Below are positions 1-35,916 of a stretch of 35,916 nt of DNA, in pieces. The notes beneath the pieces are model-generated. The model saw nothing but the letters and a program-made list of their open reading frames with translations, was not told where the DNA came from and searched no databases. Location: NCBI GenBank assembly GCA_020050835.1, contig JAGVKB010000064.1, positions 1 through 35,916 of the forward strand, read 5' to 3'. Every line of letters starts with the position of its first letter. The first letter of the stretch is position 1. Source of the stretch: Candidatus Obscuribacterales bacterium (GTDB lineage: Bacteria > Cyanobacteriota > Vampirovibrionia > Obscuribacterales > Obscuribacteraceae). The position numbers and the translations under genes were made by a program.

Positions 1-867
1 ATTGGAGCCGCCACCACTGCGCTGGCTCCGGTGCCAGCGGCACTACCGGTTCACAGCAACCTGACTGCGCCACCGGCGCCGGTGCCCACTCTGGTTGCTT
101 ACAATGCCGCCGGCATGACGCCGCCGCTGCCTGCGACTCCTACTGCCAACCGCGCGCTGTTCTCGCAAGCGGCGCCAGCACCAGTGAACCTGATGCGCAC
201 TGGCATGTCCGGACCGCCAGCTCCGCTGCCGAGTTCTACTTACGGCCGCCAAGCCAGCACGGGGCCGTCGACGGTGGCCCCGATGCGGATTGATAGCTCG
301 ACCGGCACTAGCGGGCCGGCTGTCGTCACGCCGGTCAGCGGACAGTCCGGCCATAGTCGGGTCGGCAATCCTAAAACGAATGCCGGTCCTGCCCCGATCA
401 GAGCTGACAACGGCCAGTCAGCCGGAGCCGGCAACAGACCGGCAGTCGCTATCGGCCCGGTCGTAACCGGACCGAGCGCTCCAGAAAGTACCGGCTCAAC
501 CAGTAGCGGCTCGCCGTTAGCCAATGACCATCCCAACGGGCCAAGCTCGGTTCATTCCAGGAAGTCTCCCAACTGGGGCCCTTACATGGCTGAGTTGCAA
601 CGCCGAATCAAAATGAATTGGTTTCCGCCTTCCGGTACTGAATCCAAGCGAGTGGTGGTGGTCTTCAAGATCTTGCACGACGGCTCGCTGACGCATCTTG
701 CCATCGATAAGTCCTCGGGCTCGGCGTTGGCCGATCAAGCCGCGCTCAAGGCAGTCGAGCGGGCCCAACCGTTCAGCCGTCTGCCGGAAGGAGCCGAAGA
801 CGACGCCGATATCCAGTTTACCTTCGACTACAACGTATTTGGAGGCGGACGGATCAGGCAGTTTTAA
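1..867 (+). CDS. TonB C-terminal-domain protein, 5' truncated by window edge
   Basis: The reading frame is open from base 1, so the true start lies upstream; the first in-window start-like codon is a GTG at 31. About 180 residues rich in Pro, Ala, Gly, Ser and Thr come first, an extended and probably unstructured linker. A TonB C-terminal fold follows over roughly the last 95 residues: a helix beginning WGPYMAEL, the RRIKMNWFPP segment, a beta strand VVVVFKI, then the DGSL and SSGSALADQAALKAV elements typical of TonB/TolA-type C-termini. In TonB this domain contacts outer-membrane partners across the periplasm, but many bacteria use it in orphan envelope proteins. No ExbB/ExbD gene is visible. 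The low-complexity linker would suit spanning the periplasm. An N-terminal membrane anchor cannot be seen because the start is missing. Domain call fairly sure, cellular partner unknown. Confidence 0.75.
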   Translation: MGAATTALAPVPAALPVHSNLTAPPAPVPTLVAYNAAGMTPPLPATPTANRALFSQAAPAPVNLMRTGMSGPPAPLPSSTYGRQASTGPSTVAPMRIDSSTGTSGPAVVTPVSGQSGHSRVGNPKTNAGPAPIRADNGQSAGAGNRPAVAIGPVVTGPSAPESTGSTSSGSPLANDHPNGPSSVHSRKSPNWGPYMAELQRRIKMNWFPPSGTESKRVVVVFKILHDGSLTHLAIDKSSGSALADQAALKAVERAQPFSRLPEGAEDDADIQFTFDYNVFGGGRIRQF

Positions 868-1040
868 TTGCTCTGCCAGAGTCAAATTGTGGAGGCGGTT
901 GTGCTCGCTAACTGAGCGCAGCTGCTTCCGTTTTTAGCCTCTGGCAGCAAGGAGTCGATCAGCTATGATTCTCTCTGGTGCTGGCGTAAATCCGGAAATT
1001 CAGGAGAGCGAATCTGTCCTTCAAGAATTCCTCAATTAAC

Positions 1041-2489
1041 TTGCGCGCCCGAGCTCGAATCGAGATGCTCGAGCACGAATTCTTGCCTGATTTCGGTCAA
1101 GCCGAAATGATGGAGATTCAAGCTCTGCTGGCGGCAACGCCGCTGGAAAGGACCGGCGCTGAAAGGCGCGACTTAAGAGATCTGCTCTGGTCGTCGATCG
1201 ATAACGACGAATCACTCGATCTCGATCAGATCGAGTACTGCGAGCAGCTGCCCGGTGGCGACATTCGGATCATGATCGGCATCGCTGACGTCGATTCGTT
1301 CGTCGCCAAGGGATCGGCTGTCGATCTTCATGCTTATGCCAATACCACCTCTGTCTACACCGGCGTCGAGACCTTTCCGATGTTGCCGGCAGAGCTGTCG
1401 ACAGACAAGACGTCCTTGAAGCAAGGTGAGGACCGCAAAGCGGTCGTGGTAGATCTGGTGCTGGCGCCAGACGGGGCGGTCAAACAGAACGAGATTTATG
1501 CGGCGCTGGTGCGCAACCAGGCCAAACTGGCCTATCCGCTGGTGGGAAATTGGTTGGCAAACGGCGGTCGAGCTCCGGCCAGGATTCGAAAAATTCCTGG
1601 TTTGGAGCGGCAGCTTGCGATTCAAAATGAGGCTCGCCAGCGGCTGCACTCCCGGCATCAGAATTTCGGACAACTTAATTTGCAGACGGTGGAAGCGCGG
1701 CCGGTCGTGCAAGGAGAAAAGGTGATTGACTTGGAGCTGGTCGAGCCAAATCCGGCTCGGGATATCATTGAACGCTTGATGATCTCCGCCAATATCGTCG
1801 TGTCGAAGTTTCTCGAGATGAAGGCGGTGCCGTCGTTAAGAAGGGTGGTCAAGACTCCGGAACGTTGGGACCGGATAGTCGAACTGGCCAAAATCTATGG
1901 AGTGCATCTGCCTGCCAGTCCATCCGTGAAGGATTTGCAGCATTTCCTGGCCGGACGAAAACAAGCCGATCCGCTGCGCTTCCCAGACCTTTCGCTGACG
2001 GTGGTCAAACTCTTGGGCGCCGGAGAGTATGTGGTCAAGCGGCCCGGCTGCTCGGAGCCCGGGCACTTCGCGCTGGCCATTCATGATTATGCACATTCGA
2101 CGGCTCCTAACCGGCGCTATCCCGACCTGGTTACGCAGCGATTGCTGAAAGCTTGTTTGGCTGGCAAGCCTTGTCCGTACACCGTCCTCGAGCTCGAGGC
2201 TGTCGCCAGACAGTGCACCGGGATGGAAAAGGAAGCGAAGAAGGTGGAGCGGACTATGCGCAAAATCGCCGCCGCCGACTTCCTTTCTACTCGCATCGGC
2301 GAAGTATTTGAAGGGGTGGTGACTGGTGTTACGAATGGTGGCACGTACGCTCGGCTGTTTAGACCGCCGGCCGAAGGTCGTATTGTAAAGGGTGAACGCG
2401 GGCTGGATGTCGGCGACGAAGTCAGGCTCAGACTCGTAAGTACTGACCCCGCAAACGCCTTCGTCGATTTTGCCAGAGTAAAGCACTAA
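1041..2489 (+). CDS. RNase II/R-family (RNB domain) exoribonuclease
   Basis: This is a 3'-to-5' exoribonuclease-type protein of 482 residues. The RNB catalytic signature lies at residues 51-63 (SSIDNDESLDLDQ), giving candidate Mg2+ ligands D54, D60 and D62; Q63 sits where E. coli RNase II has a fourth Asp. The distal RNB motif YAHSTAPNRRYPDLV carries the conserved RNA-binding Arg pair. Residues about 420-482 look like a C-terminal S1-type RNA-binding domain. Only about 45 residues precede the catalytic motif, so the paired N-terminal cold-shock domains of E. coli RNase II/RNase R are absent; short forms of this kind occur in several phyla. Start is uncertain. TTG at 1041 has no close Shine-Dalgarno, whereas AGGAG at 1002-1006 sits 7 nt before an in-frame CTG at 1014, and there is an ATG at 1065. 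The gene stands alone, convergent with the nucleoside hydrolase 31 bp away. Confidence 0.85.
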   Translation: MRARARIEMLEHEFLPDFGQAEMMEIQALLAATPLERTGAERRDLRDLLWSSIDNDESLDLDQIEYCEQLPGGDIRIMIGIADVDSFVAKGSAVDLHAYANTTSVYTGVETFPMLPAELSTDKTSLKQGEDRKAVVVDLVLAPDGAVKQNEIYAALVRNQAKLAYPLVGNWLANGGRAPARIRKIPGLERQLAIQNEARQRLHSRHQNFGQLNLQTVEARPVVQGEKVIDLELVEPNPARDIIERLMISANIVVSKFLEMKAVPSLRRVVKTPERWDRIVELAKIYGVHLPASPSVKDLQHFLAGRKQADPLRFPDLSLTVVKLLGAGEYVVKRPGCSEPGHFALAIHDYAHSTAPNRRYPDLVTQRLLKACLAGKPCPYTVLELEAVARQCTGMEKEAKKVERTMRKIAAADFLSTRIGEVFEGVVTGVTNGGTYARLFRPPAEGRIVKGERGLDVGDEVRLRLVSTDPANAFVDFARVKH

Positions 2490-2520
2490 AGCGCGCCGGG
2501 CAGCGTCGCGCCAGACCTGA

Positions 2521-3447
2521 CTATCTAGTCTTCAGAATCTCCAGCAGGAAATCCTCGAAGCCGTCTTTTTGAACGGCAGTCGCGACCTTTACCTTGCGCC
2601 CGCCGAACAGCACTGTCGACAGCTTTCCGGCGCTCCGTCCTTGAGTCGTGACGTCTACCCGCATCTCCTTGAAGGTGAAGAGGTGCGGCGCGATCGTGGC
2701 GGCGACCGTTACAGTGTCCCAGAAATAGTATTCGAATCCCTTCACGAGCGACCAGAGACGGGCGGCCAGTTTGGAGGCGCGATATCTGTCCGTCTGCTCT
2801 TCGAGCCGGACCAAGAACTCCTTCGTGACTGGAAGCTGGTTGGTGACATCGAGCGAGATGAGTTTGACAGGAGTGTTGAGATCGAAGATCGCTTTGGCTG
2901 CCGGCGGATCTGCATAAATATTCCACTCGGCGCTGCCGTCGTGCGCGTCTACTTCAACGTTGCCCGGTACGTTTACTGCACCGCCCATGATGACGAACTC
3001 CTCAACCATGTTCTTTAGTTCGGGATTCTTCGAAAAGACATCGGCGAGGTTTGTGAGCGGTCCGGTCACCACTATCGACATCGGAGTCTTGGTATGAGAG
3101 AGGCAATCCGAGATCACTGTTTGCGACTTGCGGCCCTTCCCTTGCTGGTAGAGCTTCTTGAGAGAGATCTCGCTGAAAAGCGGTAGCTCATTCATTATGT
3201 AGCTTTCCCGGCGCCAATTGTCGGGAAAGGGATTGGGTACGGGGTCTTCGCTGTAGGCGACTTCGGCTCCTTCGAGATCCAGATAAGTCGCCATCTTGAG
3301 GAGAGCTTCGAAAGACTGCGCGGCGTAGCAATCGCCATCAGTGAGCGTGACGGCCTGCAGATCGACGGCCGGTGACAGCCACAGTAAAAGGCAGCTCAGG
3401 AGATCATCGACGTGACCATCGTTATCGTGAATAACCGGTTTCGGCAT
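2521..3447 (-). CDS. Inosine/uridine-preferring nucleoside hydrolase family protein
   Basis: The product is 308 residues, normal length for the IUNH family, whose members hydrolyse the N-glycosidic bond of ribonucleosides in purine/pyrimidine salvage. The Ca2+-binding N-terminal signature is intact (DNDGHVDD, residues 8-15), followed by TGPLTNLA (128-135), FVIMGGAV (151-158) and the ribose-binding AEWNIYADP (173-181). The last metal-site Asp is present at D244, but the residue just before it is Trp243 where characterised enzymes have His (HDP motif), a residue that assists the leaving base. Activity and base preference therefore cannot be assumed. No signal peptide is visible, so it is likely cytoplasmic. 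It starts with ATG with only a weak upstream TTGAG. It is monocistronic by spacing, with 177 bp to the end of the suf operon. No nucleoside transporter or salvage gene is adjacent. Confidence 0.85.
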   Translation of the reverse strand: MPKPVIHDNDGHVDDLLSCLLLWLSPAVDLQAVTLTDGDCYAAQSFEALLKMATYLDLEGAEVAYSEDPVPNPFPDNWRRESYIMNELPLFSEISLKKLYQQGKGRKSQTVISDCLSHTKTPMSIVVTGPLTNLADVFSKNPELKNMVEEFVIMGGAVNVPGNVEVDAHDGSAEWNIYADPPAAKAIFDLNTPVKLISLDVTNQLPVTKEFLVRLEEQTDRYRASKLAARLWSLVKGFEYYFWDTVTVAATIAPHLFTFKEMRVDVTTQGRSAGKLSTVLFGGRKVKVATAVQKDGFEDFLLEILKTR

Positions 3448-3624
3448 TACTAACTCAAAGTCGGCGCACGAACGCTTGACAAACGGGTTCGGCTGAACTT
3501 TAGTTTACTTCCACACTAAGCCAATTTCATTAGTTGAGAAGTTTTTGTGTAGTTGCCGGTTGCAACGGCCAGACCTCAGGCAAGCGCCAGATTTTGGGAA
3601 ATCCGGCCGGCCTTGGCTGGCGAT

Positions 3625-3936
3625 TTAAAGTATTCCTAGCTCCATCTTGGCGTCTTCGCTGCACATCGTTTTGGGATCCCAGCGCGGGCTCCAGACCAGC
3701 TGCACTTTGGGATTCTTCACCCAGGGCAGTTTGGTTAAGACCTGATGAACTTGTCCCTGAATCACCGCTCCCAAGGGACAGGCCGGAGAGGTAAGGGTCA
3801 GTCTGACCGTCACCTCTCCGCCGTCGGTAATATCGACCCCATAGACCAGACCGAGATCGATGATGCTTATCCCGAGCTCAGGATCTAAGATGGTCTTCAA
3901 GTGTTCGCGCACCACATCTTCTTGAATTGAAGACAT
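3625..3936 (-). CDS. sufT: SufT-like MIP18/DUF59 family Fe-S cluster maturation protein
   Basis: A 103-residue MIP18/DUF59 (PaaD-like) protein; SufT homologues help deliver or mature Fe-S clusters, especially under high demand. Visible family marks are the DPE motif (18-20), the IIDLGLVYGV strand-turn (25-34) and the reactive Cys in SPACP (C53). A second Cys, C92, lies near the end. I chose the ATG at 3936 because GGAGGG lies 7 nt upstream; an upstream in-frame TTG at 4008 lies inside sufU and would add 24 unlike residues. It is the last gene of the suf operon, 31 bp after sufU. SufU plus SufT at the end of a suf operon is a recurring arrangement in Actinobacteria and Deinococcus-type operons, which supports the name. 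Confidence 0.85.
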   Translation of the reverse strand: MSSIQEDVVREHLKTILDPELGISIIDLGLVYGVDITDGGEVTVRLTLTSPACPLGAVIQGQVHQVLTKLPWVKNPKVQLVWSPRWDPKTMCSEDAKMELGIL

Positions 3937-3967
3937 CGAATTCCCTCCATCGGTAACAGGGCAAGAT

Positions 3968-4426
3968 TTATTCCTGGTGGTCTTCGCCTTTTGCGCGTGA
4001 AGTCTCAATCGCTTCTAATAGCGTGTTCCAGGGAAGCAAAGCGCATTTAATCCTGACTGGGTACTTCCGGACCCCTTGCAAAGCCTCCAAGTCTTCCAGC
4101 TCCTCGGGCAGAGCTGTCTCCTGTGAGCCACCCAGCATCATATTCTTGAATACTCCGGCCACGGACATGGCTTGCTCGAGCGATTGACCGAGCACCGCCT
4201 CGCTCATCATCGATCCGGAAGCCATGTTAATCGAGCAACCGTGGGCTTCCAATTTTATGTCGCTGATCGCATCGCTATCAACTTTCAGGTAGAGAGTCAC
4301 TTCGTCGCCGCAGAGCGGATTGACACCTTCGGTCTTGACGGTGGCGTCCTCGAGCGCTCCTTGATTGCGCGGATGGTGGTAATGATCCAGGATCGTTTCC
4401 CGGTAGAGGTCATCTGCAAGCGACAT
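3968..4426 (-). CDS. sufU: SufU-type Fe-S assembly protein (zinc sulfurtransferase/scaffold)
   Basis: A 152-residue protein of the NifU-N/IscU fold. The ligand set matches SufU: C39 and D41 (NPLCGDE), C64 (HGCSI) and C128 (RIKCALLPW). The stretch of about 20 residues between helix and last Cys (GGSQETALPEELEDLEAL) is the insertion that separates SufU from IscU. In Bacillus, SufU is a Zn2+ protein that accepts persulfide sulfur from SufS and passes it to SufBCD, and it replaces SufE; no sufE is seen here. The ATG start overlaps the 3' end of sufS by 17 bp, so translation is probably coupled; AAGG lies 9 nt upstream. Confidence in family is high; whether it acts as sulfur relay or scaffold in this organism is inference. 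Confidence 0.93.
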   Translation of the reverse strand: MSLADDLYRETILDHYHHPRNQGALEDATVKTEGVNPLCGDEVTLYLKVDSDAISDIKLEAHGCSINMASGSMMSEAVLGQSLEQAMSVAGVFKNMMLGGSQETALPEELEDLEALQGVRKYPVRIKCALLPWNTLLEAIETSRAKGEDHQE

Positions 4427-5654
4427 GTCCCATTACCTTATCTGCTTCCTGAAGAGCTTCCAGGAATTGGTCGATTTCATCCTTCGTATTGTATATGTAA
4501 AAGCTGGCGCGGGCGGTGCCGGCGACTTTCAAGTCGCGCATGAGCGGTTGACAACAGTGATGCCCGGCGCGAATCGCTATACCGGACTCGTTGAGGATCT
4601 GACCGATATCATGAGGGTGGACGTCAGCGAAATTGAATGAGATGACGCCACCGCGTTTGTTGGCATCGAGCGGTCCATAGACTAGCGCGTCGTCAAGCTC
4701 CTTCATCCGATTGAGAGCGTATTTTGTGAGCTCTATCTCGTGCGCTCGCACATTGTCCATGCCGAGCCGGTTGAGATAATCAATCGCCGCTCCGGAAGCG
4801 ATCACATCGGCGATATTGGGTGTTCCGGCCTCGAACTTGTAAGGCAACTCGTTGAACTTGACTCTGTCGCGCCAAACGGAGCCGATCATATCGCCACCGG
4901 ACAAGAATGGTGGCATCGCTTCAAGCAGCTCGGGGCGACCCCAGAGCACTCCGACCCCGGTCGGTCCGAGCATCTTGTGCAGGGAAAATACCAGGAAGTC
5001 GCAATCGAGCTCGGTCACGGAAGTCTTGAGATGAGGCACGCCTTGCGCTCCATCCACTAGAACGAGCGCTCCGGCAGCATGAGCGAGTTTCGCCAGTTCG
5101 GCTACCGGCACAATCGTACCCAAGACATTGGACATCATCGTCACCGCCACCAGTTTGGTGCGGGCTCCGATTACGGAGGCAGCCTGCTGAAGATCGATTT
5201 CGCCTGATTCAGTAAGCTCGAGATAGACCAGCTTTGCTCCGCGCTCGCTGGCAAGCAGCTGCCAGGGAACCAGATTGGAATGATGCTCCATCGCCGACAG
5301 GACGATTTCGTCGCCGGGCAAGATATTGGTGCGACCCCAGCTGTGCGCCACCAGGTTGACAGCTTCGGTGGCGTTGCGTGTGAAGATGACCGAGCGCAGG
5401 CAGGGAGCGGCGATGAAATCGCGAATGCTTTCGCGCACCGCCTCGTAAGCAGAAGTCGCTTCCTCGCTCAAGGTGTGAATGCCGCGGTGAATGTTGGCGT
5501 TGTAATGCTCGTAGTAGTTCGTCAAAGCTTGAATCACACAGGCCGGCTTCTGCGCAGTGGCGGCATTGTCCAGGTACACCAACGGTTTGCCGTTGACGGC
5601 TCTGGACAAGATCGGAAAGTCCTTGCGGACTTGCTCGAGATCGAACGCTTTCAT
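4410..5654 (-). CDS. sufS: Cysteine desulfurase SufS (group II, PLP-dependent)
   Basis: A 414-residue PLP aminotransferase-fold enzyme converting L-cysteine to alanine plus enzyme-bound persulfide for Fe-S assembly. The Schiff-base Lys is in FSLHKMLGP (K227), the cofactor Asp/His context in VDGAQGVPH, and AMEHHSN is conserved. The catalytic Cys lies in the short RAGHHCC loop (C367, followed by a second Cys), the form typical of SufS rather than IscS. The start is ATG at 5654, with AGGAG 4 nt upstream; a TTG one codon earlier is possible. The ATG shares its A with the TGA of the preceding ferredoxin gene, and the 3' end overlaps sufU. Translation of ferredoxin, sufS and sufU therefore looks coupled. 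Confidence 0.96.
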   Translation of the reverse strand: MKAFDLEQVRKDFPILSRAVNGKPLVYLDNAATAQKPACVIQALTNYYEHYNANIHRGIHTLSEEATSAYEAVRESIRDFIAAPCLRSVIFTRNATEAVNLVAHSWGRTNILPGDEIVLSAMEHHSNLVPWQLLASERGAKLVYLELTESGEIDLQQAASVIGARTKLVAVTMMSNVLGTIVPVAELAKLAHAAGALVLVDGAQGVPHLKTSVTELDCDFLVFSLHKMLGPTGVGVLWGRPELLEAMPPFLSGGDMIGSVWRDRVKFNELPYKFEAGTPNIADVIASGAAIDYLNRLGMDNVRAHEIELTKYALNRMKELDDALVYGPLDANKRGGVISFNFADVHPHDIGQILNESGIAIRAGHHCCQPLMRDLKVAGTARASFYIYNTKDEIDQFLEALQEADKVMGHVACR

Positions 5655-5965
5655 CAAACTCCTATGTAAATCTCGTCCTTTCGGACCTCGACTTTGTAAG
5701 TAGGCACCGGCAGAATTGCCGGCAAACAGAGCGCCTTACCCGACCGGACATCGAATCGAGCACCGTGGCGCGGGCATTCGATCTGGTGGTCGGTCAGCTC
5801 TCCTTCACCTAAAGGTCCATCGTCGTGCGTGCAAAGATCGGCTACTGCGAAAAACTCGCCGTCGGCATGGCAGAGCGCTATCCGCTTGCCGTTTACTTCG
5901 AACACTTTTACCGAGTTGGTTTGGACGTCGGCGACTTTGGCTACTTTGACGAACTCTGCGGTCAT
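5654..5965 (-). CDS. Rieske-type [2Fe-2S] ferredoxin in the suf operon
   Basis: A 103-residue stand-alone Rieske protein of the non-heme oxygenase ferredoxin type. The cluster ligands are visible as C45-x-H47 (LCTHDDG) and C64-x2-H67 (ECPRHGARF), giving the usual Cys2His2 site, and the N-terminal beta fold has normal length. It is cytoplasmic: no signal or anchor. An AGGAG lies 9 nt before the ATG, overlapping the sufD stop region only 5 bp away, and its TGA overlaps the sufS ATG, so it is embedded in the operon rather than inserted by chance. Similar ferredoxins sit inside actinobacterial suf operons. A plausible but unproven role is electron supply for cluster assembly or persulfide reduction. 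Confidence 0.9.
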   Translation of the reverse strand: MTAEFVKVAKVADVQTNSVKVFEVNGKRIALCHADGEFFAVADLCTHDDGPLGEGELTDHQIECPRHGARFDVRSGKALCLPAILPVPTYKVEVRKDEIYIGV

Positions 5966-5970
5966 GACTT

Positions 5971-7419
5971 TCAGCTCCTGGCCGAACTCTTAGCAGCAGC
6001 CGGTGCCGAAAGAATTCTTTGCGTAACCGCGTTGCCGACCCATTCGGCTGCGACCGTCTGCCCGAACTGATCGAGGACGGTTTTGAAAAAGCCCTGGACG
6101 ATTAGCTCTTCTGATTCGGTCCGCGTCAGTCCGCGGCTCATCAGGTAGAAGATCTGCTCCTGATCGACCGGCCCGACCGTCGCGCCGTGAGAACATTTGA
6201 CATCGTCAGCGAGAATCTCCAGCTTGGGGATCGAATCGGCTTTGGCTTCGCCGCCAAGCAAAAGGTTCTTGTTTGACTGATAAGCGTTGGTCCTTTGGGC
6301 GACCTTCGGGACGCGGATGATTCCCTGATAGACAGATGTTGCCGAATCTTTCAAGGCCGTTCTGAAGTTGATGTTCGAGCTGGTATCCGGCGAGTTGTGG
6401 TCTTCGACGGTGTTGAAGTTGTAGTGCTCGTGTCCGCTGCCGAGGACGATACCGTTGATATCGCTGGTAGCGCCCGGACCGTTCAAGAGCGCCGCGATGT
6501 CTCCTTTTACCACCTTGCCGCCTAGGGCCACGGTCAAGCTGCGAAAGGCGGCATTTTTTTGGATCGCTGCGGTGGTACGGGTTACGGAGTAAACTTCCGA
6601 GTCGAGTTGCAGAAGATCGAGAAAGTTTACTTTCGCTCCTGGTTGAGCATAGATCTCGACCAACCCGGCATGCAGGCAAGCGGTTGCCGCCGGCGTCGGC
6701 CCAGCCGAGGCGGCGGTGCTGTGAATCAAAGTCAGCTTGCTATTCGCTTCGGCGAGCACGACCAGGCGAGGAAAGATTGCACTGCCGGTGGTGCCGGGTG
6801 CCGGCGTGCCGGCCGATGTGAAGCTCAAAAAGGGTGCATCAATCTCCACCCCAGCTGGAACATACAAGAATAGACCGCAATTGAACAACGACTTGACCAT
6901 CAAGGCGAACTTGTCGTCCCGCTGGCAATCCGAGGGCACACCCAGATATTGCCTGAGCTTGCCTTCATGCTCTTTGAGCGCAACGCCGAGATCGCAAAAT
7001 ATAACGCCCTTTTTCTCGAGCTCGGCGTCGAGTTCGATATATCCCGGGCTGTGAGCAGCTTGTGAAAGCACGCCGGCTCTTTGGGTGAAATGATTGAGGG
7101 CCGGTTTTATCCAGTCATGCGCCGCTGAAAATGTCCGGCTGGTAGCAGCGAAATCTAGCGCTATCAAGCTGGAGAGCTCCAAAGAGCTGATGTCGGTGCG
7201 ATGCCAATCTTGGTCGCGCGCAGTCGGCATCGGCATTTGCAAGTAGGTTTCCCAGGAGGAAAGTCTGGCCTGCTTCAACCAATCCGGCTCGGCGTGACGC
7301 AACGCCAGGTCTTCTACCCGCTCTCTGGCAATTGTGCTCACCGCTTTCGATTCTCCCATTGCGCTAAAACCATTCTCCATTTCGGCTCTCGTTCGGTTCA
7401 CCGAGTTATCTATAGCCAC
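5971..7419 (-). CDS. sufD: SufD, Fe-S scaffold complex subunit
   Basis: A 482-residue SufB/SufD-family protein. It forms the SufBCD scaffold with SufB and the ATPase SufC. The C-terminal family core is clear: [23 protein letters not shown], with His411 at the position of the SufD histidine implicated in iron binding at the SufB-SufD interface. A helical N-terminus (about 20-110) precedes the beta-helix. The start is uncertain: GTG at 7419 gives the longest frame with no good Shine-Dalgarno; ATG at 7380 has GAGAG about 6 nt upstream, and ATG at 7359 also fits. It follows sufB by about 40-80 bp. It can be told from SufB by poor conservation of the SufB Cys and by its C-terminal His motif. Confidence 0.93.
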   Translation of the reverse strand: MAIDNSVNRTRAEMENGFSAMGESKAVSTIARERVEDLALRHAEPDWLKQARLSSWETYLQMPMPTARDQDWHRTDISSLELSSLIALDFAATSRTFSAAHDWIKPALNHFTQRAGVLSQAAHSPGYIELDAELEKKGVIFCDLGVALKEHEGKLRQYLGVPSDCQRDDKFALMVKSLFNCGLFLYVPAGVEIDAPFLSFTSAGTPAPGTTGSAIFPRLVVLAEANSKLTLIHSTAASAGPTPAATACLHAGLVEIYAQPGAKVNFLDLLQLDSEVYSVTRTTAAIQKNAAFRSLTVALGGKVVKGDIAALLNGPGATSDINGIVLGSGHEHYNFNTVEDHNSPDTSSNINFRTALKDSATSVYQGIIRVPKVAQRTNAYQSNKNLLLGGEAKADSIPKLEILADDVKCSHGATVGPVDQEQIFYLMSRGLTRTESEELIVQGFFKTVLDQFGQTVAAEWVGNAVTQRILSAPAAAKSSARS

Positions 7420-7461
7420 CGGCCAAGGCGAGCTTAAGCCTGACGTCCCGGGCGTTCAGTC

Positions 7462-8889
7462 CTAGCCGACCGAGCCTTCCATTTCAAGTTGAATCAGCCG
7501 ATTAAGCTCGACTGCGTACTCGAGAGGCAGCTCCTTCGTGAATTGCTCGAAAAAGCCGTTGACGATCATCGTCGTGGCTTCGGTCTGGGTCAATCCGCGG
7601 CTCATCAGATAGAAGAGCTGCTCTTCGCCGACTTTGGACACCGTCGCTTCGTGCTCGACGGTTACCAGCTTCTCATCGATCTCCATCGTCGGGTAAGTAT
7701 CCGAGCGCGAGTTCTCGTCGAGCAGAAGCGCATCACAGCGAACGCTCGATTTGATGTTGGTGGCGCCGGGATAAACCTTGACCAGTCCTCGGTAGGTGGA
7801 GCGGCCTCCGTCCTTGGAGATTGACTTGGAAGTGATGATCGAAGTTGTGTCCGGTGCGGCGTGCACCATCTTGGCGCCAGCGTCTTGATGCTGGTCAGCG
7901 CCGGAAAAGGCGATTGAAAGCACCTCGCCGTGAGCGCGTGGGCCGACCAGGTAAACGGCCGGGTACTTCATGGTCAGTTTGGAGCCGAGGTTGCCGTCGA
8001 CCCATTCGATTTTAGAGTCCTCATGCGCGACGGCACGTTTCGTGACCAGGTTGTAGACGTTCTTGGACCAGTTTTGAATGGTCGTATAACGGATGTGCGC
8101 GCCCGGCTTAGCGATCAACTCCACCACCGCCGAATGAAGCGAATCGCTGGAGTAGACAGGAGCGGTGCACCCTTCGATGTAATGAACATAGCTGCCCGGT
8201 TCGGCGATGATTAAGGTACGCTCGAACTGGCCCATGTTCTCGGTGTTGATCCGGAAGTAGGCCTGCAGCGGAATCTCGACTCTGACGCCGGCCGGCACCC
8301 AGACAAAGCTGCCACCAGACCAGACTGCCGAATTCAAGGCGGCAAACTTGTTGTCGGCCGGCGGGATGATCGTGCCGAAATGCTGTTTGACTATCTCTTC
8401 GTGCTCGCGCAAAGCGGTGTCCATATCCGTGAAGATTACGCCTTGCTTAGCCAGGTCTTCGCGAATTGAGTGATAAACCACTTCCGATTCGTACTGAGCG
8501 GTAACACCGGCCAGGAATTTGCGCTCGGCCTCGGGTATGCCCAGCCGATCGAAGGTGTTTTTGATGCTCTCGGGAACATCATTCCAGTCTCGACCTTGCT
8601 TTTCGGTAGCCCGCACGAAGTAGTGAATGTTCTCGAAATCAATCGCTTCCAAAAGCTCGGTATCGCCCCAGGTCGGCATCGGCTTTTTCTTGAAAATCGC
8701 GAGCGAGCGCAAGCGGAATTTCAACATCCACTCCGGCTCGTTCTTCATTTGCGAGAGTTTGACGACAATCTCTTGCGTTAGCCCCTTGCCCGACTTGAAC
8801 GAATAGTCCGTTTCTTGATCGTGAAAGCCGTACTTGTAGTCAGCTCCTACTTCTCTAAGATCGAACGGTCGGGTGATATCAGTTGCCAT
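7462..8889 (-). CDS. sufB: SufB, Fe-S scaffold complex subunit
   Basis: A 475-residue SufB, the subunit on which the nascent cluster is built. The Cys that corresponds to E. coli C405 is in [10 protein letters not shown] (C385), and the following [22 protein letters not shown] block is strongly conserved. The N-terminal [25 protein letters not shown] element, typical of SufB and not SufD, is present. I chose ATG at 8889 because GGAGG lies 5 nt upstream; the eight residues from an upstream TTG or GTG-type start at 8913 would overlap nothing useful. It lies 23 bp after sufC. The stop codon is TAG at the normal family end, which matters for the interpretation of the in-frame TAG near 35046. Confidence 0.96.
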
Positions 8890-8912
8890 TTCAGCCTCCT
8901 TGCCGCTCGACA

Positions 8913-9683
8913 CTAGACGGTACCGGCCGGTGCGAGTTCCTTGGTTACCCAGTCGTAACCACGAGCTTCCAACTCAGTTGCCAGCTCGCTTCCACCGGAA
9001 AGAACGATCTGTCCAGCCTGCATGACATGAACGAACCCGGGGGTGATGTAATTTAAGATCCGCTGATAGTGTGTAATCAGCAGAACGGACATATCCGGAC
9101 CGGCCATCGAATTGATGCCGGTCGCCACTACTTTGAGAGCGTCGATGTCCAAGCCGGAATCCGTCTCGTCGAGCAAGGCCAATTCTGGCTTTAAGAGAGC
9201 CATTTGGAGAATCTCCAGGCGCTTCTTCTCGCCGCCGGAAAAACCGTCGTTGATGTAGCGCGAAAGAAAGTCATCTTTCATTTCCAGCTTGGCCATATGA
9301 ACTTTGAGCTCCTTGCGGAACTCCTTGACCGGTACATCCTTACCGCGACGCGCCTTCACGATTGAGCGCAAGAAGTTGGAGATTGAGATTCCGGGAACCG
9401 CCACCGGATATTGAAATGCCAGGTAAACCCCGGAGCGGGCTCTTTCGTCAGCGGACATCTGAGTGAGGTCCTTGCCTTTGTAGAGGATCTGCCCTTCGGT
9501 GACGGTGTAACGAGGATGTCCCATCAACGTGTACGAGAGGGTCGACTTGCCTGAGCCGTTGCGACCCATCAAAGCGTGTACTTCACCGCCGTTGATGGTG
9601 AGGTTGACGCCTTTGAGGATCTCTTTGTCCTCGACCCGAACGTGCAAGTTCTTAATTGCTAAAAGCGGTTCCTTGGCGGTCAT
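8913..9683 (-). CDS. sufC: SufC, ABC-type ATPase of the SufBCD complex
   Basis: A 256-residue ABC ATPase without membrane partners. Visible motifs are Walker [10 protein letters not shown] (40-48), Q-loop Q91, signature FSGGEKKR (148-155), Walker B LALLDE (168-173) with the SufC-specific DETDSGLD, and the switch His in ITHYQR (H205). In SufBCD it hydrolyses ATP to drive cluster assembly. It is the first gene of the suf operon: AGGA lies 7-8 nt before the ATG, and a 261-bp divergent intergenic region separates it from sufR. Gene order C-B-D here differs from E. coli (A-B-C-D-S-E) and B. subtilis (C-D-S-U-B) and is like that of many cyanobacteria in having sufR beside sufB/sufC. Confidence 0.96.
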
Positions 9684-9795
9684 TTCGTTTCCTGTCTCAA
9701 TTGCGGACCATTGATCCTAGCCGTACCGAGCTGGTTACCTTGCTGGCAGGCTGTCTTAAAAATTAGCAATCTTAGGTCCTGTGGCTTTTACAGAT

Positions 9796-9824
9796 ATAAT
9801 AGTATCAAAAATAATTCATGACAT
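9796..9824 (-). promoter_or_regulatory. Candidate promoter of the suf operon
   Basis: On the minus strand the sequence reads ATGTCA, 17 nt, TATTAT, a moderate match to the vegetative -35 and -10 boxes. It would give a leader of about 105 nt before sufC. The whole 9684-9944 region is AT-rich compared with its surroundings, as expected of a divergent control region, and SufR would be expected to bind in it. I searched for the CAAC-N6-GTTG palindrome reported for cyanobacterial SufR and did not find it. Confidence 0.35.
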
Positions 9825-9944
9825 CTGCCCTCTTTATAATCCTTTATGGACAGCACCAGTAAAATATCCTGACAACTGGCGAAATTCACGCTCCGGCGGG
9901 ATTTGTGGCTAAAATGAGGGGAGAGGAACGTTAAGTAGCACTTC

Positions 9945-10613
9945 ATGATTACCGGCCCGCTCAACGAATCTCCCGAGAGTACGCACGAAGCAGTGCTGCT
10001 CCATCTCAAGCGCAACGGTGAAATGACCGTCGCAGACCTCTGCAGCGCCTTGAGCATAACGGCGATGGCGGTTCGCCGCCACCTCGGCAGCCTGCACCAG
10101 GAAGGGCTGGTCGATTCGCGAATCGTCAGACAGGGGCGGGGACGACCGACTTATCGTTATCGCCTGACGGAGAAGGCTAATTTCAGATTGTTTCCATCCG
10201 GAGCCCTAAACTTGGCCCAGGACATTCTCGATGCTGTCTTCGAAGTAAGCGGCCATAAAGGGGTGATGGAGCTCTTGACGCTTAGGCAGAAGCATCTTTC
10301 AGGCAAGCTCAAGAGCAGGATGGAAGGTAAAGAGATTGCCGAGATGGTCGAGGAAGTCGCCAAGATTTTCTCTGAAAATGGTTTTATGACGGAATGGGAA
10401 CGCCTGCCCGACGGCGATTTCGTGATCTTTCAGCGTCATTGTGCGGTGCACAACTTGGCTAATCAATACCGGCAACTCTGCGTACTCGAGCCGCGTTTAA
10501 TCGAGACGCTGCTGGGGGTGCGCGTGACAAGGCAACAGTACATGCTCAAAAATGACCCTGTCTGCGGGTATCTGGTTCATGCGGGAGTATGTCAGGAGGC
10601 GGCTGAAGTCTAA
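9945..10613 (+). CDS. sufR: SufR-like DeoR/ArsR-type winged-helix regulator of suf operon
   Basis: A 222-residue regulator. A winged helix-turn-helix lies at about residues 13-75 (helix MTVADLCSALSIT, recognition helix AMAVRRHLGSLHQEGLV, wing GRGRPTYRY). The C-terminal half holds C166 (RHC), C179 (QLC) and C207 (VCGY), with the RHCAVHN and CGYLV blocks characteristic of SufR, a [4Fe-4S]-bearing repressor that senses cluster status and represses suf transcription. Family members usually show four Cys; here the third position, around residues 192-193, is Val/Arg, though an extra Cys lies at 216. The ATG at 9945 is the first possible start after a TAG at 9936; GAGAGGA lies rather far upstream (about 17 nt). 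It is divergent from sufC, and its 3' end is convergent with pyruvate kinase (18 bp). Confidence 0.85.
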   Translation: MITGPLNESPESTHEAVLLHLKRNGEMTVADLCSALSITAMAVRRHLGSLHQEGLVDSRIVRQGRGRPTYRYRLTEKANFRLFPSGALNLAQDILDAVFEVSGHKGVMELLTLRQKHLSGKLKSRMEGKEIAEMVEEVAKIFSENGFMTEWERLPDGDFVIFQRHCAVHNLANQYRQLCVLEPRLIETLLGVRVTRQQYMLKNDPVCGYLVHAGVCQEAAEV

Positions 10614-10631
10614 GCGCTCAGCCGGAGCTGT

Positions 10632-12077
10632 CTAAAGTCCTTTGACCTCCCAGTATCTGGGAGTGGTACGGGGCGGGAGCACTGAAAGCTTGACGAAGTT
10701 CGCCGGTCCGCGCGCGGCGATCGGCAATCCGCCGGTAATTACGATCGAATCGCCGTGATCGACAATACCCTTGTCCAGAAGTGTATCTTCTACCAGCGCC
10801 AACGTCGATTCCGAGTCGCTTACTTCGGTTAGCATGATCGGAGTAACACCCCAGTTCAAAGAGAGATGTCGATAAACGTGCAGGTGCTGAACCAGGGCGA
10901 TAATCGGATTAGGCGGGCGAAATTGCGAAATCAGGCGGGCTGTCGAGCCGGATTTACTGAAGGCTGCTATCGCTCTGGCTTTCATGTCAACCGCCATGGC
11001 GCAGGCGGCGTGCGCGATCGCGTGAGCGGAGGTCGGCAGCTCGTGCTCTTTCAACTTCGCGAGGTTGAGGCTGGCTTCTGCTGCGATGGCAATCCGGTCC
11101 ATCATCTGCACCGCGTCTACCGGGTAGGCGCCGGAGGCCGTCTCGCCCGAAAGCATGACAGCATCCGTGCCGTCGAAGATGGCGTTGGCGACGTCGGAGG
11201 CTTCGGCTCGAGTCGGGCGCGGATGCTCGATCATTGATTCGAGCATCTGGGTGGCTGTGATGACCGGCTTGCCCTTCAGGATTGCCTTTCTCGTAATCAT
11301 CTTTTGTGCGGGCGGCACCGCTTCTGGTGGCAACTCCACCCCTAAGTCTCCGCGTGCGATCATGACACCATCGGCGGCATCAAGAATCGCATCGAGATGC
11401 TCGAGCGCCTGCGGCTTCTCGAGTTTGGCAATCACCAGTGGTGGTGGCCAGTGATCGCCGATTAGCTTCTTGAGGCTGGTAATGTCGTCGGGATCGCGCA
11501 CGAAGGAAAGTGCTACGAAATCGACGTCGTGCTTAAGACCGAAGGCCAGGTCGGCTTTGTCCTTGTCGGTCAAGGCGGGGATAGACAGGCGCACTCCTGG
11601 CAAGTTGATCCCTTTCTTGTCCTTGAGAATGCCGCCGGTGACCACCCGGCAGATGACGTCCTCGGCTTTGACCGCCTGCACTCTCAACTCGATTAATCCA
11701 TCATCGAGCAAAACGGTGTCACCGGCACGCAGCTCTTCCGGCAAGCGCGCATAGTTGGTGCTGACTATCTGTGCATTGCCTTCCAGCGTACGGCTGGTCA
11801 GCGTGAACTCTTGACCGTCTTGAAGTTCTGGATAGATGCCGCCAGCCATCTTTCCGGTCCGAATCTTCGGTCCTGAAAGATCTAGCAAGATGCCGACGGA
11901 GCGATTCAGGTTAGCGCCGATTTCACGCACGCGCTCGATGATCGCCGCCACCGTTTCGTGATCGGCATGCGAGCAGTTGATTCGCACGACATCGACGCCA
12001 GCGGCAATCAACTCCTGCATTACTGCTGGCTCGCGGCTGGCTGGACCGATGGTGGCAACTATCTTGGTACGACGCAT
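10632..12077 (-). CDS. pyk: Pyruvate kinase
   Basis: A 481-residue glycolytic enzyme converting phosphoenolpyruvate and ADP to pyruvate and ATP. The N-terminus TKIVATIGPASREP, RINCSHAD, LDLSGPKIRTG and KDKADLAFGL are family blocks, and the active-site segment MIARGDLGVELP with downstream ATQMLESMIEHPRPTRAE and DAVMLSGETASGAYP is fully conserved. The length covers the A, B and C domains; there is no C-terminal PEP-utiliser-like extension as in Bacillus. ATG at 12077 is preferred over the TTG one codon upstream; AGGAAA lies about 11 nt away. Monocistronic by spacing: 224 bp separate it from the divergent exported gene, and it converges on sufR. The stop is TAG. Confidence 0.97.
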   Translation of the reverse strand: MRRTKIVATIGPASREPAVMQELIAAGVDVVRINCSHADHETVAAIIERVREIGANLNRSVGILLDLSGPKIRTGKMAGGIYPELQDGQEFTLTSRTLEGNAQIVSTNYARLPEELRAGDTVLLDDGLIELRVQAVKAEDVICRVVTGGILKDKKGINLPGVRLSIPALTDKDKADLAFGLKHDVDFVALSFVRDPDDITSLKKLIGDHWPPPLVIAKLEKPQALEHLDAILDAADGVMIARGDLGVELPPEAVPPAQKMITRKAILKGKPVITATQMLESMIEHPRPTRAEASDVANAIFDGTDAVMLSGETASGAYPVDAVQMMDRIAIAAEASLNLAKLKEHELPTSAHAIAHAACAMAVDMKARAIAAFSKSGSTARLISQFRPPNPIIALVQHLHVYRHLSLNWGVTPIMLTEVSDSESTLALVEDTLLDKGIVDHGDSIVITGGLPIAARGPANFVKLSVLPPRTTPRYWEVKGL

Positions 12078-12185
12078 CAAAGAATTTCCTAAGAAAACTG
12101 TTCGATATCCAGTCTTGAAAGCACCGCGGCTCTTGATATCCGGTTGCTAAGTAGAGATTTAAAGAGCAGGGCAGCAGTTTGTGCA

Positions 12186-12191
12186 TATAAT
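12186..12191 (+). promoter_or_regulatory. Candidate -10 box upstream of the SRPBCC pair
   Basis: A perfect TATAAT preceded by TG at 12182-12183, close to an extended -10. No good -35 hexamer sits 16-18 nt upstream, in keeping with an extended -10 promoter. It would give a leader of about 105 nt before the ATG at 12305 and lies in the divergent gap between pyk and the exported gene. Sequence match only. Confidence 0.35.
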
Positions 12192-12304
12192 GGCCGATAC
12201 TGCTCTACGCCTATCTCAATAACTCCAACCTGCTTTGGTGGATATCCCCGGGGCGACTTTAGCAAAGGTACAACAGTCTCGCCGCCAGGAAGGCATAAGA
12301 TCTA

Positions 12305-12967
12305 ATGTATTTGAAGAAATATCAAGGGGCTCTTCGCCCGCTTTCAGGGGCGTTTCTTCTTTTTGCGTTGTTGCTGTCAGCTGTATTGAGTCAGGCTGTT
12401 TTTGCGCAGACGGCACTTTCGGACATTGAGTTGCAGCGTCTCGAAGAAGGCGAAGTGCTGTTGTCATCTAACGTCGAAGGCTGTAAATTGCCGCTAGTGC
12501 AAGGCAAGATATTGATCAAATCAAAACCGGACAAAGTTTGGAGCATAGTGGTAAATCCGGCGGAAGTGGCAGGCAAGATTCAGAAGCACATAAAGAAGTT
12601 TCGCTTTCTGAGAGATACGCCGCACAATTCAGTGCTGGACTGCCAGGTCGAAGTCGCAAGCTTCCTGCCGCGCTTTAACTATGTGGTGGAATCCAGCTAC
12701 GAGCCCTGCAAGCGGATTGAATTTTGGCGCGTCGGCGGAGCGCTCAGGGACTTTCGCGGTTACTGGCTGTTCGAGCCGCGCGACAATGGCAGTAAAACGC
12801 TGGTGACCTATGCGATGTATCTTGACCCTGGATTTTTTGTCCCGCAATGGATCATCAAACAAGGCTTGCGAAGAGAATTGCCTGAAACTTTAGGCGGTAT
12901 TCGCGCGCGTGTAGTTGAAATTGACACGCGTGCGCACGCTCACGCGCTTGTGCATCATTCCAGTTAG
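12305..12967 (+). CDS. Exported SRPBCC/START-like protein, paralogue 1
   Basis: A 220-residue protein with a clear signal peptide: lysines at 4-5, hydrophobic core to about residue 32, probable cleavage after VFA (34). The rest resembles the SRPBCC (START/polyketide cyclase-like) helix-grip fold: a strand-rich start (GKILIKSKPDKVWSIVVNP, the usual 'W.v..dp' element after the first strand), VESSYEPCKRIEFWRVGGALRDFRGYW in the middle, and a long C-terminal helix (GLRRELPETLGGIRARV). Such domains bind hydrophobic ligands in a cavity; the ligand is unknown. AGGAAGG lies about 11 nt upstream of the ATG. The gene is followed after 193 bp by a diverged copy of itself. Export plus the lipid-binding fold suggests an envelope lipid role, but this is inference. 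Confidence 0.75.
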   Translation: MYLKKYQGALRPLSGAFLLFALLLSAVLSQAVFAQTALSDIELQRLEEGEVLLSSNVEGCKLPLVQGKILIKSKPDKVWSIVVNPAEVAGKIQKHIKKFRFLRDTPHNSVLDCQVEVASFLPRFNYVVESSYEPCKRIEFWRVGGALRDFRGYWLFEPRDNGSKTLVTYAMYLDPGFFVPQWIIKQGLRRELPETLGGIRARVVEIDTRAHAHALVHHSS

Positions 12968-12980
12968 TTAGCGGCAATTT

Positions 12981-13013
12981 TTCCCGGCGCGTAGAACTGT
13001 ACGAAACCGGGAA
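12981..13013 (+). repeat. Imperfect hairpin between the two SRPBCC genes
   Basis: TTCCCGG at 12981-12987 pairs with CCGGGAA at 13007-13013, and an inner CGTA (12990-12993) pairs with TACG (13000-13003) around a six-base loop. No T-run follows on the plus strand, so it is not a standard intrinsic terminator. It lies 14 nt after the stop of paralogue 1 and could act as an RNA 3'-end or processing structure. Confidence 0.4.
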
Positions 13014-13160
13014 CAACGTAATGGAAGCCACGTCGTTGGTTTTGAGAAATTGGACGGCAGCAGTATTGTCAAGTACGGCGATCCTGGTTAGACGTTTTAC
13101 CTGAACTAAAAGCCTTTCAATTCGTAGATTACCCTCACAGTACGAGAGAGGCACACAGTA

Positions 13161-13853
13161 TTGCTTTTCGATCACCGCGGTTTAGTCCAGCGTGTCTGCG
13201 CTGCGCTGCTAGTCTTTTGTATGTCGTTTTTGCCTGCCGTGAGTGAGGTCAAGCACGACAGAGCAATCGAAGATACGCGTTTGTTGAAAGGAGAGGTCGT
13301 GGTCAGAGATGAAAATGTCGGACAGACCAGATTCGTCGCCGCCAGAATTCTGATCGATGCACCACCTAGCGAAGTTTGGCCGGTGTTGAGCAACCCATTT
13401 GAATTTCAAGGTCGGATCAGCCCACGAATGAAAGCGGTAGAAGTGCTCACCGATCGCGAGGATATGTCGGTGTTGCAGGTGAGTGTCGACATCGGATTTT
13501 TCCTGCCCTCGATCTCATACGCTGTAGAATCACGCTACCAGCCGCAAGAGCGCATCAGCTTCAAGCGGGTTGGTGGCACTCTTAAAGATTTCAGAGGCTA
13601 CTGGGAGATGTTGCCGAAGAGCGAAGGCAACAAAACAGAGGTGGTTTATTCGATGTATGTAGACCCTGGCATCCCGGTGCCGCAATGGTTGGTGCGGGCC
13701 GGCGTACGGGAAGAGCTGCCGCGCACTTTGATGGCGATGCGCGAGCGAGTAATGGAAGTACATTCCGGACGGAAGGCGCTGGTGGTGCCTTCGATCATGG
13801 CTGCCGCCTCTTCCGGACACGCAGTGGCTGCTCACAGCTCCAATCGGTCCTAA
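13161..13853 (+). CDS. Exported SRPBCC/START-like protein, paralogue 2
   Basis: A 230-residue protein starting with TTG, with GAGAGG 9 nt upstream. The N-terminus (hydrophobic 9-27) is a signal peptide or signal anchor. The body aligns with the preceding gene: ARILIDAPPSEVWPVLSNPFEF matches GKILIKSKPDKVWSIVVNPAEV, VGGTLKDFRGYW matches VGGALRDFRGYW, and SMYVDPGIPVPQWLVRAGVREELP matches AMYLDPGFFVPQWIIKQGLRRELP. It therefore arose by tandem duplication and then diverged. It carries a C-terminal tail of about 30 residues rich in Ala, Ser and His that paralogue 1 lacks. The fold suggests binding of a hydrophobic ligand outside the cytoplasm; no catalytic residues are evident. Confidence 0.75.
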   Translation: MLFDHRGLVQRVCAALLVFCMSFLPAVSEVKHDRAIEDTRLLKGEVVVRDENVGQTRFVAARILIDAPPSEVWPVLSNPFEFQGRISPRMKAVEVLTDREDMSVLQVSVDIGFFLPSISYAVESRYQPQERISFKRVGGTLKDFRGYWEMLPKSEGNKTEVVYSMYVDPGIPVPQWLVRAGVREELPRTLMAMRERVMEVHSGRKALVVPSIMAAASSGHAVAAHSSNRS

Positions 13854-13860
13854 GTCTATT

Positions 13861-13875
13861 GGAGCGATTCGCTCC
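13861..13875. repeat. Perfect 15-bp palindromic hairpin between convergent genes
   Basis: GGAGCG-ATT-CGCTCC forms a 6-bp stem with a 3-nt loop between the stop of SRPBCC paralogue 2 and the stop of the GH57 gene. The position suits a bidirectional transcription end, but neither strand has a T-run directly after it, so terminator function is only a possibility. Confidence 0.4.
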
Positions 13876-13920
13876 TAGTGCAAGGAGGCTACAGGGTGGG
13901 GACCGCTCGCCTCAGTCTGA

Positions 13921-15588
13921 TTACAGTCTGGCACTACTGGTAGTGCTAGGCGCGTCGACCGGCAAAAAACATTGATGACAGATGTCCGGGAAACAATTGT
14001 CAATGTCTTCAATCGCCTTCAGTTTGGCTTCGTCGATCTGGCCGGAGTCGATCATTTTCACCAGCTCGCGGAAACGGTCCTCGTGCCCTTGGAAGCGCTC
14101 AATCGCGTATTGTTTGGCCTGCCCGGTCGTGACCAGGAACGGCCAGTCGCTCGATTCCAGCAAGAGCAGTTCGCGTGCCGCCTGCTTGAGCGCGCGCCCG
14201 ACGAGCCCGTCTTTAGTATCCTTGTGTGCGACAGCCAGGCGCTCCATGGCGCGCTCGGAGGCGTGGATAATCGGCCACATCCATTCCGTGTCTTTGTTCA
14301 ACCAGACCTGCCAGTGCCCACCCGATCCCCAAGATGACTCAGGTAGCTCGATCGCTCGCTTCGGCGGCGCGGTTTCCAGATATTCCGAGGCGGTTACCAT
14401 GCTGACGGCCGTGTAGTTCTTCAGCTTGCGCACTACTTCCTTGATGAAAGTAATGCCTTCGAACCACCAGTGTCCGAACAGCTCTGTGTCGAAACTTACC
14501 ATCACTAGCCCGGGCTCACCGGTCTTCTTCAGTTGCTCGGTGAGCGCCTGCTGGAGAAGACCGACATAATGATCCGAATTGTCTTTAACGCGCGCCAGAG
14601 CGGTTTCGGGGCTGTAGAGCTCTTTGTTGCCGAGATCAGTCTTGGTGGAGGTCAACTTCCAGTAGTGCAGACCGGACTGGTCGTCTTTCTTGTGGAACTC
14701 TCGGTAATTACCGTCGCCGGGATAGCCGTGGTCGGCAGACCAGACTTGAAAGCCGCTCTGCTCGTGCCGGCCCATGACAGCCACCGGATAGTCTTTCAGG
14801 TAGAAGGCCTCAAACGTATCTAGTCCGGTTTCCGGTCGTTCTGCTACTGGAATGTACTCGATCGAACCGTACGGTCCGAAATCACGCCGGAGTTGTACGG
14901 TTTGTCCGCCTTTTATTACAAACGATTCAGTGAAGAAAAACTTCAGACCATTGTCGTAAAGCCAGCGCTCGATGCCGGGACGCTCGTCGGCAGCCGGCCG
15001 GTATGCGCATTCCGGCAGCCAGCAGCCTTTCGGGGCGCGGCCAAAATGCCGTTTGTATGAGTCGACGCCGGTCTTGTACTGGCAAAGCAAAGACGAATCC
15101 GTCTCAATCAGCGGCGAAAAGCAATGGGTAGCGGCAGAAGTCGTAATCTCGATCGCTCCTAAGTCTTGAAACTTTCGGAAAGCGCCAGCTACGTCGCGAT
15201 TCCAGCGCTCGGTGTAGTCCTTGTAAATCCCTTCGAACAGATTGAGATAAAAACGCGCGAGATGAAGGCGATCCGGGCTGGGCGTCTCACCGCGCGGAGA
15301 AAATCTCGCTTCGTCCTTACGGGCGGCTTCAATCCGCCCTTTGATGTACTTCTCGAAACCAAGATTGAGATGCTGATCAGAAAGCTGTTCGCAGAGAATC
15401 GGAGTGATGCCGACAGTCAGTTTGGCAGCTATTCCTTCTTGCCAGAGCTCCGAAATAATGTTGAGCAGCGGAATATAAGTCTCGGCCATACATTCGTAGA
15501 AGCTCTCTTCTCCGAACGGCCACATTCCTGCCTTCCGGTAATACGGAAGGTGACTGTGAAGCATTAATACGAAAGACCCGACGCTCAA
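13921..15588 (-). CDS. Glycoside hydrolase family 57, probable 1,4-alpha-glucan branching enzyme
   Basis: A 555-residue GH57 protein with the DUF1957-type arrangement of bacterial GH57 branching enzymes. The first motif HSHLPYYRK (11-19) carries the active-site His pair. The predicted nucleophile is E193 in GCWLPECAYRP, and the acid/base is D367 in VSFDTELFGHWWFEG. A C-terminal helical part (about 430-540) follows. The family includes 1,4-alpha-glucan branching enzymes (glycogen synthesis) and amylase-like members; LPECAY with SFDTELFGHWW favours the branching subgroup. The TTG start has AAGGGG 7 nt upstream. No other glycogen genes are adjacent. No signal peptide, so cytoplasmic. Fold call is secure; the exact activity is inferred. 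Confidence 0.88.
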   Translation of the reverse strand: MSVGSFVLMLHSHLPYYRKAGMWPFGEESFYECMAETYIPLLNIISELWQEGIAAKLTVGITPILCEQLSDQHLNLGFEKYIKGRIEAARKDEARFSPRGETPSPDRLHLARFYLNLFEGIYKDYTERWNRDVAGAFRKFQDLGAIEITTSAATHCFSPLIETDSSLLCQYKTGVDSYKRHFGRAPKGCWLPECAYRPAADERPGIERWLYDNGLKFFFTESFVIKGGQTVQLRRDFGPYGSIEYIPVAERPETGLDTFEAFYLKDYPVAVMGRHEQSGFQVWSADHGYPGDGNYREFHKKDDQSGLHYWKLTSTKTDLGNKELYSPETALARVKDNSDHYVGLLQQALTEQLKKTGEPGLVMVSFDTELFGHWWFEGITFIKEVVRKLKNYTAVSMVTASEYLETAPPKRAIELPESSWGSGGHWQVWLNKDTEWMWPIIHASERAMERLAVAHKDTKDGLVGRALKQAARELLLLESSDWPFLVTTGQAKQYAIERFQGHEDRFRELVKMIDSGQIDEAKLKAIEDIDNCFPDICHQCFLPVDAPSTTSSARL

Positions 15589-15841
15589 ATGGACACCCCT
15601 TCAAGACCTGGCAAACAACCCGGGAATCCAACGGAAAATCCGCTATATTAAATGTGGCTGTTTCCACGATTGGAAGTGATCAAGACCAACCGGCTACCGG
15701 TGCTGCCAAGGGACACTTCAATCGCCCGCACTGTACTTAGGCTGAATATATCAACTCATATTTTTTTTTGCCAGCGCCGAAACCGATCCCGTAACTATTC
15801 TTCAGGACAATACCAAAGCGAATCTTTCAGGCAACCAGACG

Positions 15842-16117
15842 ATGTCCGAAACTGAAAACCAAGCGCAGGAAAAGCCGCCCGCCCCGGTCAAGGCAACCGA
15901 GCCGCGTCCGGTTGAAAACAAGGTGGTCAAGATTTTGGAAAAAAATCCGCTCGGAATGACTCTGCCCGAAATGGCCGGCGGCACGCGGCAGTTGAAGCGC
16001 ATTCGAACTCTCCGTCCGGTACTGGCTGAAGCGATCCGCAACGGGCTGGTGATGCCGGTCAGCCAGCGTGCCGGTCACACCGTCTATCGGCTCGTGAAGT
16101 TTCTGAGCAATCGATAA
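15842..16117 (+). CDS. Small hypothetical protein, possible winged helix
   Basis: A 91-residue protein not recognised by family. The first 25 residues are acidic and Pro-rich (KPPAPVKATEPRPVE). Residues about 27-88 read as alternating helices: VVKILEKNPLGMTLPEMAGG, then KRIRTLRPVLAEAIRNGLV, then a GHTVYRLV strand. This spacing resembles a small winged-helix module, where the 'G' in NPLGMTLPEM would start helix 2 and the RAGHTVYRL hairpin the wing. The ATG has AGG about 12 nt upstream. Upstream lies a 253-bp gap containing a nine-base T-run. It converges on the DUF167 gene. DNA binding is only a guess from the pattern. Confidence 0.55.
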   Translation: MSETENQAQEKPPAPVKATEPRPVENKVVKILEKNPLGMTLPEMAGGTRQLKRIRTLRPVLAEAIRNGLVMPVSQRAGHTVYRLVKFLSNR

Positions 16118-16135
16118 TGAGCGCTGGTTGCGGCG

Positions 16136-16447
16136 TTAGAGTAGCTGTACAAGCGTTTTTGAAAGCGTCTCCGGCGGACCTGCGATGAAAACGCTCTTCC
16201 GGCGCGAAGAATGTCCGCCCAGGATGCTTACACAAGATTTAGCAACCAGGAATTTGGCCGAGAGAAATTCGCACAACTTCTGATTGGCGCGCCCGTCGAC
16301 CGCTCTGGCTGAAATTCTTACTTTGAGCCTGCCCTCTATCCGGCCGGCGAATTCGTCACGAGCAGCCCCGGGGGCAACATGAACATTGATTCTGATTCCG
16401 TTGCGGCACAAAATGTACAATGGGGTCTTCTCGGGAGGGTGCGACAT
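16136..16447 (-). CDS. DUF167 (YggU-like) family protein
   Basis: A 103-residue member of the DUF167 family, a small conserved protein of unknown function. The family core is visible: INVHVAPGAARDEF, then GRLKVRISARAVDGRANQKLCEFLSAKFLVAKSCVSILGG. The conserved P-GA/S-R and PVDG-AN-like elements (here AVDGRAN) are intact. Its ATG occupies 16445-16447, so it starts at the very base where kdsA starts on the opposite strand; there is no Shine-Dalgarno before this ATG. A TTG nine codons in (16420) with GAGAAG upstream is an alternative start that would leave the conserved core whole. Confidence 0.85.
   Translation of the reverse strand: MSHPPEKTPLYILCRNGIRINVHVAPGAARDEFAGRIEGRLKVRISARAVDGRANQKLCEFLSAKFLVAKSCVSILGGHSSRRKSVFIAGPPETLSKTLVQLL
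16433..16439 (+). promoter_or_regulatory. Ribosome binding site that fixes the kdsA start
   Basis: GGGAGGG ends 7 nt before the TTG at 16447, the optimal distance. The alternative ATG at 16420, which would place this strong site inside the coding region, has no comparable signal. The site also lies within the first codons of the DUF167 gene on the other strand. Confidence 0.7.
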
Positions 16448-17337
16448 TGACCGTAAAAGTGGGCGAATTCGAGCTGGGACATGGAAAGCCGCTGCTTATT
16501 ATCGCAGGGCCATGTGTAATCGAGTCTTGGGACGTTTTGTTCAAAACGGCATCCGGCTTGAAGGAGATTGCCCGGGAGTTGAATTTCCCGCTAGTCTTCA
16601 AAGCCTCTTACGATAAGGCCAATCGAACTTCAATTGAAACATTTCGCGGACCGGGCTTGCAGAAAGGGCTGGAGATGCTTGCGGAGGTAAAGCGCAAATT
16701 GGCGCTGCCGCTCCTGAGCGACATCCATGAAGAGTCGCATTGTGAAGCGGCCGGCGCCGTACTTGATGTGCTTCAGATTCCGGCTTTTCTTTGCCGGCAA
16801 ACCGATTTGGTCGTTAAGGCCGCCCAGACGGGACGGACCGTCAACATCAAGAAAGGACAGTTCGTGGCTCCGGCGGACATACTACACAGTGTGCGCAAGG
16901 TGACCACCCAGGGCAACCGCAACGTCTTTGTGACCGAGCGCGGCACCACATTCGGTTACAACAATCTGGTGGTCGACTACCGCTCGATTCCGATCATTCA
17001 ACAGGAAGGCTATCCGGTAATTTTCGATGCCACTCACAGCGTGCAATTGCCGGGTGCTGCCGGAGGCAAGTCGAGCGGGCAGCGCCAGTTCGTGCCAACC
17101 CTGGCCAAGGCGGCGATCGCTGCCGGCTGTCAGGGGTTGTTTATGGAAGTACATCCAAATCCCGACCTGGCCTTGAGCGATGGTCCCAATCAAGTGCCGC
17201 TTGCTCAAGCAAAAGAGCTGATCGCTCAATGTCTGAAGCTTTACGCCGCCGTGCAAAGCTTGCCGGAGCTGAAGCTCGCCGAGCAAGGGCAATGCGGTCA
17301 ATTGCCCTTGGCTCCCAACTTTGCTCAAGTGAATTAA
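16447..17337 (+). CDS. kdsA: 3-deoxy-8-phosphooctulonate (KDO-8-P) synthase
   Basis: A 296-residue TIM-barrel enzyme condensing phosphoenolpyruvate with arabinose 5-phosphate to KDO-8-phosphate, the precursor of the LPS inner core sugar. Blocks seen: IAGPCVIES (19-27), VFKASYDKANRTS, FRGPGLQKGLEML, LLSDIHE, QIPAFLCRQTDL, NIKKGQF, and FDATHSVQLPG with the GGKSSGQR loop. C23 in GPCVIES marks the metal-dependent class (Aquifex type); metal-independent enzymes such as that of E. coli have Asn there. The start is the TTG at 16447, set by GGGAGGG. The gene shows that the organism makes KDO, so it most likely has an outer membrane. The gap to the next gene is 27 bp, so the two may be co-transcribed. 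Confidence 0.95.
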   Translation: MTVKVGEFELGHGKPLLIIAGPCVIESWDVLFKTASGLKEIARELNFPLVFKASYDKANRTSIETFRGPGLQKGLEMLAEVKRKLALPLLSDIHEESHCEAAGAVLDVLQIPAFLCRQTDLVVKAAQTGRTVNIKKGQFVAPADILHSVRKVTTQGNRNVFVTERGTTFGYNNLVVDYRSIPIIQQEGYPVIFDATHSVQLPGAAGGKSSGQRQFVPTLAKAAIAAGCQGLFMEVHPNPDLALSDGPNQVPLAQAKELIAQCLKLYAAVQSLPELKLAEQGQCGQLPLAPNFAQVN

Positions 17338-17364
17338 GATAAGATCCTGGTCGATCCGGGACGC

Positions 17365-19785
17365 ATGATGAATCACCGAAGCTCAATACTGTCCGTAGCG
17401 CTGGCGTTTTCAGTCTGCCAGGCGGTGTGGTCCTTGGAGCGATCTGAAAAGGTCTTCGGCAGAGCTCTGACCTTGGTCGAGCACCCGGTACTGTTGCTTG
17501 CCGAGCGGCGGGATGAACAGCCGGTAAAGCTTGCAGAGGCAGCCGCTGCCAGTCCAGGGGAGAGCGAAGCCGAGGAGTCCGCGGAAAAAAAGTCTCAAGC
17601 GCCTGGTGAATTGAGCTTGCCCGAGATAGTCAATAAAGCGGTCCTGGCCTACGGTGGCAAGCCGGCGCTCGAGAAGCTGGATGGCCACTGCGTTTTCAAC
17701 GGGCGGCAGAAGGTTGCCGGTCAGGAGGGAGGAAGCCTGCCCGAGATGAGCTTTCAGCAGATTCGTAAGGGTGCGAAGCTGAGGATTGATCTGCAGAGCG
17801 CCGGTCAGGGCGGCTCGTCTTCTACGACCGTATTTGATGGCAGGCTCGGGTGGAAATCCGGTGGACGGTGGGTATCGGACCTGCCGGCCGAAGCGGTGAA
17901 GGTCTTGAAGGAAGATCGGGATCGTCAGCCATTTGTATTTGCGCATTTTGAAGATCCGGCCTATGCCTTTCGTCTGGTCGGCCGGACGAATTACCGGCAC
18001 GTTCCGGTTTATGCTGTTTCTGTGCGGCATGGTGCCAACAGCGAGACGACCTTTTTTCTCGATCAATCAAATTTCCTGGCGATCGGATCCAGTTACAGTC
18101 GCAGCGACGCTGATACGAAAGCGGTTGCCACCGTCGACACCGACTATTACGAGTATCGTCCGGTTGACGGTGCAATGGTGCCTTTCAGGCAAGTGCAATC
18201 GGTCAACGGTAAAGAGTCGCTCGTGCTGCAACTGGAAAATGCTCAGCTGGCCCGTTCAATCGATGACGCTCTGTTCAAGCGGCCCCAGGATGGTGGCGCT
18301 GTCAGACTAGCGCGGATAGTGCCGGTGCCGATTGAATACACTCAAGGCGAACTTTTGGTGAAGGTGCGAGTCAACAACGGCGAGCCGCTCGACTTCTTGC
18401 TGGACACCGGCGCCAGCGAGACGATGGTGGATCGCCGGACTGCTGCCGAGCACTTTCTAGACAAACAAGGACAGGTGGAAATCTCAGGCGCCTCGGGCGA
18501 AGTAACGACCAATGCTACGGTTGTTCGTAAACTGGAATTGGGAAATCTGGCCCTTGAAGATGTGCACGCCTTGATGCTCGACCTGAGCCCGCAGTCCCGG
18601 CAGATGGGCAGGAGGATAGCCGGGATCATCGGCTCGAACGTGCTTTCACAGTTTTCGGTTACTTTTGACTTCCAGAAGCAAGTGGTGACCTTTCAAGATG
18701 CGGGCAGCTACCAACCGGCGAGCGGTTCGCAGTCGGTGCCGTTTACGCAAAGACCGGGTTTGATGGTCAAAGCGATTATCAACGGTCGAGCGGAGGAGAC
18801 TTTCCTGTTAGATACCGGAGCAGCTTTCAACCACCTGCCGGCGGCGGTGGCAAAAAAGTATCGGCAGGCAGAACCGCAACATCTTACGGAAGGCACCGGC
18901 CTTGATGGCAGACCGGTGCGTTTGGGCACACTGGTGGCCGAGGCTGTGACGGTCGGAAAGCTGACTGTGCCGAAAGTCAATTTTACTTATCCGGTCGAGG
19001 GTGATGATGCTCAGGGGCGGGGGGGCTTCTTCCAAACTTCGGCCGTGGGTATTCTCGGCAATCCCTTCTGGCAAAGTTTTATCATGACGATTGACTATCG
19101 GGCTCAGCGGCTGGTTCTACAGCCGATTGCCGCACGGAGGTCCGGCGAGAGTGCCAATCAATCACTTGCAGCCGGCGACTCCAAGTTGATTCTTTACCGC
19201 GACTATCGGGCTGCTGAGATGTATTACCAGAAAGCGCTGGCCTCGGCTCTAGCGGCCGGGGAAAAGAAGGTGGAAGCGCGTGCTCTTGGTAGGCTCGGGG
19301 CGCTTCATCGCGTGCTGGCTCATGACTTGAATCGACCGGAACAAGCCAAAGTTGCCTATCAGTATTTCAACCGGGCTCAGCAACTCGCCAGAAAAATCGG
19401 TGATCGAGAAGGGGAGGGGCGGGTGCTAGCGGATTGGAGCCTGCTTTACAGCGACAACGGGCAAGCGTTGGAAGCCGCTCGCACCATCGAGTCGGCCCTG
19501 CTGATTGCTCCCAACGATCCTTATGTAAATGTGGATAATGCTGTTCATCTCTACCGCGCCCGGTTGTTCGGCGACATGCAAAAGTACGTCGACAAGACGC
19601 TCTTTCTCGATCCATCCAATTGGCAGGCGCTCTGGTATCAAGTCAAACTGGCCGAGATGTTTTCGGATCAGCCCAAGCAAGTCGCCACCCTCAAGGAGAT
19701 CTTGAGATTTTATCCATGGTCGAAGTTGGCGCGGGAGAAGTCGGCGACGCTTCTGGCACCAGCAGCGGTGCCGGCTGTGAAATGA
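17365..19785 (+). CDS. Exported protein: LolA-like region + two aspartyl protease domains + TPRs
   Basis: An 806-residue protein with an N-terminal signal peptide (to about residue 24). Residues about 80-308 have the look of a LolA/LolB-type outer-membrane lipoprotein-sorting fold (YGGKPALEKLDGHCVFNG start, SFQQIRKGAKLRIDL, TTVFDGRLGWKSGG, DALFKRP end), as seen in other exported peptidases. Two retropepsin-like aspartyl protease domains follow: LDFLLDTGASETMVD (DTG 347-349) and ETFLLDTGAAFNHL (DTG 483-485), each followed by its hydrophobic-hydrophobic-Gly element (IAGIIGSNVL and AVGILGNPFW). Both catalytic Asp are kept, so an intramolecular dimer like pepsin is possible. Residues about 600-800 are helical TPR-type repeats (AEMYYQKALASALAAGEKK, RALGRLGALHRVLA, NRAQQLARKIGDREGEGR). 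ATG at 17365 or 17368; weak RBS. Substrate unknown. Confidence 0.75.
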   Translation: MMNHRSSILSVALAFSVCQAVWSLERSEKVFGRALTLVEHPVLLLAERRDEQPVKLAEAAAASPGESEAEESAEKKSQAPGELSLPEIVNKAVLAYGGKPALEKLDGHCVFNGRQKVAGQEGGSLPEMSFQQIRKGAKLRIDLQSAGQGGSSSTTVFDGRLGWKSGGRWVSDLPAEAVKVLKEDRDRQPFVFAHFEDPAYAFRLVGRTNYRHVPVYAVSVRHGANSETTFFLDQSNFLAIGSSYSRSDADTKAVATVDTDYYEYRPVDGAMVPFRQVQSVNGKESLVLQLENAQLARSIDDALFKRPQDGGAVRLARIVPVPIEYTQGELLVKVRVNNGEPLDFLLDTGASETMVDRRTAAEHFLDKQGQVEISGASGEVTTNATVVRKLELGNLALEDVHALMLDLSPQSRQMGRRIAGIIGSNVLSQFSVTFDFQKQVVTFQDAGSYQPASGSQSVPFTQRPGLMVKAIINGRAEETFLLDTGAAFNHLPAAVAKKYRQAEPQHLTEGTGLDGRPVRLGTLVAEAVTVGKLTVPKVNFTYPVEGDDAQGRGGFFQTSAVGILGNPFWQSFIMTIDYRAQRLVLQPIAARRSGESANQSLAAGDSKLILYRDYRAAEMYYQKALASALAAGEKKVEARALGRLGALHRVLAHDLNRPEQAKVAYQYFNRAQQLARKIGDREGEGRVLADWSLLYSDNGQALEAARTIESALLIAPNDPYVNVDNAVHLYRARLFGDMQKYVDKTLFLDPSNWQALWYQVKLAEMFSDQPKQVATLKEILRFYPWSKLAREKSATLLAPAAVPAVK

Positions 19786-19832
19786 CGGCGGCGAAAGTCC
19801 GACCAGACTCAGCTGCGCACCGCCGCTACCAG

Positions 19833-20480
19833 TTAGGGACTGCCGCTTGACGCTGGCTTACTTTCCTGGACTTCTTTCAAAACTTCCTTCTGGGAAACGA
19901 CACGCTCTCTTACCGCGCCGGAGAGCTGGGTGAATTTGGGGGAAAAATAGTATCTGCGCATCTCTTGGTAAGCTTTGTCGTAGTTCCAGCCCTCATGCGT
20001 AACCCGCCAGATTCCAACCATACAGCCGGTCCGGTCGGAGCCGTGCGCGCAGTGCACGAAAACTGGTCCGCTGCTGCTTGCTGCTGCGGCTGATTCTACC
20101 TGGGACAGAAATGTTTTGACTTGCTTGTTGGTGGGAGCTTTGCTGCTCATCGGTAGATTGACAGTCTTCATGCCGAGCGCTTTTGCTTCCCGCTCTTCGT
20201 TGTAAACCTGCTCCGGGCTTCCTCTGAGATCGATAATCGTCGCAATGCCCATCTCTTTGAGCTTAAGCAGACCGGCCTTGGTTGGTTCGCCGCCTCTATA
20301 TAGATAGGGATGCACTTCGTGGAAGTTCGGTAAGTCTTGCTTTTGTTCGCCGTAATGAGCCGAGTTCTGGGCTGGGGCGCCGGCTGCTGAAGGCTGTCGC
20401 TCGAAGCCGTCGGCCGCGGCAACGGCAGCTACCAGGCAGCCTATCAGGAGGAGCGGGAGAGATTGTTGGCTGTTTCGCAT
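19833..20480 (-). CDS. Exported dual-specificity/tyrosine phosphatase-like protein
   Basis: A 215-residue protein with a short hydrophobic N-terminus ending AVAAAD (signal peptide cut near residue 23). The cysteine phosphatase P-loop is complete: VHCAHGSDRTG, with nucleophile C144 and R150 (HCX5R). The preceding LYRGGEPTKAGLLKLKEMGIATIIDLRG (60-87) is the typical N-terminal block of the compact DSP/DUF442-like phosphatase fold (surface 'Y-RGG-P' and 'iIDLR'). Catalytic residues look intact, so it may dephosphorylate phosphoproteins, phosphoinositide-like lipids or inositol phosphates in the periplasm; the substrate is not evident. The ATG has AGGATC about 10 nt upstream. It diverges from the ECF sigma operon across a 184-bp structured region. 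Confidence 0.83.
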   Translation of the reverse strand: MRNSQQSLPLLLIGCLVAAVAAADGFERQPSAAGAPAQNSAHYGEQKQDLPNFHEVHPYLYRGGEPTKAGLLKLKEMGIATIIDLRGSPEQVYNEEREAKALGMKTVNLPMSSKAPTNKQVKTFLSQVESAAAASSSGPVFVHCAHGSDRTGCMVGIWRVTHEGWNYDKAYQEMRRYYFSPKFTQLSGAVRERVVSQKEVLKEVQESKPASSGSP

Positions 20481-20509
20481 TGCCAGGCGATCCTGCGTTC
20501 TTTGCGGCT

Positions 20510-20559
20510 CACCGTCAGCCTGAGCCGAGGGCAGTGTCAGTCGGTTCGGGCTGACGGTG
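20510..20559. repeat. 11-bp perfect inverted repeat in divergent control region
   Basis: CACCGTCAGCC at 20510-20520 is the exact reverse complement of GGCTGACGGTG at 20549-20559; the 28-nt spacer contains a further CCGA (20525-20528)/TCGG (20541-20544) pair. An 11-bp match at this distance is unlikely by chance in so short a gap. On the minus strand it begins at the last base pairs of the candidate phosphatase promoter and ends 30 nt before that gene's ATG. It could be an operator for a dimeric repressor or a 5'-leader hairpin. Confidence 0.65.
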
Positions 20560-20586
20560 TATATTTAATACCTACTATTTTGTCAG
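20558..20586 (-). promoter_or_regulatory. Candidate vegetative promoter of the exported phosphatase
   Basis: On the minus strand: CTGACA (5 of 6 matches to the -35 consensus), 17-nt spacer, TATACA (4 of 6 to the -10). The right arm of the inverted repeat overlaps the -10 box by two bases, so binding there would block initiation, or the transcript would start inside the hairpin. Confidence 0.45.
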
Positions 20587-20600
20587 CTTTTGGTGGAAAT

Positions 20601-20630
20601 TGAACTTTTTTTCCAGCGCCGACGTCTCAA
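20601..20630 (+). promoter_or_regulatory. Sigma-E-like (ECF) promoter upstream of the ECF sigma gene
   Basis: TGAACTT (20601-20607), a 16-nt spacer and GTCTCAA (20624-20630) resemble the GGAACTT / GTC-containing boxes of sigma-E-type ECF promoters. It would start transcription around 20636, about 30 nt before the sigma gene. This position is where an autoregulated ECF gene normally has its own promoter. Sequence match only. Confidence 0.5.
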
Positions 20631-20664
20631 CTATTGAAACCGAATCATGGTTTGGAGATAGAAA

Positions 20665-21297
20665 GTGGACCTTAGCGACGAGGCCCTAATCGATAGTTTC
20701 CAGAAGACTAAGGACTCCAACTATTTCAGGTCCTTGGTTCGGCGATACCAGAACCGCATTTACAGTGCGGCCTATAGGTTCTTGGGCAGCATGGAGGAAG
20801 CGGAGGAAGTGGTTCAGGAGACGTATATAAAAGTTCACCAGAATCTCGATAAGTTTCGGCGGCAGTCTTCTTTCGGCGCCTGGATCTTTCGCATTTCTCA
20901 CAACATCTGTGTGGACTCGCTGAGAGTAAAGCAGCGTCGAAGAGGCATTCATCTCGTCTCGTTCGATCCGCAGCTGGCTCCTGAGCAGGAGGACAGCAAC
21001 GATAGCGCCTCGCAAGTAATATCCCAACTGGCCGACAGCAGCCCATGCCCGGCCGAAGCGTTCGACTTCAAAGAACAATCAGAGTTGATTGAATCGTCCC
21101 TGAAGGCGCTGCCTGACTCTCAACGAGCAGTGGTAATCCTGCACGATCTAGAGGGCTTTTCATACCAAGAGATCTCTGAAATTGTCGGAGCCAATCTCGG
21201 CACGGTGAGGTCTCGACTTCACTACGGGCGGCTTAAATTGCGACAAATTCTCGAACCTTACTTCTCTTCATCCAATGTCTCCCCGTCCCCAAGGTGA
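20665..21297 (+). CDS. ECF-family RNA polymerase sigma factor (sigma-24/RpoE-like)
   Basis: A 210-residue ECF sigma factor with only the sigma-2 and sigma-4 regions. Region 2 covers about 20-92 (YRFLGSMEEAEEVVQETYIKVHQNLDKFRRQSSFGAWIFRISHNICVDSLR, the -10-binding and core-binding helices), and region 4 about 140-195 (LKALPDSQRAVVILHDLEGFSYQEISEIVGANLGTVRSRLHYGRLKL, with the -35-binding helix-turn-helix). The linker between them is rather long and acidic. The GTG start has GGAG 8 nt upstream. The stop overlaps or abuts the anti-sigma gene, so the two are co-translated. The CpxP-like third gene suggests a response to envelope or metal stress. Confidence 0.93.
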   Translation: MDLSDEALIDSFQKTKDSNYFRSLVRRYQNRIYSAAYRFLGSMEEAEEVVQETYIKVHQNLDKFRRQSSFGAWIFRISHNICVDSLRVKQRRRGIHLVSFDPQLAPEQEDSNDSASQVISQLADSSPCPAEAFDFKEQSELIESSLKALPDSQRAVVILHDLEGFSYQEISEIVGANLGTVRSRLHYGRLKLRQILEPYFSSSNVSPSPR

Positions 21298-21302
21298 TCA
21301 CC

Positions 21303-22082
21303 ATGACCGAGCGCCAGTTGAATTGTGCAGATATAGAGCCGCTGTTGGACGCATTCCACGATGGCGAGCTGGGCGATGGCGAAAAGAACGCTGTGGGCGA
21401 GCATCTTGCAGTGTGTGCGGATTGCCAGGAAAGGCTGGGCTCGATTGCCCGCCTGGTAAAATCCCTAGGCGCGCTGCCGACCCTGAAGCCTGCCAGGGAT
21501 CTGGCAGCGCTCTTCCCTGACCAGCCGGAAGCCCAACCGGACAAGTTGGCTGCGGTGAATTCGAAACGTCCAGTCGGACTCGGCTTGACCGGGCGGACTG
21601 CGGTCGGTCTTGCTGCAGCCTTGTTGCTGTTGTTCTTGGTTTACGCCGGTTACCAGGAATCGACAATTCCTAAGCTTTCAAGTGCGCCTGCCGGAACGCC
21701 GAATTCGCCTGAGCGGGCACCGGAGCTTACTCCTGGCTTGAATCCCGCTGCGACCGGTAAAGAGCTAGTGATGCCTGCGACAAAGGCAACGGCAAGCGAT
21801 ACGCCAGCACTGGTTGTCCATCGGCCGGAGCAAGCGACTGAGCCGGCTGTGCTCGAAGCTCCGCATAAGCAGGTCGAGCGTCAAACGATCGATCCGGATC
21901 GAATGGTGGCCTTCGAAAGTACTTCTAAGGACATGTCAGCTCCCGGCGTTGCACAGCAAGTGGAGTTTTCGGAGCAGGAAACAGTGGCGGTGGCGAATCT
22001 CGATGAAGTAGGGCGCACGAATACAGCCAGTACGATTGGTCTGGCTACAGACGAGGATGGTCTTTATGCGATTGAATTGTAG
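21303..22082 (+). CDS. Membrane anti-sigma factor with zinc-finger (ZAS) domain
   Basis: A 259-residue partner of the ECF sigma factor. The N-terminal cytoplasmic domain has the zinc-binding anti-sigma motif: H34-x3-C38-x2-C41 (GEHLAVCADC), with a further C8. One transmembrane segment spans about 96-116 (TAVGLAAALLLLFLVYAGY), and the remaining 140 residues, Pro/Thr/Ala-rich, would lie outside the membrane. Such proteins hold the sigma factor inactive until a signal releases it, often by proteolysis. ATG at 21303 is preferred because AAGGTGA is 5 nt upstream; a GTG at 21294 overlaps the sigma stop and is an alternative. No membrane protease gene lies next to it in the window. Confidence 0.88.
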   Translation: MTERQLNCADIEPLLDAFHDGELGDGEKNAVGEHLAVCADCQERLGSIARLVKSLGALPTLKPARDLAALFPDQPEAQPDKLAAVNSKRPVGLGLTGRTAVGLAAALLLLFLVYAGYQESTIPKLSSAPAGTPNSPERAPELTPGLNPAATGKELVMPATKATASDTPALVVHRPEQATEPAVLEAPHKQVERQTIDPDRMVAFESTSKDMSAPGVAQQVEFSEQETVAVANLDEVGRTNTASTIGLATDEDGLYAIEL

Positions 22083-22968
22083 ACCTGCCTGGACAGCGAC
22101 CGGCAGCGGGGCAGCTCTGCCCGGGCTGTTGCTAGGACTGGCAATTAGCTTGCTCATACCGGGCATGACTTGCCGGCAAGCCGCCGCCGGCGGTAATGAG
22201 TCGCTAACGGATGACGGCTTCCCGGCCGCTCGTCGAGAACGCCTCGAGCGCCTGCGCGCCGGCAATGACGAGGCTATGCCTTCATCCGAAGTCAGAAGAC
22301 CATTTGGTGGCAATCGTTTTCAGTCCGGTGAACCGGGACCAGGAGTCGAGCGGCTCCCCGGTCTCGAGCGAGACATGCCGGCTCTGCGCCGCAAAATGCG
22401 TAGAAACTTCGATGCTGCTGGCCAATCGGAAGATACCGCTCGCGGCGGTGGCAGGCAGTTTGGTGCCGCCAGACGTCGCCAGCCTGGAGCGCCTGGTGTT
22501 AGCGGCCGGAATTTCCTGGGTGGACCGCTCAACTTTCAAAAACTTGGTTTATCTGAAGAGCAAAAAAACAAGATTCGCGATTTGCGCAGTAAAAATTCAG
22601 GAAGGGCTCGGGAGTTGAGGTCGGCGCTTCGAGATGGGCGCACCGAGATGCGTCAGCTACTTTTCAGTCCAGATGCCACCGAAGCGCAAATTAAGTCCAA
22701 ACGTCGAGCTTTACGACAGATGCAAGACCAAATGGAAGAGATGCAGATCGATGATTTCCTGTCGATGCGCTCTGTTTTGACCGTTGAGCAAAGGAAACGG
22801 TTGCCAGAGATTATGCCGGGCGGCGCTCAACCGCAGATGCTACCGGAGAGTCCCTCCGGAGCACGGTCTGGACCACTGCATGGCGACCCGAATGAACTGC
22901 CCGGAGAAAGACCAGGAGGTCGGCCGGACAGAGTTCCGGATGCACGGATGGAAGCACAGATTGATTGA
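22066..22968 (+). CDS. CpxP/Spy-like periplasmic protein (LTxxQ-type)
   Basis: A 300-residue exported protein that overlaps the anti-sigma gene by 17 bp. The ATG at 22066 is chosen because GAGG lies 9 nt upstream; frames from 22036 or 22057 lack this. A signal peptide spans about 1-40. A long basic, Arg- and Gly-rich region follows. The helical core resembles Spy/CpxP/CnrX: LGLSEEQKNKIRDLR (160-174), a long Arg-rich helix with EMRQLLFSPDATEAQIKSKRRALRQMQDQMEEMQ, and VLTVEQRKRL (237-246); the repeated L(S/T)xEQ is the LTxxQ signature. CpxP and Spy are periplasmic chaperones or sensors, and CnrX-like members sense metals beside an ECF system. The C-terminal tail is Pro/Gly-rich. It is probably the sensor or an output of the sigma cassette. 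Confidence 0.78.
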   Translation: MRLNCRPAWTATGSGAALPGLLLGLAISLLIPGMTCRQAAAGGNESLTDDGFPAARRERLERLRAGNDEAMPSSEVRRPFGGNRFQSGEPGPGVERLPGLERDMPALRRKMRRNFDAAGQSEDTARGGGRQFGAARRRQPGAPGVSGRNFLGGPLNFQKLGLSEEQKNKIRDLRSKNSGRARELRSALRDGRTEMRQLLFSPDATEAQIKSKRRALRQMQDQMEEMQIDDFLSMRSVLTVEQRKRLPEIMPGGAQPQMLPESPSGARSGPLHGDPNELPGERPGGRPDRVPDARMEAQID

Positions 22969-22988
22969 CAGCGGGTCTCTTGACCGGC

Positions 22989-24239
22989 TTATTTCTTTTT
23001 CTTGCTGCCCTTGTCTGCCCACTCCAATAGGAAGTCATCGTCAGCTCCGCTGGTTGAAGCAGCCGGTTGCTTATCTTCTTTCGGCGCTTCCGGCTTCGGC
23101 TTCTCTTTTGGTTTTTCCTTTGGCTGAATAGTGGCTTTAGTATTGAGCTGATAGGTGGGATTTCCGTAGCCAGCAGGCGGTGGCGGCACCAGGTTCGGGA
23201 AGCTTGGTACTATCGGCGGTGGCGGAGGGACCAGTCCGCCATGGGCGCGGGCTGGCTTCGGTGCTGGCGGTACCTTTGGCGGTTGCGGCGTGGTCTCCGG
23301 TTTTGGTTGCGGCTTGGCTTCCGGTTTTGGCTGCGGCTTGGCTTCCGGTTTTGGTTGCGGCTTGGCTTCCGGTTTTGGCTGCGGCTTGGCTTCCGGTTTT
23401 GGCTGCGGCTTAGCTTCCGGCTTAGGCTGCGGCTTGACTTTGGGCTTAACTTCAGGGGCTTTCGGCTTTTCCTCCGGCTTAAGCTTCACAGGTCTGTCCG
23501 CCGACTTGGGCTGCCCCTTGGCAGCGGTCACCGGCTTCTCTTCAGGCTTGACCGCCGGTGGAGTAATTTGAGCGGCAGGGCTGGCTGCTGTTGGCCTGGC
23601 GGTAGTGGTTGGAACCGGAGCGTTGCGCCCGTGCAAAGTCGCTTCCAGATGAGCAAACTCTTGTGTCGCTCTGTGTTGATAGGCGAGTGCGAGCGCCTGG
23701 CCGTCCATCCCGGATTCCGGATGCTCGGCCACTTCTTGCTGAACTTGCCTTGATGCGTGCAGGTAAGCTCGAGCCAAGACCTGTCTGGCTGTTTCCGCGT
23801 TGGGGTGCTTGATCAAGGCTTGATGCGCTTGACGCGCGGCTTCTTCCGGCCGCTCTCTGGTGATCAAAAGATCAGCCAGCATGACTCGCGCGGCTACCGA
23901 ATTAGGGTTGATCCTGACAGCGTTGGTTAGATAATCTTCCGCTCTTTGAAATTTGTTTGATTCAAGAGCGAGCGAGCCTAGATCATAATAAATCTGAGCT
24001 ACATAGGTGGAGTTGGCGCCAAATTCCTTTTTCGAAAGCTCCAGGGCCTCTTCGTAGGCATCGAGCGCTCCCTGTGTGTCACGTTTCATACGCTTTTCCA
24101 AAGCTTGACTGCGCAAGGCTCGAATACTTTCGGTCGGGCTGGAAAGCGGAGACAATGCCAGCGCTGGCATTGGGGCTGCACTGGCAGCGCCAATCAAGCA
24201 GGTGAGCGCACCGTAAAAGAGCTTCCTTGAGAACTTCAA
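22989..24239 (-). CDS. Exported TPR protein with Lys/Pro-rich repeat region
   Basis: About 416 residues. The TTG at 24239 is preferred: AGAAGAGG lies 8 nt upstream and the product then begins with a normal signal peptide (KFSRKLFYGALTCLIGAASA). An ATG at 24260 adds seven residues without a Shine-Dalgarno. TPR motifs follow at about 45-180: ALDAYEEALELSKKEFG, VAQIYYDLGSLALESNKFQRAEDYLTNAVRINP and MLADLLITRERPEEAARQAHQALIKHP. Residues about 230-330 are a Lys/Pro-rich stretch with the octapeptide KPQPKPEA repeated six times. A poly-Pro tract and Lys/Asp-rich end follow. The Pro-Lys tract recalls TonB's periplasm-spanning region. It probably scaffolds protein contacts outside the cytoplasm; no enzyme domain is seen. 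Convergent with the CpxP-like gene (20 bp). Confidence 0.72.
   Translation of the reverse strand: MKFSRKLFYGALTCLIGAASAAPMPALALSPLSSPTESIRALRSQALEKRMKRDTQGALDAYEEALELSKKEFGANSTYVAQIYYDLGSLALESNKFQRAEDYLTNAVRINPNSVAARVMLADLLITRERPEEAARQAHQALIKHPNAETARQVLARAYLHASRQVQQEVAEHPESGMDGQALALAYQHRATQEFAHLEATLHGRNAPVPTTTARPTAASPAAQITPPAVKPEEKPVTAAKGQPKSADRPVKLKPEEKPKAPEVKPKVKPQPKPEAKPQPKPEAKPQPKPEAKPQPKPEAKPQPKPEAKPQPKPETTPQPPKVPPAPKPARAHGGLVPPPPPIVPSFPNLVPPPPAGYGNPTYQLNTKATIQPKEKPKEKPKPEAPKEDKQPAASTSGADDDFLLEWADKGSKKKK
23296..23439 (-). repeat. Six 24-bp tandem repeats coding KPQPKPEA units
   Basis: A 24-bp unit beginning TCCGG (on the plus strand) starts at 23296, 23320, 23344, 23368, 23392 and 23416 with few changes between copies. 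The unit length is a multiple of three, so gains or losses keep the reading frame. It encodes the repeated octapeptide of the exported TPR protein. The near identity of units at DNA level shows recent expansion or slippage. Confidence 0.85.
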
Positions 24240-24330
24240 TTGCTTTACCTCTTCTAACATTCTAAAGGCTGGATTGCCGCTCCGGTAGCGGTAAAAACCC
24301 GGACATTTTTCAATTACTTCGAAGACTTAC

Positions 24331-24358
24331 CTGACAAGCGGAGCTTTGCTGGTAAAAT
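24331..24358 (+). promoter_or_regulatory. Candidate promoter of the pxpA-like gene
   Basis: CTGACA (5 of 6 to the -35 consensus), 16-nt spacer, TAAAAT (5 of 6 to the -10). It would start transcription near 24365, about 70 nt before the ATG at 24438, in the divergent gap next to the TPR gene. Confidence 0.45.
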
Positions 24359-24437
24359 CTAGCGTAACTGCGTTATCCTAGCGCGAGCTTGAAGCGTAAA
24401 TTCGTGCCTGCTCGTTTTTGAAATTGGTAGAGAAATT

Positions 24438-25328
24438 ATGCGTCGTTCCAGAGTACCGCGGTCTAGAAGTCAACAACGAGAGGTCACACCGGCTGCCTCG
24501 GTGTCCAGATCAGCAAAAATTTTCATTCAAGACAGTATCGACATCAACACCAACATCGGCGAAGGGTTCGGACAATACCGCATTGAAGGCGAATCCGATA
24601 TGTTGCCGTATGTGACCTCCGCTAACATCGCTTGCGGTGCTCATGCCGGAGACCCGGTTCTGATGGAAGCTGCCTTGGAGGAAGCTCGCTATTATGCGCT
24701 TTCGGTCGGGGCGCATATCGGCTATCCAGACCTGGCAGGCTTCGGTCGGCGAGAGATCCATCTCTCTTCCGGTGAGCTCAGGGCTTCTGTTCTTTTCCAG
24801 CTGGGTGCTTTGTCTGGTTTAGCAAAGACGCTCGGATTTGAAATCACACAAGTAAGACCCCACGGTTTCCTATACCGCCAAATGTTTCATGATGTTCGGG
24901 TCGCAGCGACAGTAGCTCGCGCTTGCTCGGAGTTTGATCGCTGGTTGGTGCTCATCGGCCCGGCCGGTAACAATCTTCTGGCGGCCGGTGAGAAGGCTGG
25001 CATTAGAGTGGCCGGCGAGGCGTGGGTAGATCGGGTTTACGATAACAACGGCAATCTGCTACCCCATACACATACTCGAGCAATCTTGAAAGATCCACGG
25101 GATATCCTGGCTCAGGCAAACAACCTGATCAAGCATCGCAGCGTTACGGCCTCGGATGGATCTACGGTTAAAATCGACTTTCAGACCATTCATCTGCATG
25201 CTCGAGTCAGTCAGGCCAAGTATATCGCCGAGCAAATAAGAATGATGGTGCCGGATGCGCGCCCGTTGACATCGGAGCCTTTCAGCGTTGACGAGTACGA
25301 ACACGCTCCACTTGCTTACAGCGATTAG
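24438..25328 (+). CDS. pxpA: LamB/YcsF family protein (5-oxoprolinase subunit A-like)
   Basis: A 296-residue LamB/YcsF (PxpA) protein. The family signatures are clear: SIDINTNIGEGFG (33-45; canonical DLNADLGEGFG), TSANIACGAHAGDP (60-73), VGAHIGYPDLAGFGRRE (90-106) and VRPHGFLYRQM (139-149; usual KPHGALYN). PxpA works with PxpB and PxpC in ATP-dependent opening of 5-oxoproline to glutamate. No pxpB or pxpC is in the window, so the role may differ or the partners may lie elsewhere. About 30 basic residues precede the conserved start of the family, a feature not normal for it; no downstream ATG gives a shorter start. GAGA lies just upstream of the ATG at 24438. Confidence 0.87.
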   Translation: MRRSRVPRSRSQQREVTPAASVSRSAKIFIQDSIDINTNIGEGFGQYRIEGESDMLPYVTSANIACGAHAGDPVLMEAALEEARYYALSVGAHIGYPDLAGFGRREIHLSSGELRASVLFQLGALSGLAKTLGFEITQVRPHGFLYRQMFHDVRVAATVARACSEFDRWLVLIGPAGNNLLAAGEKAGIRVAGEAWVDRVYDNNGNLLPHTHTRAILKDPRDILAQANNLIKHRSVTASDGSTVKIDFQTIHLHARVSQAKYIAEQIRMMVPDARPLTSEPFSVDEYEHAPLAYSD

Positions 25329-25511
25329 CAGCAAGATATCCTAGCAATCATTGGCTGGCGGACCTTTGCAGAGAAATGGTCGCAGCGGGTTGTTAGATAA
25401 ACTCACGAAAGTCTAACAGCTTGATTAGCGCTCAGATCATGGATTGCACCGGCTGAGCGCGCCGGAGAGTGCCGTTTGGGGCGATGAAGGCAGCGCTGAG
25501 AGCAAGCAGTG

Positions 25512-26060
25512 TCAGGGCTTTCGCTTAGCCGGGGGCACCATTTCGTCATACCAGCTACCGTAGTACTCAGGATAGTCTTCGCCGGTAGTAGACGTAATGG
25601 TTTTCTCGAGCGCTTTCCTGATCGCCCGCCTTCCCCCTCGCTTGTAGCGATTGAGCCATTCCAGCTCCTTGGGATCGACCTTGACGCCGGCCAAGATAAG
25701 CTCTTTCACTATTTCGATTTCGTGGACGATTGCTTCAGTCTCCTCTTCCAGGCAACGATCGATAAACTCCTGCCTGCCGGTTTTGCCCGGCACTGGATCA
25801 ATCGTTGGTTTGACAAGGGCGTGGACGAACTCGTGAGCGATGCTGATCAGCTTGTAATTTCTAGGACACCACCGGCCGATGTAGATTGTTCGTTTCTTGC
25901 GGTCGTAGTAGGCCCGGCACGGTCCATCGACCAGCCGAATCTTGACTCCCTCTAGGCGTATCCTGCCGAGATCTGCCAGGAGGGTTGGCGATTTCATCGC
26001 CGTTTCAACCAGTCGTTTGCCGAATTGGCGCTTGAGATTGCGTTTTGAACGAGATTCCAT
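25512..26060 (-). CDS. Hypothetical protein with HExxH metallopeptidase motif
   Basis: A 182-residue protein that I cannot place in a named family. It contains HEFVH (H76, E77, H80) in the helix YKLISIAHEFVHALV, the zincin-type Zn2+ site with hydrophobic neighbours. An acidic helix 26-30 residues later (LEEETEAIVHE, E106-E109) could supply the third ligand. The preceding TIYIGR strand fits the edge strand of a gluzincin active site. The N- and C-termini are basic (RSKRNLKRQFGKR and the final PPAKRKP). No signal peptide, so it would act in the cytoplasm. There is no clear Shine-Dalgarno before the ATG at 26060; ATG at 25997 is an alternative. It stands alone, convergent with the pxpA-like gene after 183 bp. 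Confidence 0.6.
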   Translation of the reverse strand: MESRSKRNLKRQFGKRLVETAMKSPTLLADLGRIRLEGVKIRLVDGPCRAYYDRKKRTIYIGRWCPRNYKLISIAHEFVHALVKPTIDPVPGKTGRQEFIDRCLEEETEAIVHEIEIVKELILAGVKVDPKELEWLNRYKRGGRRAIRKALEKTITSTTGEDYPEYYGSWYDEMVPPAKRKP

Positions 26061-26583
26061 CTTTGCTTGTCGGAGTCTGGGGAGTATGAAGATATATTAA
26101 TTCTATACCAAAAGGTTCCCAAGTAAAAGATGCTGAATTGGTCATTTGGTGGGCGATTAGTGTAGAGGTCAAGAAATTGACAACTAAAGCTCTGATTAAA
26201 TTTTTGAATCGGTCAATTAGGGTCCGTAAAACATAACCTGGCGGAGTAATTCTCGGCAAAATTTTGTAACTCTTTTCAGTCGCTATTCGACCGGGTTGAA
26301 TCTTCGAGGACGTTCACTGACAGGCTGGAATAGATGTCTTGGACTGACCTGGCGGCGATCGCATTTGTTGGTGATCTGGGTGGCACAGAAGCTCTCTAAG
26401 GGATACCCGATACGGTGTTCAGATGCTAAGACCAGAATAGCGGAGTCCTGAACTCGACAAGAGTGATACTCTTTGAGCGGGAATATTTGAGAAATTTCAA
26501 GGTAGTCAAGTGCGCGGCTCGACTGGGGATTGCACTAGAAGGCTATAAGGAAACCCTTGGGCGAATCTCACTAGAGTTCTCTT
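26061..26583. other. 523-bp intergenic region without a convincing gene
   Basis: The region between the HExxH gene (-) and the LuxR-type regulator (+) is AT-rich at 26080-26280 and then of normal composition. It contains a TTGACA at 26177-26182 with only a poor -10 partner downstream, one GCGATCGC octamer at 26355-26362, and a perfect short hairpin AAGAGT-GAT-ACTCTT at 26459-26473, about 110 nt before the regulator start. Short frames in it have no RBS or recognisable protein. The length suggests a long leader or control region of the regulator, or a small RNA, which sequence alone cannot decide. Confidence 0.5.
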
Positions 26584-28383
26584 ATGTATGTCAATCTGAC
26601 TAATTCCGGTTTTTTCAAGCTCTTTCAACAGATCGAGCAGGTAATTAGACGAAGCTCCGAGATCGGGCCGCTGCTCAAGAATTTGGTCGAAGTGGTCGGC
26701 TGGCATTTTGGCCTCGACCGCTGCGTGGTGATGCTCTTGGAGCTCGAAAGGCAAGAACTGAAAGTGGCTGCCGAGTTTCACGAAGAATCTCTGAAGGCTC
26801 TCGTCGGGGGCCGATACCAGTTATCAACCAACTCTGAGTGGCATAGGCTGCTTGTTCAGGGCAAGCCGCTGCTACTCAAAGACATCAGCCTGCAAGCCGG
26901 AGAGCCGGGCGCATTGCCGGAGCTGGAACAGTTCTTTTCGGACAGTCAAAGCAAGTCTTTGGTAGCCTTTCCACTGGTTAATGCCGGCCAGTTGATCGGT
27001 ACCCTCTCCGTGCATTATTGTCGTGAAGCGACCGGTTTCTCCGAAGATTTCCTGGCGTTCGGTGAATCGCTTGCGGTAGAGCTGGCGCAAGGAATAGACC
27101 AATTGCGCCTGTTCAAAGAGAGAGACTTGGAAAGCCGGGTCTTTCGAGAAGCCAATCTCCCGATGCTGGTGCTTGATGTTACGACCTGCCAGATTCTACA
27201 GGCAAACACTGCTGCATTGAAGTTCCTCAATACGACGGGCCGGTCGCTCGACCGGTTGTCATTCCTAGATTTTATGGGCGGTTCAGACGGCGCAAGGATT
27301 CAGGAGTCTTACCGGCGATTGCTGGCCGGTGAAACGGCTGTGCGTCTGGACGGGCTAGTGTTGCGCAGTGCCGATGGCGAGCCGCAGCATCTGGACGCCT
27401 GCCTGAGCTTGATTCACTCTGGTGCGCAGGGAAGTTTACTGGTGGTACTTTTGCCTGGTTTGTTCGGACAGCCAGAGCGAGACTTGGAGCGAACTGCCGA
27501 CGGCAAGGGCGGATCGAAGGTGGAAGAGCTGCTGGCTGCGATGACCAGGCAACTTCATTGGGAGCGAACTGCCAGGCAATTAGCTGTATCTCTAAGCTCG
27601 AAGCTGGACCGCGATGCTATCCTGCAATCTGCAGTCGATCTGCTCGGGCGAGCAGTTGGCGCCAGTCGAGCCTTGATCGTAAAAACGGAAGGACCGGCAT
27701 CGCCGATGGTTACTCATGAGTTTGCCGTGCCGGATATCTCGCCGCTGGGGCTGGGACGAACCAGCCAATTCCCGGCATCGGCGGTCAACTGTTTCCGAAG
27801 CAAGAGCGCGGCCTGGTCCGATATCTCGGCTGGCGTCGCGTCGCTGGAGACCACGCCCGGGGACCTTCACCAGTTAGTGGAAAGTGGTGTAGTCGGTATG
27901 TGCGGCTGTCCGGTCGGTCACCATGGGCAGTACCAAGGCTTGATACTGGTGTTGCAAACTGACAGCGCTCGTCATTGGTCGGCTTACGAAATTGATCTGC
28001 TGGAGACGGTAGCGAACCAGATGGCTATTTCGCTCGTCCACGCGCATGCCTACTCCCAGATCAAAGATCAACTCTTCAATATGAATCTGATCGGAAATCT
28101 TACCCAGCAGCTCACAAACGCGCTGGACCTTGCATCGAGGCAAGCAAGATCGGATGGACCTCCGGAGTCAGTCAAGCAGTCTGGCGGTTTGCCACCGTTG
28201 TCGTCTCGAGAGCTCGAGGTGTTGAGATTGATCGCTTCCGGGTTGGCGAACCGTGAGATTGCGCAGCGACTGTTTCTAACCGAGTCTACTGTTGAGCTGC
28301 ACGCGTCACGGATCAGAAAGAAGCTCAAATTGAAGAGCCGAACCGCGCTCGTAAAATATGCCTGTGACAATCATCTGGTCTGA
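26584..28383 (+). CDS. GAF-PAS-GAF sensory protein with C-terminal LuxR-type HTH
   Basis: A 599-residue one-component regulator. Residues about 25-175 form a GAF domain (VVGWHFGLDRCVVMLLEL, SLVAFPLVNAGQLIGTLSVHY). About 185-310 resemble a PAS domain (ANLPMLVLDVTTCQILQANTAALKFLNTTGR). About 335-505 form a second GAF domain (LDRDAILQSAVDLLGRAVGASRALIV, VGHHGQYQGLILVLQTD, WSAYEIDLLETVANQMAISLVHA). Residues about 545-598 are a canonical LuxR/GerE HTH: LSSRELEVLRLIASGLANREIAQRL followed by the recognition helix TESTVELHASRIRKKL. It has no transmembrane segment, so it would sense a small molecule or redox/light signal in the cytoplasm and bind DNA directly. Several Cys occur in GAF2 (VGMCGCPVG). 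ATG at 26584, weak GAG upstream. Targets unknown. Confidence 0.88.
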   Translation: MYVNLTNSGFFKLFQQIEQVIRRSSEIGPLLKNLVEVVGWHFGLDRCVVMLLELERQELKVAAEFHEESLKALVGGRYQLSTNSEWHRLLVQGKPLLLKDISLQAGEPGALPELEQFFSDSQSKSLVAFPLVNAGQLIGTLSVHYCREATGFSEDFLAFGESLAVELAQGIDQLRLFKERDLESRVFREANLPMLVLDVTTCQILQANTAALKFLNTTGRSLDRLSFLDFMGGSDGARIQESYRRLLAGETAVRLDGLVLRSADGEPQHLDACLSLIHSGAQGSLLVVLLPGLFGQPERDLERTADGKGGSKVEELLAAMTRQLHWERTARQLAVSLSSKLDRDAILQSAVDLLGRAVGASRALIVKTEGPASPMVTHEFAVPDISPLGLGRTSQFPASAVNCFRSKSAAWSDISAGVASLETTPGDLHQLVESGVVGMCGCPVGHHGQYQGLILVLQTDSARHWSAYEIDLLETVANQMAISLVHAHAYSQIKDQLFNMNLIGNLTQQLTNALDLASRQARSDGPPESVKQSGGLPPLSSRELEVLRLIASGLANREIAQRLFLTESTVELHASRIRKKLKLKSRTALVKYACDNHLV

Positions 28384-28395
28384 GCACTCTGCTCT

Positions 28396-29700
28396 TTAGA
28401 GTCTTCCCCGCGCTTTGATCTCCAGATATCTGTCCACCAGCTTGTCTGACAGCTCTTGGGGCGGACAATCCAGGACCAGGCATCCACGTCTCACCAGCAC
28501 CGATAGTGCCAACTCCCGCTGCGAGATTAAATCGGTAGCTACCGCCTTTCGATAGATCTGCCCGGCCGAAATCGAACGGACGGAGGCGATGCCGTCCAGC
28601 TGTCTATCTTTAAGCGTGACGCAAAACGGTAAGTGACGTGGCGAGAGGCTGGCCAAGCCTGTAAGCAGAGTTTGAGAGCCGGCTGGATCGGTCAGATCGG
28701 TTAACACGACCATGAGTGAACGACCCTTTTGTGCTGCTGCAAAATAGGAAAGACAGCCTACGTAGTCCGGCTCCACCATTGCTGGCTTGACGTCGAAGGA
28801 GGACTCCAGCAGGCGCTTCAGGTGACCTTTGCCGCGCCTTGGCGGCAGATAAAGGCGCGGTTTGTCAGCGAAGATGCCCAGCCCAACTTGATCGTTGCGG
28901 CTTAGTCCGGCCAGCGCCAGCGCCAGGGCAGAGTTGAGCGCATGGTCGAAGCGGCTCAATCCTTCCAGGTCAGAGACCATCATGCGGCCGGCGTCGATTA
29001 ATATCAAGAGATTTTGCTCCTGCTCGGCTTCGTAGAGGCGTACCACCGGTCGATCTTGGCGAGCCGTTCCTTTCCAGTCGATGCTACGGCTGTCGTCTCC
29101 AACCGTATACTCCTTGAGTGAAGCGAAATCAGTGCCACGACCTCTGCGGCGTTGGTGCATCTCACCAAGCTCGGACGAACAGGACAACTTGATGGATAGC
29201 TCCTGCAGCGCTTTCAAATCGCTGAATACTTTTACTTCACATTCTGCTTTTATACGAGCCGCTCGCCAGAACAACCCAAAAAAGCTGAGATAGCGCACGT
29301 GAATGTCGCCAAATTTGTACAAACCACGCGACCTGGGGGTGAGCAGATAATGAAGGTTGGCTTTGCTTGCCGGTGGCAATGCCAGGACAAATTCGGTCGA
29401 ATCGGACTCGATCGTTTGCGGAGAGTCGTCTCGCACCACACACTGGAGAGCTGACCCACCGTGGTTCTCCAGCGATAGGTCAACCTGGTTGACACGTCCG
29501 ATCGACAGGCGGTCTGACAGAACTCGTTTACCGGACAAGCGGTGCGTGCGCTGTGTTAGCCGGTAGTCGGCCAGCACTGCCAGGGCAAGGGTTAGGTCGT
29601 AGATCAGCCCAACTGTTCGGCCGCCGGTCCACCACCAGGAGATGAAGAAAGGAACCATCGCCAGGGTCAAAAGGAGGTAGAGCAGGCGGCTGGCTATCAT
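28396..29700 (-). CDS. DUF58 domain protein of the MoxR operon
   Basis: A 434-residue DUF58 protein. Two hydrophobic helices at about 5-24 and 28-46 anchor it. The family hallmark RRRGRGTDFASLKEYTVGDDSRSIDWKGTARQDRPVVRLYEAEQEQ lies at about 184-229. It is followed by a von Willebrand A-like fold starting LLILIDAGRMM, where the usual DxSxS metal site is reduced to DAGRM, a form common in DUF58. Members partner with MoxR AAA+ ATPases, which are thought to act as chaperones or remodelling factors. It starts 1 bp after the MoxR stop, so the two are coupled, and it is the last gene of the five-gene operon. It converges on the LuxR-type gene with 12 bp between stops. Confidence 0.92.
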   Translation of the reverse strand: MIASRLLYLLLTLAMVPFFISWWWTGGRTVGLIYDLTLALAVLADYRLTQRTHRLSGKRVLSDRLSIGRVNQVDLSLENHGGSALQCVVRDDSPQTIESDSTEFVLALPPASKANLHYLLTPRSRGLYKFGDIHVRYLSFFGLFWRAARIKAECEVKVFSDLKALQELSIKLSCSSELGEMHQRRRGRGTDFASLKEYTVGDDSRSIDWKGTARQDRPVVRLYEAEQEQNLLILIDAGRMMVSDLEGLSRFDHALNSALALALAGLSRNDQVGLGIFADKPRLYLPPRRGKGHLKRLLESSFDVKPAMVEPDYVGCLSYFAAAQKGRSLMVVLTDLTDPAGSQTLLTGLASLSPRHLPFCVTLKDRQLDGIASVRSISAGQIYRKAVATDLISQRELALSVLVRRGCLVLDCPPQELSDKLVDRYLEIKARGRL

Positions 29701-29701
29701 G

Positions 29702-30649
29702 TCATCGCGGGACCGGAATTTGGGCCAAAAGATTGGAGATCAGCTGGCTGACCGTCACTCCGTCGAGCTCAGCTTCCGGTGTCAAGATCAGTCGATGTCT
29801 TAAGACTGGCAGAGCGACAAATTTGACATTGTCTGGCGTGACGAAGTCTCTGCCTTCGATCGCGGCGTGGGCTTTGGCCGCAGCCAGCCAATTGAGTGCG
29901 GCCCTGGGGCTGGCTCCCAGCTGTAAGTCGGATAATGTGCGCGATTTGGTGACTATTTGCGCCAGGTAATCAAAGATGCTTTGCTCGACGCTTATCTCCT
30001 TCAACTCCTGCCGGCAAGCCAACACTTCTGCCTGGCTGGCAGTCGGTTCAACTATGTTGCTTTTGCGATCGTAAAGCCCGTCTTGCCAGTTGGATAACAT
30101 CTTCTTCTCAGCATCTAGGTTGGGATAATCAATCAAGATCTTGAGCATGAAGCGATCCAATTGAGCCTCAGGTAGCGGATAAGTGCCTTCGAACTCAATT
30201 GGATTTTGCGTTGCCACCACCATGAACAGATCCGAAAGCCTCTCCGTCTTGCCGTCGAGTGTAACTTGATTCTCTTCCATCGCCTCCAAAAGAGCGGACT
30301 GTGTCTTGGGTGGCGTGCGGTTGATTTCGTCGGCCAGGAGTAAGCTGGTAAAGATCGGGCCTTTCTTGAGGCTGAAACTCTTGGTCGTCAGGTCGTAGAC
30401 GCTATTGCCGAGGATGTCCGAGGGCAACATGTCCGGGGTGAGTTGAATCCGGCCAAATTCGGTGCCGATCAAGCTGGCTAACGTCTTTACTAAAAGTGTC
30501 TTGGCTGTGCCGGGAACTCCCTCCAAGAGCACGTGTCCACCAGCAAGCAGAGAGATGAAGAGCTGATCGATCACCTGCTCTTGACCGACGATTATGCTGT
30601 TAATCGTCTCGCGTAGTTTGGAAAAGGTCTCGACTACTCTTTGCGGCAT
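29702..30649 (-). CDS. MoxR-family AAA+ ATPase
   Basis: A 315-residue MoxR ATPase. Motifs: Walker A GVPGTAKT (44-51), Walker B LLLADE (103-108) followed by INRTPPKTQSALLEAMEE, sensor 1 ATQNP (146-150), and PLPEAQLDRFMLK (158-170) with the arginine finger region. The C-terminal lid domain (about 205-315) has the GASPRAALNW sensor 2 element. MoxR proteins remodel or mature partner proteins, usually one with a VWA domain, here the adjacent DUF58 protein. The gene lies between DUF4350 (3-bp gap) and DUF58 (1-bp gap). GGGAGG occurs about 15 nt before the ATG, inside the DUF4350 end, so coupled translation is more likely than independent initiation. Confidence 0.95.
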   Translation of the reverse strand: MPQRVVETFSKLRETINSIIVGQEQVIDQLFISLLAGGHVLLEGVPGTAKTLLVKTLASLIGTEFGRIQLTPDMLPSDILGNSVYDLTTKSFSLKKGPIFTSLLLADEINRTPPKTQSALLEAMEENQVTLDGKTERLSDLFMVVATQNPIEFEGTYPLPEAQLDRFMLKILIDYPNLDAEKKMLSNWQDGLYDRKSNIVEPTASQAEVLACRQELKEISVEQSIFDYLAQIVTKSRTLSDLQLGASPRAALNWLAAAKAHAAIEGRDFVTPDNVKFVALPVLRHRLILTPEAELDGVTVSQLISNLLAQIPVPR

Positions 30650-30652
30650 GGC

Positions 30653-31936
30653 TTACTGTGGCTTGCCTCCCTTGGTTGCAAACAGCACTCTCGATTGCTC
30701 TGTTATCTTATCGCAGGCGGAAACGAGAGCGATCAGCTCTTCCTCAGTCAAATGTTTCTTTGCAAGCGCTGCCGTCGAGCTGGCCAAGTAGTCCCTGAAT
30801 TCGTTGGCTGCTCCGCCAGTCGCTTCAACCCACGCTTCGACCAGTCTTTCGTCCTGTTCGTGCGACGAAATGGCCAGGGCCTTGCAGAGTCGGGCTCGAA
30901 AGGAGTGGTTCAGAACATCGAAGGCGAGATCGGCAGCCTTCGCTCGCCGAAAGGTGTTAGCCAGGCCGTTGATGAACTCAAGACTCGACAACCTTCGACC
31001 GGCAGCTACGGTTTTAACCGCACCGAAATGCTGAGCGGTACTCCCAAGAGCAACGGCAAGAATAAGCAGCATTTGCAGGAACAACATGCCGGCCGGTCCG
31101 CGTCCAAGGTAAACGAAGACATTGCCGGCTTGAGAATAACCATGACAGATTTCGTCGAACAGAACGTCACCATCAGTGGTGCTAAACAGGTTGACCAGGA
31201 ATTGCAGATTTGGCCACTCGCTTTCGTCGCTTAAGTGTCTATTGGCCCCCAATGCCGGCACCACGCCCAGCAAAATCTTGCCCTTGCCGTGTTCAAGTTC
31301 GGCAATCAGGCATCCGGAGCTGTCTTTGAGCAGGGCGGTGCCGCCTTCTATGCGTGTATCTGAATTCACGGTGAGGGATGGAACAAAGGCGAATGCAGGG
31401 TCCGTGCTGCTGATGGACATCCGTCTGTCGGAGACGGCGTCCGTCTCGGTGATGCGTGCGCCTACCCGGTTTACTATCTTGCGGCTGAAGGAATAACTGA
31501 AGCTGTCCAGGTACATCAGTTTATTGCCGGCAGCCACCCAGGATAGCAGTTGGTCAAGCTCGAAATCTTGCAATGATTCGCCGGGAGAGATTACAATCAG
31601 CATGCCTTTGGTGTTGCGCAGGTGCCTGTAGGGCAACTGCCAGCGCCGGCAGCTGATTCCGACTCTATGGGCTAGCTCGAAGAGACCGCTGTAGCCGCTT
31701 GGCTTGGGGTTGAAGGTGGACGTCAGCGTGGTTGACTCGGGAAGAAAGCGAGCCGATTCGTCTTCGAATTTCGTTCCGGCTGTTACCAGAGCGATGCTCA
31801 CCGCTACGAAGGCCGCCAGCTGCCACCAAATCTGGTGCTGTTTGCCAGGCGGGAGCCAGCTGCCGCCACCGAACGAAGCGCTGCCGCTCGGTTCGGAAAG
31901 CAAAGATGGGGGCGCTTCAGCCTCGGCAGCCTGCAT
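30653..31936 (-). CDS. DUF4350 domain membrane protein
   Basis: A 427-residue protein typical of MoxR operons. The first 36 residues are hydrophilic, a transmembrane helix spans about 38-54 (WWQLAAFVAVSIALVTA), and the outside domain begins with STFNPKPSGYSGLFELAHRVGISCRRW, the DUF4350 signature, and has a Rossmann/GATase-like feel (GMLIVISPGES, GKGKILLGVVPALGAN). A second transmembrane helix lies near 285-300 (LFLQMLLILAVALGS), and the last 120 residues are helical and cytoplasmic. Function is unknown; in other operons these proteins are encoded with DUF4129, MoxR and DUF58. ATG at 31936, with AAGGAG 10 nt upstream, 1 bp after the DUF4129 stop (TAG). Confidence 0.82.
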   Translation of the reverse strand: MQAAEAEAPPSLLSEPSGSASFGGGSWLPPGKQHQIWWQLAAFVAVSIALVTAGTKFEDESARFLPESTTLTSTFNPKPSGYSGLFELAHRVGISCRRWQLPYRHLRNTKGMLIVISPGESLQDFELDQLLSWVAAGNKLMYLDSFSYSFSRKIVNRVGARITETDAVSDRRMSISSTDPAFAFVPSLTVNSDTRIEGGTALLKDSSGCLIAELEHGKGKILLGVVPALGANRHLSDESEWPNLQFLVNLFSTTDGDVLFDEICHGYSQAGNVFVYLGRGPAGMLFLQMLLILAVALGSTAQHFGAVKTVAAGRRLSSLEFINGLANTFRRAKAADLAFDVLNHSFRARLCKALAISSHEQDERLVEAWVEATGGAANEFRDYLASSTAALAKKHLTEEELIALVSACDKITEQSRVLFATKGGKPQ

Positions 31937-31937
31937 C

Positions 31938-32642
31938 CTAATCTCGCTCCTTGAAGTCTGCCGGCTCTGTTCTGAGACCGGACTTTGATTCGCTTGCGCC
32001 GGTGGCGGTAGGTGTCACAAGCGCCACTTCGGACTGAAGGTCTTTCAGTGCCGTTAGGCAGAGCTTGTAATCGTTCTGGCTGGCCGGCTGGCTGCCGAAC
32101 CAGATCGCTTCAACCGGATTGACGAGGGTGCGGAAGCGTCTTTGCAGAGATGAATGTTTAGCCAGCGCATGCCAATATTCATAGTTGGTGCGGGTCGGTA
32201 CGAATTCAGAGATGCCGCGCTCATGTAGCAGTTGGAGAAATGACAAGTAAAGTGCGCGGCAAGCTTCACGCCATTTAGAGGCGGTGGCCAGTTGCTCGGC
32301 TTCCTTTTGCCAGCCGCTGGAATCGAGCACCCTGGTGATGCTCGATACATGCTTTCTTGAGCCTTCGCTCTGTTTCTTGAGCTGGCTCAGTCGAGCCCAA
32401 AGCAAGGCAAGGCAGATGACGGCGCCAGCAATTCCGGCGCCATAGAGCAACCATTGCATGACACTGCTTGCCGCGCTGGAGTCGGCTAATCCGGGCACTT
32501 TGATGTGAATTGTTCCGAAGAGATCATTGAGCCAGCGCAAGCCCTGGCCGATCAGATCTTGCATTTTGACTAAGAGCTCGGGTGGATTGTGATACCGGTA
32601 AGACCGGGCTACAACTGCTATGTCGGCGCTGATCTCTTTCAC
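31938..32642 (-). CDS. DUF4129 domain protein
   Basis: A 234-residue protein with one transmembrane helix at about 62-83 (MQWLLYGAGIAGAVICLALLWA), and a C-terminal helical DUF4129-type domain with the family pattern ACRALYLSFLQLLHERGISEF, TNYEYWHAL and AIWFGS at about 135-205. I place the start at GTG 32642, not at the upstream in-frame start at 32750. AGGA lies 7 nt before the GTG, and GTGA overlaps the stop of the preceding gene, a sign of coupled translation; the longer frame would lie inside that gene. The role is unknown, but DUF4129, DUF4350, MoxR and DUF58 are a common group in bacterial operons. Confidence 0.8.
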   Translation of the reverse strand: MKEISADIAVVARSYRYHNPPELLVKMQDLIGQGLRWLNDLFGTIHIKVPGLADSSAASSVMQWLLYGAGIAGAVICLALLWARLSQLKKQSEGSRKHVSSITRVLDSSGWQKEAEQLATASKWREACRALYLSFLQLLHERGISEFVPTRTNYEYWHALAKHSSLQRRFRTLVNPVEAIWFGSQPASQNDYKLCLTALKDLQSEVALVTPTATGASESKSGLRTEPADFKERD

Positions 32643-33574
32643 AAGGACTTCCTCTCGAGAACGTCGAGCGCTCGCCGAATATCCAAGCCTTCCTGTCTTA
32701 AGCGCAGATCGTGATAAAAGAGTCCAAAGGCCATGAATGCTACCGGCCATAGCAGCATGTTAATCAAAGATTCCCAGACGTGTGAAAGGACCATCAGGTA
32801 AAGAGGCATCTGGTAGGCGTCATACTCGACGGAGCTGTTCAGTCCATGCTGGTACATGTCAAAGGCCGATGCAGCCACCAACGGCAGCGAAAGCGGGATG
32901 GTAATGAAAGCGACAGTGGCATAGAGCAGGAGTCCAAACGCAATCGTGCGCCAGAAGTCGCCGAATGTAAGTGAAAATCCGCGATTGATGACGGTGCTAA
33001 CTCGCTGATCTTCACAGGCGAATACGGCAAATGTGATAAACGAGATAAGGACGATGAGCAAGATGCTGGCTGCAATTCCCAGCGGTGCTACCAAAATTCC
33101 GACCGAGGCCAGCAGAGTGTCGGCGGCGCTGCCTTTGGCCAATTGGGTTGCGAACACCAGCTCGACCGTCCAGACCCCCACCGCCAGAACCGATACTCCA
33201 AAAATTCCGAAGCAGAGCAAAAGGACGCGCCACTTACGCTTGCTCAACCAGATGTGCGCGGTTGCATAATTGTGATCGAATCCGGCTGCCATCCGCACCA
33301 GGGCTAGCTGCCTGACCGTCAGGATCCACTTGGCGATCATCACGACGATAATACTGACGCCTATTACGGCATATGGCAAAGGGTCGTTGCGGACGGCTGT
33401 ACTCTCCATCAATCTGGAGATATAGAACTGGATACCTAAAGCGCCTAAGGCTGCCACTATGGTCGGACCCATCAAGGTTCGAAAGAGCAAGTTGAAATGG
33501 CTGCGATAAAGACGGAAGGAGCGACCGATAAGGTCGCCCACTGATTGAGGTTTGGCGGGTGGATCGTCAAACAA
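32639..33574 (-). CDS. Multi-pass membrane protein, first gene of the MoxR operon
   Basis: A 311-residue integral membrane protein with about six hydrophobic segments: near 33-52 (LMGPTIVAALGALGIQFYIS), 68-88, 115-137 (VLLLCFGIFGVSVLAVGVW), 155-190, 212-235 (IAFGLLLYATVAFITIPLSL) and 262-285. Before the first helix is VGDLIGRSFRLYRSHFNLLFR, and the C-terminal tail ends RRALDVLERKSL. The pattern recalls glycerophosphoryl-diester-phosphodiesterase-type membrane domains found in MoxR operons, but I cannot assign the family. The TTG start has GGAG 8 nt upstream. Its TGA overlaps the DUF4129 GTG. It likely anchors the MoxR/DUF58 machine or the exported partners. Confidence 0.75.
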   Translation of the reverse strand: MFDDPPAKPQSVGDLIGRSFRLYRSHFNLLFRTLMGPTIVAALGALGIQFYISRLMESTAVRNDPLPYAVIGVSIIVVMIAKWILTVRQLALVRMAAGFDHNYATAHIWLSKRKWRVLLLCFGIFGVSVLAVGVWTVELVFATQLAKGSAADTLLASVGILVAPLGIAASILLIVLISFITFAVFACEDQRVSTVINRGFSLTFGDFWRTIAFGLLLYATVAFITIPLSLPLVAASAFDMYQHGLNSSVEYDAYQMPLYLMVLSHVWESLINMLLWPVAFMAFGLFYHDLRLRQEGLDIRRALDVLERKSL

Positions 33575-33834
33575 ATGGAAATCTCCGGCGTATCAATTTT
33601 GGAATACCCAGCTTTAACCTGCTTACATCGGAGGTCAAGAAATTATTGATTCGACCGGCAAGTGGTCGAAAGAGGGAGAGTCTTAGCCGGCGCTTCAGCC
33701 GGGCTTCGCTTTCCATGACAATTGGCTGGCCAGTTTAAGGAGAGATTTGGGCCGGCTCACAAGATAGACTTTGATAGACCGCCCGGTGCGCCGGAGCGGG
33801 CACAGCGCAGGTAAGGAGCGGGGAGCGGAAAATT

Positions 33835-34335
33835 ATGGATGCGAAAGGAAGGTTCAGTCTACCCCAGCATTTTACGGCCAGTGCGGTTGTGATCGCCAAC
33901 GACCATATCTTGCTCGTGCACCATCGGCGGATCGCCGCCTGGCTTCCACCAGGCGGGCATATCGAAGAGAAGGAGATGCCGCATGAAGCAGCGGTTCGTG
34001 AAGTCTACGAGGAAACCGGCGTCGCCGTGGAGGTTCTGTCTGAGCCTCTGCCGGAGACAGGTGATCCGGAAGCGTTCTTCCTGCCGGCTCCGCTTTGCTT
34101 CCAGGGCGTGAAGGCGGTAGAAAGAGGAGTCGAGCTCTATCATCTCGACCTCGCTTATCTTTGCCGACCGGCGAGAGGAGTTTATGCTTCCGGTTCAGAG
34201 TTGCCTGCGCTATCTTCCGGACCGGACGTCAAGGAAGCTTGCTGGGTTAAGCTCAGCGAGTTGAGCCGCTGGAATTTGGCTAAAAATGTCACAGAAATTG
34301 TGGCGACTGCAAAGACTCGCCTGGACTTTAAGTAA
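33835..34335 (+). CDS. Nudix hydrolase family protein
   Basis: A 166-residue Nudix protein. The Nudix box GX5EX7REUXEEXGU is complete: G41 HIEEK E47 MPHEAAV R55 E56 V Y E59 E60 T G62 V. Preceding strands TASAVVIANDHILLVHHRRIAAWLPPGG fit the fold. The family hydrolyses a nucleoside diphosphate linked to another moiety; the substrate is not set by visible motifs. It is about 30 residues longer than a minimal member, between the box and the C-terminus (EAFFLPAPLCFQG). ATG at 33835 is preceded by GGAG about 10 nt away. It stands alone and ends at an intrinsic terminator. Confidence 0.9.
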   Translation: MDAKGRFSLPQHFTASAVVIANDHILLVHHRRIAAWLPPGGHIEEKEMPHEAAVREVYEETGVAVEVLSEPLPETGDPEAFFLPAPLCFQGVKAVERGVELYHLDLAYLCRPARGVYASGSELPALSSGPDVKEACWVKLSELSRWNLAKNVTEIVATAKTRLDFK

Positions 34336-34383
34336 AAAGGCCAAAGGCGTATAGATTGATCACTTAAATGGGTAAAAAAGAAA

Positions 34384-34411
34384 TCGGGCAATGCCCGAGC
34401 AGGTTTTTTTT
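34384..34411 (+). terminator. Intrinsic terminator after the Nudix gene
   Basis: TCGGGC-AAT-GCCCGA forms a GC-rich 6-bp stem with a 3-nt loop at 34384-34398; eight T follow at 34404-34411 after five bases. It lies about 50 nt after the Nudix stop. The T-run is slightly displaced but the pattern fits. Confidence 0.65.
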
Positions 34412-34505
34412 GAAGTATTAGCTGCGGGTGGGGATATAAATAAGGCATACTAATTATTGAATTCGCCAATCTGCTGCCGCGGCCACAGAAAGGGACCATC
34501 TTCAC

Positions 34506-35048
34506 ATGACAAGCGCCCTGGTTCAACAATTAACGGGAGTTCGGGATCTCAAGAAGATTCTGGAGACAACAGTAAAGGAGCTCGGAGAGACTTTTCGAGC
34601 CGATGTCTGCCAGGTGATGCTCAGCAACCCGCTCGATCCCAACGTGATCGCCATCTGCGACTACCGCGCCGCTGCCGATCAAGAGAGTCCAAGTGATCTG
34701 CCGACAGTTACCTTGCCACTTTCGCTGGAAGGGAAGTCCTTCGGGCACATCCGGCTGGCTCGCACCGAAGCGGTCAGCTCCGATGAGGTCAACAATATCC
34801 GGGTCATTCTCGGCGAGATGGGAGACATCATCCGGCACGCCCAGATTAATGACATCGTGCAGCGAGACACGTTCCGAGACACCTTCCTGGTTGAGATCGG
34901 CAACGTCATGGCTTACTCGCTCGGTATCGGCGATGCGCTGTTCATGGTTGTGAACATTTTGGGCAAAGTGCTTCATGCCAGCCGTTGCATCTTTATCTGT
35001 ACAGACGATACACACGCCGGCTGGAAGTGCTACGAGTACTGGCAGTAG
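34506..35048 (+). CDS. Tandem-GAF protein, upstream part ending at in-frame TAG
   Basis: 180 residues followed by TAG. Residues about 1-115 form a first GAF domain (LKKILETTVKELGETFRADVCQVML, ICDYRAA, TLPLSLEGKSFGHIRLART). Residues from about 120 begin a second one (FLVEIGNVMAYSLGIGDALFMVVNILGKVLHASRCIFICTDD), which stops after GWKCYEYWQ, in the middle of the fold. Past the TAG at 35046-35048 the same frame stays open for 289 codons and gives the missing half of GAF2 (see the next CDS). So this is the 5' piece of a gene that was, or still is, one unit. The ATG at 34506 has no strong Shine-Dalgarno. Possible causes are nonsense mutation, sequencing error, readthrough or restart. A lone 180-residue product would have a broken GAF2. 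Confidence 0.78.
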   Translation: MTSALVQQLTGVRDLKKILETTVKELGETFRADVCQVMLSNPLDPNVIAICDYRAAADQESPSDLPTVTLPLSLEGKSFGHIRLARTEAVSSDEVNNIRVILGEMGDIIRHAQINDIVQRDTFRDTFLVEIGNVMAYSLGIGDALFMVVNILGKVLHASRCIFICTDDTHAGWKCYEYWQ

Positions 35049-35057
35049 GACAAAGTG
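35046..35057 (+). other. In-frame amber codon with overlapping restart signals
   Basis: TAG (35046-35048) interrupts the second GAF domain. AGGA (35047-35050) overlaps this stop, and an in-frame GTG follows at 35055-35057 after four bases. A ribosome that stops at the TAG would thus be placed next to a possible restart codon in the same frame. TAG ends several complete genes in this window (sufB, sufC, pyk, the first SRPBCC gene), so it is not a general sense codon here. Confidence 0.55.
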
Positions 35058-35916
35058 CAGAGTTGCCAATCCTACTGTTGGCCCACGACGGACTCGCCGG
35101 TGGTGGCCCAAACTCTTCTTTCGACCGCTCCGCTCATGGCTTATGAAGGGCAATCGAACTCGTATTCGACTCCCTTGCAAGAAGAGATGCAGTTGATCGA
35201 CGCGCGCTCCCTTCTGGGCGTCCCCTTGCGAAGCGAGCAGGGCACGCATGGATGCGTCATTCTCCAGCAATGTGACTATCGTCGAGCCTGGACGCGTGGC
35301 GAGCTCGATATGGTGCAAAACGTCGCCGACAAGGTGGCCGAAGCGATCATCAAGCTGCCAGCTGAGAAGAAAGCGCGCGAGCCGATTATGCAGCTGCACC
35401 AGCGAACGGTCAGCATACCGGCAGGCGAACAAGAGAAGCAAAGCATTCAGTCCGTCCGTCGAGCGCTGAAAGGGGCGCTCGGCCAACAATCAATTCCGGT
35501 GGCGCAAAAGACATCGATGCCTCCGCCTCCGCCTCCGCCCAAGCCGGTTACCGCTCCGCCACTGCCGGTTATTCAGCCTCCACCCGAAGCAGCGCAGATG
35601 ATGCCGCCGCCGCCACCGGGTGCCGTCGGGCATGCACCGCAGGTGGTGCTTGATGGCGGTGATTTGACTGCCGCTCCGCCTGCCGCTCCGCCTGCACCAC
35701 ATGCAGTGCCGAGCGGAAGCAGCGAAAACTTCTCTCCGCCTGGTGCGGAGCCGCATCCGGCCGCTGCGGGCAAGGGCCTTGGCGGTATCCTCGGCGGAAT
35801 CAAGCAGGGTTCGGGTGCCACGACGATGGCGTCCCTGGATTTTGGCGCCCCGAGCGCGCCGGAAATGCCACCGCCGGTGCTGTCGCCCGTGCCGCCAGCT
35901 GACGCCTGGAGCGAGC
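35055..35916 (+). CDS. Tandem-GAF protein, downstream part, 3' truncated by window edge
   Basis: Continues in the same frame as the upstream CDS and is open to the last base. The first part is the C-terminal half of a GAF domain: WPTTDSPVVAQTLLS, then DARSLLGVPLRSEQGTHGCVILQQCD, and WTRGELDMVQNVADKVAEAI, the standard closing strand pair and helix. Residues from about 35518 onward are Pro-rich (MPPPPPPPKP, PPPEAAQMMPPPPPG), then Gly/Ala/Pro-rich to the end. GTG at 35055, with AGGA four bases upstream, is the first start-like codon after the TAG; ATGs downstream at 35133-35160 would cut into the GAF core. By domain logic it is the second half of the preceding gene. The frame's end, and thus any output domain, is outside the window. 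Confidence 0.7.
   Translation, partial: MQSCQSYCWPTTDSPVVAQTLLSTAPLMAYEGQSNSYSTPLQEEMQLIDARSLLGVPLRSEQGTHGCVILQQCDYRRAWTRGELDMVQNVADKVAEAIIKLPAEKKAREPIMQLHQRTVSIPAGEQEKQSIQSVRRALKGALGQQSIPVAQKTSMPPPPPPPKPVTAPPLPVIQPPPEAAQMMPPPPPGAVGHAPQVVLDGGDLTAAPPAAPPAPHAVPSGSSENFSPPGAEPHPAAAGKGLGGILGGIKQGSGATTMASLDFGAPSAPEMPPPVLSPVPPADAWSE

Follow-up and report, generated by a model that had tools for sequence, protein, structure and literature searches.

We found that a gene for a predicted signalling protein, located at the end of the window (the whole analysed stretch of DNA, 35,916 nucleotides), is interrupted in frame by an amber codon, at residue 181, which was probably made by a recent nonsense mutation, possibly restricted to the sampled strain. 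In support of the mutation, the stop is an isolated lesion of this genome, and the gene otherwise appears conserved, with no second lesion found in it. Indeed, among the alternatives raised in the original prediction, a recent nonsense mutation and a base-call error fit best, since this is the only one of the 45 family copies of the gene to have a stop, and the stop stands as its sole lesion. The case looks like an ordinary nonsense mutation or a sequence error and not like a new way of making proteins, and alone it has little significance, being a single nonsense codon that interrupts a gene otherwise well kept, in the draft genome of one uncultured bacterium from the environment. The host belongs to Candidatus Obscuribacterales, non-photosynthetic Cyanobacteriota, and relatives of the gene were detected in the same family and order as well as in named Candidatus Obscuribacterales/Melainabacteria records. 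The genome is a draft assembly of 154 contigs, 95.7% complete, with an estimated contamination of 4.1%.

Architecture and context of the interrupted gene

The frame opened by ATG at 34506 comprises 180 codons and is closed by TAG at 35046-35048, as read off the sequence, and beyond this stop 289 further codons stay open in the same frame to the contig end, just as predicted. Pfam detected a partial GAF domain on each side of the TAG, and when the stop was read through, a single GAF domain containing one TAG was obtained at 34935-35348, confirming that the amber codon lies within GAF2 of a tandem-GAF gene. Furthermore, the read-through frame aligned with an uninterrupted orthologue without gaps (83% identity over 304 codons), and the orthologue alignment contained many invariant residues on both sides of the stop, in agreement with the original prediction that both sides evolved as one protein. 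The features of the gene are collected in Table 1.

Table 1. Positions of the parts of the interrupted gene and of the elements around its stop codon
Feature	Position	Strand	Description
Pre-stop part	34506..35045	+	GAF1 and N-terminal part of GAF2, 180 codons
In-frame TAG	35046..35048	+	Residue 181, occupied in 35 orthologues by Gln (30) or Arg (5); in the model, the loop that follows GAF2 strand 173-179
AGGA and GTG	35047..35057	+	AGGA (35047-35050) and GTG (35055-35057), supposed restart signal; by-product of conserved codons
Same-frame continuation	35049..35916	+	Remainder of GAF2 and beginning of Pro/Ala-rich linker, truncated by contig end
HD-GYP part of same gene	G000:C103:24113-24808	-	HD_5 match, collinearity in G017

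In the intact relatives, the gene consists of one frame, mostly of about 720-1020 codons, encoding two GAF domains (GAF1 and GAF2), then a Pro/Ala-rich linker and finally an HD domain that carries HD and GYP motifs. GAF2 was recognised by Pfam in these relatives, while GAF1 fell below the Pfam cut-off. Modelling of residues 1-300 (mean pLDDT 79, pTM 0.59) gave a pair of GAF folds connected by a long helix, and the structural matches of this model in the PDB were tandem-GAF and GAF-PHY proteins; the Pfam match, the modelled folds and the structural matches together point to a tandem-GAF arrangement of the N-terminal part. The end of the window at 35916 is the end of contig C125, and the HD-GYP half, which was out of reach of the original prediction, was located at the end of contig C103, where HD_5 scores 111 bits and the translation contains the motifs HDVGK and HHEEYDGNGYP. 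This part shares 79% identity over 232 residues with the sister genome G017, and its frame is open to the contig edge. Contig C135 of G017 unites the counterparts of the C125 genes, the full-length gene and the counterparts of the C103 genes in one collinear run, so the present gene is whole except for its stop and a gap of the assembly within the linker. The predicted product is thus a signalling protein with the order GAF1-GAF2-Pro/Ala-rich linker-HD-GYP.

PmGH is described as an HD-GYP domain phosphodiesterase with an N-terminal GAF domain (PMC4159591), and the present protein resembles it in combining GAF-type sensing with an output domain of the HD-GYP type. Unlike PmGH as described there, it has two GAF domains, a long Pro/Ala-rich linker and an in-frame stop, and its phosphodiesterase activity is putative.

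Directly upstream of the gene, at 28396-34335, lie genes for a MoxR-type ATPase, DUF58, DUF4350 and DUF4129 proteins, together with a NUDIX gene. Most of the relatives examined have the MoxR/DUF58/DUF4350/DUF4129 part in this position, and about half have the NUDIX gene there, but in G017, the nearest relative, no such block was detected next to the gene. A breakage of the gene by an upstream insertion was rejected, because most relatives retain the MoxR/DUF58/NUDIX block and it is the sister genome that lacks it. A terminator-like hairpin (34384-34398), matching on both strands, separates the NUDIX gene from the GAF-HD-GYP gene. Another GAF protein, with two GAF stretches and a LuxR-type helix-turn-helix, is encoded at 26584-28383, and its counterpart in G017 is directly upstream of the GAF-HD-GYP gene. 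Further upstream, at 17365-19785, an 806-residue protein combines two stretches of the retroviral aspartyl protease type with a weak match to TPR.

Orthologues and the origin of the amber codon

The gene was detected in 45 of 50 family genomes, with one match each, including all 21 high-quality genomes; in this set, the genome studied here is the sole member of its genus. This distribution is the more useful by-product of the analysis, since it makes the GAF-GAF-HD-GYP gene of this uncultured family a candidate for the core signalling genes of the Obscuribacterales. The matched stretch was free of stops in 44 of the 45 copies, and the single TAG occurred in this genome only; none of the relatives carries the gene in split form. 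At codon 181, 30 of 35 orthologues have Gln, encoded by CAG or CAA, and the other 5 have Arg. Since this codon is mostly CAG or CAA in the relatives, a single transition suffices to give TAG. The stop is confined to one lineage (1 of 45 family copies) and the orthologues are uninterrupted, as would be expected of a recent nonsense mutation in a nascent pseudogene.

Under a recent nonsense mutation, one substitution, most simply C to T in the Gln codon, would have created the in-frame amber codon 181. Translation would then terminate at residue 180 to leave GAF1 with a fragment of GAF2, and the full-length product would be lost or strongly reduced. At most, some HD-GYP-bearing fragment might be made from chance internal starts, and such a leftover fragment is plausible by analogy.

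The lesion stood alone in every comparison made. Across 153 genes aligned with the sister genome (53,632 aligned residues), this TAG was the only internal stop with high identity to either side of it, and the other 17 stops fell in regions of poor alignment or at, or close to, the ends of alignments; the same comparison gave one frameshift-like case. Among 199 ABC, GAF and response-regulator matches, this one alone contained a stop, and neither the remaining 289 codons of the gene on C125 nor its 413 on C103 showed a second one. As for selection after the stop, only 1 of 34 invariant sites was broken. Relative-rate counts replaced dN/dS, because synonymous sites were saturated even against the nearest relative. 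The derived amino-acid changes in this genome versus the sister were 6 versus 10 before the stop, 9 versus 5 after it and 8 versus 12 in HD-GYP; the difference between the pre- and post-stop parts gave a Fisher p of 0.27, with numbers so small that a brief constraint-free period or a very recent mutation would not register. A significant relaxation of constraint after the stop was thus not detected, as would fit a recent origin of the TAG, a sequence error or bypass.

The main rival to a recent mutation is a consensus error of the assembly, arising from a wrong base call, low coverage 870 bases from the contig end or mixed strains, in which case the true gene would be uninterrupted. We consider this possible but rather unlikely. 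It accords with a stop seen in a single genome, with a draft of many contigs and some estimated contamination, and with a gene otherwise undamaged and near-universal in the family. However, the base-level accuracy looks good, as the 153 genes contained no other convincing internal stop and only the one frameshift-like case. In-frame stops are known within conserved bacterial genes, including an alternation of CAG and TAG in a Paenibacillus family (Belinky et al. 2021, PMC7918605), and the present case is similar in that TAG takes the place of CAG within a conserved gene that still seems constrained on both flanks. The published cases are common to at least two genomes, and that work drops in-frame stops of single genomes for possible sequencing errors; since the present stop occurs in one genome only, error has to be weighed here. 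Two further points count against the favoured reading of a recent nonsense mutation: loss should be disfavoured for a gene present in all high-quality family genomes, and the missing decay after the stop is equally expected under error or bypass.

Possible restart or readthrough at the stop

The original prediction had also placed a restart signal on top of the stop, by which a second chain, starting at GTG 35055 or a later start, would carry the remainder of GAF2 together with the linker and HD-GYP, and would pair with the first chain or act alone. The motif itself does exist, as AGGA overlaps the stop and is followed by the in-frame GTG, but its association with the stop did not hold. The AGGA and GTG arise from the codons for a conserved Gln-Asp/Glu-Lys-Val, and 6 of 30 uninterrupted relatives (L032, L034, L050, L052, L055 and L060) carry them at the same place; moreover, some such motif is near 3% of all CAG codons. 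The four-base spacing is enriched before first ATGs (3.2%, against 0.8% at internal starts), whereas the commonest spacing in this genome is longer, at 7-10. In addition, the break would cut the modelled GAF2 sheet in two, and no relative has a split gene with which the signal could be conserved. A restart signal as a selected feature was thus rejected because of its presence in uninterrupted relatives, although AGGA and GTG could still operate by accident.

Some precedent for a second chain comes from Shigella flexneri, in which nonsense codons before the GGDEF catalytic domain of diguanylate cyclase genes need not abolish activity, and several products fit multiple or internal start codons (PMC11327459). 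As in those genes, a second-messenger enzyme gene has a nonsense codon in its sensor part with the output domain intact downstream; unlike them, the output domain here is HD-GYP, and the Shigella genes were resequenced and experimentally tested, whereas the present case is known from sequence. If the stop is real and the protein is still made, the gene would offer a natural test case for the tolerance of nonsense codons in signalling enzymes. On balance, we regard a termination-restart split as highly unlikely.

Readthrough, in which an amino acid would be inserted at TAG often enough to give the full-length protein from a leaky regulatory codon, is less likely still. It would fit the constraint that seems to persist after the stop, and the CAG/TAG alternation noted above (PMC7918605) provides a parallel, but the decoding apparatus argues against it. 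RF1 was detected over its cut-off with 500 bits, and TAG terminates 274 of 889 long ORFs (31%) in a count covering about 1.5 of 7.0 Mb. The search for suppressor tRNA and pyl genes found no CUA anticodon among the 47 listed tRNAs, and ARAGORN, run on most of the remaining stretches, added solely a tRNA-Sec with UCA, again without CUA; since the general tRNA search had missed this tRNA-Sec, an odd suppressor tRNA could be overlooked, and the search covered a genome of 95.7% completeness. Pyrrolysine coding was rejected, as the best PylS match reached 23.6 bits against a cut-off of 178, and so was selenocysteine at codon 181, as the tRNA-Sec has UCA and reads UGA. No other conserved gene interrupted by TAG was found by the sister-gene comparison, the domain matches or the dicodon scan. 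Genome-wide reassignment of TAG, which had not seemed indicated from the window, was accordingly rejected on the grounds of RF1, the use of TAG, the lack of a detected CUA tRNA and the lack of another convincing interrupted gene.

The surroundings of stop codons gave a similar answer. For TAG, 17 cases of coding-like continuation stood against 417 ORF ends, compared with 28 against 452 for TAA and 12 against 449 for TGA, so that there was no excess after TAG. These figures come from the dicodon scan, which was used only for counts per stop type and whose filters omitted the TAG at 35046-35048, as had a first codon-usage scan that was too strict to recover it. Folding of the RNA 3' of the stop was no better than that of shuffled sequences (z 0.09), by which a downstream hairpin driving recoding was rejected, and the stop was seen in no second genome. 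Taken jointly, a functional split and readthrough appear improbable. We likewise think it very unlikely that the amber codon has been maintained for a use, be it as a leaky stop setting the level of the full sensor or as a termination-restart split by which GAF2 would consist of two chains and HD-GYP would be freed from GAF1.

The genome also encodes selenocysteine machinery, comprising the tRNA-Sec with UCA (L163:12026-12121, on G000:C100) and selA (G000:C2:15630-16970, 556 bits); a tRNA-Sec match over the cut-off was obtained in 39 of the 50 family genomes. Besides this normal gene, a second tRNA-Sec-like gene is located at L109:9710-9809 on the minus strand (about G000:C17:124709-124808), with an Rfam tRNA-Sec score of 54.9 bits (cut-off 47), and this genome is the only one of the 50 with two matches over the cut-off. 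The second gene has a GCA (Cys) anticodon, a U before the encoded CCA and a long variable arm, and it resembles the selC*-type tRNA-Cys that has been reviewed from other phyla (PMC7609411).
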